Source: Litoreibacter arenae DSM 19593
Lineage (GTDB): Bacteria; Pseudomonadota; Alphaproteobacteria; Rhodobacterales; Rhodobacteraceae
Length of the DNA stretch: 64,000 bases
Direction of reading: 5' to 3'
NCBI RefSeq assembly: GCF_000442275.2
Contig: NZ_KE557314.1
Span: 62,001-126,000, forward strand
The translations under genes were made by a program, and so were the position numbers. Numbering within the stretch: the stretch's first letter is position 1; each line of letters starts with the position of its first letter. The notes under the pieces were generated by a model. It made no database searches, had not been told where the DNA came from, and saw only the letters and a program-made list of their open reading frames with translations. Shown piece by piece: positions 1 to 64,000 of this stretch.

Positions 1-121
1 CTTTCTTGCCACGGATCAGCTGAGCCACGAGGTTCAGTTTTTGCGGGGAAGTCCGGAGCATGCGCAGTTTTGCCATTGCTTCGTTATCTGCCACGCGGCG
101 GGGGTTCTTATCCTTGCCCAT
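1..121 (-). CDS. rplV: 50S ribosomal protein L22 (partial, N-terminus only)
   Basis: Only the first 40 codons are present; the gene continues past the left edge. The visible N-terminus ([20 protein letters not shown], then [21 protein letters not shown]-like sequence) matches alphaproteobacterial L22, which lines the peptide exit tunnel and binds 23S rRNA. It starts 3 bases after the rpsS stop, in the order rplB-rpsS-rplV that is standard for the S10 operon, so it is co-transcribed with them. Identity rests on this short N-terminus plus conserved position. Confidence 0.93.
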
Positions 122-124
122 GGC

Positions 125-403
125 TTACTTCCTCTTCGCTTTTTTATCAGCGGCGTGACCGTAATAGGTCCGGGTTGGCGAGTACTCACCAAACTTCTGA
201 CCGATCATTTCTTCGGTTACGTTCACCGGGATGTGCTTCTTGCCGTTGTACACGCCAAACGTGAGGCCAACGAACTGAGGCAGGATGGTGGAGCGGCGCG
301 ACCAGATCTTGATCACGTCGTTGCGGCTGCTTTCTTTCGCAGCTTCGGCTTTCTTCAACACATAAGCGTCGACGAAGGGGCCTTTCCAGACTGAGCGAGA
401 CAT
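125..403 (-). CDS. rpsS: 30S ribosomal protein S19
   Basis: The protein has 92 residues, the same as E. coli S19. It shows the family N-terminus [12 protein letters not shown] and the motif [13 protein letters not shown], followed by a [22 protein letters not shown] segment typical of S19 and a basic tail ending KKAKRK. S19 sits in the head of the small subunit with S13 and contacts the A-site region. It lies 3 bases downstream of rplB and 3 bases upstream of rplV, so translation is probably coupled. Confidence 0.98.
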
Positions 404-406
404 ATC

Positions 407-1249
407 TTAACGTCCCTTCTTCTTGGCGTGACGCGAGCGGATGATCAGCTTTTGCGACGCTTTGTTCTTGTTGCGGGTACGCGCACCCTTGGTTGGCTTG
501 CCCCATGGGGAAACCGGGTGACGACCACCAGATGTCCGGCCTTCACCACCACCATGCGGGTGGTCGATCGGGTTCATCACGACACCACGAACGGACGGGC
601 GAACGCCCTTGTGGCGCATACGACCGGCTTTACCGTAGTTCTGGTTGGAGTTGTCCGGGTTCGACACGGCGCCGACGGTGCACATGCACTCCTGACGCAC
701 GAGGCGAAGCTCGCCGGAGCTCAGACGGATCTGGGCGTAGCCACCGTCACGACCAACGAACTGGGCGTAGGTGCCAGCAGCACGGGCAATCTGGCCGCCT
801 TTGCCGGGCTTCAACTCGATGTTGTGGACGATTGTGCCGATTGGCAGACCGGAGAACGGCATTGCGTTGCCCGGCTTCACGTCGGCTTTCTGCGACGCCA
901 CGACGGTGTCGCCAACGCCGAGGCGTTGTGGAGCGAGGATATAGGCCTGCTCGCCGTCTTCATATTTCACCAGTGCGATAAACGCGGTCCGGTTCGGGTC
1001 ATATTCGATCCGTTCAACCGTAGCAGAGACGTCGAATTTCGTCCGCTTGAAGTCAACGATCCGGTAAAGACGCTTGGCGCCCCCACCCTTGCGACGCATC
1101 GTGATCCGTCCGGTATTGTTCCGTCCGCCATTCTTGCTCAAACCCTCAGTGAGGGACTTGACCGGGCGGCCTTTCCAGAGTTCCGAACGGTCGATCAGAA
1201 CCAACCCACGTTGGCCTGGCGTCGTCGGCTTATACGACTTAAGTGCCAT
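407..1249 (-). CDS. rplB: 50S ribosomal protein L2
   Basis: The 280-residue product is close to the usual 273-280 for L2. The start is the ATG at 1249 ([15 protein letters not shown]); the reading frame stays open upstream to 1345, but that extension does not resemble L2. The C-terminal block with [17 protein letters not shown] contains the conserved histidine region near the peptidyl transferase centre. L2 is needed for subunit joining. Unusually, rplW is not directly upstream: a VPLPA-CTERM gene and two hairpins lie between, so rplB-rpsS-rplV probably has its own promoter or depends on read-through. Confidence 0.98.
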
Positions 1250-1370
1250 GCTTTCTGTCTTCCGTTGTTGCAGCAAACGGGTCGCCCCGCCGCTTGTGTT
1301 TATAGGGCCCCGAAGGTCCCCGACTTGAAGTGTCCCATTCGGCATCTGCTGGGCAGAACCGGGAACAACA

Positions 1371-1396
1371 GCAAAGCCCCGGACGAATCCGGGGCC
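1371..1396 (-). terminator. Hairpin terminator-like element upstream of rplB
   Basis: A perfect 8-bp stem (gccccgga at 1376-1383 and tccggggc at 1388-1395) closes a cgaa loop. Read on the minus strand it is followed by a short, broken T-run (TTTGCTGTTGTT). It lies between the end of the VPLPA-CTERM gene and the start of rplB, so it may end that transcript. The T-tract is weak, so attenuation rather than full termination is possible. The rest of 1250-1538 shows no gene. Confidence 0.5.
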
Positions 1397-1538
1397 TATG
1401 CCGATGGGGGTGTTTAGGAAGGGAAGCCTCGGGGGTCAAGCGAGAACTAGGGCTTTCGACCATGAATGATCCGCCGCAAAGCTCCGAGCGCAACAAAGCC
1501 GGGCGTTCGTGGTTTAATATCAGGAGGTGGCCCTGTGG

Positions 1539-2183
1539 TTAGCCGACAGTCGCCTTCGACCGCGACATCCGCCGCGCGCCTACAAGCAAGCCTAGCCCGG
1601 CCAGCAGGAAGCCCAGCGACGCTGGCAGCGGAACCGGCGCGATCGACAGGGACGTCACGTCATGCGTGACAGTCACCCCGTATCCCATCTGCGTAAAATG
1701 GCGGGTTCCGTCATCCCAGGAATAGCTCCGGTCATCCGAGTACCGAAGAGACCCGGCACCAAGTTGCGTCAAAAAGCTGAGCCCGTCGCTATTGCTGAAA
1801 TCAGTGGCGTCGAACGCCAAACGCGTGACTGTGCCAGTGCAAAGCGAGCGCAACACACCGGTGCAATTCGAGAAGACCGGCGCGACAGCATCGGCGTCCG
1901 CCTCATCATAGACGAACTGCAGCGATCCTGTGGTTTGGCGCGCATCTGCGATCCAGCTAAAGCCATCAAGGGCAGATGATGCGGCATCGGTGTAGCTCAG
2001 CCCCGTGTGACGTTGATACCGGCCAGTGGCCATATCACGCGAAATGGCAGACCCGAAGGCAACCGAGTTGAACTCGGTCTCGACATTCACTTCATAGAGG
2101 ACGGGCGCAGCCTGCGCCGAGAATGCCGTAAGGGCTGCGGCGCTTGCGGCAACACAAAGTGTCTTGAATTTATTGAGAGTCAT
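1539..2183 (-). CDS. VPLPA-CTERM sorting domain exported protein
   Basis: The product has 214 residues. It begins with a Sec signal peptide (about residues 1-25, ending AFSAQA) and ends with the tripartite sorting signal: VPLPAS at about residue 184, a hydrophobic stretch, and ARRMSRSK. In VPLPA-CTERM proteins, common in Rhodobacterales, this tail is recognised by an exosortase-type enzyme for surface or extracellular delivery. The middle has no domain I recognise. The start at 2183 is chosen because GCGAGG precedes it at good spacing and it gives a clean signal peptide; a start at 2243 would bury that signal. The gene lies between rplW and rplB, flanked by hairpins on both sides, which is an odd place for a surface protein. 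Confidence 0.85.
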   Translation of the reverse strand: MTLNKFKTLCVAASAAALTAFSAQAAPVLYEVNVETEFNSVAFGSAISRDMATGRYQRHTGLSYTDAASSALDGFSWIADARQTTGSLQFVYDEADADAVAPVFSNCTGVLRSLCTGTVTRLAFDATDFSNSDGLSFLTQLGAGSLRYSDDRSYSWDDGTRHFTQMGYGVTVTHDVTSLSIAPVPLPASLGFLLAGLGLLVGARRMSRSKATVG

Positions 2184-2480
2184 ATCGGGCCTCGCAGAAA
2201 AAGGCGGAAACAAAAAGGTAATTACATGGCTAAAGTCGGTCATTTCCTCTGGAAAGTAAAGGTTTATTAAGCTTCATCGAATTCAGCACTACACGGCAGC
2301 AACGGCCGCTTTCGGATTGAAAACAATGATCTAGTACAGAAAGAACTGTTCTTCATTTTGCAACTATTCACGAGAGTGGAACATTATTCTCACAGGAATT
2401 CCGCCCTGTCCCGGGCGCGACGACTCGCCCACCGCGGCCTCAGCAAAGCCGACAGCCCTCTGAAAACCGCATCAATCCAA
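2184..2480. other. Non-coding region upstream of the VPLPA-CTERM gene
   Basis: No gene with a plausible start and family match is visible in this stretch, which is clearly A+T-richer around 2330-2400 than the surroundings. It contains the palindrome at 2341-2353. Together with the rplW terminator at 2482-2512 it makes up the 366-base gap between rplW and the exported protein gene, and should hold that gene's promoter on the minus strand. I could not pick a convincing -35/-10 pair. Confidence 0.5.
2341..2353. promoter_or_regulatory. Perfect palindrome, candidate operator
   Basis: The sequence aagaactgttctt is an exact inverted repeat (aagaac, one centre base, gttctt). It lies about 160 bases upstream of the VPLPA-CTERM start, within an A+T-rich patch. 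Size and symmetry fit a dimeric regulator site, but no regulator is identified and a 13-mer palindrome can occur by chance. Confidence 0.25.
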
Positions 2481-2481
2481 C

Positions 2482-2512
2482 AAAAAAGCCCCATCCAATC
2501 GGATGGGGCTTT
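2482..2512 (-). terminator. Strong intrinsic terminator after rplW
   Basis: A perfect 12-bp stem (aaagccccatcc at 2485-2496, ggatggggcttt at 2501-2512) closes a 4-base loop. On the minus strand the stem runs into TTTTTT. It lies 38 bases past the rplW stop and would end the rpsJ-rplC-rplD-rplW transcript, splitting the S10 operon before rplB. Confidence 0.9.
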
Positions 2513-2549
2513 CCTAAAATTCAAGCGTTCAGCGTGCTAGGAACCTGCC

Positions 2550-2846
2550 TTACAGGCCGGTGGACACGTCGATTGTGTTACCTTCTTCGAGGGTAACATA
2601 AGCCTTCTTCACGTCCTTGCGGCGACCGGGCTGGCCCCGGAAACGCTTGACCTTGCCTTTGGTGATGGTGGTGTTGACCGCCTTCACCTTGACGCCGAAG
2701 AGTGTTTCCACTGCTTCCTTGATCATTGGCTTGTTGGCTTCGATAGCGACCTCGAACACAACCGCGTTCGCCTCGGAGGCCATTGTGGCCTTCTCGGTGA
2801 TAAGCGGCTTGCGGATCACGTCGTAGTGCTCAGACTTCGTGCTCAT
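2550..2846 (-). CDS. rplW: 50S ribosomal protein L23
   Basis: The 98-residue product matches the usual L23 length. It carries the family motifs [12 protein letters not shown] near the N-terminus and [20 protein letters not shown] in the rRNA-binding loop. L23 sits at the exit of the peptide tunnel and docks trigger factor and SRP. Its start overlaps the rplD stop by 4 bases, so the two are translationally coupled. A strong terminator follows 38 bases after the stop, so this is the last gene of this part of the S10 operon. Confidence 0.98.
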
Positions 2847-3463
2847 TTCAGGCGAGCCTCCAGTGCTTCGAGACCGGCTTTGGTGATAACCAAAGTGTCG
2901 CGTTTCAGGATGTCAAAGACGTTGGCGCCCATGGAAGGCAGAACGTCCAGACCGGCGATGTTGCGTGCGGCTTGGGCAAAGTCTGCATTCACTTCGGCAC
3001 CATCGATGATCAGCGCACGTTTCCAACCCAGTTCTTTGATCTGTGCGGCCAAAGCTTTGGTTTTCACGTCTTTGATATCAATGTTGTCAATGATGACCAA
3101 CTCGCCTGCGACCGCTTTCGCGGACAGGGCGTGCATCAGACCAAGCTTGCGAACCTTCTTGGGAAGGTCGTGGCCGTGGCTGCGAGGGGTCGGACCCTTG
3201 TAGACACCACCACCGCGGAAGATCGGAGCCGACCGTGCGCCGTGGCGTGCGCCACCGGTGCCTTTTTGGCGATAGATCTTCTTGGTCGAGTAGTTCACTT
3301 CCGAGCGTGTCTTGACCTTATGCGTGCCCTGCTGCGCGTTGTTACGCTGCCAGCGGACCACACGGTGCAGGATGTCTGCACGGGGCTCCAGACCGAAGAT
3401 GGCGTCGTCCAGCTCAACAGAGCCAGCCGTTTTGCCGTCGAGTTTGATGGCATCAGCTTTCAT
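2843..3463 (-). CDS. rplD: 50S ribosomal protein L4
   Basis: The protein has 206 residues, as usual for L4. The ATG at 3463 ([11 protein letters not shown]) gives the expected N-terminus; an alternative at 3490 would add nine non-conserved residues inside rplC. The tunnel-lining extended loop is present ([20 protein letters not shown], with the RQKGTG core). L4 binds 23S rRNA and forms part of the tunnel constriction where macrolides act. It overlaps rplC by 11 bases and rplW by 4. Confidence 0.98.
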
Positions 3464-4322
3464 CGGACTTGTCTCCTTCCGGCGCATCACCTTCGGCTTT
3501 GTCAGCCTCGATGGATGCTTCTGCTTCTTTCAGTGCGGCTTCCTCAGCGGCGGCGGCTTCTGCGGCGGCTGCTTCTGCCGCTGCTTGTGCTTCTGCTTCA
3601 GCGGCGGCTGCGGCTTCCTCAGCGGCTTTCATCGCCTCGCGGGCAGCGGAGGCCAACCCGGCGGGGAAGATCACGCTTTCAGACTGCGGCTTCTTCACAG
3701 CGTCCTTAACGGTGACCCAGCCACCCTTGGAGCCGGGAACGGCGCCTTTGATCATGATCAGACCACGGTCGATGTCGGTTTTGACAACTTGCAGGTTTTG
3801 CGTGGTCACGCGGGCAGCGCCCATGTGGCCGGCCATTTTCTTGCCTTTGAAAACCTTGCCAGGATCCTGACACTGACCCGTCGAGCCGTGCGAGCGGTGG
3901 GAAATCGACACACCGTGAGTAGCGCGAAGGCCCCCGAAGTTGTGACGCTTCATCGCGCCGGCAAAACCCTTACCGATAGAGGTACCGGCAACATCCACGA
4001 ATTGACCCTCAAAATAGTGGGCCGCGATGATTTCTTCACCAACGGGGATCAGGTTTTCCTCGGCAACACGGAACTCAGCGACCTTGCGCTTGGGCTCCAC
4101 CTTGGCAGCGGCAAAGTGACCGCGCATGGCTTTGGAGGTCCGTTTGGCTTTGGCAGTGCCAGCACCGAGTTGAACAGCCGTATAGCCGTCTTTCTCCATG
4201 GTGCGGTTGGCAACCACTTCCAGCTTGTCGAGTTGAAGAACGGTCACAGGGATCTGCTTGCCGTCTTCCATGAAGAGGCGGGTCATGCCGACCTTCTTCG
4301 CAATTACACCAGAGCGCAACAT
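3453..4322 (-). CDS. rplC: 50S ribosomal protein L3 with Ala/Glu-rich C-terminal extension
   Basis: The product has 289 residues against about 210 in E. coli. Residues 1-223 are normal L3: N-terminus [17 protein letters not shown], the central loop [20 protein letters not shown], and Gln150 at the site that PrmB methylates in other bacteria. From about residue 224 a tail of some 65 residues follows, made almost entirely of Ala and Glu with a few Lys, ending in an acidic PEGDKSDES. It probably forms a long solvent-exposed helix. The tail's last codons overlap rplD by 11 bases. The gene begins 15 bases after rpsJ. Confidence 0.97.
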
Positions 4323-4337
4323 ATCAGGAAGCCCTCC

Positions 4338-4649
4338 TTAAACCGAGATCTGGACGTCAACGCCAGCCGCCAGGTCGAGCTTCATCAGCGCGTCCACGGT
4401 CTGCGGGGTCGGGTCAACGATGTCGAGCAGACGCTTATGCGTGCGGATCTCGAACTGATCGCGGGACTTCTTGTCCACGTGTGGGCCACGCAGAACCGTG
4501 AATTTTTCAATCTTGTTGGGCAAAGGGATCGGGCCACGCACGTCAGCGCCGGTGCGCTTAGCGGTGTTTACGATCTCTTGTGTGGAGGCATCCAGGACCC
4601 GGTAGTCAAACGCCTTCAGGCGGATGCGAATGTTTTGGCTTGCAGCCAT
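4338..4649 (-). CDS. rpsJ: 30S ribosomal protein S10 (NusE)
   Basis: The 103-residue product has the family sequence [15 protein letters not shown], the motif [19 protein letters not shown] and the conserved end [15 protein letters not shown]10 is part of the small-subunit head and, as NusE, links NusG-bound RNA polymerase to the ribosome and acts in antitermination. The ATG at 4649 gives the standard N-terminus; 4667 would add six unrelated residues. rpsJ normally follows tuf closely, but here a DUF4062 gene and two terminators intervene, so its promoter should lie in 4650-4741. Confidence 0.98.
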
Positions 4650-4731
4650 GACATCATCCCTCATCATTGAGGTCTTAACGGATTGGAGGATAGCGGCTCA
4701 TCCGGCACCCTCATCGCGTCTATTTTTCCGA

Positions 4732-4760
4732 AACAAAAGAAGGGCACGCGTGGCGTACCC
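4732..4760 (-). terminator. Intrinsic terminator after the DUF4062 gene
   Basis: An 8-bp stem (gggcacgc at 4742-4749, gcgtaccc at 4753-4760) closes a 3-base loop. On the minus strand the one imperfect pair becomes a U-G wobble and the stem is followed by TTCTTTTGTTTC. It lies about 100 bases past the DUF4062 stop and about 90 before rpsJ, isolating the two transcripts. Confidence 0.7.
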
Positions 4761-4858
4761 CTGTTCCGTGTGGGTGCTATAGGGGGAGTCGGTCGAGGTG
4801 TCTAGGGGGTTTAGGAGCAAATGCATGACAACTTAGATGTCTTGCTGCACCAAACCTC

Positions 4859-5950
4859 TCAGAACGGAATTTCATCATCAACGGAGCTCGTCACCGAGGC
4901 AATTGTAGTTCTTCCTCGGCTCAAGATAAACGGAGGCTTCTCCGGATCTGTTAACAAATGGCGTCGCGCTAATCTTTGCGCCAGTTGCGTGAAGGGTTCT
5001 ACTCCTTCAGTATTCATCAAACCAGCCTCAATATAAAACGCCGACAACTTGTCGTAAGTACCCTTGCTGATTTTGAAGGCCCCAGTGCAGTCTTGATCAC
5101 TAACCTCCTGTACTAAGGCAGAACCTATCGCCGTAAGGGTATCCTCGACATCGACCCAGTAAAAATCATCTCCGTTATATTCGTCTGATCGCCACTTGAG
5201 GTTTCCATAAAAAATGGGGAACGCCGACATCCATGAGGTGGAAATTGAGCCGCTTCCTGCAGTCGTTACACTTGCTCCGTAACCACCACGACGCGATGAT
5301 GGCAAAAAATCGATCTCAATCGTCGAAGTTGCATCAGGCAAGTCTGGGAGCGGAATTTCGATTGCTAGTTGGTTAACTGCAGCTCGGAACTTTTCGTTCT
5401 CTCTCCTCACCTCATTTAATTCTTCCAGCGCTTTAATACTGGCTGTCGTATCACCACGAACCCAGCCTACTCGGTGCTTGGTCGCTTTTGCATGTTCCAA
5501 GGCCTCACGAACACGTAGTTTGAGCTGATCGCTTGAGGACCATGTGGTTCGGAGTCGTTCTTCCGTTGCCTCCGAGATAAAAGCTTCTAGTTTTTTGCGG
5601 CCCTCTTCGGAAATCTCAGACTTGCCCACCGCAATGGTTTTAGGATTTTCATGAACAATAACTAAAACAGGAACACCTTTGGACACCGCGTATCTGTATT
5701 CTTTATGAGTATAGCTAAGCCCATCGTCTGCAGGAGTGCCGTATCGCCCACCGATAACGAGCACGTAATAATCACATTGATCAATTAGCGTTTTGATAAA
5801 TGCGAACTGCCCCTCATCCGCAGCAGGGAATGATTCCATTTGAACAGGAAAGTCACCCATTTGGATGATCGTATCCTGAACCGCCCGCCGTTCCTCGCGA
5901 AGGTCTTCAAATGTGGAACTGATGAACACCTGATATCTTTTGTCACTCAT
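4859..5950 (-). CDS. DUF4062 domain-containing protein, candidate defence/conflict gene
   Basis: The 363-residue product opens with a typical DUF4062 domain: VFISSTFEDL at 8-17 followed by REERRAV, the strand DYYVLVIGGRYG at about 60-71, and SYTHKEYRYA at 79-88 followed by VPVLVIV. A charged coiled-coil-like helix (about 169-194) follows, then a beta-rich, aromatic C-terminal part (about 195-363) that I do not recognise. No NTPase motif is present. DUF4062 is often the N-terminal domain of STAND-NTPase and other conflict proteins and is thought to be TIR-like; a defence role here is inference. The gene is A+T-richer than its neighbours (hand count 45% G+C at 5401-5460, 60% at 6481-6540 in tuf). 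It lies between tuf and rpsJ with a terminator on each side, which suggests transfer into the operon. Confidence 0.8.
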   Translation of the reverse strand: MSDKRYQVFISSTFEDLREERRAVQDTIIQMGDFPVQMESFPAADEGQFAFIKTLIDQCDYYVLVIGGRYGTPADDGLSYTHKEYRYAVSKGVPVLVIVHENPKTIAVGKSEISEEGRKKLEAFISEATEERLRTTWSSSDQLKLRVREALEHAKATKHRVGWVRGDTTASIKALEELNEVRRENEKFRAAVNQLAIEIPLPDLPDATSTIEIDFLPSSRRGGYGASVTTAGSGSISTSWMSAFPIFYGNLKWRSDEYNGDDFYWVDVEDTLTAIGSALVQEVSDQDCTGAFKISKGTYDKLSAFYIEAGLMNTEGVEPFTQLAQRLARRHLLTDPEKPPFILSRGRTTIASVTSSVDDEIPF

Positions 5951-5995
5951 GCTATTATCTTACCTAACCATAAGATTACAGAAAAGAAGAGCTTA

Positions 5996-6032
5996 CAAAA
6001 AAGGCCGCCCCGAGGAGTGCTCGGGGCGGCCT
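5996..6032 (-). terminator. Strong intrinsic terminator after tuf(A)
   Basis: A perfect 13-bp stem (aggccgccccgag at 6002-6014, ctcggggcggcct at 6020-6032) closes a 5-base loop. On the minus strand it runs into TTTTTTG. It ends the rpsL-rpsG-fusA-tuf transcript about 75 bases after the tuf stop. Only 45 bases then remain before the DUF4062 start, so that gene's promoter must be very close or overlap the terminator. Confidence 0.9.
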
Positions 6033-6107
6033 GTTCTATAATAACAACCGAGTGGGTTCTCATTGCTCTTTCAGAGCAACTGCCACCCACGTGGCGTGTT
6101 TCTTAAA

Positions 6108-7283
<1,176 letters not shown>

Positions 7284-7305
7284 GATGGCCTCCTGTTTAT
7301 TAAGC

Positions 7306-7367
7306 GGATGGCGGGGTGAACCCCGCCCTACGGTTTGGTGGGTAGGGCGGGGTTCACCCCGCCATCC
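7306..7367. repeat. Long inverted repeat (REP-like palindromic unit) between fusA and tuf
   Basis: Two perfectly complementary 25-base arms (7306-7330 and 7343-7367) flank a 12-base spacer. Each arm contains its own near-perfect hairpin built from ggcggggt and accccgcc. There is no T-tract on either strand, so this is not a standard intrinsic terminator. Size and nested symmetry resemble REP or MITE-like palindromic units. In the mRNA it would form a very stable structure 20-80 bases before the tuf start, which could protect or process the message and help set EF-G to EF-Tu ratios. Confidence 0.85.
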
Positions 7368-7370
7368 CGT

Positions 7371-9491
7371 TTATGCAAATTTGGCCTGAATCTCTTCGGA
7401 GATGTTCGACGGCACCGGCTCGTAATGGTCGAACTGCATGGTGAAGTTCGCACGGCCCGACGACATCGAACGCAAGGTGTTGATGTAGCCGAACATATTC
7501 GCCAGAGGCACGAAGGCGTCGATAGCAATCGCGTTGCCGCGTGTATCCTGACCCTGCACCTGACCACGACGCGACGTCAGATCACCGATGATGCCACCGG
7601 TATACTCTTCAGGTGTCACCACCTCGACCTTCATGATCGGCTCGAGCAATTTGGCGCCAGCCTTTCTCATGCCTTCGCGCATACACATGCGGGCAGCAAT
7701 TTCGAAAGCGAGAACCGAGGAGTCAACGTCGTGGAACTTGCCGTCCAGCAACTCGACTTTGAAGTCGATGACCGGGAAGCCAGCCAACGGGCCGCTGTCC
7801 ATAACCGAGTTGATGCCTTTTTCCACGCCGGGGATGTATTCCTTCGGCACGGCACCACCGACGATCTTGCTCTCGAAAGAGTAGCCTTCGCCGGGCTCTG
7901 TTGGCATGATCGCCAGCTTGACCTCACCGAACTGCCCCGAACCACCCGACTGTTTCTTGTGGGTGTAGGTGTGCTCGACAGCGTGACCGATGGTTTCGCG
8001 GTAGGCAACCTGAGGCGCACCGATGTTCGCTTCGACTTTGAATTCCCGCTTCAGGCGGTCAATCAGGATGTCGAGGTGAAGTTCGCCCATGCCCTTCATG
8101 ATGGTCTGGCCGGATTCGATATCCGTTTCGACGCGGAAGGATGGATCTTCGGCAGCCAGACGCTGCAAACCCAGAGACATCTTCTCTTGGTCGGCTTTTG
8201 TCTTGGGCTCGACGGCGATTTCGATGACAGGATCGGGGAACGTCATCGTTTCCAGAACCACCTGATGTTTCTCGTCAGACAAAGTGTCACCGGTCGTGGT
8301 GTTTTTCAGGCCGGCAAGCGCGATAATGTCACCAGCAAATGCTTCGGTAATTTCATCTTGCTTGTTGGAGTGCATCATAACCATACGGCCGATACGCTCC
8401 TTGTTGCCCTTCGTGGTGTTCATCAGGCTGTCGCCCTTCTCAAGCTTGCCTGAGTAGATGCGCGTGAAGGTAAGCGTACCCATGTACGGGTCGTTCATGA
8501 TCTTGAACGCGAGGCCGGAGAACGGCATGTTGTCATCCGCGCGACGTGCAATGTTACGAACTTCTTCCTCGTCGCCGGGCGCAAAGCCCATGTAGTCGAC
8601 AACGTCCAGCGGGGACGGCAGATAGTCGACAACAGCGTTGAGCAGCGGCTGCATACCTTTGTTTTTGAACGCGGAACCGCCAAGAACCGGCACGAATTTC
8701 AGCTCAAGACAGCCCTTGCGGATCAGCTTGCGCAGCGTCGGGATGTCAGGCTCGGTGCCTTCCATAAGGTAGGCTTCCATGGCGTCGTCGTCCATTTCGA
8801 CCGCTGCTTCGATCAGCTTGGCACGCCATTCGTCGGCTTCTGCCTTGAGGCTGTCACGAACAGGGGCCTTGACCCAGGACGCACCAAGGTCTTCGCCCTG
8901 CCACAGCCATTCTTCCATGGTCACCAGATCCAGCGTTCCTTCGAGATCGGTTTCCGAGCCAATCGGAAGGTTGACCGGAACGGCTGTCGCGCCGGTGCGG
9001 TCTTCGATCATACGGACGCAGTTGGCATAGTCGGCGCCGATCTTGTCCATTTTGTTCACGAACACGATACGCGGAACTTTGTAGCGGTCGGCCTGACGCC
9101 AAACGGTTTCGGTCTGCGGCTCGACACCGGCGTTGCCGTCAAGAACGGTAACCGCACCATCGAGAACAGCCAGCGAGCGTTCAACTTCGATTGTGAAGTC
9201 GACGTGGCCCGGAGTGTCGATGATGTTCATGCGGTGCTTGAGGCTGTCCGGCTCGGTGCCGGTTTCAGTGCGTTCCCAGAATGTCGTCGTCGCAGCGGAG
9301 GTAATTGTAATACCCCGTTCCTGCTCTTGCTCCATCCAGTCCATCGTACCGGCACCGTCGTGGGTCTCGCCCATGACGTGGTTCTTGCCGGTATAAAACA
9401 GGATACGTTCGGAAACGGTAGTTTTACCGGCATCAATATGCGCAATGATGCCAAAGTTGCGGTAACGTTCGAGGGGGTAGTCGCGTGCCAT
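7371..9491 (-). CDS. fusA: Translation elongation factor G
   Basis: The 706-residue translocase has the G1 motif AHIDAGKTT at 17-25, [16 protein letters not shown] (G3) and [10 protein letters not shown] (G4), followed by domains II-V and the end [17 protein letters not shown]. Length is in the normal range (about 704 in E. coli). EF-G moves tRNAs and mRNA after peptide-bond formation and splits ribosomes with RRF. It lies 15 bases after rpsG and 87 bases before tuf(A), in str-operon order. The gap to tuf is filled by the palindromic repeat. Confidence 0.98.
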
Positions 9492-9506
9492 ATTGGTGCT
9501 TTCCTC

Positions 9507-9989
<483 letters not shown>

Positions 9990-10361
9990 TTACTTCGGAC
10001 GCTTCGCGCCGTATTTCGAACGGCGTTGCTTACGGTCTTTGACGCCTTGGGTATCCAGCACACCGCGCACGATGTGATAACGGACACCCGGAAGGTCTTT
10101 TACACGACCGCCACGGATCAGAACCACGGAGTGTTCCTGCAGGTTGTGGCTTTCGCCGCCGATGTAGGAAATAACCTCAAAGCCATTCGTCAGGCGCACC
10201 TTGGCGACTTTACGCATAGCGGAGTTCGGTTTCTTGGGTGTCGTGGTATACACACGGGTGCAAACGCCACGTTTTTGCGGGCATTGCTCCAGGTGCATCG
10301 ACTTGGACGTTTTACGTTTTGGCTGTCGCGGATTGCGGATCAGCTGTTGGATCGTTGGCAT
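9990..10361 (-). CDS. rpsL: 30S ribosomal protein S12
   Basis: The 123-residue product starts [12 protein letters not shown], the standard S12 N-terminus; an earlier in-frame start at 10385 adds eight unrelated residues. The decoding-site loops [12 protein letters not shown] and [14 protein letters not shown] keep the lysines that are changed in streptomycin-resistant mutants, so the sequence looks streptomycin-sensitive. It is the first gene of the str operon, with a leader of about 235 bases from the promoter at 10603-10631. Confidence 0.98.
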
Positions 10362-10602
10362 TGAGGACTTTCCCCTTCGTTGCAACTTCGTTTGGGGCGC
10401 GCGTCCCCGGCTTATCTTCGCTCCGAACGGAGCGTCTTATTCAGTTTCGCATTTGCGCGTCCACAAACACAAAGACCCGCAGCGGGTTACCCTACCTGGG
10501 ATCCGCGCGGTGGGTTTACAGAGGATCGGGACGAATAAGTGTCCGGATCGTGACCACTAAATTTTGAGTGCAGGCCGAGCGTTCCCCGACCTGATTGCGC
10601 GC

Positions 10603-10631
10603 GTAATAGGTGGAGTCGTGAATGGTGTCAA
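10603..10631 (-). promoter_or_regulatory. Sigma-70-type promoter of the str operon
   Basis: On the minus strand there is a perfect -35 TTGACA (10626-10631), a spacer of exactly 17 bases and a -10 TATTAC (10603-10608). Transcription would start near 10596, giving rpsL a leader of about 235 bases. The rest of the 309-base gap (10362-10670) holds no gene; a 16-base palindrome at 10650-10665 lies just past the EamA stop. Confidence 0.8.
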
Positions 10632-10670
10632 CAGCACGCCCCGACATCACGTAGCAATTGCTACGCCTCT

Positions 10671-11582
10671 TCACCTCAAACGTAGGCCCGCACGCTGACG
10701 TTTCGCGGTCTTGCGTTCTCGGTAAAGCGTGAACAATCCCGTTGCCACGACGATGGCAGAGCCCAGCAGCGTAAGGTTGTCCGGCCAGTCACCGAAAATC
10801 AGCAACCCGAGCAGCAGCGCCACGATCAGGCTGGTGTAGCGGAATGGGGCGACAAATCCGATCTCACCCGACCTCATCGCTGACACCGAGAATATATATC
10901 CGCCAATGACAAAGAAACTCGCCCCGGCCAACCACAGGAGCGACGTCGCGCTCACTGGCTGCCACGGTTGGGTGAGGCTTCCAACCGCGCCCAGCGACAT
11001 GACGCCAACAGCGGCCGAAAGCGCAATCGTCATCGACGGCACCGCGACCGAAATCCGCCGTGCGCATAAATCGCGCACGGTAACGCAGGCCACCGCCAAC
11101 AACACGTATATGGAATAGACAGAAAAGCCGCTTCCCTCTCCGAACAAAAGTGGCGGGCGCAGGATCAGCATAACACCGGCGAAACCTATCAAAATGGCCA
11201 CAAGTCGCTTCCACCCCACGGCCTCCCCCAGAAAGACCGCGCCGGCGAGCGTGACCGTCAGCGGGAGCGCCTGAAGGATCGCGGTCACGTCCGCGATAGG
11301 CAGATGAAAGAGCGCCGAGATAAAGAAAAACGCCGCCGCAATTTCGACCACCGTGCGCAGCGCGATAAGCAATTGATCCCTGCGCGCTATGGGTGTCCGG
11401 AAGCTCCCCGCGCGCCATGCCATGAAGCCAAGAAACGCGATAACGGCGATTGATCGCAACAAGATAGCTTGAAACAACGGCAACTCGCCGGAAAGCGACT
11501 TCATGCAGGCGTCATTTACCGTGAACGCTGCCATTGAGCCCGTCATATACAGGGCGCCGCGAGTGTTGTCTGAGATTGCCAT
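10671..11582 (-). CDS. EamA/DMT-family permease
   Basis: The 303-residue product is a drug/metabolite transporter family membrane protein. It has about ten hydrophobic segments in two EamA halves (the first about residues 10-140, the second about 150-290), and ends in a basic cytoplasmic tail (RERKTAKRQRAGLRLR). The start MAISDNTRGALYMTGSMAAFTVNDACMKSL-type sequence is common in roseobacter members annotated as DMT exporters. The substrate cannot be told from sequence. The gene sits between rpoC and the str promoter but is not part of either operon; it stops 40 bases before that promoter. Confidence 0.88.
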   Translation of the reverse strand: MAISDNTRGALYMTGSMAAFTVNDACMKSLSGELPLFQAILLRSIAVIAFLGFMAWRAGSFRTPIARRDQLLIALRTVVEIAAAFFFISALFHLPIADVTAILQALPLTVTLAGAVFLGEAVGWKRLVAILIGFAGVMLILRPPLLFGEGSGFSVYSIYVLLAVACVTVRDLCARRISVAVPSMTIALSAAVGVMSLGAVGSLTQPWQPVSATSLLWLAGASFFVIGGYIFSVSAMRSGEIGFVAPFRYTSLIVALLLGLLIFGDWPDNLTLLGSAIVVATGLFTLYRERKTAKRQRAGLRLR

Positions 11583-11681
11583 GAATCGCAGCTATCATCA
11601 AAGCGCTGGCCTGAATAGATGCAGCCTTACCCTGTGCATTTATCTTGCAAGCTTCGCACTAAGCGACGGGGTTCTCGGAAC

Positions 11682-11710
11682 TTTACCGATACGATCGAGT
11701 TTAACCGATA
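11682..11710 (+). promoter_or_regulatory. Near-identical direct repeats upstream of an exported protein gene
   Basis: TTTACCGATA (11682-11691) recurs as TTTAACCGATA (11700-11710), about 18-19 bases apart and 43-70 bases before the start at 11753. The spacing, close to two helical turns, would fit tandem regulator binding or parts of the promoter. No known motif was recognised. Confidence 0.3.
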
Positions 11711-11752
11711 TCCAAGGCGCATCTGCGCCGAGAACTAACATCGGAGATAAAA

Positions 11753-12235
11753 ATGCTAAAATTACTAGCCCCCGCCACCGCCGCTGCGGCACTTCTTGCA
11801 ACGGCATCTTTCGCGGAAACGACCGTCAGCAATGTTGACGTCACTGTCGATCTGACGGCTGTCAAAAACGAGACCGCAGCCGCCTATTACACCAGCTTGG
11901 AAGAGGATCTGGAAACCGCGATCATTTCGAAGGTGACGCCTCAACTGGCGACTGACGGTGCCAGCGTCATCGTCGACATCGATGAATTGTCACTGGCCAA
12001 CAGCTTCCAGTCCATTCTGGGCATCGCAGAGTCGGAACTATCAGGTTCTGTGACCATCAGCAACTTGCAGGATAACTCCGAGCATCAGGCTTACAATCTG
12101 ACAGTAAGCTTCGAACCCGCTCCGATTGTGCTGTCGCCTGATGAGGACGTGGTCGTCCTGCGCAGCAGCACGACGGATTACTATATCCAGATGGTCGACA
12201 AATTCGCCGAGAATGTGGCCGACAAACTCAAGTAA
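11753..12235 (+). CDS. Exported protein of unknown function
   Basis: The 160-residue product has a Sec signal peptide (about residues 1-21, ending TASFAE) and no other domain I recognise. The mature part is acidic and Thr/Ser-rich, rich in alternating beta-strand patterns such as VSNVDVTVDL and GSVTISNLQ, and ends with a helical EN-VADKLK segment. It is probably periplasmic and soluble. GGAG sits 7 bases before the ATG. It is the only plus-strand gene inside the rif-str supercluster, converging on rpoC, with a strong terminator between them. Confidence 0.8.
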   Translation: MLKLLAPATAAAALLATASFAETTVSNVDVTVDLTAVKNETAAAYYTSLEEDLETAIISKVTPQLATDGASVIVDIDELSLANSFQSILGIAESELSGSVTISNLQDNSEHQAYNLTVSFEPAPIVLSPDEDVVVLRSSTTDYYIQMVDKFAENVADKLK

Positions 12236-12261
12236 CCGCAGCGAATAACCCCGAATAACTC

Positions 12262-12306
12262 AATAGGCCCCCGTCGGAATTCCCGACGGGGGCCTATTTT
12301 GTTTTC
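12262..12306 (+). terminator. Intrinsic terminator between the exported protein gene and rpoC
   Basis: A 14-bp stem (taggcccccgtcgg at 12264-12277, ccgacgggggccta at 12283-12296), extendable by two A-T pairs, is followed on the plus strand by TTTTGTTTTCCCTTT. It ends the exported-protein gene. It may also stop rpoC transcription arriving on the other strand, though the minus-strand T-run is poor. Confidence 0.85.
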
Positions 12307-12322
12307 CCTTTAAGACCGTGAC

Positions 12323-16564
<4,242 letters not shown>

Positions 16565-16612
16565 TTTGCGTCCTTACAAATTAGGGGATGGGTTGAGTGG
16601 GGCGCGGGCGCC

Positions 16613-20746
<4,134 letters not shown>

Positions 20747-20880
20747 GCTCGTCAAAGCCTTTCAATTTCCTCGGGTCATGTCACCCCGGGGCCGGGTGGC
20801 ATGCCACTTGGACAAGGGAGGTGAGGTTCAATACTTGCGCGCCTTCCCACGGGCGTGCTCCCGAACCTTTACCGCTCCTT

Positions 20881-20947
20881 AGAGAAGGCTTTTCTATCAA
20901 GCCCTCTCTGAGACGCGGAAAGCCGGACCCGGAAATGCTCCGGATCC
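20881..20947 (-). promoter_or_regulatory. Hairpins in the rplL-rpoB gap, possible attenuator or processing site
   Basis: Two stems without T-tracts lie in the gap: 20881-20909 (11 bp with one G-U pair, minus-strand sense) and 20925-20947 (8 bp with one G-U pair). In many bacteria the rplL-rpoB gap holds an attenuator or an RNase III processing site that lowers rpoBC expression relative to rplJL; position and structure fit, but nothing else supports it. Confidence 0.4.
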
Positions 20948-20984
20948 AGCTATTTCAGATCTACGCAGCCAAGCTGCGCAGCGA

Positions 20985-21362
20985 TTACTTGAGCTCGACT
21001 TCGGCGCCAGCTGCTTCCAGCTTGCCTTTGATGTCTTCTGCTTCGGCCTTGTCGACGCCTTCTTTGACAGCTTTGCCGCCGGCTTCGACCAGGTCTTTTG
21101 CTTCTTTGAGGCCCAGGCCGGTGATGCCGCGGACTTCTTTGATGACGTTGATTTTTGCCGCACCGGCAGAAACCAGGATCACGTCGAACTCGGTTTGCTC
21201 TTCAGCAGCTGCACCGCCAGCGTCGCCGCCAGCAGCCATCATCACGGCGCCGCCAGCGGCGGGCTCGATGCCATACTCGTCTTTGAGGATGGTTTTCAGT
21301 TCTTGTGCTTCGAGAAGGGTCAGACCAACGATCTCTTCAGCCAGTTTTTTCAGATCAGCCAT
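20985..21362 (-). CDS. rplL: 50S ribosomal protein L7/L12
   Basis: The 125-residue product shows the dimerising N-terminus ([22 protein letters not shown]), an Ala/Gly-rich hinge (about 45-57), and the C-terminal domain with [23 protein letters not shown], the factor-binding surface. It forms the flexible stalk that recruits IF2, EF-Tu and EF-G. It lies 72 bases after rplJ. Confidence 0.98.
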
Positions 21363-21434
21363 TATACTGTTTCCGTTCTATTAAGTTGTGTTCCAACGCG
21401 TAAGTATCAACCCCACGAAGGTATCTCCCGAGGA

Positions 21435-21950
21435 TTAAGCGGCTGCTTTTTCCTCGATGGTGCTGAGAATGCTTGCCAAGTTCGAGGCAGGTGCGCCAAT
21501 CGCGCCGGCAATGTTCGAAGCAGGGGCACCGATGCAACCCACGATAGAAGCAATAAGCTCATCACGGCTTGGCATGGCGGCCACGGCTTTGACACCAGCG
21601 ACATCCAACGCGTTATCGCCCATAGCCCCGCCAAGGATAACGAGCTTTTCGTTGTCCTTGGAATAGTCGTGCACCACTTTCGCGGCGGCAACCGGGTCTT
21701 CTGAATAGGCGAGAACGGTCATACCCGTCAGGTAGGATGCAATGCTCTCGCACGGCTTACCTTCAAGGGCGATTTTGGCGAGCCTGTTCTTGGCGACGCG
21801 TACAGACCCACCAGCTTCGCGCATACGCGCACGCAGGTCTTGCATCTCGGCAACCGTGATACCTTCGTAGTGGCTAACCACTACGACGCCAGAGCTTTCA
21901 AAGATTTGGCCGAGTTCGTCGACCAGTTTCTCTTTTTGTGCTCTATCCAC
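21435..21950 (-). CDS. rplJ: 50S ribosomal protein L10
   Basis: The 171-residue product has the family N-terminus ([20 protein letters not shown], then [16 protein letters not shown]) and the segment [14 protein letters not shown]10 anchors the L7/L12 stalk to 23S rRNA; in other bacteria the L10-L12 complex represses its own leader. The 400-base region upstream holds two hairpins that could serve attenuation, and the rplK-rplA terminator, so rplJL appears to have its own promoter. Confidence 0.98.
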
Positions 21951-22097
21951 AGTTTCACTCCAATTGTGGAAGGTTACCCTTCCGGCTCAGTCTACCGGAT
22001 TACTCCGGCGGTTGGGTCCATCGTAAACGGGACGCCCGAACCGCCTGGAGTTTGCACCCACAGTCAATCTGGTCTGATCCCGTCTCAGGCAGGAATT

Positions 22098-22168
22098 AAA
22101 GGGGTTTGAAGCCCCAACCCGCCATCTCGGACGAAACGCAAAAGAGCGCGTGACGAATCGCGCGCTCT
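22098..22168 (-). promoter_or_regulatory. rplJ leader with terminator-like hairpins (candidate attenuator)
   Basis: In the 400-base gap between rplA and rplJ, a hairpin with 8-bp arms (agagcgcg at 22143-22150, cgcgctct at 22161-22168) is followed on the minus strand by TTTTGCGTTT, and a second with a gggg/cccc stem near 22101-22115 is followed by TTTAATT. Both lie upstream of the rplJ start, where L10-binding leaders occur in other bacteria. The rest of 21951-22282 shows no gene. Confidence 0.5.
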
Positions 22169-22282
22169 AGAGCATGAGGCTACGTAGTCCCCCGAGACCG
22201 AAATGCCAAGCCCGAAGCGTCTGCTTTTTTCACTTTTCTTCAAGTTTTCCGCGCAACGCCGATCAATCCACCGTGATCACGG

Positions 22283-22310
22283 AAAAAGGGCGAACCATAT
22301 GGTCCGCCCT
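22283..22310 (-). terminator. Intrinsic terminator after rplA
   Basis: A 10-bp stem (22287-22296 and 22301-22310, one G-U pair) closes the loop atat and on the minus strand runs into TTTTT. It lies 40 bases past the rplA stop and ends the rplKA transcript before rplJL. Confidence 0.85.
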
Positions 22311-22350
22311 GATCCAAATTCGCGCATGCAAGGCCAAAGCGGCCCGCCGC

Positions 22351-23049
22351 TTAGTTGCCAGTCGCGTTCTCGACCGAGACGCTGACACCCGGGCCCATAG
22401 TCGAAGACACAACGATCTTCTTCATGTAGGTGCCCTTGGCGCCAGCAGGCTTGTTCTTGGACACCGCACCCACGAAGGCGCGCACGTTCTCGGTCAGTTG
22501 GTCTTCGGTGAACGAGGCCTTGCCGATACCAGCGTGAACAACGCCGGCTTTCTCGACCTTGAACTGAACTTCGCCGCCCTTTGCTGCTTCCACGGCTGCT
22601 TTCACGTCCATGGTCACGGTGCCGACTTTGGGGTTCGGCATCAGGTTGCGGGGGCCAAGCACTTTACCCAGACGACCGACGATGGGCATCATGTCCGGTG
22701 TCGCGATGCAACGATCGAACTCGATCTTGCCGGACTGGACGGTTTCCATCAGGTCTTCCGCTCCGACGATGTCGGCGCCAGCAGCTTTCGCTTCTTCCGC
22801 TTTCTCGTCGCGGGCAAAAACAGCCACGCGGACAGTTTTGCCGGTGCCGTTCGGCAGCGACACGACGCCACGGACCATCTGGTCGGCGTGACGCGGGTCG
22901 ACGCCCAGGTTCATCGCGATCTCGACGGTTTCGTCGAACTTGGCTTTGGCGTTGTTCTTGACCAGAGCAACAGCCTCTTCCACCGTAACTTCGCGCTTGC
23001 CAGCGAATTGCTCACGAGCGGCGGTGGTGCGTTTTCCGTATTTAGCCAT
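22351..23049 (-). CDS. rplA: 50S ribosomal protein L1
   Basis: The 232-residue product has the L1 signature region [19 protein letters not shown] and the N-terminal [16 protein letters not shown]1 forms the mobile stalk that guides deacylated tRNA from the E site and in other bacteria represses rplKA translation. Its start overlaps the rplK stop by one base, so the two are coupled. A strong terminator follows 40 bases after the stop. Confidence 0.98.
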
Positions 23050-23474
23050 TACTTCACCTCAATGCCCATGGAGCGGGCAGAGCCCAGAATGATCAGCATC
23101 GCAGCCTCGATGTCGTTCGCGTTCAGATCTTTCATTTTCGTCTCGGCGATCTCGCGCACCTGCTTGGTGGTCACGTGACCAACCACTTCACGCGAAGGGG
23201 TTTTTGCGCCGGATTTCAACTTCGCAGCTTTCTTCAGGAGGTAGGCCGCCGGTGGCGTCTTGATGTCCATCGAGAAGGACTTGTCCTGATAGTAGGTAAT
23301 CACGGTCGGGCAAGGCGCACCTGGCTCCAGATCCTGCGTCTTGGCGTTGAACGCCTTGCAGAATTCCATGATGTTGATGCCGCGTTGACCCAATGCGGGG
23401 CCTACGGGCGGGGATGGGTTGGCTTGACCTGCAGGAACCTGCAGCTTCATCGTGCCAGCGATTTTCTTGGCCAT
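23049..23474 (-). CDS. rplK: 50S ribosomal protein L11
   Basis: The 141-residue product has the N-terminal motif [20 protein letters not shown] followed by [15 protein letters not shown], and ends [11 protein letters not shown]11 forms the GTPase-associated centre with 23S rRNA, is the thiostrepton target, and is required for RelA-type stringent response activation. It starts 101 bases after nusG and overlaps rplA by one base. Confidence 0.98.
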
Positions 23475-23575
23475 TGGCCTTCTCCTTTTAGAACGCCCCG
23501 GAACGCGTTTCCGGGGTCAGGTTGTCCGTGGTCCGGTGCCCGCACGCGTGCGCGCCGCCTCCCACGCGATGCACA

Positions 23576-24109
23576 TCAGGTCGTCTTGGTGACCTGTGTG
23601 AATTCCAGTTCGACCGGTGTCGCCCGGCCAAAGATCGAGACAGTCACCTTCAGGCGCTGGTTCTCGTCGTCTACTTCCTCGACCTGCCCCGAGAAGCCCT
23701 CGAACGGACCGTCGGTCACGTTCACGTTCTCGCCGATGTCGAACACGATGGTCGAGCGCGGAGCTTCGGCCCCCTCTTCGACACGGCCCAGAATGGCTTG
23801 CACCTCGGCGTCGCGCATCGGCATCGGCTTGCCTTGCGGGCCAAGGAAGCCGGTCACGCGGTTGATCGAGTTAATCAGATGATACCCGCGATCCGACATT
23901 TCCATATGCACCAGCACGTAGCCCGGCATGAAACGGCGCTCTGCGGTCACTTTCTTGTTGCGGCGGATCTCGATGACTTCTTCGGTCGGAACCAGAACCT
24001 CGTCAATCTCGTCCTGAAGGCCGTTTTCTTCGACAGCCGCGCGAATTTGCTCCGCGATCCGCTTCTCGAAGTTGGACAGCACTGATACCGAATACCACCG
24101 TTTTGCCAT
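23576..24109 (-). CDS. nusG: Transcription termination/antitermination protein NusG
   Basis: The 177-residue product has the NGN domain (MAKRWYSVSVLSNFEKRIAEQ, and RRFMPGYVLVHMEMSD) and the C-terminal KOW domain (GENVNVTDGPFEGFSGQVEEVD). It binds RNA polymerase and couples it to Rho or S10. The ATG at 24109 gives the standard N-terminus; the frame runs on to 24154 without resemblance to NusG. nusG normally follows secE, but here a PLP-enzyme gene and a terminator separate them, so nusG needs a promoter in 24110-24200. Confidence 0.98.
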   Translation of the reverse strand: MAKRWYSVSVLSNFEKRIAEQIRAAVEENGLQDEIDEVLVPTEEVIEIRRNKKVTAERRFMPGYVLVHMEMSDRGYHLINSINRVTGFLGPQGKPMPMRDAEVQAILGRVEEGAEAPRSTIVFDIGENVNVTDGPFEGFSGQVEEVDDENQRLKVTVSIFGRATPVELEFTQVTKTT

Positions 24110-24200
24110 CTTGCCTGCGCCTCTATCTGTTCCGGCATTGCCGGTAAGTTCCAATGCTTTCAGCAGGTTACACCGGAATCACCAGTGACATTTGCCGAAA

Positions 24201-24233
24201 CGAAAACAGCGCGCATCTCGAATCGATACGCGC
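24201..24233 (-). terminator. Intrinsic terminator after the PLP-enzyme gene
   Basis: A 9-bp stem (gcgcgcatc at 24209-24217, gatacgcgc at 24225-24233) with one U-G wobble on the minus strand closes a 7-base loop and is followed by TGTTTTCGTTTCG. It would end the PLP-enzyme transcript about 84 bases past its stop, before nusG. Confidence 0.65.
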
Positions 24234-24316
24234 CATGTGTTCGTGTTGAGCGCTGGACTACGCCGCAAGCGCCCGAGATTCAAGGGGTTGGAAGGCAATT
24301 AAACGACATGCAGGCC

Positions 24317-25477
24317 TCAACCGTTGGCGCGCGCAAGCGCTTGCTCAAGGTCGTAAATCAAATCGCCGGAGTCCTCGATGCCGATCGACAGACGCAGCAG
24401 GCGGGGATGCACGGGAAACCCCTCCCCCGATACGGTCTTGCGATGCTCGATCAGGCTTTCGACACCGCCCAGCGACGTCGCGGGATAAAACACATCGCAA
24501 AAGCGGCTGACGTCAATCGCGGTCTGCTCCGTCCCCGTCACGATCACAGACATCATCCCGCCAAACTGGCCGCCCGTCTGCCGCTTGGCGACCGCGTGGC
24601 CCGGGTCGGACGGAAGACCCGGATACAGCACTTTTTCAACATGCGGATGCCCGTCGAAATGCTTGGCCATAGCCATGGCATTCTGACACGACCGCTCCAC
24701 CCGCAAGAACAGCGTGCGCATCCCGCGGATCAGCAGCCACGCATCGAACGAATGCAACACGGAGCCGTGCAGCGTCCGTATCTTGCAAATCTCGTCCCAA
24801 TACGCGCCGGTTTCGCGCACGGACAATACCCCGGCGGTCACGTCCGAATGGCCGTTCAGATATTTGGTGGCGGAGTGGAACGAGATATCCGCCCCAAAAT
24901 CCAACGCCCGCGTCAGGTTTGGCGGCGTGCCCGTGCAATCCGTTATCAGCTTGGCCCCCGCTTCATGCGCAATGTCGGCGGCAGCGGCTATGTCGGTGAC
25001 CGCCCAGTCCGGGTTGTTGGGCGTCTCGACCCAGACCAGCTGCGTCTCGCCGGGGCGCACAGCCGCTGCCATCTCGTCAAGATCACCCGCGGTGTAGTAG
25101 GACACCTTGATCCGCCCGTTGGCCTCATACCTCTGAATCTGCGCCAGAACGCCGTGATACATCACCTTGGGTGCAACGACATGCGCCCCCGTAGGCAGGT
25201 GTTCGATCACCGCCGTGCAGGCGGACATGCCCGATGCGAACAGCAGCGACTCGCGCGCGCCTTCCAGTTCGGCAATCACCGCCTCGGCCTGCGCCGTGGT
25301 CTGGCTGCCATCCCGACGATACCAGTATGGTTTGCGAACCTCGTAATTCTCGTCACGCGCGTAGGTGGCCGTCGGCTGGATGGAGGGGGTAACCGCGCCG
25401 GTCTCGGCCTCCACGAAATGTAGCGCTTGCGCCACACGGGTTGCAAGGGACGGGGTACGGTTGCTTTTGTCAGTCAT
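24317..25477 (-). CDS. Cys/Met metabolism PLP-dependent enzyme (cystathionine gamma-synthase/lyase-like)
   Basis: The 386-residue product belongs to the Cys/Met metabolism PLP family. Visible marks are the cofactor-binding ASGMSACTAV (81-90), Asp180 in LITDC, and the Schiff-base Lys205 in SFHSATKYLNGHSD. Family members catalyse gamma- or beta-elimination or replacement on cystathionine, homoserine esters or methionine; the exact substrate cannot be read. The ATG at 25477 is preferred over the GTG at 25486. It lies between secE and nusG, normally adjacent genes, and has its own terminator. Confidence 0.88.
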   Translation of the reverse strand: MTDKSNRTPSLATRVAQALHFVEAETGAVTPSIQPTATYARDENYEVRKPYWYRRDGSQTTAQAEAVIAELEGARESLLFASGMSACTAVIEHLPTGAHVVAPKVMYHGVLAQIQRYEANGRIKVSYYTAGDLDEMAAAVRPGETQLVWVETPNNPDWAVTDIAAAADIAHEAGAKLITDCTGTPPNLTRALDFGADISFHSATKYLNGHSDVTAGVLSVRETGAYWDEICKIRTLHGSVLHSFDAWLLIRGMRTLFLRVERSCQNAMAMAKHFDGHPHVEKVLYPGLPSDPGHAVAKRQTGGQFGGMMSVIVTGTEQTAIDVSRFCDVFYPATSLGGVESLIEHRKTVSGEGFPVHPRLLRLSIGIEDSGDLIYDLEQALARANG

Positions 25478-25575
25478 GAGGATCACGTCTCAGCGGGAAA
25501 GTTCACAGGTGATCTGACGCGAAAACGGTCCACATCACCAGCGCTTTCTGAGCGCAAACCGCGCGAGTCGTCTCT

Positions 25576-25770
25576 CTAGAACAGGCCGAAGACGCTGTTC
25601 AGGCCGGTGCGAATACCGATATCCACCAGCGAGAAGAAGATGGCGGTGATCGTCGCCATGATGAACACCATAACGGTTGTCAGCATAACTTCACGGCGTG
25701 TCGGCCAGACGACCTTGGCGACCTCTGCGCGGACCTGCTGGATAAACTGTGCTGGATTCGTGCGTGCCAT
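25576..25770 (-). CDS. secE: Preprotein translocase subunit SecE
   Basis: The 64-residue product is the short, single-span form usual outside enterobacteria. It has the amphipathic helix with FIQQVRAEVAKVVWPTRREV (the conserved KVVWPTR core) and one membrane segment at about 29-52. SecE clamps SecY in the protein-conducting channel. AAGGG precedes the ATG. It lies downstream of tRNA-Trp and an alpha/beta hydrolase gene, and 98 bases before the PLP-enzyme gene that separates it from nusG. Confidence 0.97.
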   Translation of the reverse strand: MARTNPAQFIQQVRAEVAKVVWPTRREVMLTTVMVFIMATITAIFFSLVDIGIRTGLNSVFGLF

Positions 25771-25842
25771 GATCGGACCCTTGGTTGTAACTAGACGGTC
25801 AACTACGTCTCCTTGCCCCTGTTTGCAAGGGGGCAGCGACGT

Positions 25843-26640
25843 TTAGTCTTCCTCGCGCAGGCGGGCAAACTGGTCGACCACCATCTGCATATAAGGCGTT
25901 CCGTCGGGGTGCGAGCCGTCCAGCACCTCATCCACCTGCGAGACGTGCCCTTTCACCTTCGTGTCGATCAACACCACCGGCGCGCCCACCTGCTGCGCAC
26001 GCGCAGTCCCAAGCTGCGCATTGCTCAAAGCAATAATGCGATCCTGTGGCCCGTGAAACATCAGGCAAGGCGGGCCGTCCTGCTCAAGCCGCCAAGGCTG
26101 CACGATGGCAGAGCTGATCGCCACAACCGTATCCGGACGCGACACGCGGCGCATCCAAGGCTTCGGTGGATAGGCCAGCGCCAGTCCGGCAATACCACCC
26201 GCTGACACGCCCAACACGCCTACTTTCCGTGACGCGATACCAAAGCACTCCCCCTCGACCCACAGGTATTCGATGGCGTGCGACATATCCTCCATCGCCG
26301 CGATGAAGGCTGCCCCGTAAAGATTCGGCGACAGGTTCAGACCGACTTTCGCGGTCCGGACCATCTGCGCCTCGATATGCGCTACATCTTCCTGCGAAAA
26401 CGCATCAAGACCCGTGCGCAGACGGTAGCTTATCGACGCCATAGCGAAGCCGGCCTCGGTCAGCTTCAACGCGAAATGCCCCGTTTCAACATGCGCTTTA
26501 TGCCCACGCCGGAAACCGCCGCCATGCGCATAGATCACGCAGGCATCCGCTTTAAGGTTGTCAGGCAGGTAAAGGTCAAACGCCAGATCGTGCCGGGGGT
26601 CGTATACAATGTCGGACAGGCACTTCATGTTGGCCGACAC
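25843..26640 (-). CDS. Alpha/beta hydrolase (esterase/lipase-like, HGGG type)
   Basis: The 265-residue product has the oxyanion-hole motif HGGG at 39-42, the nucleophile elbow GVSAGG with Ser146, a later Asp in HGPQDRII and His in VKGHVSQVDE, completing a plausible catalytic triad. It resembles the BD-FAE or hormone-sensitive-lipase group; the substrate is unknown. The first codon is GTG at 26640; an ATG at 26628 (MKCLSD) is an equally possible start. No signal peptide is seen, so it is likely cytosolic. It lies between tRNA-Trp and secE, which are usually close neighbours. Confidence 0.82.
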   Translation of the reverse strand: MSANMKCLSDIVYDPRHDLAFDLYLPDNLKADACVIYAHGGGFRRGHKAHVETGHFALKLTEAGFAMASISYRLRTGLDAFSQEDVAHIEAQMVRTAKVGLNLSPNLYGAAFIAAMEDMSHAIEYLWVEGECFGIASRKVGVLGVSAGGIAGLALAYPPKPWMRRVSRPDTVVAISSAIVQPWRLEQDGPPCLMFHGPQDRIIALSNAQLGTARAQQVGAPVVLIDTKVKGHVSQVDEVLDGSHPDGTPYMQMVVDQFARLREED

Positions 26641-26664
26641 GACCCCTTACGCGAACAGTCTAAA

Positions 26665-26740
26665 TGGCAGGGGCTGAGGGACTCGAACCCACGACCCTCG
26701 GTTTTGGAGACCGATGCTCTACCAACTGAGCTAAGCCCCT
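26665..26740 (-). tRNA. tRNA-Trp (anticodon CCA)
   Basis: On the minus strand the 76-base gene forms a full cloverleaf: acceptor stem AGGGGCT with AGCCCCT, D arm TAGCTCAGTTGGTAGAGC, anticodon loop CTCCAAA (anticodon CCA), T arm with GTTCGAGTC, discriminator G, and an encoded CCA end (26665-26667). A tRNA-Trp next to secE-nusG is a conserved alphaproteobacterial arrangement. Confidence 0.97.
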
Positions 26741-26827
26741 GCACTTAAGATGCGGTGTTATAAAAGCCGCGATAGCTTTGCAAGCTATCATCTGCACATG
26801 GGTCAAGTTTTGGGGGGGCCGGGAAGG

Positions 26828-27481
26828 CTACCCTAGGCCAGCAACCCTCAACGCATCAATGTCCGCGCCGCAGATCGCGGCCTCGCTGCGCAGGATCTGC
26901 TCAATAGGCCAGTCCCACCAAGCAATATCCAGCAAGGCCTGCACCGTTTCCGCGTCGAACCGCATCCGCACAAGGCGGGCGGGATTACCTGCGTAGATCG
27001 CATAATCCGGCACCGCTCCCGCCACCACACTCCCCGCGCCGATAATCGCGCCGGAGCCAATACGCACCCCCGGCAATATCCGCGCGCCCTGCCCGATCCA
27101 GACGTCATTCCCGATTACCGTATCCGGCCCGGGTGCAGGCATCGAAGGACGCCCATCCCTATCGCCCCCGAACACGGCAAATGGAAAGCTGGAGAACCCG
27201 TCATGGCGGTGGTTGGCCGACGACGTGATAAACGTCACCCCATCCGCGATCTGGCAGAACTTACCGATCACCAGACGCTCTGGCGAGAACTCGTAGAGAT
27301 ACGGGGCAAGATGGGTGGCCCAATCGTCAGGAGGTTTATGTGCGCTGGCATAACTGTAGTCGCCCACAGCGATGCGCGGGTGCTTCAGGACCGGTTTCAG
27401 GAAAACCGTTCCCGAATGCGCCGAGCCATCCGGCAGGACAATCGGAAACCGTATCGAAGGTTTCGGGAAATCGTCGGACAT
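26828..27481 (-). CDS. CatB/Vat-like hexapeptide-repeat acetyltransferase
   Basis: The 217-residue product has the left-handed beta-helix repeats of the xenobiotic (chloramphenicol/streptogramin) acetyltransferase group: [22 protein letters not shown] (with the catalytic-type His pair in SANHRHDG) and [20 protein letters not shown], then [12 protein letters not shown] near the C-terminus. Relatives include true antibiotic acetyltransferases and many of unknown substrate; resistance cannot be claimed. It lies on the minus strand between tuf(B) and tRNA-Trp, 186 bases after a strong terminator, so it has its own transcript. Confidence 0.82.
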
Positions 27482-27607
27482 AAAAACGGCCTTTGTGGGT
27501 CTGGATTAAACTCTAAACCAGATTGCAGCTCTGCCCGCCACCCTGCCATACGTTTTGCCGACACTTTGCCGACGCCTTGCAGACCGCTATTTTAGACCCT
27601 TTCAAGC

Positions 27608-27638
27608 AAAAAGGCCGCCCCCTTCGGGACGGCCTTTT
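27608..27638 (-). terminator. Intrinsic terminator after tuf(B)
   Basis: A 13-bp stem (27609-27621 and 27626-27638, one U-G pair on the minus strand) closes a 4-base loop and continues into TTTTTGC. It lies 30-60 bases after the tuf(B) stop and resembles the tuf(A) terminator in its ggccg core and closing A-T pairs. Confidence 0.9.
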
Positions 27639-27667
27639 CTATTCACTAACCCTGAGCGGGTGACAGA

Positions 27668-28843
<1,176 letters not shown>

Positions 28844-28933
28844 AGCTTTTGGGCGCCTCAAAATTGGGGGGGCCCACCCGGCCCCGTTTCACTTCGCGCG
28901 CTACCTAGGCAGGATCGCAGGAAAAATCAAGCG

Positions 28934-29581
28934 TCAGTTGGACGTGTCTTGGCCTGCATTTCCTGCCTTGGCCGCTTCGTCCTGCTTCGCTTTTGCGGCT
29001 AACGCCTGAAGATCGTCTTTTTCCGACGCTTTCTTGGCCTCCGCATCAACGTCTTGCCCGAACAGATCGCCATTCGCGACAAGCCAGCGCTCGACCGCTT
29101 TGGCAAACTGTGCGGCCAGATTCTCCATCTGCTGCTCTTTGTCATTGAAGAAGCCGGAACCCACGAAGGTCTCGCCATCCAACTGTTCAAGGATGATCAT
29201 CTGCTTTGACCGATCTTCCAACCGCGTCTTGGTGGCGCTGTCCCAGATATGCACCGTCATGCTCATCGCGGAGCGTGGTGCCAGCGCCAGACGCCCGCCC
29301 TTTGTCGCAAGGATATAGCCGTCGAGACTGTAGCTGATGTGATAAAGCTTTTCGCCCTCATAGCGGCGGAACCGCTTGTCGATCGCAGCCTCCAGCACCT
29401 TCTCCCACTCTGCCGCCGTGGCAGTGCGCGAAACACCCATCTTTTTGGCCTGATCCGTCACCGCAACATTCAGGTCCAGCCGGAAATCACCCAGCGGCAC
29501 TTGCTCTTCGGTATCCGGGTCCGGCACCGCGCAGGCAGACAGAAGCAGCACGGTGGACAAGGCAACAAGAATGGCGCGCAT
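28934..29581 (-). CDS. Lipoprotein of unknown function (DUF6778-like)
   Basis: The 215-residue product begins with a lipoprotein signal: LLLSAC gives a lipobox with the cysteine at about residue 17. The mature part has alternating beta segments (ISYSLDGYILATKGGRLAL, MSMTVHIWD) and ends with a charged Lys/Ala/Glu helix. It resembles a family of rhodobacterial lipoproteins I know as DUF6778, from memory only. The ATG at 29581 has GGGGA 8 bases upstream and fits the signal peptide; an in-frame ATG at 29596 is possible. It is divergent from the P450 gene. Confidence 0.75.
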   Translation of the reverse strand: MRAILVALSTVLLLSACAVPDPDTEEQVPLGDFRLDLNVAVTDQAKKMGVSRTATAAEWEKVLEAAIDKRFRRYEGEKLYHISYSLDGYILATKGGRLALAPRSAMSMTVHIWDSATKTRLEDRSKQMIILEQLDGETFVGSGFFNDKEQQMENLAAQFAKAVERWLVANGDLFGQDVDAEAKKASEKDDLQALAAKAKQDEAAKAGNAGQDTSN

Positions 29582-29687
29582 GTGTTGTATCCCCATAAGT
29601 TGAGTCCCGACTGGATAACGGAGCCGCGCCAAGGGTGCAATCATACGCCGCGTTGCCGTGGCTCGAAGAGCGCATATATTGAAAGGC

Positions 29688-31049
29688 ATGAAAGACACAG
29701 CCCCCGCATATCCGCCCCGCGTCAAGCTCGTCACCGAGAAGTGGGGCATCTTGCAGTCTCTCCGGGCGGCACAGCGGAACCTCATTGAAATCATTCCCGA
29801 AATCGCGCTGCACCAGCCTATCGTCACCGGCAAGATGGGCAAGCCTTGGCACATGGTCATGGACCCCGACGCGATCCGCCGCATCCTGCGCGACAGGCTG
29901 GACGATTACCCCAAGTCCGACGTGACCAAGAACATCCTGCGCCCCGCCATCGGCGACAGCCTGTTTGTGGCCGAGGGCGCGCATTGGCGCTGGCAGCGGC
30001 GTGCGGCGGCGCCTGTGTTCTCGCACCGCAACGTGGCCAGCCTCGCGCCCATCATGAGTGCCGCCGCGGAGCGGTCTTGCGCGCGCATCGACGCGCATGT
30101 GGGGCGGGCGGCGGATATGTATTCGGAAATGGTGACGTCGACCTTCGAAGTGATCTCTGACGTCACGTTTTCGGGCGACGAAGGCTTTGACCGCGAGGCT
30201 ATCCACAAGGCGATTGACGGCTATATCGACAGCACTGCAAAGGTATCTTTGTTTGATGTCTTGGGGCTTCCGACATGGATTCCACGGCCCGGACGGATGA
30301 TGTCATCGGGCGGCATGAAGGCGATGAAATCCATGGCAGACGGGGTTATCGACAGCCGCAAGGAAAAGGCCGAGGGCGAGGTCATGGACCTTCTCGACCT
30401 GCTCATGGCGGGTGAAGACCCTGAAACCAAACGGAAAATGAATACATCCGAGCTGCGGGACAACCTGCTGACATTCATCGTCGCGGGGCACGAGACGACG
30501 GCGCTTACTCTGGCGTGGGCGCTGTATCTCTGCGCCTTCGACGAAGACGTGCAGACCCGTGCGCGGGAGGAGGCACAGGAGGTGCTGAAAGGACGGACGG
30601 CGACGGAGGCGGACTTGGAACATCTGCCCTATGTGCGTCAAATCATTGACGAAACCCTGCGTCTCTACCCGCCTGCGGCGTTCCTGTCGCGCACGGCTCA
30701 GGTGCAGGATGAGTTGTGCGGACGCCCCATCGCGCCGGGCGATACTGTGATGCTGCCGGTTTACGCGCTCCATCGGTCGCGGCTGCTGTGGGACGACCCG
30801 GATGCCTTTGACCCTGAACGATTTTCCAAGGACAAGAAAGTCGACCGCTTCGCCTATCTGCCGTTCGGAGACGGGCCACGCATCTGTATCGGGATGAGTT
30901 TCGCAGTGCAGGAAGCGGTGATCATACTGGCCACGATCCTGTCCCGGTTCAAATTCACGCGGGTGGAGGGTAAGGACCCCTACCCCGTTTTGATCCTGAC
31001 TCTAAGACCCGAAGGCGGGGTCTGGCTGAACGTCGAGCGGGCCGATTGA
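29688..31049 (+). CDS. Cytochrome P450
   Basis: The 453-residue product has the I-helix motif AGHETTALTLAWAL, the ExxR motif ETLRLYP and the haem loop FGDGPRICIGMSFA with the proximal cysteine. No membrane anchor is present, so it is a soluble bacterial monooxygenase needing separate ferredoxin and reductase; none is encoded nearby. The general sequence (DRPATEADLEHLPYVR-like ATEADLEHLPYVRQIIDE) resembles P450s of the fatty-acid or alkane-hydroxylating classes, but substrate is unknown. AAAGG lies just before the ATG at 29688; a GTG at 29658 is in frame. Confidence 0.93.
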   Translation: MKDTAPAYPPRVKLVTEKWGILQSLRAAQRNLIEIIPEIALHQPIVTGKMGKPWHMVMDPDAIRRILRDRLDDYPKSDVTKNILRPAIGDSLFVAEGAHWRWQRRAAAPVFSHRNVASLAPIMSAAAERSCARIDAHVGRAADMYSEMVTSTFEVISDVTFSGDEGFDREAIHKAIDGYIDSTAKVSLFDVLGLPTWIPRPGRMMSSGGMKAMKSMADGVIDSRKEKAEGEVMDLLDLLMAGEDPETKRKMNTSELRDNLLTFIVAGHETTALTLAWALYLCAFDEDVQTRAREEAQEVLKGRTATEADLEHLPYVRQIIDETLRLYPPAAFLSRTAQVQDELCGRPIAPGDTVMLPVYALHRSRLLWDDPDAFDPERFSKDKKVDRFAYLPFGDGPRICIGMSFAVQEAVIILATILSRFKFTRVEGKDPYPVLILTLRPEGGVWLNVERAD

Positions 31050-31060
31050 GACGCAAGATT

Positions 31061-31106
31061 TTGTACACGGCGTATGGCTTGTACAGAATTTCCTCCACTT
31101 GGTACA
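31061..31106 (+). promoter_or_regulatory. Three GTACA-type repeats, candidate operator/promoter region
   Basis: TTGTACA occurs at 31061-31067 and 31079-31085, and TTGGTACA at 31099-31106, so the shared TACA core recurs every 18-21 bases. They lie in the 245-base gap between the P450 stop and the PRC-barrel start. The spacing fits binding on one face of the helix; the middle repeat with TACATA downstream (spacer 18) could also be a promoter. Confidence 0.35.
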
Positions 31107-31294
31107 TAATCCACTGCGCAGGCAGGCAATTGTTGAGCGATATGACTGGCCCGGAAACATCTGCGCGGAGCGGCTCGCGCATTCGGCTTCGCCCGGATTC
31201 GGATGATGTTCCCTGAGAGAAATAAGACACGAGCTTGGAACAACCACAGAAGTTTAACGTTTTTTCTTCAATCGCAATTAGGAAAGGAAATGAC

Positions 31295-31714
31295 ATGACA
31301 CGCTTTACTTCTCTCGCGTTGGCTCTTGGCTTGGCAGCGGCTCCGGCGCTGGCGGAAACGCACATGGATACCGAAAATCTGATCAGAACACGCGACATCA
31401 CCGGTGGTGACATCTACACGCTGAACGGCCCGATGGACGAAGACACTTGGGGCAACTGGGAAGCGGATGGCGTTGGTCCTGACTGGAACGATATCGGTGA
31501 AATCGAAGACATCATTCTTGACCGCAGCGGTCAGATGGTCGGAATCGTTGCCGAAGTCGGCGGCTTTCTCGACATTGGTGACAAGCACGTCCTAATTCCA
31601 ATTGAAGACATGCGTCTGACACCGGTCGACGACAAGACCTACGCCGTTGTGACACGCAAGACCGAGGAACAGCTCGAAGAGATGGAATCGGTCGACGAAG
31701 GCTGGTGGAACTAA
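31295..31714 (+). CDS. PRC-barrel domain exported protein
   Basis: The 139-residue product has a Sec signal peptide (residues 1-21, ending ALAETH) and a PRC-barrel domain (IGEIEDIILDRSGQMVGIVA and KHVLIPIEDMRL). PRC-barrels are small beta barrels found in photosynthetic reaction-centre H subunits, RimM and many exported alphaproteobacterial proteins, where they probably mediate protein contacts or stress functions. The start at 31295 has AGGAAAGGA just upstream; an in-frame ATG-like codon at 31235 would mask the signal. A terminator follows. Confidence 0.88.
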   Translation: MTRFTSLALALGLAAAPALAETHMDTENLIRTRDITGGDIYTLNGPMDEDTWGNWEADGVGPDWNDIGEIEDIILDRSGQMVGIVAEVGGFLDIGDKHVLIPIEDMRLTPVDDKTYAVVTRKTEEQLEEMESVDEGWWN

Positions 31715-31740
31715 TCGCCAGTTCTTGATCTGACATATTG

Positions 31741-31766
31741 GAGGGGCTCGCTTGGGCCCCTCTTTG
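31741..31766 (+). terminator. Probable intrinsic terminator after the PRC-barrel gene
   Basis: A 7-bp G+C stem (gaggggc at 31741-31747, gcccctc at 31756-31762) with an 8-base loop is followed by TTTGC. It lies 27 bases past the stop. The T-tract is short. Confidence 0.6.
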
Positions 31767-31823
31767 CTAGTGGGCGCGGCTCCATATCAGCGCCTAGGAT
31801 AACCCTCCTGAAGCCATTCCGAC

Positions 31824-34166
31824 TCAGTCGAATTTGTAGTTCTTCGGGAATCCATATGGCGGACGTTTGCCAACGCCCGCACGCTTACCTAGCCACTCGG
31901 TCAGGTCGGGCTCATGGCGGGTTTTGCCGCCGCCCATGCCCCATGTCAGGCCGTCCTCCCACGCGAAGGTGGTCAGGTCTGACAGGCCGCCGTCTAGCTC
32001 CAGCGAGCCCTGCTTGCCACGCGCCATGTTGTATTTCTGAAGCCGCACGCCTTTGCCGCGGCCCATTTCGGGAAGCTCGGACGCGGGGAAGACCAGAAAC
32101 TTTCCATTCTGACTGACGATGGCGACGTGGTCGCCGGTGACAGGGCGGCAGACGACGGCGCGGGCGTCGTCCTTGACGTTGAGCACCTGTTTGCCGCTGC
32201 GGGTCTGGGCGACGACCTCGTCCTCGGGGACGACGAAACCGTTGCCCTCTGATGACGCGACCAGCAGTTTGCGGCCCGGTGTGTGGATGAACATATCCAC
32301 GATCTCCGCCTCGTTGGGCAGATCGACCATCAGGCGCAAAGGCTCGCCCATGCCGCGACCGCCGGGCAGGTTGGCGGCCAGCACGGTGTAGAAGCGACCG
32401 TTCGAGCCGAAGACCAGCAACTTGTCGGTGGTCTCGGCGTGGAAGATGAAGCGGCCCTCATCGCCGTCCTTGAACTTCAGTTCGCGGGTCAGGTCGATAT
32501 GACCGGTCATGGCGCGGACCCAGCCCATCTTGGAGCACACGATCGTCACCGGCTCGCGGTCGATCATGGCCTCCATCGGAACTTCCGCGATTTCGGTCGC
32601 CTCGGCAAACTGGGTGCGACGGGCGCCGCCTTCGCTGTCCTTGCCGAACTGCTTGCGCACGTCGCGCAGCTGTTCAGTGATTTTTTTCCATTGCAGGTCT
32701 TCGCTGTCGAGCAGGTCTTCGAGACCGGCGCGCTCGACCATCAATTCGTCCCGTTCGCGCTTCAACTCCATCTCTTCGAGACGGCGCAAGCTGCGCAGGC
32801 GCATGTTGAGGATGGCGTCAGCTTGAACCTCTGTCAGCGACGGCTCGCCGGTGCGGGAGGTCGGGCCGACATAGTCTTTCTCATCCATCGCACGCGGATG
32901 GTCTTTACCCCAATCCTCGAACATCAGGCCGGATTTGGGGTCGTCGTCGTAGCGGATAATGTCGATCACGCGATCAAGGTTGAGGAAGGCGAGAATGAAA
33001 CCTTCCAAGACCTCCAAACGGTGGTCGATCTTTTCCAGACGATGCTTCGAGCGGCGCTGCAACACCTCGCGGCGGTGGTCGAGGAAGGCGCGCAAAACTT
33101 CCTTGAGCGAGCAGACCTTGGGCGTGCGCCCGTCGATCAGCACGTTCATGTTGAGCGAGAACCGCACCTCCAGATCGGAGTTGCGGAACATCATGCCCAT
33201 CAGCACCTCGGGGTCGACATTCTTCGAGCGCGGCTCCAGCACGATGCGGATGTCTTCGGCGCTCTCATCACGAATATCGGCGAGGATCGGGACTTTCTTG
33301 GTCTGGATTACTTCGGCGATCTTCTCGATCAGCTTGGACTTCTGGACCTGATACGGGATCTCGGTGACGACGATCTGCCAGACGCCACGGCCCAGATCCT
33401 CGACCTCCCATTTGGAGCGCAAGCGGAAAGAGCCGCGCCCGGTGCGGTAGGCCTCAAAGATGTTTTCGCCCGGCTCGACAATGGTGCCGCCGGTCGGAAA
33501 GTCCGGTCCGGGGACGTGGTCGAGCAGGGTTTCGTCGCGGGCGTTCGGAGCCTTGATCAGGTGGATGCAGGCGTTGATCAGCTCGTCGATATTGTGGGGC
33601 GGGATGTTCGTGGCCATGCCCACCGCGATACCGCTGGAGCCATTCGCCAACAGGTTGGGGAAGGTCGCGGGCAGGACGGCGGGCTCTTCGAGCGTGCCGT
33701 CGTAGTTGGAGCGAAAATCGACCGCGTTCTCGTTGAGACCTTCCAGCAGCGCCTCGGCCACGGCGGTCATGCGGGCTTCGGTGTAACGGGCGGCGGCGGG
33801 GTTGTCGCCGTCGATATTGCCGAAGTTCCCCTGCCCGTCGACCAGCGGATAGCGGACGTTGAAATCCTGCGCCAGACGCGCCATCGCGTCATAGATCGCG
33901 GCGTCGCCATGGGGGTGGTAGTTGCCCATCACGTCGCCGGAAATCTTCGCCGATTTGCGGAAGCCGCCGTTCGAGGCCAGCTTCAGCTCCCGCATGGCAT
34001 AGAGGATTCGGCGGTGGACCGGCTTCAACCCGTCGCGCGCATCGGGCAGGGCGCGGTGCATAATAGTGGACAACGCATAGGTCAGATAGCGCTCGCCGAT
34101 TGCGCGGCGAAGCGGTTCGAGCAGCTCAGGTGGCTCCATCTGGGGGATGTCGGCGTTGTCGGACAT
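31824..34166 (-). CDS. parC: DNA topoisomerase IV subunit A
   Basis: The 780-residue product has the breakage-reunion domain with [20 protein letters not shown], the quinolone-region sequence [20 protein letters not shown] (Ser replaced by Asp/Ala as in wild-type members), and the active-site Tyr in [10 protein letters not shown]. The C-terminal half carries ParC-like beta-pinwheel repeats such as [19 protein letters not shown]. ParC with ParE decatenates daughter chromosomes. The start [11 protein letters not shown] at 34166 fits relatives; MGRYTASM at 34187 is possible, and the frame remaining open far upstream is not coding. parE is not in the window. Confidence 0.96.
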
Positions 34167-34302
34167 AGATGCTGTGTAGCGTCCCATGTGGGGAGCGTAA
34201 AGCGGCGAGATGCACGGACGGGGGAGGAAATGGGTACGTTTCCCCATGGTCGATTTGTGATAGAATGCGACAAAAGAATTTGAACACCGTGGGGAATTGT
34301 TG

Positions 34303-34809
34303 ATGTTTAAGTGGGTGGTCGGCCTTTGTGCCGGTTTGTATCTGATTTTGTTGACCATGGGCGAGCCTTCGCCCGAAGAATTGGCCGCACGCGAAAGCCG
34401 CGCGGAACGACACGTTACACGCAGCGCAAGCGTGGTAAGCGACGCGCCCGTGGTGGCAGAGGTCGAAGAGCCGGAAGTGGTCGCTGCCCCTGCCGTCGTC
34501 GAGACCATCGAATCCCCTGTTCTTGTGTCTGCCACGACCGACACCACGCCCCCCGCCGCGCCGGAACCTGTCGCCGCGCAAACCATTGCGGCACCTGCCC
34601 CCGCTGCCACCGACATTCGCCGCGTGACGGGACGGCGGGTGAACCTGCGGGCGGGGCCTTCCACCACGACCGCGATACTGGGCCGCGCGGTGCGCGACGA
34701 TACGGCGGAGGTGATCGAGTTGCTGCCGTCCGGCTGGGCCAAGGTCTATATTCTGGACACTGGACTGGAAGCCTACATCTCTGCGCAATTTCTGAGCGAC
34801 GCGGGGTAG
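34303..34809 (+). CDS. Bacterial SH3 (SH3b) domain protein with Ala/Pro-rich linker
   Basis: The 168-residue product has an N-terminal membrane segment (residues 1-18), a long low-complexity linker rich in Ala, Pro, Val and Glu (about 30-105), and a C-terminal SH3b domain with VTGRRVNLRAGPSTTTAIL and GWAKVYILDTGLEAYI. Such proteins sit at the inner membrane with the SH3 domain in the periplasm, where it often binds peptidoglycan. GGGGA precedes the ATG at 34303. It is divergent from parC (136-base gap) and 33 bases upstream of the SDR gene. Confidence 0.85.
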   Translation: MFKWVVGLCAGLYLILLTMGEPSPEELAARESRAERHVTRSASVVSDAPVVAEVEEPEVVAAPAVVETIESPVLVSATTDTTPPAAPEPVAAQTIAAPAPAATDIRRVTGRRVNLRAGPSTTTAILGRAVRDDTAEVIELLPSGWAKVYILDTGLEAYISAQFLSDAG

Positions 34810-34842
34810 CGGCGGCGCGTTGCATCGGGTAGCGCTTGGCGC

Positions 34843-35673
34843 ATGACACGCAAATCCATTCTCATCACCGGCTGTTCCTCTGGCATCGGCTACGACGCGG
34901 CCCACGCGCTGCACAAACGCGGCTGGCGGGTATTCGCCACCTGCCGCAAGCAGGAAGACTGTGACCGGCTGACCCGCGAGGGGTTGGAAAGTTTCCTGCT
35001 GGATCAAAGCGATACGGACTCGATGAGCGCCGCCATCGAAGAGGTGCTGACCCGCACCGGCGGCACTCTGGACGCGCTTTTCAACAACGCGGCTTTCGGC
35101 TTTCCGGCGGCAGTTGAGGACGTGCCGACGGACGCGCTGCGTTCGATCTTCGAAACCAACCTGTTCGGCTACCATGATCTGACGCGGCAAGTGATCCCGA
35201 TCATGCGGGCGCAGGGTCACGGGCGCATCCTGAATTGTTCCTCCGTTCTGGGCTTCGTCGCGCTCAGGTTCCGCGGGGCGTATAACAGCACCAAATTCGC
35301 GATGGAGGGGCTGACCGATACCCTGCGCATCGAGATGCGGGGCAGCGGGATCGACGTGATCCTGATCCAGCCGGGGCCGATCACGTCGAAGCTGCGGGAA
35401 AATTCGATCCCGCATTTCGAAAAATGGATCGACTGGCGATCCTCGGCCCGCAAGGCGGAGTACGAGCAAAAGGTGCTGACACGGCTCTACGAGGAGCGTG
35501 GGCCGGACACGTTCGAGCTGCCAGCCTCGGCAGTAAGCGACAAGGTCTGGCAAGCGTTGACAGACACCAACCCACGAGCCCGCTACAAGATCACCAAGCC
35601 GACATATTTGATGGCAGTATTCAAGCGCCTGTTGCCGACGCGCATGCTGGACTGGCTGATTGACCGCATGTAA
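34843..35673 (+). CDS. Short-chain dehydrogenase/reductase (SDR family)
   Basis: The 276-residue product has the Rossmann motif TGCSSGIG (9-16), NNAAFG in the fourth strand, the catalytic Ser in NCSSVLG and the YxxxK pair in AYNSTK. It is a classical SDR using NAD(P)H; the longer C-terminal region (about 185-276) with VSDKVWQALTDTNPRARYKI resembles lipid/retinol-dehydrogenase-like SDRs. The substrate is unknown. It lies 33 bases after the SH3 gene and may share its transcript. Confidence 0.9.
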   Translation: MTRKSILITGCSSGIGYDAAHALHKRGWRVFATCRKQEDCDRLTREGLESFLLDQSDTDSMSAAIEEVLTRTGGTLDALFNNAAFGFPAAVEDVPTDALRSIFETNLFGYHDLTRQVIPIMRAQGHGRILNCSSVLGFVALRFRGAYNSTKFAMEGLTDTLRIEMRGSGIDVILIQPGPITSKLRENSIPHFEKWIDWRSSARKAEYEQKVLTRLYEERGPDTFELPASAVSDKVWQALTDTNPRARYKITKPTYLMAVFKRLLPTRMLDWLIDRM

Positions 35674-35743
35674 TTCGGGTTCGCTTTTCGTGTATGCTCC
35701 GCTAGATGCAACTAAAACCATTGCAACCTACGGGGGCTGACCC

Positions 35744-35953
35744 ATGGCCGACGATCCGCTTTTCATTGTAGTCGCAGTCGCGTGTATCGCGGTGCTGATC
35801 ATCCTGCTGATCGGCATTGGCGGCTTCGCCAAAGGGGGCGAGTTCAACCGCAAACACGCCAACCGCATCATGCGCTACCGCATCGGTGCGCAATTTATCG
35901 CGGTGATCCTGATACTTGTTTTTGTCTTTTTCCGGCGCATGGGAGGCGCATGA
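35744..35953 (+). CDS. HIG1-domain-like twin-transmembrane protein
   Basis: The 69-residue product has two membrane helices (about 7-27 and 47-64) joined by the basic loop EFNRKHANRIMRYRIGAQF. This matches the hypoxia-induced (HIG1) N-terminal domain, whose alphaproteobacterial members have been linked to cytochrome oxidase assembly. The sequence starts MADDPLFIVVAVA with a ribosome site in cgggggctga upstream. It lies 4 bases before the cobalamin adenosyltransferase gene, so the two are surely co-transcribed. Confidence 0.8.
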   Translation: MADDPLFIVVAVACIAVLIILLIGIGGFAKGGEFNRKHANRIMRYRIGAQFIAVILILVFVFFRRMGGA

Positions 35954-35957
35954 CTAA

Positions 35958-36530
35958 ATGGTCGTTCTGAACAAAATCTACACCAAAACCGGCGACGCGG
36001 GCGAGACCGCTTTGGGCAACGGTACGCGGGTGGCCAAACATTCGTCACGGGTCAATGCCTATGGCACAGTGGACGAAGCGAACGCGACCGTGGGATTAGC
36101 CCGCCAGCACGCGGAGGGCGACATGGACGCGCAACTGGCGATGATCCAGAACGACCTGTTCGACCTTGGCGCGGACCTGTGCCGGCCCGATATGGAAAAA
36201 GATGCGGATGCCGAATACCCGCCGCTGCGCATGGCGGCGGCACAAGTGTCGCGGCTGGAATCCGAGATCGACGCGATGAACGCGGCGTTGGAGCCGCTGC
36301 GGTCCTTCATCCTGCCCGGTGGTTCGGCTCTCGCCGCTCAACTGCACTTATGCCGCACCGTGTCACGCCGCGCGGAGCGGCTGACCGTGGAGCTTGCTAC
36401 GATGGAATCAGTCAATCCGGACGCGGTGAAATACCTCAACCGGCTGTCGGACTGGTTCTTCGTCGCGTCGCGCATCGCCAATAATGACGGCAAGGACGAC
36501 GTGCTTTGGGTGCCGGGGGCAAATCGCTAG
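35958..36530 (+). CDS. Cob(I)alamin adenosyltransferase, PduO/MMAB type
   Basis: The 190-residue product has the N-terminal ATP-binding motif TKTGDAGETALGNGTRV and the family signature FILPGGSALAAQLHLCR followed by TVSRRAERL. It transfers the adenosyl group from ATP to cob(I)alamin, making coenzyme B12. In this organism that cofactor would serve ethylmalonyl-CoA and methylmalonyl-CoA mutases and class II ribonucleotide reductase. It is 4 bases downstream of the HIG1-like gene. Confidence 0.95.
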   Translation: MVVLNKIYTKTGDAGETALGNGTRVAKHSSRVNAYGTVDEANATVGLARQHAEGDMDAQLAMIQNDLFDLGADLCRPDMEKDADAEYPPLRMAAAQVSRLESEIDAMNAALEPLRSFILPGGSALAAQLHLCRTVSRRAERLTVELATMESVNPDAVKYLNRLSDWFFVASRIANNDGKDDVLWVPGANR

Positions 36531-36698
36531 CGCAAACATCTTGCGTTTGTGAAATTTTTACGTCTTTTTTCACCAACGCGGCGTCACAGATGGGCCTCGT
36601 GTCGATTTTAGCCTGTTTTCCGAGGCTTGTGTCCGGTATCTCGGAAAGTGGAATTACAACGTGCCTATGTCGGGCACTGATCTAGGGAGATACCGCTG

Positions 36699-37460
36699 AT
36701 GAAGGTCCTCGTACCCGTCAAACGCGTGATCGACTATAACGTGAAAGTTCGTGTGAAAGCGGACGGGAGCGGCGTCGATCTTGCAAACGTCAAAATGTCC
36801 ATGAACCCGTTCGACGAAATCGCCGTTGAGCAGGCGATCCGCCTGAAAGAGGCCGGAAAAGCCGACGAGGTCGTGGCGGTCTCCATTGGCGTTAAGCAAA
36901 GTCAGGAAACGCTGCGCACGGCGCTGGCGATGGGCGCGGACCGCGCGATCCTGATCGTGGCTGCCGATGACGTGCATAACGATATCGAGCCGCTGGCGGT
37001 TGCAAAACTGCTAAAAGCGGTTGTCGACGAAGAGCAGCCCGGTCTGGTGATCTGCGGCAAGCAGGCGATCGACAACGACATGAACGCGACCGGCCAGATG
37101 CTGGCCGCACTTCTAGGCTGGAGCCAAGCGACCTTCGCGTCCGAGTTGGACATTGACGGCGACAAGGCTGTTGTGACCCGCGAAGTGGATGGCGGCTTGC
37201 AGACGATCAAGGTCAACATGCCGACCGTCGTGACCGCTGACCTGCGCCTGAACGAACCGCGTTACGCCTCGCTGCCTAACATCATGAAGGCGAAGAAAAA
37301 GCCTTTGGACGAGAAGACACCGGCCGATTACGGCGTGGATGTCGGCAACCGGCTTGAAATCGTCAAGACGGCAGAGCCCGAGACCCGCAAGGCGGGCATC
37401 AAGGTCGCCTCGGTCGAGGAACTGGTGACGAAACTCAAAGACGAAGCGGGGGTCCTCTGA
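36699..37460 (+). CDS. etfB: Electron transfer flavoprotein subunit beta
   Basis: The 253-residue product begins [19 protein letters not shown] and contains the [18 protein letters not shown] block and the signature [20 protein letters not shown]. It binds AMP and, with EtfA, takes electrons from acyl-CoA dehydrogenases to ETF:ubiquinone oxidoreductase. GGGAG lies upstream. Its stop overlaps the etfA start by one base. Confidence 0.98.
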
Positions 37461-38386
37461 TGGCTGTTCTACTTCTTGCAGAAATCACCGACGGTCAGTT
37501 GTCCATGGACGCCACCGCGAAAACTGTGACTGCGGCCAAGCCATTGGGCGACATCACCGTGCTGTGCGTAGGTGCCACCTGCGCCGCCGCCGCCGAGGAA
37601 GCCGCGACGATCGAAGGTGTGTCCAAGGTGCTGTGCGCAGAGCACGATCTTTATGGCCACCGCCTTGCAGAGCCTGCCGCCGATCTGGTGGTGAGCCTTG
37701 CCGGTGACTATTCGCACATCCTGGCCCCAGCGACCACGGACGCGAAGAACCTGATGCCCCGCATCGCAGCGCTGCTGGACGTGATGGTGATCTCCGACAT
37801 CACCGCCGTGATCGACGCCGACACGTTCGAGCGTCCGATCTATGCAGGCAACGCTTTGCAGACAGTCAAATCCGCTGATGCCACGAAGGTCATCTCGGTG
37901 CGTGGCTCCGTGTTTGACGCGGCGGCCACGGGTGGGTCTGCTTCGGTCGAGAATATCGGCGCGGCTGCGGATCCGGGACTGTCGTCGTGGGTCGAAGATA
38001 AAGTCGCCGAGTCCGACCGTCCGGAACTGACTTCCGCAGGCGTTGTCGTATCCGGCGGGCGCGGCGTTGGCTCGGAAGAAGACTTCGCGCTGATTGAGAA
38101 GCTGGCCGACAAACTGGGCGCCGCCGTTGGCGCGTCCCGTGCGGCTGTCGACAGCGGCTACGCCCCGAACGACTGGCAGGTTGGCCAGACGGGCAAGGTC
38201 GTGGCACCGGACCTGTATATCGCGGTCGGCATTTCCGGCGCGATCCAGCACTTGGCCGGGATGAAGGATTCCAAGATCATCGTCGCGATCAACAAGGACG
38301 AGGAAGCGCCTATCTTCCAAGTCGCCGATTACGGCTTGGTTGCAGACTTGTTCGACGCGGTTCCGAAACTGATCGACGCGCTGTAA
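37460..38386 (+). CDS. etfA: Electron transfer flavoprotein subunit alpha
   Basis: The 308-residue product has the C-terminal FAD-binding domain with [38 protein letters not shown] and [16 protein letters not shown], and the final [17 protein letters not shown]. With EtfB it is the electron acceptor for the methylsuccinyl-CoA dehydrogenase encoded at 49085 and for beta-oxidation. It is translationally coupled to etfB (one-base overlap) and followed by a strong terminator. Confidence 0.98.
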
Positions 38387-38401
38387 GTTTTTGATATTGG
38401 G

Positions 38402-38432
38402 AAAGGCCCGCTTTTGGCGGGCCTTTTTCGTT
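38402..38432 (+). terminator. Intrinsic terminator after etfA
   Basis: A perfect 10-bp stem (aaaggcccgc at 38402-38411, gcgggccttt at 38417-38426) closes a 5-base loop and continues into TTTTTCGTTTC. It ends etfBA and lies just before the stop of the convergent DUF6473 gene, for which it may also serve. Confidence 0.92.
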
Positions 38433-38436
38433 TCTG

Positions 38437-39243
38437 TTACAAGGCTTTAAGCAGGCGGTCCGCGATTTTGACATGCGCCGAGGGGCCGATCATTTCCTGC
38501 GCAGCAGGCAATTCCATCGCGCTGTAGAGCATTCCGTCCAGCTTACCGCGCTCTGCCGCGATGTCGACCTCGACAATCTCATCCACCATCCTTTCAAGCC
38601 TGCCGACCAAAGGCGCATCCAGGAACAAAGGTTCCGGCCCCAGATCGGCATTCGAGAATATCGCGGGCTGCGGTTCGCGCAGCCATAGGAGGATGCGCCG
38701 TCCGTCAATCTGGCGCAGCATCAGGTCCATCCGCGCAAGCCATGCAGACCGCAATTCCATCTCGATTGCAGCGAAGCGTTGCGGCGATATCGCCTTCAGC
38801 GTCTTCAGCATGTGCCGCGTAAAAGAAAATTCGGTAAAGTCCACGTCGCGGTAGATGGATTTCAGCAAGGTCGACGCCTTGAGAAACCTGTCATTGCGCC
38901 GCGCGTGCACGGTGTAGAACCGGTTCGACATATTCTGCGCGCCCATCACCTGAATGACAGTTGCTTGCGACCGGCTGCACAGGCCCATCAGGGACGGATC
39001 ATGCACGAACGCATCAACGCCCGCATTCACCGCACTGAAATTGGCACAGGGAATTCCCTTTGCATCCTCGATCAGCTCGACAAATGGTTTTTCCACGAAC
39101 TTGCCGTAGGTTTCGCTGCCACCAATGAAGGAGATATAGTCTTTCTTCAGGCTCCGCCTTGGTCCGCGGAACAAAAGTTTCGACTGACCGTAGCGACATT
39201 GGTTGTAGTTCAAAGGACTCACGTCCACTTTTTCGTAGGCCAT
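38437..39243 (-). CDS. DUF6473 family protein
   Basis: The 268-residue product matches from memory the roseobacter DUF6473 family: YISFIGGSETYGKFVEKPFVE near the N-terminus (GGSETYGKF core), CANFSAVNAGVDAF, and VIQVMGAQNMSNRFYTVH. The fold pattern (Gly/Ser turn after a strand, then Asn-Ala-Gly-Val) recalls GDSL/SGNH hydrolases or sulfotransferase-like proteins, but no function is established. GAGG precedes the ATG at 39243 at good spacing. It is alone, divergent from the 3-hydroxybutyryl-CoA dehydrogenase gene and convergent with etfA. Confidence 0.78.
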   Translation of the reverse strand: MAYEKVDVSPLNYNQCRYGQSKLLFRGPRRSLKKDYISFIGGSETYGKFVEKPFVELIEDAKGIPCANFSAVNAGVDAFVHDPSLMGLCSRSQATVIQVMGAQNMSNRFYTVHARRNDRFLKASTLLKSIYRDVDFTEFSFTRHMLKTLKAISPQRFAAIEMELRSAWLARMDLMLRQIDGRRILLWLREPQPAIFSNADLGPEPLFLDAPLVGRLERMVDEIVEVDIAAERGKLDGMLYSAMELPAAQEMIGPSAHVKIADRLLKAL

Positions 39244-39403
39244 TGCCCCACCTCTATTTCGACTCACCCAAAGACAAGTTCGCAGTCGGGGATTGCTAAA
39301 AAGCTAAAGTGTTAATTTCTGTAAACTTTTAGGTTTCATGCCGCTCTTGCACGTCCCCTCTCCCACAGCCTATCTTGGCCACGACCTGATGGAGTAGGCG
39401 TAT

Positions 39404-40279
39404 ATGGAAATCTCGAAAGTTGGTGTGGTTGGCGCAGGCCAGATGGGTAACGGCATTGCCCATGTTCTGGCGCTTGCCGGCTACAAGGTCCTGATGAATG
39501 ATATCTCGCAGGAGAGCCTTGATAACGCGATCGAGATTATCCAGGGCAATCTGGACCGGCAGGTCAGCCGCGAAAAGATCACTGCCGAAGAACGCGACGC
39601 GGCGATGGCGAATATATCCACCACGCTGACACTGACTGATCTGGGGCCCTCTGACCTGATCATCGAAGCAGCGACCGAGCGCGAAACGGTGAAGACCGCG
39701 ATTTTCGAGGACCTGCTACCGCACCTGCTGCCGCACACGATCCTGACGTCGAACACCTCGTCGATTTCCATCACCCGGCTGGCATCGCGCACGGACCGGC
39801 CCGAGAAATTCATGGGCTTCCACTTCATGAACCCGGTTCCGATCATGCAGCTGGTCGAGTTGATCCGCGGAATCGCCACCGACCGCGAGACCTATGACGC
39901 CTGCATGGCAGTCGTCGACAAACTGGGCAAAACCGCCGCGAGCGCCGAGGATTTCCCCGCCTTCATCGTCAACCGCATCCTGATGCCGATGATCAATGAA
40001 GCGGTTTATACGCTGTATGAGGGCGTCGGCTCGGTCAAATCCATCGACCAGTCGCTGAAACTCGGGGCAAATCACCCGATGGGGCCGCTTGAACTGGCGG
40101 ACTTCATCGGCCTTGATACGTGCCTTGCGATCATGAACGTGCTGCATGACGGGCTGGCGGACACGAAGTACCGCCCCTGCCCGCTACTGACGAAATATGT
40201 GGAGGCCGGCTGGTTGGGCCGCAAGTCGCAGCGTGGTTTCTACGACTATCGACAAGACCCGCCAGTGCCCACGCGCTAG
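39404..40279 (+). CDS. hbd: 3-hydroxybutyryl-CoA dehydrogenase
   Basis: The 291-residue product has the NAD-binding motif GAGQMGNGIAHV (11-22), the catalytic His and Asn region GFHFMNPVPIMQLVELI, and the C-terminal signature DFPAFIVNRILMPMINEAV with LGANHPMGPLELADFIGLD. It oxidises 3-hydroxybutyryl-CoA to acetoacetyl-CoA (or the reverse) in butyrate metabolism, polyhydroxybutyrate turnover and the entry to the ethylmalonyl-CoA pathway. It lies apart from etfAB by one minus-strand gene. Confidence 0.95.
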   Translation: MEISKVGVVGAGQMGNGIAHVLALAGYKVLMNDISQESLDNAIEIIQGNLDRQVSREKITAEERDAAMANISTTLTLTDLGPSDLIIEAATERETVKTAIFEDLLPHLLPHTILTSNTSSISITRLASRTDRPEKFMGFHFMNPVPIMQLVELIRGIATDRETYDACMAVVDKLGKTAASAEDFPAFIVNRILMPMINEAVYTLYEGVGSVKSIDQSLKLGANHPMGPLELADFIGLDTCLAIMNVLHDGLADTKYRPCPLLTKYVEAGWLGRKSQRGFYDYRQDPPVPTR

Positions 40280-40282
40280 GCG

Positions 40283-41176
40283 CTACTTCTTATCTTCAGG
40301 CTTCAGCGCCAGCGTCTTCTCACGCAGCCATGCGACAAAGCCGCGCGGATTGCTGGCCCATTCCCGCAACTCGTCAGGGTTGATAGTTTCGCCTACAACG
40401 GGGGATTGGGGCTTGTACAGCGCGTGGCGCACTTCGTAGATCAGAAGACCTTGGCGCAGGGTCGCCGACAGCCTGTTGGCGATCTGGTAGGCGCGGGAAT
40501 TCTGGCCCTGAAAGTAGATCGGCACCACTTTTGCGCCGGAGCGGTGGATCATCTTAGCGGTAAACGGGTTCCACTCTGCCTCCACCGCGGGGCCGAATGC
40601 CGTCTCGGACGTGGCCACGACGCCTGACGGGAACAGTACGATTGCGCCCCCGTCCTTCAGGTGCTCCATCGCCTTGCGCCGCATCTCAAGGTTCTTCTGA
40701 AGCGCATCATCCTCATGGGGAAACGGCACCGGGATCATGAACATGTCGATGGCATTCACGCCGGTGAGCAGGGATCGGGTCAGGATTTTGTAATCCGTCC
40801 GCACGCGCCCGATCAACTCGGCCAGCACCATGCCGTCCACCAACCCATGCGGGTGGTTGGCCACGAAAATGACCGGCCCCTCTTTCGGGATGTTGTCGAT
40901 CTGCTCCTGCGGGGTTCGAAGCTCGATCCCCATGACATCCAACGCGTCGCGCCAGAAGCCCTGACCGAATTTCACGCCGCCCCGCTCGAACTTGCGGATC
41001 AGGTAGAGCAAATGCAGTTTGCCAGTGAACAACTCCATGATCCGGATCGTCCACACTTTCCACGGATTGGAAAACGTGTTGGCGTAGGACAGATTACGCT
41101 TGTCGTAGGCCACATATTCGGGGTGGTCGTAAGGCAGATCCTCGGTCGGCGCGTCTTTTGGCGGCGTGTCATTCAT
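40283..41176 (-). CDS. Lysophospholipid acyltransferase family protein (PlsC-like)
   Basis: The 297-residue product has a variant of the acyltransferase motif, VANHPHGLVDG (NHxxxxD form), a second block with LFPSGVVATSE, and AKVVPIYFQGQNS as motif IV. An N-terminal amphipathic region suggests membrane association. Similar sequences include hemolysin-like and ornithine-lipid acyltransferases, so the acceptor lipid is uncertain. The start at 41176 (MNDTPPKDAP) is chosen over one at 41263, which would overlap the HPr gene. It lies 13 bases downstream of the HPr gene and may be co-transcribed. Confidence 0.85.
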   Translation of the reverse strand: MNDTPPKDAPTEDLPYDHPEYVAYDKRNLSYANTFSNPWKVWTIRIMELFTGKLHLLYLIRKFERGGVKFGQGFWRDALDVMGIELRTPQEQIDNIPKEGPVIFVANHPHGLVDGMVLAELIGRVRTDYKILTRSLLTGVNAIDMFMIPVPFPHEDDALQKNLEMRRKAMEHLKDGGAIVLFPSGVVATSETAFGPAVEAEWNPFTAKMIHRSGAKVVPIYFQGQNSRAYQIANRLSATLRQGLLIYEVRHALYKPQSPVVGETINPDELREWASNPRGFVAWLREKTLALKPEDKK

Positions 41177-41189
41177 GCGCGGACCGACA

Positions 41190-41459
41190 TCAGAAGCCTT
41201 CGCCGAACTTGTCGGCAACCAAGGCGTCCAGCGCCTCCATGGCCGCCTCTGCGTCGTCGCCATCGGTCTTCACGTTGATCGACGTGCCCCGCGACGCGGC
41301 CAGCATCAGTAGACCCATGATGCTGTCGCCGGAGGCGTCCATGCCGTCCTTGGATACGGTCACACGGGATTTGAAGCCTTCCGCCACCTCGACGAACTTT
41401 GCGCTCGCGCGCGCATGGAGCCCTTTTTCGTTGACGATCTTCAAAACGCGTTCAACCAT
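41190..41459 (-). CDS. ptsH: HPr family phosphocarrier protein
   Basis: The 89-residue product has the phosphorylation site His15 in NEKGLHARASAKFV and the regulatory site Ser46 in ASGDSIMGLLMLAAS, the target of HPr kinase. In alphaproteobacteria without sugar PTS this protein works in a regulatory chain with EI-Ntr, EIIA-Man and HprK. The start MVERVLKIV at 41459 fits the family; the longer frame to 41555 overlaps the EIIA gene. It lies one base after the EIIA gene. Confidence 0.95.
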   Translation of the reverse strand: MVERVLKIVNEKGLHARASAKFVEVAEGFKSRVTVSKDGMDASGDSIMGLLMLAASRGTSINVKTDGDDAEAAMEALDALVADKFGEGF

Positions 41460-41460
41460 A

Positions 41461-41850
41461 TCAAACCGGTCCATCGAAACTGTTGATGTATTTGCGCCCC
41501 GCCTCCATCGCGAGGTCCACGGCATCGCCGACTTCGTAACTGCGGGACTTGGCAAGCTTTATGAGCATGGGAAGGTTCGCCCCATAGAGGATGCGGCGGT
41601 TTTGCGGGCGGCAGGCCAGCAAGGACAGGTTCGAGGGCGAGCCACCGAACATGTCGGTGACAACCACGACGCCAGCCCCCTCGTCGACGCTATCGGCGGC
41701 GGCGCAGATTTCGGCTTCTTTGTCGGCGCGGTTGTGATTTTCCTCAATGGTGATCGCGCGGATGCCGGTTTGCTTCCCGACCACATGCTCGACAGCGGAC
41801 AGGTATTCCCTGGCCAGACCGCCATGCGCGACGATGACTATACCGATCAC
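41461..41850 (-). CDS. PTS EIIA component, mannose family
   Basis: The 129-residue product has the active-site His9 in VIVAHGGLA and the conserved VVVVTDMFGGSPSNLSLL of the EIIA-Man fold. No EIIB, EIIC or EIID gene is near, so it works as a regulator and not in sugar uptake; ManX-like proteins in this context link phosphoenolpyruvate status to kinases and transcription. It lies 15 bases after rapZ and one base before the HPr gene. Confidence 0.93.
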   Translation of the reverse strand: MIGIVIVAHGGLAREYLSAVEHVVGKQTGIRAITIEENHNRADKEAEICAAADSVDEGAGVVVVTDMFGGSPSNLSLLACRPQNRRILYGANLPMLIKLAKSRSYEVGDAVDLAMEAGRKYINSFDGPV

Positions 41851-41865
41851 CCGACTAACATCCCG

Positions 41866-42768
41866 TTACGTATCCCCGGCGCCAGATTTTAGCTGACGTT
41901 CCAATTCCCGATGCCTTATAGACACCTGCCAACCCTTGTTTGCAAGGGCCTTGCCCATCATTTCCGCCACGGCAACCGACCGGTGCTTGCCGCCAGTACA
42001 CCCCAGCCCAATGGTCAGGTAGGACTTCCCCTCGTCATGGAATGCGGGCAACAGCAAATCGGTCAGCTCGGTGATCTTGTCAAAAAACGGTGCGAAGCGG
42101 GCGTCGGCGGTGACATACTCGGCGACACGCGCGTCTTGGCCGGTCAGGCTGCGCAGGTCCTGATCCCAGTGCGGATTGCGCAGGAAGCGGCAATCGAACA
42201 CCATATCGACCCCATGCGGCACGCCGCGCTTGTAGGAAAACGAGTTGAGCAGCACCGAAAGCCCGGACTCCCCCGGAGCCGCAAACAGCTTGGTGAGTTC
42301 TGCGCGCAGGTCATGCGGGGACAGGTCCGACGTGTCGATGACGATATCGCTGCGGGACTGGATCGCACCGAGCAATTCGCGCTCGCGCCGGATTCCGTCT
42401 TGCAGGCTTTCATTCGGCGCCATGGGGTGCGGGCGGCGGGTTTCTGAGTAGCGGCGGACCAACACGTCCTCGCGGGCGTTGAGGTAGAGCAGGCTGACCT
42501 CCGCTTCGGTCTTGAGCGGCAATGCGTCCACGAGTTTCATCAAGCCCTTGGTCGTAAAGTCCCGATTGCGCACATCCACCCCAAGCGCGACCGAGCGCTC
42601 CAGCGGCCTGCCGCTGAGCAAGCGGGGAATAAGCGACAACGGCAGGTTGTCGATGGCCTCGAAGCCCAGATCCTCCAACGCGTTGATGGCCGTGCTACGG
42701 CCCGCGCCGGATGGGCCGGTAATGATGACGATCCGGTGTGGATTGGGTGAGGGTGGCTGGGTGCTCAT
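41866..42768 (-). CDS. rapZ: RNase adapter protein RapZ
   Basis: The 300-residue product has the N-terminal P-loop GPSGAGRST (18-26) with Arg24 where Lys is usual, the DNLPLSLIP motif and the C-terminal GCTGGKHRSVAVAE motif. In E. coli RapZ guides RNase E to a small RNA that controls glucosamine-6-phosphate synthase; in alphaproteobacteria its target is less clear. It sits in the conserved hprK-rapZ-EIIA-HPr order. It overlaps hprK by 4 bases. The P-loop substitution may affect nucleotide use. Confidence 0.95.
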   Translation of the reverse strand: MSTQPPSPNPHRIVIITGPSGAGRSTAINALEDLGFEAIDNLPLSLIPRLLSGRPLERSVALGVDVRNRDFTTKGLMKLVDALPLKTEAEVSLLYLNAREDVLVRRYSETRRPHPMAPNESLQDGIRRERELLGAIQSRSDIVIDTSDLSPHDLRAELTKLFAAPGESGLSVLLNSFSYKRGVPHGVDMVFDCRFLRNPHWDQDLRSLTGQDARVAEYVTADARFAPFFDKITELTDLLLPAFHDEGKSYLTIGLGCTGGKHRSVAVAEMMGKALANKGWQVSIRHRELERQLKSGAGDT

Positions 42769-43214
42769 GGCAGCATTGAACCGTGAAACCCGTTCTTTAG
42801 AAAGAGCAAAAGCGCCGCGGGCAGATGTGACGCAGCGCTGTTGGCCAAGAGCGGCAGTTTGTGCTGCTCAATCCAAACGGTGCTGCGGGCCGGAAGCCGG
42901 TCCGTGGTGACTTCGTCCAAATCAAGCACGGCGCTCAGGCGTGTGGGGCCAGCGCAACGGGCGGAAAGAATGCCAAGGCCACGGGCCTCGATAGCCTCGG
43001 GCAATGTGTCGGGTCGGCTGACGATGATGCCTTCTGGACTGTCTGCCAGATCGCAACGGTCATCCGCCACCAAGGACGCCCCGAGCGACATCAATTGAAG
43101 CGCGAGTGCCGATTTTCCACTGCCCGATTGCCCCGCGATCAGCAGCCCTGCACCATCTACACAGACGCAAGTGGCATGTAGCTGGCACGGCAGGGGCGGG
43201 CAGATAAATGGCAT
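42765..43214 (-). CDS. hprK: HPr kinase/phosphorylase, short alphaproteobacterial form
   Basis: The 149-residue product consists only of the C-terminal catalytic domain of HprK, with P-loop GQSGSGKS (28-35), the LVADDRCDLAD segment and the second motif ARGLGILS. Firmicute HprK has about 310 residues with an N-terminal domain lacking here, as is normal in alphaproteobacteria. It phosphorylates or dephosphorylates HPr on Ser46. It overlaps rapZ by 4 bases and lies 62 bases downstream of chvG. Confidence 0.9.
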   Translation of the reverse strand: MPFICPPLPCQLHATCVCVDGAGLLIAGQSGSGKSALALQLMSLGASLVADDRCDLADSPEGIIVSRPDTLPEAIEARGLGILSARCAGPTRLSAVLDLDEVTTDRLPARSTVWIEQHKLPLLANSAASHLPAALLLFLKNGFHGSMLP

Positions 43215-43276
43215 GAGGGAAGGTTAAGCCGAAACAGCGCGAACGCCCAGCGAATTAGCTTGCCGCGCCAAGGGGA

Positions 43277-44995
43277 TCAGGTTGGCAGGCCGACCACGAA
43301 ACGGGCCCCCAGGGGTTCGGAGGTGACATCGGCATCGGTCGGGCGAATGTTCTCCGCCCAGATCACACCGCCATGCGCTTCGATGATCTGCTTTGAGATG
43401 GCCAGCCCAAGGCCGGAATGGTTGCCGAACTGACGCTCCGGCCGCTCTGAGTAGAAGCGGTTGAACACCTTATTCAGCGCCTGTTCAGGGATGCCCGGGC
43501 CAGTGTCTTCGACGACGACCAGAACACGGTTGTCACGGCGACGGGCCCAGATGCGGACGGCGTCGCCTTCTTCGCAGAAGGATGTGGCATTGGTGATCAG
43601 GTTAACAAACACTTGCGCCAGGCGCGCCTCTAGCCCGTGAATAATGATCGGCTCGTTCGGGACGTCCTTGATGAACTCGACGCCGTTCTCGGCGGCTTGC
43701 TGGCCCAGATACTCGGTCAGGTTGTTGAGCATGCGCATGAGGTCGAAGGGTTCTTCGTCCTCTTTGACCAGTTCACTATCGAGACGCGACGCGTTTGAGA
43801 TGTCGCTCACCAAGCGGTCAAGGCGGCGCACGTCGTGCTCAATGACGTCAAGCAGGCGCCCGCGCTGGTCATCGTTTTTCGCGACACGCAAGGTGCCGAC
43901 CGCCGATCGCAGGGAGGCCAGCGGATTCTTGATCTCATGGGCCACGTCAGCGGCGAACTGCTCGTTGGCATCAATGCGTTCGTAAAGCGCAGACACCATG
44001 CCCCGCATCGCACCGGACAGACGCCCGATTTCGTCGGGACGGGCGGTCAGGTCGGGGATGCGCACGCGGCTTGGGCTGACCTTGCGGGCGTTCTTGTCTT
44101 GCCCCAACTCCGCCGCGGCCGCGAGATCGGACAATGGGTTCGCGATAGTCGACGCCAGAACAAGGCTGAGACCGATAGAGACCAAAATGGCGATGACGAA
44201 CATTTGCAGGACCTGTTCCCGCTCGCTGCGGACAAGATCGTCGATCTGCCCCGCCACGGTGGACAGCGCAATGATACCGATAACCTGCCCGTTTTGCACG
44301 ATCGGCGTCGCCACGGAGAAGATACTGCCACCTGCCCCGTCAGTTCCGGTGCGGCTTTGCGTGGTTCCTTCAGCCGAAGCGGCGAGCAGTTTGCGCGCCT
44401 CGTCCTCGCCGCTTACCGTCGGCACGGGCTTGGTTTTGGAGCCGAAGGCACCCGAAATGCTTTCCCAAATCCGGTTCAGGAAACCGGTGATGACGGTACC
44501 GTTGCGGTCGTTGACGAGGTCTTCGGTACCCGCAAGTTCCGGGCGTTTCGCGCCAAGCGTGCTGGCCAGCAGAGTTTGCGACGGGGAGAACACGTAAACC
44601 TCGACGCCCGGCGCGATGTCCAGAGCGCTGAGCGTGGCAGACGGATTGGCCAATGCCGCATCGTCGCCAGCGATGGCGATCTGCGCCTCAAACACGTCCG
44701 CGATCAATTGCGCCTCTGACACCAGAGCAACCTCCCGCTGCGCGACAAGGCTGTCGCGGAACGGGTTGAGAAACAGAACACCCGCCACCAGCAAGACCAG
44801 AGCCAGCAGGTTGAAGGTGATGATTTTGCGGGCCAAAGGGGAGCGGTTCAGCGAAATCAGATTTCGCTTCTCCCGTTTCGATCTGAGTTCGTGCTCGACG
44901 CTGTCGCCCGACTGCGTCCAGTCCTCGCCCATCACCAGTTCTGCGTTTTTAGCCGGCATAGCCTCCGCCAAAGAAAACCTCGTTACTGCAGACAT
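43277..44995 (-). CDS. chvG: ChvG-type sensor histidine kinase
   Basis: The 572-residue product has a cytoplasmic N-terminus, a first membrane helix (about 58-77), a periplasmic sensor region (about 80-262), a second helix (about 264-285), a HAMP-like linker, the dimerisation helix with phospho-accepting His353 in ADVAHEIKNPLAS, and an ATPase domain with NLITNATSF, DTGPGIPE and HSGLGLAISKQ. In Agrobacterium and Sinorhizobium ChvG/ExoS responds to acid or envelope stress. It lies 2 bases after chvI, so they form one operon, with hprK and the PTS genes downstream. Confidence 0.95.
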   Translation of the reverse strand: MSAVTRFSLAEAMPAKNAELVMGEDWTQSGDSVEHELRSKREKRNLISLNRSPLARKIITFNLLALVLLVAGVLFLNPFRDSLVAQREVALVSEAQLIADVFEAQIAIAGDDAALANPSATLSALDIAPGVEVYVFSPSQTLLASTLGAKRPELAGTEDLVNDRNGTVITGFLNRIWESISGAFGSKTKPVPTVSGEDEARKLLAASAEGTTQSRTGTDGAGGSIFSVATPIVQNGQVIGIIALSTVAGQIDDLVRSEREQVLQMFVIAILVSIGLSLVLASTIANPLSDLAAAAELGQDKNARKVSPSRVRIPDLTARPDEIGRLSGAMRGMVSALYERIDANEQFAADVAHEIKNPLASLRSAVGTLRVAKNDDQRGRLLDVIEHDVRRLDRLVSDISNASRLDSELVKEDEEPFDLMRMLNNLTEYLGQQAAENGVEFIKDVPNEPIIIHGLEARLAQVFVNLITNATSFCEEGDAVRIWARRRDNRVLVVVEDTGPGIPEQALNKVFNRFYSERPERQFGNHSGLGLAISKQIIEAHGGVIWAENIRPTDADVTSEPLGARFVVGLPT

Positions 44996-44997
44996 AG

Positions 44998-45699
44998 TTA
45001 CTCTTCGTTATATCTGTAGCCTATGCCGTACAGGGTCTCAATCGCCGAGAAGTCATCATCTGCGGTGCGCATCTTTTTGCGTAGGCGCTTGATGTGGCTA
45101 TCGATTGTACGGTCATCGACATAGACCTGATCGTCGTACGCGACATCCATCAGTTGGTCGCGGGATTTCACGAAACCCGGACGCTGGGCCAACGCCTGCA
45201 ACAGTAGGAATTCGGTCACGGTGAGGGAAACATCGTTGCCCTTCCAGGTCACGGTGTGGCGGAGCGGATCCATAACCAGATCGCCACGCACCATAGTCTG
45301 GGCGACTTCGCCTTCGCCAGCATCGTCCTTGGCAATCGCGTCCTTACGGCGCAGAATTGCGCGAATGCGTTCGACCAGCAAGCGTTGGGAAAATGGCTTG
45401 CGCACATAGTCGTCAGCCCCCATTCGAAGGCCGAGAACCTCGTCGATCTCATCATCCTTGGAAGTCAAAAAAATCACTGGAATCTCAGATTTCTGGCGCA
45501 GGCGTTGCAGTAAGTCCATGCCGTCCATGCGCGGCATCTTTATGTCCAGAACTGCCATGTCCGGCATCTTGCGGCTGAAAGCGTCCAGCGCGCTTTGACC
45601 GTCATTGTAAGTCTCAACCTCAAAGCCTTCGGCCTCAAGAGTCATCTGAACGGACGTAAGAATATTCCTGTCGTCGTCCACCAACGCGATTCTAGACAT
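44998..45699 (-). CDS. chvI: ChvI-type response regulator
   Basis: The 233-residue product has a receiver domain with acidic pocket Asp8-Asp10, phospho-acceptor Asp52 and Lys101, and an OmpR-type winged-helix DNA-binding domain (about 130-233) ending [11 protein letters not shown]. The ATG at 45699 has AAAGGGGG upstream and is favoured; the frame is open to 45771. It is divergent from pckA with a 311-base gap, and the two are neighbours in many alphaproteobacteria. Confidence 0.95.
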
Positions 45700-46010
45700 C
45701 GGGTGCCCCCTTTTGTACTGCACATTGCTTTTGTTTTTTAATACCATCGGTCCTAGCTGCCGTAGAATCAACGAAATAGTGCCGAATCAAGGCTTCGCTG
45801 CCGTCATTTGGGTATTTAGGCCCTAATGTTTGACTAATTTGCCGCACATCAGACGCATGATAACGCTACCAAGCCACGCCCGACTGGTTTCCTCCAAAAA
45901 CCGACGTGGTATACGAAAGCCAGTCGCTCCGCCGGGGCGGCACCGGCGGATACAGGACCCGACCGGCACCAAGACCAGCGGGACATGCCCCCCGCAACAG
46001 GAGCAAGCTC
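45700..46010. promoter_or_regulatory. chvI-pckA divergent intergenic region
   Basis: This 311-base stretch has no gene and must hold the promoters of chvI (minus) and pckA (plus). The sequence nearest chvI is A+T-rich with TATTAA at good position and TTCTAC 18 bases before it (minus strand), a weak promoter candidate. AGGAG lies 9 bases before the pckA start. No obvious ChvI-binding consensus was identified. Confidence 0.5.
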
Positions 46011-47609
46011 ATGATTAAAGGACGCGTCAATCCAGCGAAAACGTTGGACAAACAAGGTATCACCGGCCTTGGGAGCGCCTACTATAACTATCTGGAGCCT
46101 GCACTGGTCGAAGAAGCCCTGAAGCGCGGCGAAGGAACGCTGGGCAAAGGCGGCGCGTTTCTGGTCACCACCGGCAAGCACACCGGCCGTTCGCCCAAGG
46201 ACAAATTCGTGGTCCGCACGCCCTCTGTCGAAGACAGCATCTGGTGGGAGAACAACGCCCCGATGGAGCCTGCGGCCTTTGACGCACTCTATGACGACAT
46301 GCTGGAGCATATGAAGGGCGGCGACTACTTCGTGCAGGATCTGTTCGGCGGCGCGGACCCCAAGTATCGTCTTGACGTGCGTATCGTCACCGAACTGGCA
46401 TGGCACGGCCTGTTCATCCGCCATCTGCTGCGCCGCCCCGAGGCCGACGAACTGGCGAAGTTCGTTCCAGAGTTCACCGTGATAAACTGCCCCAGCTTCC
46501 ACGCGGACCCGGCCAAACATGGCTGCCGCTCCGAGACTGTTATTGCGATGAACTTCGACAAGAAGCTGATCCTGATTGGCGGCACGGCCTATGCAGGTGA
46601 GAACAAGAAATCCGTGTTCTCGCTGCTGAATTACCTGCTGCCCGAGAAGAACATCATGCCGATGCACTGCTCGGCCAACCACGCCCATGACGACCCCTCC
46701 GACGCGGCAGTGTTCTTCGGGCTGTCGGGCACCGGCAAAACCACACTTTCGGCAGATCCGTCCCGCACGCTTATTGGCGATGACGAACACGGCTGGTCCG
46801 ACGACGGCATCTTCAACTTCGAGGGTGGCTGCTACGCCAAAACGATTTCCCTGTCCGCCGAGGCGGAGCCGGAGATCTACGCCACGACCGAGAAGTTCGG
46901 CACCGTGATCGAGAACATGGTCTATGACGAAGACACCAAGGAATTGGACTTCGAGGATGACAGCCTGACCGCCAACATGCGCTGCGCCTATCCCTTGCAC
47001 TATATCTCCAACGCCTCCGACACTGCACTTGGCGGCAACCCCAAGAATATCATCATGCTGACTTGTGATGCGTTCGGCGTGTTGCCACCCATCGCCCGCC
47101 TGACCCCTGCGCAGGCGATGTATCACTTCCTGTCAGGCTTCACCTCCAAGGTCGCCGGAACAGAGCGCGGGGTGACCGAGCCGGAGCCTACGTTCTCTAC
47201 ATGCTTTGGTGCGCCGTTCATGCCACGCCGTCCCGAGGTCTATGGCAACCTGCTGCGCGAAAAGATCGCCACCCACGGCGCGTCCTGCTGGCTGGTCAAC
47301 ACCGGCTGGACCGGTGGGGCCTACGGCACCGGCTCACGTATGCCGATCCGCGCAACGCGGGCGCTGCTGACGGCGGCCCTGAACGGGTCGCTAAACGAGG
47401 GCGAGTTCCGCAAGGACCCCAATTTCGGCTTCGAGGTTCCGGTGACCTGTGACGGCGTAGACAACCGTTTGCTTGATCCGCGCAGCACCTGGAAAAAAGA
47501 GGCGGATTACGACGCGCAAGCCGCCAAGCTGGTCGAAATGTTCGCGGAAAACTTTGGCCAGTACGTCCCATTCATCGACGACGACGTGAAAAGTGCCGCA
47601 ATCGGATGA
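46011..47609 (+). CDS. pckA: Phosphoenolpyruvate carboxykinase (ATP)
   Basis: The 532-residue product has the oxaloacetate-site [10 protein letters not shown], the P-loop [16 protein letters not shown] and the metal-binding [14 protein letters not shown] of ATP-type PEPCK. It converts oxaloacetate and ATP to phosphoenolpyruvate and CO2, the first step of gluconeogenesis. The start at 46011 ([10 protein letters not shown]) has AGGAG upstream; the frame is open from 45906 but the extension is unlike PEPCK. It overlaps the DUF3859 gene by 4 bases. Confidence 0.97.
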
Positions 47610-48172
47610 TGCGTGAGCTGCTCAAAGCCACGATCATTGGCCTCCTGAGCTTCACCACGGCAGCGCAGGCGCAACATATGGATAGTGTTGCGCCTGACGC
47701 CCTCTACGACAGCACATTGGTGTCAAAGCTGGAATACGGGCTGGTTTGCCCGTCCGGCAACTCCACCAAGATGCCAGCGCCGGGCACTCATTTGGGCTTC
47801 ATCACCCAACGCGACCAGAGCCAACGGATCGAGCACACGACGCAGATCGTTCCACTGTCAGAGGGCATCGGCTTCGGCGTTGACGTGCACCTGCCCGACG
47901 GTCTGGAGCTACGCGACGCCGAGATCACGGTAACCCATCCGCCCTACCCCGGCACGGATGTCACGACAGAGAGTTGGACCAGCAGCCTTTTGCCGCAAGC
48001 CTCCAACCTGAACTTCTTCCTGTTCGAGTTCCCGTTCGAAATGGTTGCCGGCGAATGGGGCATTCAGGCCAGCCATGACGGCAGACTCGTCTATTCCGTC
48101 AGCTTCAACGTGGTCGATCCGTCGCGGATCCCGCATCTGTCCCGTTACTGCGACGGCGCGTTGATGTCCTAG
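47606..48172 (+). CDS. DUF3859 domain-containing exported protein
   Basis: The 188-residue product has a Sec signal peptide (about 1-22, ending TAAQAQ) and a domain matching DUF3859: beta-rich with [38 protein letters not shown] and [17 protein letters not shown]. The function is unknown; the fold is probably immunoglobulin-like. Its ATG overlaps the pckA stop by 4 bases (ATGA), so it is translated with pckA. Its stop overlaps the convergent TauE/SafE gene by 4 bases. Confidence 0.85.
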
Positions 48173-48936
48173 CCCATCAGGCCGCGGCGGATCAGGTTCA
48201 GGCCCGCCAGCAACAACACCCAAGACGTCACCTTGCGAAACATCGCCTGATCTATCCGGTCCTGCACCTTGAACCCAAGCCAAATGCCGAACAGCGCAGG
48301 CAGGATCAAAATGGCCGAGAACGGCACCGTGTCCGGCCGCAGAACGCCGGATTGCAAATGTGCCGCCAGCAGCATTACCGCGCCAAGTCCGAAGACCACG
48401 CCTTGAATGCGCATTTGCTCCTGCTTGGGGGTGTTCACTGCTGACAGGTACAATACCGTGGGTGGTCCCCAGATGCCTGACAGTCCCGCGACGAACCCGG
48501 CGGCGGCACCCACCGCAGCCTCGACCATGCCGGAGCGGCGCGGCAGCGTCGGGTTCCATCCTAACAACTGCACGCCTGTGAACACGGCGACGGGCAAACC
48601 GATCGCCACATAAAGGACGTTGGATGGGATCATCGTCACCAATTGCGCGCTTAAAACCAGCATCACCGCGCCGACGCCGAGAAAGAGCTTATAGTGTATC
48701 AGCGACGACCACGCCGCCCGAGCCCCCTGTCGCAAAGCCTGAATGCCATTGGTCACCACGGTGGGCAAAATGAGACCGGCAAGCGCCAGTTCCGGCGACA
48801 GGAATGTGCTAAGACCGGAGATGAAGATCGTTGGCATCGCAAAGCCCACGACGCCTTTGACAAAGCCCGAAACCACCGCCACAAGGAAGGCCAGAGCCAG
48901 AAACTCCGGCGATATAATAGCTGAAAACAACTCCAT
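48169..48936 (-). CDS. TauE/SafE family sulfite/sulfoacetate exporter
   Basis: The 255-residue product is an integral membrane protein with about eight helices and the paired family motifs GFVKGVVGFAMPTIFISGL (first half) and GFVAGLSGIWGPPTVLYLSA (second half). TauE/SafE proteins export sulfite, sulfoacetate or similar small anions; roseobacters have many paralogues, and substrate cannot be set. It is divergent from mcd (148-base gap) and its 3' end overlaps the DUF3859 gene on the other strand. Confidence 0.92.
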   Translation of the reverse strand: MELFSAIISPEFLALAFLVAVVSGFVKGVVGFAMPTIFISGLSTFLSPELALAGLILPTVVTNGIQALRQGARAAWSSLIHYKLFLGVGAVMLVLSAQLVTMIPSNVLYVAIGLPVAVFTGVQLLGWNPTLPRRSGMVEAAVGAAAGFVAGLSGIWGPPTVLYLSAVNTPKQEQMRIQGVVFGLGAVMLLAAHLQSGVLRPDTVPFSAILILPALFGIWLGFKVQDRIDQAMFRKVTSWVLLLAGLNLIRRGLMG

Positions 48937-49084
48937 GCAGCTTTGGTATCTCGCCTTGATTGCGGGCGCAGCAAATAAATATTCGCGACATTATTATTCG
49001 CCGCTCTATGTTTTCACGCATCAAAGTTGCGCTGCACCTGCAAAAGGATTATTCCGGTGCAAAGCTGTATAAAGGATTCGAGCC

Positions 49085-50776
49085 ATGGCCCATGACGGAC
49101 AAGATATGACCCTTTCGACGCCAACCCAGATTGTCCTGCCGGACCTGCTGAAACTTACATCAGCTGCTCTACCACCTCTAAGTGATCTTCTGGACCGGGC
49201 AAAAGACGCGGTTCGCGCTCAAGTCACTGAAAACGGGCGCGTTTCCGCTAAGTTGATCGAGCAGAACCAGACCGCCGCCCACGGGCTGGCATGGCTGGCG
49301 ACCTATATTCAGTCCCTCACCCAGATGCAGCACTGGGCCGAAAAACTGACCGAAGCGGGCAAGTTTTCCGAGGTCGAACAACTCATTCACCAGATCGCAT
49401 TCGGCGAATATCTCTGGCAGATTTACGGCGGCATCCCGATGTCGCAGAGCGAAATTCTGCGCTTGCAAGATATCGGCCTGAGCCAGGACGACCAGCGCGG
49501 ATTGATGACCTCCGAGATCATGACGCTTTCACAAAGCGGCAACACCCAAGCCGCTCGCACGCGGCTGGTGGAGCTGATGCAGGAGCGCTCCGCCGAGATT
49601 ATCACCGGCGCGTCCGGTCTGGATGAAGAACTGGAAATGATCCGCGAGCAATTCCGCCGCTTCTCCATCGAAAAGGTGGAGCCGCACGCTCATGACTGGC
49701 ACCTTAAAGACGAGTTGATCCCGATGGAAATCATCGAAGAGCTTGCCGAGATGGGCGTCTTCGGCCTCACCATCCCAGAGGAGTTCGGCGGATTCGGTCT
49801 ATCCAAGGCCTCCATGGTTGTCGTCTCGGAGGAACTGTCACGCGGCTATATCGGCGTGGGCTCCCTTGGAACGCGCTCCGAAATCGCGGCTGAACTGATC
49901 CTGTGCGGCGGGACCGACGCACAGAAAGAAAAATGGCTACCCAAGCTGGCCTCCGGCGAGACCCTGCCAACGGCGGTATTCACCGAACCCAACACCGGCT
50001 CCGACCTTGGCGCGTTGCGCACGCGGGCCGTGAAGGACGGGGACGACTACAAGGTAACCGGCAACAAGACGTGGATCACCCACGCCGCCCGCACACATTT
50101 CATGACCCTGTTGGCACGGACCGATCCGGCGACGACCGACTACAAAGGCCTGTCCATGTTCATTGCCGAAAAGACCCCCGGCACCGACGAAAACCCGTTC
50201 CCGACCGACGGCATGACCGGCGGCGAGATCGAGGTGCTGGGCTATCGCGGCATGAAGGAATACGAGCTGGCCTTCGACAACTTCCACGTCAAAGGTGAGA
50301 ACCTGCTGGGCGGCGCGGAAGGTCAGGGCTTCAAACAATTGATGCAGACATTCGAATCCGCCCGCATCCAGACCGCCGCCCGAGCGATTGGCGTCGCACA
50401 GGCCGCGCTTGATGTCGCGATGCAATATGCCGAAGACCGCAAGCAATTCGGCAAGTCGCTGATCGAGTTCCCGCGCGTCTCTGGAAAAATCGCGATGATG
50501 GCAGTGGAAACGATGATCGCGCGGCAGCTGACCTACTTCTCGGCGGACGAGAAGGATCACGACCGACGCTGTGACCTGGAGGCAGGCATGGCCAAGCTGC
50601 TGGGCGCACGTGTCGCTTGGGCGTCAGCGGACAACGCGCTGCAAATCCACGGCGGCAACGGCTTCGCGCTGGAATACAAGATCAGCCGCATCCTGTGCGA
50701 CGCGCGTATCCTCAACATCTTCGAGGGCGCCGCGGAAATTCAGGCGCAGGTCATCGCGCGGCGTCTGCTCGATTGA
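49085..50776 (+). CDS. mcd: (2S)-methylsuccinyl-CoA dehydrogenase
   Basis: The 563-residue product is an acyl-CoA dehydrogenase with an N-terminal extension of about 160 residues that normal family members lack; this is the hallmark of methylsuccinyl-CoA dehydrogenase. The catalytic part has EFGGFGLSKASMVVVSEEL, FTEPNTGSDLGALRTRA, AMQYAEDRKQFGKSLIEFP and QIHGGNGFALEYKISRIL. It oxidises methylsuccinyl-CoA to mesaconyl-CoA in the ethylmalonyl-CoA pathway for C2 assimilation, passing electrons to ETF (etfBA at 36.7 kb). The start at 49085 has AAAGGA upstream. It overlaps the META-domain gene by 4 bases. Confidence 0.93.
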   Translation: MAHDGQDMTLSTPTQIVLPDLLKLTSAALPPLSDLLDRAKDAVRAQVTENGRVSAKLIEQNQTAAHGLAWLATYIQSLTQMQHWAEKLTEAGKFSEVEQLIHQIAFGEYLWQIYGGIPMSQSEILRLQDIGLSQDDQRGLMTSEIMTLSQSGNTQAARTRLVELMQERSAEIITGASGLDEELEMIREQFRRFSIEKVEPHAHDWHLKDELIPMEIIEELAEMGVFGLTIPEEFGGFGLSKASMVVVSEELSRGYIGVGSLGTRSEIAAELILCGGTDAQKEKWLPKLASGETLPTAVFTEPNTGSDLGALRTRAVKDGDDYKVTGNKTWITHAARTHFMTLLARTDPATTDYKGLSMFIAEKTPGTDENPFPTDGMTGGEIEVLGYRGMKEYELAFDNFHVKGENLLGGAEGQGFKQLMQTFESARIQTAARAIGVAQAALDVAMQYAEDRKQFGKSLIEFPRVSGKIAMMAVETMIARQLTYFSADEKDHDRRCDLEAGMAKLLGARVAWASADNALQIHGGNGFALEYKISRILCDARILNIFEGAAEIQAQVIARRLLD

Positions 50777-51159
50777 TCCGCGCGGCGCTATTAGCCGTGG
50801 CCTTGCTGGCCTCTTGCACGGATGAAACAATCTCCGGCTACGCCGCTGACGGGGCCGTTTGGCAGTTGGAAACGCTGAATGGCAAGCCCTTCACCGCCCG
50901 CGCGACGCTCACCTTTCCGGAGGAGGGCAAGATCGCGGGCCAAGCCCCGTGCAACAGCTATTTTGGCCAGCAAACCGCGCCTTACCCGTGGTTTGCGGTC
51001 GACGCCCTCGGCAGCACGAAACGCGCTTGCCCTGATTTGAAAGCGGAGAACGATTTTTTTGCAACGCTTGGCGAAATGACCTTGTCCGAAGCTGCGGGAA
51101 CCACCCTGATCCTCAGCAATGACGCAGGTGACGAGATGGTGTTCAAGGCGATGAAATAG
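50773..51159 (+). CDS. META-domain (HslJ-like) lipoprotein with TTG start
   Basis: The 128-residue product starts at a TTG whose TTGA overlaps the mcd stop by 4 bases, so its translation is probably coupled to mcd. It has a lipoprotein signal with the lipobox LLASC (Cys at about residue 15) and a META domain ([32 protein letters not shown] and [13 protein letters not shown]). META/HslJ proteins are envelope proteins linked to heat or antibiotic tolerance. It runs 17 bases into the recO gene on the other strand. Confidence 0.75.
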
Positions 51160-51874
51160 CCCCAAGCGCCTCCAGCAACCGCTCCCTTGAGGTTGGCACC
51201 GGCTTGTTGCCCAGTTGCGGGGCCATCCAAGTCGTCAGGAAATGCCCGGTCGTCGCCAACGCCTCCGGCACGTCATCCAGCCTGCCGTCACCCACCCCGC
51301 GCAGGCAATCCGGCAAGGCCAGCAGGCGCGACGCCCACTCACCCGCCCCCTGCCGCGATACCGCGCGGCCTGTGCGGGGGGAGACGTAGATCAGTTCCTG
51401 CATCGAACCGGTTACGGCACAGGACGACAGATCCAGACCGAACCCCAACTCTTCCAACAATGCCAGTTCCCACTGAACATAGGCCAGCGGCCACGCATCG
51501 CTTTCGCCCAGAAGGTCAAAGACCAACAATGTACGGTCATAGAGCTCGGGATGTGGGTCACGCTCGGCGAGCGCGAATTGCAGCAAGCCACACAAAGCAT
51601 TCAACCCTGCCAGCGCTTTGCGATCGCCCATGACAGCCGCCGCGCGGGATTTGACCGGCTCTACCGTGAACGCGCCCAGATGCCCCTCCAGCCGCGCACG
51701 CCATGACACGTCCAACTGCGCGCCGGGTTGCAACAAAGGCGCCATCTTGCGCCCCGCCCCGCCGCGCACCACGCCTGCATGGCGGCCATAGTCGGGGGTA
51801 AACACGTCAATGATGGCCGCGTTTTCGCCGTGGCGGCGCGCGGATAGCAGAACCCCTTGGCTACGCCAGTCCAT
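51143..51874 (-). CDS. recO: DNA repair protein RecO
   Basis: The 243-residue product has the N-terminal OB fold ([20 protein letters not shown], then [10 protein letters not shown]), the KMAPLLQPG segment and the helical C-terminus with [11 protein letters not shown]. RecO with RecR loads RecA at gaps. The ATG at 51874 has GGAGAGAG upstream and is preferred to the GTG at 51877. It converges with the META gene and is downstream of DUF1491 and era. Confidence 0.95.
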
Positions 51875-51887
51875 CACTCTCTCCTCG

Positions 51888-52220
51888 TCAGGTCAGGCCC
51901 TCTTGGTCCAGAAGGTGCCGCCCTGCTTTGTCCTCGACCTCTATCACCCAAAGGTCGGGATCGAAGCTGCGTTGCTTGGCAATGGCCTCGTCGACCTGCC
52001 GCTCGTCCCCTTCGCTCAGGACAACCCATGCCCGCTCGCCTCTCATCAGATCGTAGGAGCGTTGGTAGGCCACCGCCTGCCCGTCCAGCGTGTTCAGCTT
52101 GACCATGACAACGCCCGCAGTCGGGTCACCCTTGGCGGTCACGAAAACCGGAATACTCGCCAGCCGCAAGCGGTTCAAATAGGCCGAGACCCAGAAATCT
52201 GTCGTCAGACGATCACTCAT
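51888..52220 (-). CDS. DUF1491 family protein
   Basis: The 110-residue product matches DUF1491, a family restricted mostly to alphaproteobacteria: [20 protein letters not shown] at the N-terminus, [14 protein letters not shown], and a C-terminal [20 protein letters not shown]. Its function is unknown. It overlaps era by 8 bases and is 13 bases upstream of recO, a conserved position suggesting a role with RNA or DNA maintenance. Confidence 0.9.
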
Positions 52221-53127
52221 TACCGTCTTTGAAATCGAGACCCATCTCCGAGTAGCGCTCGCTGTCCTCCAGCCAGCCGGGTCGCACTTTCACCTGTAGG
52301 AACAGGTGAACCTTGCGGCCCAGAAACTCGGCCAGTTCTTCACGGGCAGCTTTACCCACAGCCTTGATCGTCTCGCCTTTGGCTCCCAGAACAATGCCCT
52401 TGTGACCGTCGCGGATCACGTAGATCAACTGTTCGATGCGGGCAGAGCCGTCCTTTTGCTCTTCCCAGTTCTCGGTCTCCACGGTCATCTGATAGGGCAA
52501 TTCCTGATGCAGCCGCAGGGTCAGTTTCTCCCGTGTAATTTCCGCCGCGATCTGGCGCATCGGCGCATCGGCCAACTGGTCTTCGGGATATAACCAAGGC
52601 CCTTCAGGCACTTTACCCGCAAGCCATTGCCGCAACGCATCGACGCCATGGCCTTTCTCGGCGGAAATCATAAACGTCTCTTCAAACGCGAAACGGTCGT
52701 TCAAGTCCTTGGTCAGGCCCAGCAACACGTCCGACTTCACGCGGTCAATCTTGTTGATCGCCAGCACCACAGGCGCGCCGCCGGTGCGTTCGGCCAGCCC
52801 GTCCAGAATGGCGCCGACGCCCTCGGTAATCCCGCGATGCGCCTCGACCAGCAGCACGACAATATCCGCGTCCGACGCGCCGGACCAAGCGGCAGCGACC
52901 ATGGCGCGGTCCAGACGGCGGCGGGGCCGGAACAAGCCCGGCGTGTCCACGAACACCAGTTGCGCCTGCCCCTCCATCGCCACGCCGCGAATACGCGCGC
53001 GCGTGGTTTGCACCTTATGCGTGACGATCGACACTTTCGCGCCTACCATCCGGTTGAGAAGCGTCGATTTGCCGGCGTTCGGCTCTCCGATCAGCGCGAT
53101 GAAGCCCGCGCGGGTTGCCTCGGTCAT
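52213..53127 (-). CDS. era: GTPase Era
   Basis: The 304-residue product has the G1 motif [16 protein letters not shown]3 DTPGLF, G4 NKID, and a C-terminal KH domain with [20 protein letters not shown]. Era binds the 3' end of 16S rRNA during 30S maturation. It overlaps rnc by 4 bases and DUF1491 by 8 bases, so the three are coupled. Confidence 0.98.
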
Positions 53128-53804
53128 GTGTCCAGCCTTTCCAAAAGCGCCTTGGCCGCAGCCTGTTCCGCTTGTCTCTTGGCCCCTGCCTTCGCTTCCG
53201 CACGCTCGCCCGAGGCAAGCGTCACCGCGATGGTGAATTCCGGCGCGTGGTCGGGGCCTTCGCGCTTGATGATCTCGTATTGCGGCGTCGGCTCGCCGCG
53301 GGCCTGTACGAATTCCTGCAAGGCCGTTTTCGGGTCACGGGCGTCTTCTTCAACTTCGTGCACGCGGCTACCCCAGAGCCGCAGGATCAAATCACGCGCA
53401 GCGGCAAAGCCGCCGTCACGATACACCGCAGCGATCAGCGCTTCCATACCGTCGCCCAGCAGCGCCTCTTTGCGGCGGCCGCCTGATACCATTTCCGACT
53501 TGCCGAGCTTCAGCACCGCGCCCAATTCAATCTCCCGCGCCACTGCCGCGCAGGTCTCCTTGCGTACTAACGCGTTGTAGCGCGGCGCTAGTATCCCTTC
53601 GGTCGCCGTGGGGTCCGCGTCCAGAATTGCCTCGGCCATCACAAGGCCCAATACGCGGTCGCCCAGAAACTCCAGCCGCTGGTTGTCGGGTCGCGTGGTT
53701 GAGGAAATCGAGCCATGGGTGAGCGCACGCACCAGCAGTTCCGGCGTTTGGAACCGGTAGCCGATCCGGTCGCAGAACTCCGACAACTCACCTGACAGTT
53801 TCAT
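53124..53804 (-). CDS. rnc: Ribonuclease III
   Basis: The 226-residue product has the catalytic signature [18 protein letters not shown], the second acidic region [16 protein letters not shown], and a double-stranded RNA-binding domain (about 150-226, [20 protein letters not shown]). It processes rRNA precursors and some mRNAs. It lies 7 bases after lepB and overlaps era by 4 bases in the common lepB-rnc-era order. Confidence 0.98.
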
Positions 53805-53811
53805 TGCTACC

Positions 53812-54603
53812 CTAATCTATCTTCTTGAAGAACCGGTCGCCGCGCCAGGTCCAGAAATACAGCATCCGCCCGCCGGCAGACGAGAAGATCACCCGATCCG
53901 CGCGGCCCAACAGATTGGCAAACGGCACCATGCCGACGCCACCGCCAGCCTGCGCAAAACGCGAGTCGATGGAGTTGTCGCGGTTGTCCCCCATAAAGAA
54001 GAAATGCCCTTCGGGGACATTGAACACCGGCGTGTTGTCCGCACCCAAACCGTCACGGATATTGAGGATGGCATGGCTCACCCCGCCTTCCAGCGTCTCG
54101 ATGGCCCGTTCCTTTTCGCAGGCACCACCGATACCCACAGCGCCATTGCTGCACGCGGGGAAGCCGCCGACAGACCCCTGCGCCTCATAGGTCTCGATGA
54201 ATGGAGCGGTCGGCTCCTGCTTCTGCGGCTTCCCGTTCAGGAACAGCACACCGTTTTTCACTTGAACCTTATCCCCCGGCAAGCCGATCAACCGCTTGAT
54301 ATAGTCCTGACCGCTGACGGGGTGGCGGAAGACCACAACGTCGCCGCGCTCCGGCTCGCTGCCGAACAGGCGGTCGGGGATGGGGCACAGACCGAAGGGG
54401 CAGCTGTACTTGGAATAGCCGTAGGCCATCTTGTTGACGAACAGGAAATCGCCCACCAGCAGCGTGTCCTTCATAGAGCCCGACGGGATCCAGAACGGCT
54501 GGAAAAACAGGCTGCGGAACACGGCGGCTATCGCCAGCGCATACACAACCGTTTTGACGGTTTCCATGATGCCTTCGGGCTTCTTTTCGCTGCTGCGTGC
54601 CAT
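53812..54603 (-). CDS. lepB: Signal peptidase I
   Basis: The 263-residue product has one N-terminal membrane segment (about 15-35), the catalytic Ser in [12 protein letters not shown], the catalytic Lys in [15 protein letters not shown], and box [18 protein letters not shown]. An insertion with four Cys (about 70-80 and 155-168: [11 protein letters not shown] and GGACEKERA) is typical for alphaproteobacteria. It cleaves Sec signal peptides outside the inner membrane. The ATG at 54603 is preferred to TTG at 54606. Confidence 0.97.
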
Positions 54604-54658
54604 CAATATTCTCTTGTTATCTGGGTTGTCCGCTACATGCGGGCAGGTGGGGTCGGAG

Positions 54659-55072
54659 TCAAGCGGCAGAGCCCGCCACAGGGCGCGCCTCGATCACCAC
54701 AAAGGCTTGTGCCCAAGGGTGATCGTCGGTCAGCGTGACGTGGATCACGGCCTCGTGTCCGTCAGGGGTCATCTCGCGCAAACGTTCCGCCGCCCAGCCC
54801 GTGACCTCCATCACCGGCTGGCCTGTCGCGAGGTTACTCACCGCCATGTCCTTCCACGCGATACCCATGCGTAGCCCCGTGCCAAGCGCTTTGGAGCACG
54901 CCTCTTTCGCCGCCCACCGCTTGGCATAGGTTCCGGCCACATCACGACGTCGTTCCGCCTTGCGTTGCTCGACCTCGGTAAAGACGCGGTTGCGAAAGCG
55001 GTCGCCGAACCGCGCCAGTGTTCCTTCGATCCGCTCGATATTGGCCAGATCCGTGCCGATCCCGAGGATCAT
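54659..55072 (-). CDS. acpS: Holo-[acyl-carrier-protein] synthase
   Basis: The 137-residue product has the magnesium-site [16 protein letters not shown] and the motif [18 protein letters not shown]. It attaches 4'-phosphopantetheine from CoA to ACP for fatty-acid synthesis. The start at 55072 gives the family N-terminus and overlaps the previous gene's stop by one base. It lies 55 bases before lepB. Confidence 0.97.
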
Positions 55073-55515
55073 CAGAACCCCGCCGTGACAGCACCCGAGG
55101 ACTGGTTTAGCGTCACCTTCAGCACGCGGTCGTCGAACCCACCCGTGTTTGCGTTGTAGCTTTTGACCGGCACGCCCCATGTCAGACCCGTCGCGGGATC
55201 GTAGCTGCTGGTCATCCCCACAAGCGTCATGCCGCCGAAGCCCAGACTGTTGCCGCTGCCCACCATCATGCATTGCCGACCGCCGACCTCGTCAAAGGGG
55301 GGCGACAGGATCACCAGATGAAACGCCGCCGCCGCAGGCTCCAGCGTGTCGATCACCACCAGACGGACGCGATTGCCCGCGAAGGTCTGCGTACTGTCCG
55401 CCCAAGGCTCCGCCACGGCGTCCACGCGGGCCAGCTCGTCACAAGGCCTCACCTCTTGGGCTGTTGCGGGGAGGGCGAATGCTGCAAAGATCGTTACTGC
55501 CAAAAACTGTTTCAT
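55072..55515 (-). CDS. Exported protein of unknown function between pdxJ and acpS
   Basis: The 147-residue product has a Sec signal peptide (residues 1-19, ending ATAQEV) and a beta-rich mature part with two cysteines (PCDELARVD near 24 and [17 protein letters not shown] near 80) that could form a disulfide. It ends [19 protein letters not shown]. No domain is recognised. It lies one base after pdxJ and overlaps acpS by one base, so it is translated together with two cofactor genes although it is an exported protein. Confidence 0.78.
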
Positions 55516-55516
55516 A

Positions 55517-56260
55517 TCAGCCCCGCGCCTCGTCCATCAGGCGGCGCATTTCCTGGATCGCGGGCACCAGCCCCGTGAATATCGCTTCGCCGATGATGAA
55601 GTGCCCGATGTTCAGCTCCACCACTTCCGGCACCGCCGCAACAGGCTTGACGCTATCATAGGTGAAGCCGTGGCCCGCATGGACCTCTAACCCCAGCGAG
55701 TGGGCGAGTGTCGCCATGTCCCGAAGTTTCTCAAACTCCGCATCGCGGTCGCCCAGACGCCCTTCGGCATGGGCGTCGCAATAGCTGCCTGCATGAAGCT
55801 CGATAATGTCGGCACCTACGTGCGCCGCCGCGCGGACCTGCCGCTCGTCCGCACCGATGAACAAGGACACACGAATGCCCGCGTCCTTGAACGGCGCAAT
55901 GTAGGCGGACAGACGATTGTCGTCGCCCGCGACCTCCAGCCCGCCCTCGGTGGTGCGCTCTTCGCGGCGTTCCGGCACCAAGCAGACTGCATTTGGCTTG
56001 GTGGCGAGAGCAATTGCCTGCATCTCGTCGGTGGCGGCCATCTCGAAATTCAAGGGGATGGAAATCGCCTCCTTGATCGCGGCCATGTCTGCGTCTCGGA
56101 TGTGGCGGCGGTCCTCACGCAGATGCGCGGTGATCCCGTCCGCCCCGGCTTCCTGCGCCAACAGCGCCGCGCGGACCGGATCGGGGTTGTCACCGCCACG
56201 GGCATTCCGCACCGTCGCTACGTGGTCGATATTGACGCCAAGGCGCAGCTTGCTGGACAT
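55517..56260 (-). CDS. pdxJ: Pyridoxine 5'-phosphate synthase
   Basis: The 247-residue product begins [20 protein letters not shown] and has the motif [16 protein letters not shown] and the phosphate-binding [11 protein letters not shown]. PdxJ condenses 1-deoxyxylulose 5-phosphate with 3-amino-2-oxopropyl phosphate to make pyridoxine phosphate. It lies 66 bases after the DUF2062 gene and one base before the exported protein gene. Confidence 0.98.
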
Positions 56261-56326
56261 GGGAACGCTCCTTTGGTTGGCCGTATCACCGGATCATAGG
56301 ACAACGCGCGGCAACCTCAACAACGC

Positions 56327-56974
56327 TTATTGCGCGCGCCCGTCCTCGGCATTCTTTGCGGCCTTGCGCTGACGGATTTCTTCCAGCTTGGCCTTGATCC
56401 GCCCCTTGCGGCGGTTCTGGTAGGCAGCAATGAGCGGCGCACTGACGTAGTAGGCTATCGTCCCGGCGATCACGCCGGGGATCAGGCCACCGATCATGTA
56501 GGGAAAAAACACCTCGTCATAGAAACCGGCCAGCCGGTCCCAATGCGCCACATCGTCGGTAAACATCGCCCAGAAGTTATCCTTCAGGTCGCGCCATGCC
56601 CCGGCAAAACGCCGCGCGATGTTCATATTTTCCTCGAACTCGGTCCCCAACAGGAAGTGCCCGGTCTTGAGCGACACCACCCCGATAGGCAGATAGGTCA
56701 GCGGATTGCCGAAAAACGTCGCCATCAACGCGGCCAGAATATTGCCACGCATCACTTTGCCGAGGCCAGCGGCAATGAAGAAGTGAAATCCGTAGAAGGG
56801 GGTAAACGTCGTAAACACACCCGCAAAAACGCCGCGCGCAATCCTGTGGGGGTCGTCAGGCAGACGGCGGACCCGGTGTTTGACGTATCCGAAAGCCCTG
56901 CCCCAGCCGCCTTGCGGCCAGATCAGATGCCAAAGCCATAGGGCCCAGCTCTTTGGCGTTCGGCGTTTGAACAC
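56327..56974 (-). CDS. DUF2062 domain-containing membrane protein
   Basis: The 215-residue product has DUF2062 features: basic N-terminus, GVFAGVFTTFTPFYGFHFFI, RGNILAALMATFFGNPLTYLP, and a last membrane segment with YMIGGLIPGVIAGTIAYYV. It has about four membrane helices and a charged Lys/Arg tail. Function is unknown. It lies 44 bases after rsh and 66 before pdxJ, a conserved arrangement in roseobacters. Confidence 0.88.
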   Translation of the reverse strand: MFKRRTPKSWALWLWHLIWPQGGWGRAFGYVKHRVRRLPDDPHRIARGVFAGVFTTFTPFYGFHFFIAAGLGKVMRGNILAALMATFFGNPLTYLPIGVVSLKTGHFLLGTEFEENMNIARRFAGAWRDLKDNFWAMFTDDVAHWDRLAGFYDEVFFPYMIGGLIPGVIAGTIAYYVSAPLIAAYQNRRKGRIKAKLEEIRQRKAAKNAEDGRAQ

Positions 56975-57018
56975 GGCTGTCTGCTACCTCTCCGCCCCGC
57001 ATGATCGGGGCCAACTCA

Positions 57019-59145
57019 TTACGGTTTGCGGCTCAAATCCCTGAACCGCTCCATCGCGGCCACGTCGCTATCGGCCTCCAAGGCCGTCATGACACCGTGC
57101 AAATGCTCTGCATCCCGCACATCCACGTCGACCAGCAGCTGGAAATAGTCCGGTTTGCGGTCGATGAAATGCATATCCGAGATATTCGCCTTCTGCTCCC
57201 CGATCAATGTGCAAATACGTCCCAACACGCCGAAGCTGTTTCCTATGGTCAACGCAAGCGTGACGGTATTGGTTGCAGCGTGCCTGCCGGAATGCCAGCG
57301 AATATCCACCCAGCGTTCGGGTTGATCCTCGAATTCCACCAGCGCGTCACAGGCAATCGCGTGGAGAAAAATGCCGTCACCCTTGTGCTTTATCCCCACG
57401 ATGCGTTCGCCCGGCACCGCTTGACAACAGGCCGCACGCTTGACCTGAGCCCCCTCGGGCAGGCCCACGACGGGGCGCTTGGAGTCGACCGTTGCGACGT
57501 CGCCCTTTTTCACCAGTTCCGGATAGAGCGCGGTGATCACCTCGCGCGCCGACATCTCGGTGGAGCCGACATATTCCAGCAGTTGCGACGCGTCCGTCAG
57601 GCTCAACTCCTTGGCAGCCGTCTCGAGCGCCTTGTCGGTGACTTTCTTGCCCACATGCTCGAACGCCACGCGGGTAAGCTCGCGGCCCAGCTTGATATAG
57701 CGGTCGCGATGCTCCTCGCGCAGAGACTTGCGGATAGCGGATTTGGCCCGCCCCGTCACCGCAATGTCGATCCATGTCGGCTGCGGTTTCTGCCCTTCGG
57801 CGGTGATGATCTCGACCGATTGCCCGTTGCGCAGCCGGGTCCACAGTGGCACACGCAGCCCATCGACCTTTGCGCCGACGCAGCTATGCCCGATCCGCGT
57901 ATGGATGGCATAGGCGTAGTCCAGCGGGGTCGCACCGCGCGGCAGTTTGATGACCTCGCCCTTGGGCGTAAAGCAGAACACCTGATCGGAATACATCTCC
58001 AGCTTCACGTGTTCCAAGAAGTCGCCGTAATCGTCCTCGGTATTCTCGAACCGCTCCGTCATCGACGACACCCATGTGGACGGGTCCACGGCAAAGCGGT
58101 TTTCCACCCGCTCCCCGTCGCGGTAGGCCCAGTGCGCGGCGACGCCAGCCTCGGCCACGTCATGCATTTCGCGCGTCCGAATCTGGATTTCCACCCGTTT
58201 GCCATCCCGTCCCGACACGGTCGTATGGATCGAGCGGTAGCCGTTGGACTTGGGCTGGCTGATGTAATCCTTGAACCGCCCGGGGACCGAGCGCCAGCGA
58301 CGGTGCAACACCCCCAACGCGCGGTAGCAGTTGTCCTCTGTGTCCGTGATCACCCGAAAGCCGTAAATGTCCGACAGGCGGGAGAAGCTCTGCTTCTTCT
58401 CCTCCATCTTGCGCCAGATCGAATAGGGCTTCTTGGCCCGGCCATACACCTTGCCCTCTATTCCCGCGCGGGTCAGTTCGGTGCGAATGTCCTCGGTGAT
58501 TTTCGGAACGACATCGCCGGTTTCCTTTTGCAACGTGATAAAGCGCCGGATGATGGAGGCGCGGGCTTCGGGGTTCAGCACGCGGAACGCCAGATCCTCC
58601 AGTTCTTCGCGCATCCAGTGCATACCCATACGCCCCGCCAAGGGTGCGTAGATATCCATCGTTTCGCGTGATTTCTGGATTTGCTTGTCGGGCCGCATAT
58701 GCTTGATCGTGCGCATGTTGTGCAACCGGTCGGCCAGCTTCACCAAGATCACCCGCATGTCCTTGGACATGGCCATGAATAGCTTGCGAAAATTTTCCGC
58801 CTGCTTGGTCTCGGTGGAGTTCAGCTGCAATTTGGTCAGCTTGGTGACGCCATCCACCAGCTCCGCCACCTCTTCACCAAAGCGACGCTTTACCTCGCTG
58901 TAAGTCGAGCCGGTGTCTTCGATCGTGTCATGCAATAGCGCCGTCACGATAGTCGCGTCATCAAGCCATCGCTCGGTCAGCAGTGCCGCGACCGCGACAG
59001 GATGGCTGAAATATGGCTCGCCGGAATGGCGGGTCTGCCCCTCGTGCATTTTCGCGCCATAGGCATAGGCGTCGCGGATCAGGGCTTCGTTCGTGTTGGG
59101 ATTGTAGGCGCGGACCAGTGCGATCAACTCGCTGTCAGATATCAT
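57019..59145 (-). CDS. rsh: Bifunctional (p)ppGpp synthase/hydrolase (Rel/SpoT homologue)
   Basis: The 708-residue product has an active-looking HD hydrolase domain (RHSGEPYFSHPVAVA, LLHDTIEDT), the synthase domain with RFKDYISQPKSNGYRSIHTT (RXKD form, as in bifunctional enzymes), then TGS (about 385-450) and ACT (about 635-708) regulatory domains. It makes and degrades ppGpp on starvation and is the only such enzyme expected in alphaproteobacteria. It lies 32 bases after rpoZ, encoding the polymerase subunit that forms a ppGpp site. Confidence 0.97.
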   Translation of the reverse strand: MISDSELIALVRAYNPNTNEALIRDAYAYGAKMHEGQTRHSGEPYFSHPVAVAALLTERWLDDATIVTALLHDTIEDTGSTYSEVKRRFGEEVAELVDGVTKLTKLQLNSTETKQAENFRKLFMAMSKDMRVILVKLADRLHNMRTIKHMRPDKQIQKSRETMDIYAPLAGRMGMHWMREELEDLAFRVLNPEARASIIRRFITLQKETGDVVPKITEDIRTELTRAGIEGKVYGRAKKPYSIWRKMEEKKQSFSRLSDIYGFRVITDTEDNCYRALGVLHRRWRSVPGRFKDYISQPKSNGYRSIHTTVSGRDGKRVEIQIRTREMHDVAEAGVAAHWAYRDGERVENRFAVDPSTWVSSMTERFENTEDDYGDFLEHVKLEMYSDQVFCFTPKGEVIKLPRGATPLDYAYAIHTRIGHSCVGAKVDGLRVPLWTRLRNGQSVEIITAEGQKPQPTWIDIAVTGRAKSAIRKSLREEHRDRYIKLGRELTRVAFEHVGKKVTDKALETAAKELSLTDASQLLEYVGSTEMSAREVITALYPELVKKGDVATVDSKRPVVGLPEGAQVKRAACCQAVPGERIVGIKHKGDGIFLHAIACDALVEFEDQPERWVDIRWHSGRHAATNTVTLALTIGNSFGVLGRICTLIGEQKANISDMHFIDRKPDYFQLLVDVDVRDAEHLHGVMTALEADSDVAAMERFRDLSRKP

Positions 59146-59177
59146 TCCGTTCGGTCCGCCGCCATGCTTGTAGGGCC

Positions 59178-59531
59178 TTACTTTGGCCCTTGTGCTTCCA
59201 TCAAGGCCCGCAGCAGCTTCTCTTCGGACATGTCGTCATCGGCAGGCTTGTCCTGCTCGACACCCATCAACAGCGCCATCGCGTCTTCTTCCGGCTCGTC
59301 GACTTCGATCTGTGTCTGGTTGCTCTCGATCATGCGCTCGCGCAGCTCGTCGGCGGTCTGGGTCTCTTCAGCGATCTCGCGCAGTGACACGACAGGGTTC
59401 TTGTCGTTATCGCGATCCACCGTCAGCGCCGCACCTGCCGCGATTTCGCGGGCGCGATGGGATGCCAGCATCACCAGCTCAAAGCGGTTAGGAACCTTGT
59501 CTACGCAGTCTTCAACCGTCACGCGGGCCAT
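59178..59531 (-). CDS. rpoZ: DNA-directed RNA polymerase subunit omega
   Basis: The 117-residue product has the N-terminal [20 protein letters not shown] and [12 protein letters not shown], characteristic of omega, and a longer acidic C-terminal part than E. coli (91 residues), as usual for alphaproteobacteria. Omega helps assemble beta' and forms ppGpp binding site 1 in E. coli. It lies upstream of rsh in the same transcript. Confidence 0.97.
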
Positions 59532-59622
59532 GGGGGACTCCAGTCATTCACAGGGGATGTCAGGCGGCACAATTAGGACCGTTGCGGGCTGAATACAACC
59601 ACAAAACCCGCCATTTTGGCCG

Positions 59623-60216
59623 TTAAAGCGCGCAAACTGCGCCTTTTTCCGCCTCCGGCAGGGCCGCCAGCAGGCTATCAAGGCTTTGACCGCTCACAGG
59701 ATGCACCCAATCCGGTGCAATGTCAGCCAAGGGAATCAACACGAAAGCGCGGTCTTGTATGCGTGGATGGGGCAGGATCAACTGCTCCGGCGCTTCCTTC
59801 ATCTGGCGCTCCAGCGGCAGATTTACCCAGTGCTGAAAGGTCGCCCGATCCGGCGCAATCACCCCGCCATAGTCCAGCAAATCCAGATCCAGCGTGCGCG
59901 CCGCCCAGCGTGCCTTCCGCTCCCGGCCAAAATCCGCCTCGACTTGATGCAGATGCGCCAGCAGCGCCTCGGCCGAAAGGCTCGTCGCCAGCGTCATGGC
60001 GGCATTGACGTAATCCGGCCCGCTCCCTGCGGGAAATGCCGGGCTGCGAAATAACCGGCTTTCCGCCAACACCTTGACAGAGTCGCTCGAAATAGCCTGC
60101 CTGACCTCCCTGAGGGTGAATTCCGGCGATCCAGAGCTTGACGTCGCGTTACTACCCAGCGCAATGTGGGTTATTATCAGCCGTTTGTGACCCCCCGTGG
60201 GTTGCGGCATAAGCAT
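59623..60216 (-). CDS. folK: 2-amino-4-hydroxy-6-hydroxymethyldihydropteridine pyrophosphokinase
   Basis: The 197-residue product has the N-terminal IALGSN motif and the HPPK signature RWAARTLDLDLLDYGG, then LILPHPRIQDRAFVLIPLAD. It pyrophosphorylates hydroxymethyldihydropterin in folate synthesis. Two starts are possible, ATG 60216 and ATG 60210 (MPQPTGG); AAGGA lies 3 and 9 bases before them. It is divergent from the NYN gene and upstream of rpoZ by 91 bases. Confidence 0.95.
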   Translation of the reverse strand: MLMPQPTGGHKRLIITHIALGSNATSSSGSPEFTLREVRQAISSDSVKVLAESRLFRSPAFPAGSGPDYVNAAMTLATSLSAEALLAHLHQVEADFGRERKARWAARTLDLDLLDYGGVIAPDRATFQHWVNLPLERQMKEAPEQLILPHPRIQDRAFVLIPLADIAPDWVHPVSGQSLDSLLAALPEAEKGAVCAL

Positions 60217-60304
60217 TATTCCTTATGTTTGCTGAAGCGCGTGAGCCCGCGCCCTTCACTCGGGGACTATTATTGGGGCTGAGCGATTATCGGAAGGACA
60301 TTTT

Positions 60305-60883
60305 ATGTTTTACAAAGACGAACGGCTGGCACTGTTTATAGACGGGTCGAACCTATATGCCGCTGCCAAGTCTTTGGGGTTTGACATCGACTACAAGCTC
60401 CTGAGGCACGAATTCATGCGACGCGGGAAGATGCTGCGCGCATTCTACTACACCGCCCTGTTGGAAAACGACGACTATTCGCCCATTCGCCCCTTGGTCG
60501 ACTGGCTGCACTACAACGGGTTCACCATGGTCACGAAACCGGCCAAGGAATACACCGACCGCGAAGGCCGGCGTAAGGTCAAAGGCAACATGGATATCGA
60601 ACTGGCCGTTGACGCAATGGAACTGGCCCCGCATGTCGATCACATCGTGATCTTCTCCGGTGACGGTGATTTCCGCCCCCTGATCGAAGCCATCCAGCGC
60701 AAAGGCGTGCGGGTGTCGGTGGTGTCGACCATCCGCTCCAACCCGCCGATGATCTCCGACGAGTTGCGCCGTCAGGCCGACAACTTCATCGAGCTCGACG
60801 AGTTGCGCGAAGTCATAGGCCGACCGCCGCGCGAGGGCGATATGTCCTTCACCCGGGACCGCGAACGCGAAACGACCGACTAA
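60305..60883 (+). CDS. NYN-domain protein (LabA/DUF88 family)
   Basis: The 192-residue product is a NYN-domain (PIN-like) protein with the acidic active-site residues in LALFIDGSNLY, KGNMDIELAVDAM and IVIFSGDGDFRPLIEAI. Family members are predicted RNases; LabA and related proteins act in gene expression control. The C-terminal 30 residues are charged (RDRERETTD). It is divergent from folK and ends at a terminator shared with a GNAT gene. Confidence 0.93.
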   Translation: MFYKDERLALFIDGSNLYAAAKSLGFDIDYKLLRHEFMRRGKMLRAFYYTALLENDDYSPIRPLVDWLHYNGFTMVTKPAKEYTDREGRRKVKGNMDIELAVDAMELAPHVDHIVIFSGDGDFRPLIEAIQRKGVRVSVVSTIRSNPPMISDELRRQADNFIELDELREVIGRPPREGDMSFTRDRERETTD

Positions 60884-60886
60884 ATC

Positions 60887-60921
60887 AAAACCGCCGGGGC
60901 CCTGCTCCGGCGGTTTTCGTT
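60887..60921. terminator. Bidirectional terminator between the NYN and GNAT genes
   Basis: An 11-bp stem (aaaaccgccgg at 60887-60897, ccggcggtttt at 60907-60917) with a 9-base loop lies between two convergent genes. On plus it runs into TTTTCGTTTC and on minus into TTTTGATTTA, so it can serve both directions. It begins 4 bases after the NYN stop. Confidence 0.9.
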
Positions 60922-61380
60922 TCAGCCCAGCGCGTCGTCCACGTTCAGATCGTAGGTCACCCATCCGGTGCGCGTGGCCACTTGGTCATATAGCCCACGC
61001 GCGCGGTAGTTGTCGTCAGCGGTGATCCAGCGCACTACGCCCCAGCCGCGCTTACGCCCTTCGTCTTGAACCCCAGAAATCAACGCCTCGCCGACCTTCG
61101 CCCCACGGGCATCGGGGTTTACAAACAGATCGTCCAGATACCCCCCGACGCCTGCCGCGAGCGGGCGCGCGAATGGTCGGAAATGCGCCAACCCCACAAG
61201 CACGCCATCCACCTCTGCGACGAGACCGTCCACTTCATGGGCAGGGTCCATCAGCCATTCCCACACGCGATCCCGCATGTCTTCGGTCTGCGCCACCCCG
61301 TAGAATGCGGCGTAGCTCTTGTATAGCCCGCCCCAGGCGTTGCGATCACCAGCCTCTGTGGCACGTATATTCACTGTCAC
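60922..61380 (-). CDS. GNAT family N-acetyltransferase
   Basis: The 152-residue product has the GNAT core: VGLAHFRPF, the strand YLDDLFVNPDARGAKVGEAL (acetyl-CoA-binding RGxxxG-like RGAKVGEALI) and the C-terminal AR-GLYDQVATRTGWVTYDL. The substrate is unknown; similar sequences include diamine or amino-acid N-acetyltransferases. I chose the GTG at 61380 (VTVNIRATEAGD) because GGAGA lies 7 bases before it and the family N-terminus begins there; the frame runs on to 61419. Confidence 0.88.
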   Translation of the reverse strand: MTVNIRATEAGDRNAWGGLYKSYAAFYGVAQTEDMRDRVWEWLMDPAHEVDGLVAEVDGVLVGLAHFRPFARPLAAGVGGYLDDLFVNPDARGAKVGEALISGVQDEGRKRGWGVVRWITADDNYRARGLYDQVATRTGWVTYDLNVDDALG

Positions 61381-61452
61381 GATAAAGTCTCCTTTGCCCG
61401 CGACCCTATGCGAGACCAAAGGCGGAACACCACCCCCTCAGCGATCCGCGTT

Positions 61453-62517
61453 TCAGCCCAACGCGCGCGCCAGCCCCTCATCGTTATCTATACCAAGCGC
61501 ATGCTCATACACGCGCCAGTTCTGACTGGTGAGCTTATAATCCGCGTCCAATTGCTTGAAATAACGGCCCTTTAACAACCCGCTAGGCAGCAACCCCACG
61601 TCATATGCCCCGATATTGCCGTGCAGAAAGCCGGTGTAGGCACCCGGCCCCGTCAGCCAGAAAATTCCTCGCTCGCCCGGATTTGCAAGATTGGCCAAAA
61701 CCTCCGTCAACAACGCCTCGATGAAGGGGCTTTTCGGCGGGGCCGCAACGAACCAGTTGTTCACCACGCAATTCGGCACATTGGTCATCGACGATGCCCA
61801 GACCCGCCCGCCACCTGCGGCCAGAAAAGCCGCGATCTCCGGGCGAGGTTTACTGTCCGCATCGCAATACAGTCCTCCATCCTGCGCCAGCCGGTACAGA
61901 CGAAAAAGGTCGGACTTCACCGCCGGATGCCAAAGCCGCGCAAACCCGCGTGCCGCGTCGGCACCGAACCCGTCGCGGATATAGCCTTCCGCATCAGCTT
62001 CGCTGAACCATTGATGAGAGCCTGACACCCTGCGCCAGTCAGCGCGCCCAGCAATCACCTCGTCGGGCGGTGTGTCGCTGTCCCAGAACTGGAACACATC
62101 TGTCACCTGTCGCCCGCTAGCAGGCAAAACGTCTCGGTGCGCGACGTAGCAGGCCCACCCCGCGGCCTCGAAACGGGTCATCGGATGCACGTCTCGGTCT
62201 GACGCAAGTTGCGACAGCAGTTCCGGACGACCCGCGTGCAAGTCCTGCAAAGCCGCGCTCAACAATTGCGGTTGTCCGCCGACGGTGTGCCGCGCTAGGG
62301 GCAGCATCTCGCGATGGTCTGAGGCACCGCCTTCGGACAACGCCATGTCAAGCAACTGAAACGGCACACCCGCCACGTCGAACCCTTTACTGGCCAGCTT
62401 ATGCAGAACACCATCCAAAGTTTCGAACTGTCGCGCCTGCGCAAGCCGCTCGATCCGCAACCGGTGATGCCACTTCAACTTTCGAGCCATCCCAGATTCC
62501 ATCATAACGGGGCGCAT
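61453..62517 (-). CDS. Glycosyltransferase (Gly_transf_sug/GT32-like, DXD type)
   Basis: The product has up to 354 residues. The C-terminal half resembles the DXD-sugar glycosyltransferase family: AVKSDLFRLYRLAQDGGLYC, then DADSKPRPE with the DXD motif, and NVPNCVVNNWFVAAPPKSPF. These enzymes transfer a sugar from a nucleotide sugar to glycans or surface molecules. The N-terminal half (about 1-165) is unlike the family core. Starts at 62517, 62505 and 62490 (MARKLKWHHRL) are all possible; no clear ribosome site decides. It stands 72 bases after the GNAT gene and 50 before the cytochrome c stop. Confidence 0.78.
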   Translation of the reverse strand: MRPVMMESGMARKLKWHHRLRIERLAQARQFETLDGVLHKLASKGFDVAGVPFQLLDMALSEGGASDHREMLPLARHTVGGQPQLLSAALQDLHAGRPELLSQLASDRDVHPMTRFEAAGWACYVAHRDVLPASGRQVTDVFQFWDSDTPPDEVIAGRADWRRVSGSHQWFSEADAEGYIRDGFGADAARGFARLWHPAVKSDLFRLYRLAQDGGLYCDADSKPRPEIAAFLAAGGGRVWASSMTNVPNCVVNNWFVAAPPKSPFIEALLTEVLANLANPGERGIFWLTGPGAYTGFLHGNIGAYDVGLLPSGLLKGRYFKQLDADYKLTSQNWRVYEHALGIDNDEGLARALG

Positions 62518-62567
62518 TCATGAGCGTTCAGGTATTCTACGCAATGCCTTTCGAAAAAGACCAGCCC

Positions 62568-62999
62568 TCAGCGGCTCATCGCGCTGTGCCGCTCCTGAAC
62601 CTCGGCAGGCCAAGTACTTTTGATATAGGCCAACACCGCCTTGATCTGCGCGTCCGTCAACTCGTCATCAAACCCGCGCATGTCGGTTTGGTAGTCGCCG
62701 CCAACCAGTGCTGCCGTCCCGTGTTTGGTGATCGCAAACAGATGCTCGTCCGAATGGTGCCATGTATGGCCCGTCACGTCATGCGGCGGGGCGGGCAGTT
62801 TGCCGTCCGGCCCCGGTTGCCGCCAGTTTGGCTGCCCCTCCAGATTGGTCCCGTGGCATGAAGCGCAGGCTCCGTCGTAGATCAGCTTGCCCTCGGCCAC
62901 GGTCGCGGGGTCCTTGTAGGCGTCTATCCGCTGCGCCTGCGCCACGGGGACGCCGCCCATTAAAGCCAGCACAGCACCTACTATAATCCGTCGTTTCAT
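62568..62999 (-). CDS. Cytochrome c, class I-like, exported
   Basis: The 143-residue product has a Sec signal peptide (about 1-22, ending VAQAQR), one haem site CASCH, and a plausible axial Met in [20 protein letters not shown]. It is a soluble periplasmic electron carrier or a small oxidoreductase subunit. The start at 62999 ([11 protein letters not shown]) gives the clean signal peptide; the frame is open to 63071. It is divergent from ispH (146-base gap). Confidence 0.9.
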
Positions 63000-63145
63000 C
63001 CGGTAAAATCTCCTCGATTGAGCCGCCCTTATCGAGCTTCCAGCAGGTGGAGGGTCAAGCGCCCAAATCACACATTTCCGCGAGGCCCCACTGGACCCCG
63101 CCCACTCAAGCCCTTAACTCATGCACCAAGCAGGAGCGCCACATC

Positions 63146-64000
63146 ATGACCAAGCCCCCCCTCACCCTCTACCTTGCCGCCCCGCGCGGATTCTGTGCGG
63201 GCGTGGACCGCGCGATCAAGATCGTGGAGATGGCTTTGGAAAAATGGGGCGCCCCCGTCTATGTCCGCCACGAGATCGTGCACAACAAATACGTGGTCGA
63301 CGCCCTGCGCGACCAAGGCGCGGTGTTCGTCGAGGAACTTGACGAATGCCCCGACGACCGCCCCGTGATCTTCTCTGCCCATGGCGTCCCCAAAGCCGTC
63401 CCCGCTGCCGCGGCCAGACGCGAGATGGTCTATGTCGACGCCACCTGCCCGCTGGTCTCCAAGGTCCATATCGAGGCGGAGCGTCACCATTCTAACGGCT
63501 TGCAAATGGTGATGATCGGCCATGCCGGCCACCCCGAAACCGTCGGCACCATGGGCCAGTTGCCCGAGGGCGAGGTGATCCTGGTCGAGACCCCCGAAGA
63601 CGTCGCCACCATCACCCCACGCGACCCCGAAAAGCTGGCGTTCATCACCCAGACCACCCTATCGGTCGATGATACCGCAGACGTGGTCGCGGCCCTGCAA
63701 GCCCGCTTTCCCGCGATCATCGGGCCGCATAAGGAAGACATCTGCTACGCGACCACCAACCGCCAAGAGGCGGTGAAAGCCATGGCCACCAAGACCAGCG
63801 CCATGCTGGTGATCGGCGCGCCGAACTCGTCCAACTCCAGACGGCTGGTGGAGGTCGGGGCCAAAACGGGCTGCACCTACGCGCAACTGGTTCAACGCGC
63901 CACCGATATCGACTGGCGCGCGCTGGACGGCATCGACAGCATTGGCATCACGGCGGGAGCGTCTGCGCCGGAGGTATTGATCAACGAAGTCATCGACGCC
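63146..64000 (+). CDS. ispH: 4-hydroxy-3-methylbut-2-enyl diphosphate reductase (partial)
   Basis: The first 285 codons are present and the gene runs past the right edge. The sequence shows all three iron-sulfur cysteine regions: [22 protein letters not shown] and a later C in [15 protein letters not shown], with [10 protein letters not shown] and FSAHGVPKA substrate-site histidines and [11 protein letters not shown] for diphosphate binding. IspH performs the last step of the MEP isoprenoid pathway. AGGAG lies upstream of the ATG at 63146. Confidence 0.97.

What the first reader, a model, noticed from the sequence alone, without database searches (positions are those of the whole stretch)
4859..5950. 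DUF4062 gene inserted between tuf and rpsJ inside the ribosomal supercluster
The protein has a clear DUF4062 domain (VFISSTFEDL at 8-17, VIGGRYG at 65-71, SYTHKEYRYA at 79-88), a coiled-coil linker and a C-terminal part of about 165 residues I cannot place. DUF4062 proteins are frequent in STAND and other conflict systems. This one lacks any NTPase, is A+T-richer than flanking genes (45% against 60% in two 60-base hand counts), and sits between two strong terminators at the tuf-rpsJ junction. It may be a single-gene defence or stress sensor. Its position next to EF-Tu and S10 also allows a link to translation, which some phages attack.
Basis: partly seen in the sequence, partly recalled or inferred. 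Interest (0 to 1): 0.7.

Follow-up and report, generated by a model that had tools for sequence, protein, structure and literature searches.

The report
TIR-like NADase with SSB-like tail
A lone gene wedged between two ribosomal gene blocks looks like a phage-triggered NAD-destroying suicide enzyme of the newly described Swarozyc kind, and its last residues copy the tail that the cell's single-stranded-DNA-binding protein uses to hold its partners, which suggests a bait or tether that could be tested directly.

Summary
The gene is real: 4859-5950 (-), 363 aa, between tuf and rpsJ. Residues 7-88 are DUF4062, reported in a May 2026 preprint as a TIR-like NADase that drives the single-gene antiphage system Swarozyc. 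The catalytic Glu is kept (E84). The unplaced C-terminal part is a distant profile relative of the Swarozyc sensor (AUX) domain; no fold match was found. The surprise is the end of the protein. This protein and 12 of 12 other loci of its subfamily finish in [DE][DE][IV]PF, the SSB C-terminal tip; 55 of 55 other DUF4062 frames examined do not. In the host genome only ssb and this gene encode (D/E)(D/E)(I/V)PF-stop. The tip follows the host clade's SSB, and in one Rhizobium the last 14 residues equal SSB's. I infer a NADase with an SSB-tail bait or tether. The tuf-rpsJ site is a variable cargo spot (13 of 15 genus junctions filled), so its place suggests no link to translation. Function is inferred; nothing was tested at the bench.

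The parts
4859..5950 (-). DUF4062 gene, 363 aa, Swarozyc-like TIR-like NADase with SSB-like tail
5687..5932 (-). DUF4062 (TIR-like) Pfam core, residues 7-88
   Evidence: Pfam PF13271 E 5.1e-29; TIR domains at ranks 5, 8 and 10 of the Foldseek list, below EF-Tu hits of low TM-score that I take as spurious
5699..5701 (-). Predicted catalytic glutamate E84
   Evidence: invariant in 11 of 11; aligned with the KpSwz position that carries A in the deposited chain 10wc, which I take to be E97A from the paper
5375..5434 (-). Stalk helix, residues 173-192
   Evidence: AF2 model, low pLDDT in this stretch; KpSwz has a helical stalk here
4913..5338 (-). AUX-like sensor domain, residues 205-346
   Evidence: profile match to Swarozyc AUX family E 1.3e-4, above 150 of 150 column shuffles; AF2 pTM 0.70; no fold match
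4880..4912 (-). Variable linker, residues 347-357
   Evidence: gapped, low conservation in alignment A1
4862..4879 (-). SSB-Ct-like tip DDEIPF, residues 358-363, at the exact C-terminus
6002..6032 (-). tuf terminator hairpin (left boundary of cargo)
   Evidence: a like hairpin recurs in the genus alignment
4776..4804 (-). Promoter-like block of S10 operon (TAGACA-17-TATAGC), right boundary of cargo
   Evidence: conserved block in genus alignment; promoter role inferred, not found by the scan tool
4740..4762 (-). Terminator-like hairpin in the S10 leader, conserved regardless of cargo

Best explanation
The gene encodes a single-protein abortive-infection defence of the Swarozyc kind. Inferred steps: (1) the N-terminal TIR-like domain hydrolyses NAD+ using E84 once it is clustered; (2) it is held off at rest by dimer/stalk packing; (3) the C-terminal AUX-like domain plus an SSB-mimicking C-terminal tip form the sensing end. 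The tip docks into the SSB-tail pocket of proteins that normally bind SSB. The version I think most likely is a bait: phage recombination or replication proteins that seize the host SSB tail (RecT-type annealing proteins, YbcN) also seize this tail, gather many copies, and so switch on the NADase, which kills the infected cell before phage release. Shown here: domain content, kept catalytic residue, distant AUX relationship, tail identity and its tracking of host SSB, mobile single-gene behaviour. Inferred: NADase activity of this protein, tail binding, phage trigger, cell death.
For: KpSwz (PDB 10wc) matches residues 3-198 at E 4.9e-55; the preprint reports NADase activity, need for E97 and AUX, portal activation and abortive infection. 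AUX relationship: E 1.3e-4 over 145 columns; score 32.8 against a best of 20.6 in 150 column shuffles, and 32.1 without the tail. Tail: present in the window protein and in 12 of 12 other loci of the subfamily (11 distinct proteins), absent in 55 of 55 other DUF4062 frames (52 distinct; two run off their locus) and in KpSwz. In the own genome the DNA pattern for (D/E)(D/E)(I/V)PF-stop occurs twice, at ssb and here; the GTG codon left out of that pattern adds none. The residue four from the end (E or D) equals that of the host SSB in 8 of 8 genomes where both were read. In Rhizobium G523 the last 14 residues, GGNFSRDLDDDIPF, are identical to SSB's, with 4 synonymous changes in 36 nt over the last 12 codons. 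Last 6 columns 0.83 conserved against 0.42 for the linker. Phage RecT action is linked to seven C-terminal SSB residues (PMC10711431, passages); YbcN failed to associate with SSB lacking the tail (PMC4118853, abstract and one passage). Three viral contigs hold the subfamily, one near a terminase gene, one near SIR2-like and amidase genes. Fourfold sites are saturated (27 of 109 identical) at 72% protein identity to G017, so the protein is under selection.
Against: No activity or binding was tested. No fold match for the C-terminal domain in PDB or BFVD. hhalign gives only 54% probability for the AUX match, and against a small group that is itself related to AUX (E 1e-11) the window family gives just E 0.08. 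A similar tip ends UvrD-type helicases in many relatives (28 of 40 extra hits that I chose and inspected by eye), and the host's own UvrD ends GDVPF, so the motif is not exclusive to SSB. The 8 of 8 tracking rests on two clades only; in Rhizobium G522 the longer match to SSB has differences. Some RecT proteins act across several SSBs. KpSwz works without such a tail, so the tail is not needed for the general mechanism.
Confidence: 0.45

Rival explanations
1. Plain Swarozyc: the AUX-like domain alone senses a phage structural protein such as portal and drives NADase-based abortive infection; the tail is a minor stabilising or regulatory end.
For: Same architecture; TIR part clearly and AUX part distantly related to KpSwz; KpSwz needs only these.
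Against: The tail is the best conserved stretch of a poorly conserved half and matches the host SSB tip; the 55 other DUF4062 frames lack it.
Confidence: 0.24
2. The tail tethers the NADase to host SSB partners (such as RecO, RecG, PriA, ExoI) at forks, so that the trigger is replication or repair collapse rather than a phage protein.
For: The tip equals the host SSB tip, and SSB's tip is a hub for many genome-maintenance proteins (starts of abstracts listed).
Against: Occurrence on viral contigs and as lone cargo suits either view; no DNA-damage regulation was looked for.
Confidence: 0.17
3. The tail binds the protein's own AUX-like domain and keeps it off; free SSB tails made by the phage compete and release it, so the protein measures SSB overload.
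For: Phage SSB is a reported trigger of AbpAB (title and start of abstract, PMC10732053); RecQ binds SSB-Ct through its winged helix (recalled).
Against: AF2 leaves the tail mostly at pLDDT below 50, so it shows no confident docking.
Confidence: 0.08
4. A translation-linked or housekeeping function that explains its place between tuf and rpsJ.
For: Position only; a second genus member has it there too.
Against: 13 of 15 genus junctions are filled, and among their frames only the DUF4062 pair is alike; the other subfamily members whose surroundings I read sit elsewhere.
Confidence: 0.02

Closest known systems
Swarozyc, KpSwz (PMC13174449; PDB 10wc, 11cq, 11cv)
   Same: Single gene; N-terminal DUF4062/TIR-like domain with the catalytic Glu; stalk; distantly related C-terminal AUX part.
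   Different: AUX only recognisable by profile, longer, and followed by a linker and an SSB-like tip that KpSwz lacks; portal sensing unknown.
Bacterial SSB C-terminal tip (SSB-Ct)
   Same: Acidic residues then I/V-P-F at the very C-terminus after a variable linker; same E/D choice as host SSB in 8 of 8 genomes.
   Different: Not attached to an OB-fold ssDNA-binding domain but to a TIR-like NADase.
PHROG 15411 and 9489 (phage proteins of unknown function)
   Same: Match residues 3-195 and 1-194, i.e. the TIR-like domain and the stalk.
   Different: Match stops before the C-terminal domain and tail.
TIR-domain abortive-infection systems and human TEP1/NWD1/NPHP3 DUF4062 proteins
   Same: TIR-like domain family (paper).
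   Different: No NTPase, WD40 or partner gene seen here.

Membership tests
DUF4062 (PF13271) | Match to the family model above its cut-off | tested here: met
   100.8 bits against cut-off 24.7, full model
Swarozyc | TIR-like domain with catalytic Glu | tested here: met
   E84 invariant in 11 of 11; aligned to the mutated position of chain 10wc
Swarozyc | C-terminal AUX (HTH/winged) domain after a helical stalk | tested here: inconclusive
   Profile match E 1.3e-4, 54% probability, above all 150 shuffles, but only E 0.08 to another AUX-related group; no fold match, and KpSwz is not among the 50 hits listed or 82
Swarozyc | Encoded by a single gene | tested here: met
   Lone gene in window and in relatives with different neighbours
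Swarozyc | NADase activity, phage protection, portal activation | not testable with these tools
   No bench data; inferred from KpSwz
SSB-Ct motif | Acidic run plus I/V-P-F at the exact C-terminus after a variable linker | tested here: met
SSB-Ct motif | Binds SSB-interacting proteins | not testable with these tools
   No binding data
SSB protein | PF00436 OB-fold domain | tested here: not met
   Only DUF4062 is hit above cut-off in Pfam; the one PF00436 match of the host genome is elsewhere
PADLOC-listed defence system (2023) | Match to a PADLOC model | tested here: not met
   0 families at E up to 10

The most novel reading that the evidence does not exclude
A branch of Swarozyc-type TIR-like NADases has captured the host's SSB C-terminal tip and uses it as an integrated decoy: phage proteins evolved to grab the host SSB tail grab the suicide enzyme instead, and the tip is kept matched to the host's SSB. 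This would be a bacterial counterpart of the integrated decoys of plant immune receptors, guarding the replication and recombination hub of the cell.
Probability: 0.3. Interest if true: 0.85.

Novelty: new variant of a known kind. Interest (0 to 1): 0.62.

Why it matters
TIR-like NADases of this family were tied to antiphage defence in a 2026 preprint, with one identified trigger (portal). An SSB-tip on a whole branch of them points to a second sensing route and gives a short peptide experiment that can show it. If the tail is a bait, a phage could not easily change its SSB-tail binding pocket without losing its own recombination or replication partner, which would make it a hard sensor to escape. 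The junction survey also shows that a site between tuf and the S10 promoter-like block, under 400 bp in 45 of 52 other genera surveyed, is filled in 13 of 15 members of this genus, with unrelated frames except for the DUF4062 pair.

Tried and rejected
Translation link: rejected because of the variable junction content. Vertical inheritance of the tuf-rpsJ copy: the two carriers fall on opposite sides of a split with support 100 in the genus tree and fourfold sites are saturated, so separate acquisition or very old presence with many replacements are both possible; not resolved. Other junction cargo as defence genes: of 34 frames of 75 aa or more found in junctions of genus and family (mechanical frames, some surely not genes) I scanned 10 by Pfam, with one family above cut-off (DUF6968) and weak hits only for two more, and 9 by PADLOC, with none. 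So the site is a cargo site, not shown to be a defence island. Fold search: for the full model EF-Tu and other translation GTPases rank first with TM-scores of 0.2-0.3, TIR domains follow from rank 5; the C-terminal model gave nothing better than E 0.08. A scan of viral contigs with the C-terminal domain alone found 2 loci, both already known and behind DUF4062. Paper searches: SSB-Ct with antiphage (0 papers), SSB tail with TIR and NADase, SSB-Ct with mimic/phage/immune (one listed paper with SSB-Ct, a plasmid review, not read) and SSB C-terminal with anti-phage (one listed paper with both, not read) showed me no report of an SSB tip on a defence protein; I saw listings only, in a library without subscription journals. 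The Swarozyc main text does not mention SSB; its supplement was not read.

Full report
Observation. The reading frame at 4859-5950 on the minus strand is intact, starts with ATG and encodes 363 residues with the quoted motifs at the quoted places. Its GC is 0.477 and GC3 0.455, against 0.622 and 0.806 for tuf and a GC of 0.594 for the window. It lies between the end of tuf (6108) and the start of rpsJ (4667), behind a strong tuf terminator at 6002-6032. That the block is a promoter is my inference; the scan tool did not list it.

What the protein is. Pfam places residues 7-88 in DUF4062 at E 5.1e-29. Two phage protein families match residues 3-195 and 1-194; PADLOC 2023 has no match. Among solved chains the only convincing match is KpSwz, residues 3-198, E 4.9e-55. 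I read the abstract, part 1 of 2 of the Results, the Discussion and the figure legends of PMC13174449. It is a preprint. It reports that DUF4062 is a TIR-like NADase, that K. pneumoniae Swarozyc protects against phages by abortive infection, that E97 and the C-terminal AUX domain are needed, and that phage portal protein activates it. Window E84 aligns with the position that reads A in the deposited KpSwz chain; since the paper describes an E97A structure, I take E84 to be the catalytic glutamate. It is invariant in 11 of 11 aligned sequences. In the Foldseek search of the full model, EF-Tu hits rank first with TM-scores near 0.2 and TIR domains follow from rank 5.

The C-terminal part. The window's C-terminal region with ten relatives was compared by profile with 18 AUX sequences of Swarozyc type (KpSwz and 17 others, one of which matches KpSwz over its whole length). 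The match covers 145 columns at E 1.3e-4 and 54% probability. Five comparison sets gave E 0.08-0.6: three other DUF4062 C-terminal groups (0.24, 0.6, 0.24), the TIR part (0.3), and a fourth group (0.08) which is itself related to AUX at E 1e-11, so that last value speaks somewhat against a close relationship. The real score of 32.8 exceeds all of 150 column-shuffled versions (best 20.6), the reversed alignment scores 12.1, and leaving out the tail changes little (32.1). AlphaFold2 gives the C-terminal region pTM 0.70 and mean pLDDT 77, but Foldseek finds no match in PDB or BFVD (best E 0.13 and 0.08). I therefore call it AUX-like by sequence profile, fold relationship open.

The tail. In the family alignment the less conserved half ends in a gapped linker and then a conserved acidic tip with invariant P-F at the exact C-terminus. 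Mean conservation of the last six columns is 0.83, of the linker 0.42. This is the form of the SSB C-terminal tip (DDDIPF; start of an abstract listed). Of 67 DUF4062 reading frames examined in loci, the 12 with a C-terminal part like the window's end in [DE][DE][IV]PF; the other 55 do not, and none of these ends in PF. The 12 are 11 distinct proteins and the 55 are 52; two of the 55 run off their locus and two are under 230 aa. In the own genome of 3.68 Mb the DNA pattern for (D/E)(D/E)(I/V)PF-stop occurs twice: at the end of the one ssb gene and at the end of this gene; the pattern lacked the valine codon GTG, which adds no hit. The host SSB ends SSDIDDEIPF, this protein SSVDDEIPF. In eight genomes where both could be read, the residue four from the end is the same in both proteins: E in six Rhodobacteraceae, D in two Rhizobium. 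These are only two clades. In Rhizobium G523 the last 14 residues are identical to SSB; over the last 12 codons 32 of 36 bases agree, the differences being synonymous. In G522 29 of 36 bases agree and one residue differs. That looks like an old capture of the ssb 3' end, or at least strong selection to match it.

How special is the tip. Of 198 family genomes, 191 have at least one hit of the pattern. I fetched 40 hits of my choice, 38 from family genomes with more than one hit and two from G525, mostly ones whose codons looked unlike ssb, so not a random sample. Reading the frames by eye, 28 are UvrD/PcrA-type helicases (two of them fragments), 3 SSB-like, 1 the DUF4062 protein of G525, 1 an Abi_C-like protein (Pfam E 4e-4, under its cut-off), 1 phage-type ATPase/primase-like, 3 unknown and 3 too short to be genes. 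The own UvrD ends GDVPF. So the tip marks DNA-metabolism proteins in this family, and the defence protein has joined that club.

Mobility and context. Of 148 genomes searched, the own one included, 10 have a DUF4062 match to the query and 4 hold it over at least 346 of 363 residues. Full-length relatives lie between a nadD-like and an ABC-F-type gene in Pacificibacter, beside thyX in G075, near an nSTAND3-Mrr gene or a TacA/GNAT-like pair in Rhizobium, and on three viral contigs, near a terminase gene in one and near SIR2-like and amidase genes in another. A Sinorhizobium copy (L037) is nearly identical to a Rhizobium copy over residues 166-368 (191 of 203) but only 114 of 165 before that, which suggests exchange of modules.

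The junction. In the genus (probably Litoreibacter: G017:C3 has the length and match coordinates of a Litoreibacter contig), 18 of 21 genomes gave rpsJ. Of 15 where tuf is seen upstream on the same contig, 13 have a gap of 793-3130 bp with at least one frame and 2 are short (64 and 304 bp). All-against-all comparison of 34 frames of 75 aa or more (21 from the genus) finds one pair only: the two DUF4062 genes. In other genera, 60 junctions were fetched out of 97 other genomes with rpsJ; 52 show tuf, of which 45 have 44-392 bp and 7 have 741-1591 bp. The two DUF4062 carriers fall on opposite sides of a split with support 100, though other nodes are weak, and fourfold sites between them are saturated (27 of 109 identical) at 72% protein identity. 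The gene is thus under long-standing selection, and the site is a cargo spot bounded by the tuf terminator and the S10 promoter-like block.

Mechanism. Shown: homology, kept catalytic residue, tail and its tracking, mobility. Inferred: NADase activity, resting inhibition, clustering as trigger, cell death. For the tail I favour a bait for phage proteins that bind the host SSB tail. [quoted passage not shown] PMC4118853 (abstract and one passage) reports that YbcN failed to associate with SSB lacking its tail, whereas lambda Orf did not need it. Ring-forming annealing proteins could cluster the NADase much as the portal ring clusters KpSwz; ring formation is recalled. A tether to host repair proteins, or an intramolecular lock, remain possible.

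Novelty. DUF4062 NADases and Swarozyc are known. The SSB-like tip on a defence protein is not reported as far as my searches reach (listings and one main text). I rate this a new variant of a known kind.

Noticed in passing
window 1539-2243 (-): A secreted-looking protein with a VPLPA C-terminal motif sits between rplW and rplB inside the S10 operon; in L001 the same place holds a ParD/ParE-like pair (11571-12109; names recognised by eye, not searched).
   Followed up: no
L045-L059 junctions (genus), L115-L166 (family): The tuf-rpsJ junction holds different frames in 13 of 15 genus members; of 10 frames scanned, out of 34, 7 had no Pfam match at E 0.1.
   Followed up: yes
L203-L242: Many Rhodobacteraceae UvrD-type helicases end in an SSB-like tip ([DE][DE][IV]PF); 28 of 40 hits that I chose and read by eye.
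   Followed up: partly
L215 (G557:C26): An Abi_C-like putative abortive-infection protein also ends in an SSB-like tip (SEDDIPF); Pfam Abi_C E 4e-4, just under cut-off.
   Followed up: partly
L037 8001-9104 against L003 8001-9104: Sinorhizobium and Rhizobium copies share nearly identical AUX and tail but differ in the TIR part, which suggests module exchange.
   Followed up: partly
L055 junction filler, 177 aa: Contains an R-N-K-M-V-H stretch reminiscent of HEPN nucleases (motif recalled); no Pfam or PADLOC hit.
   Followed up: no
L044 8715-10811: In G006 (same genus) a DUF4062 domain is fused to what looks like a PAS-histidine-kinase-receiver protein (domains named by eye).
   Followed up: no
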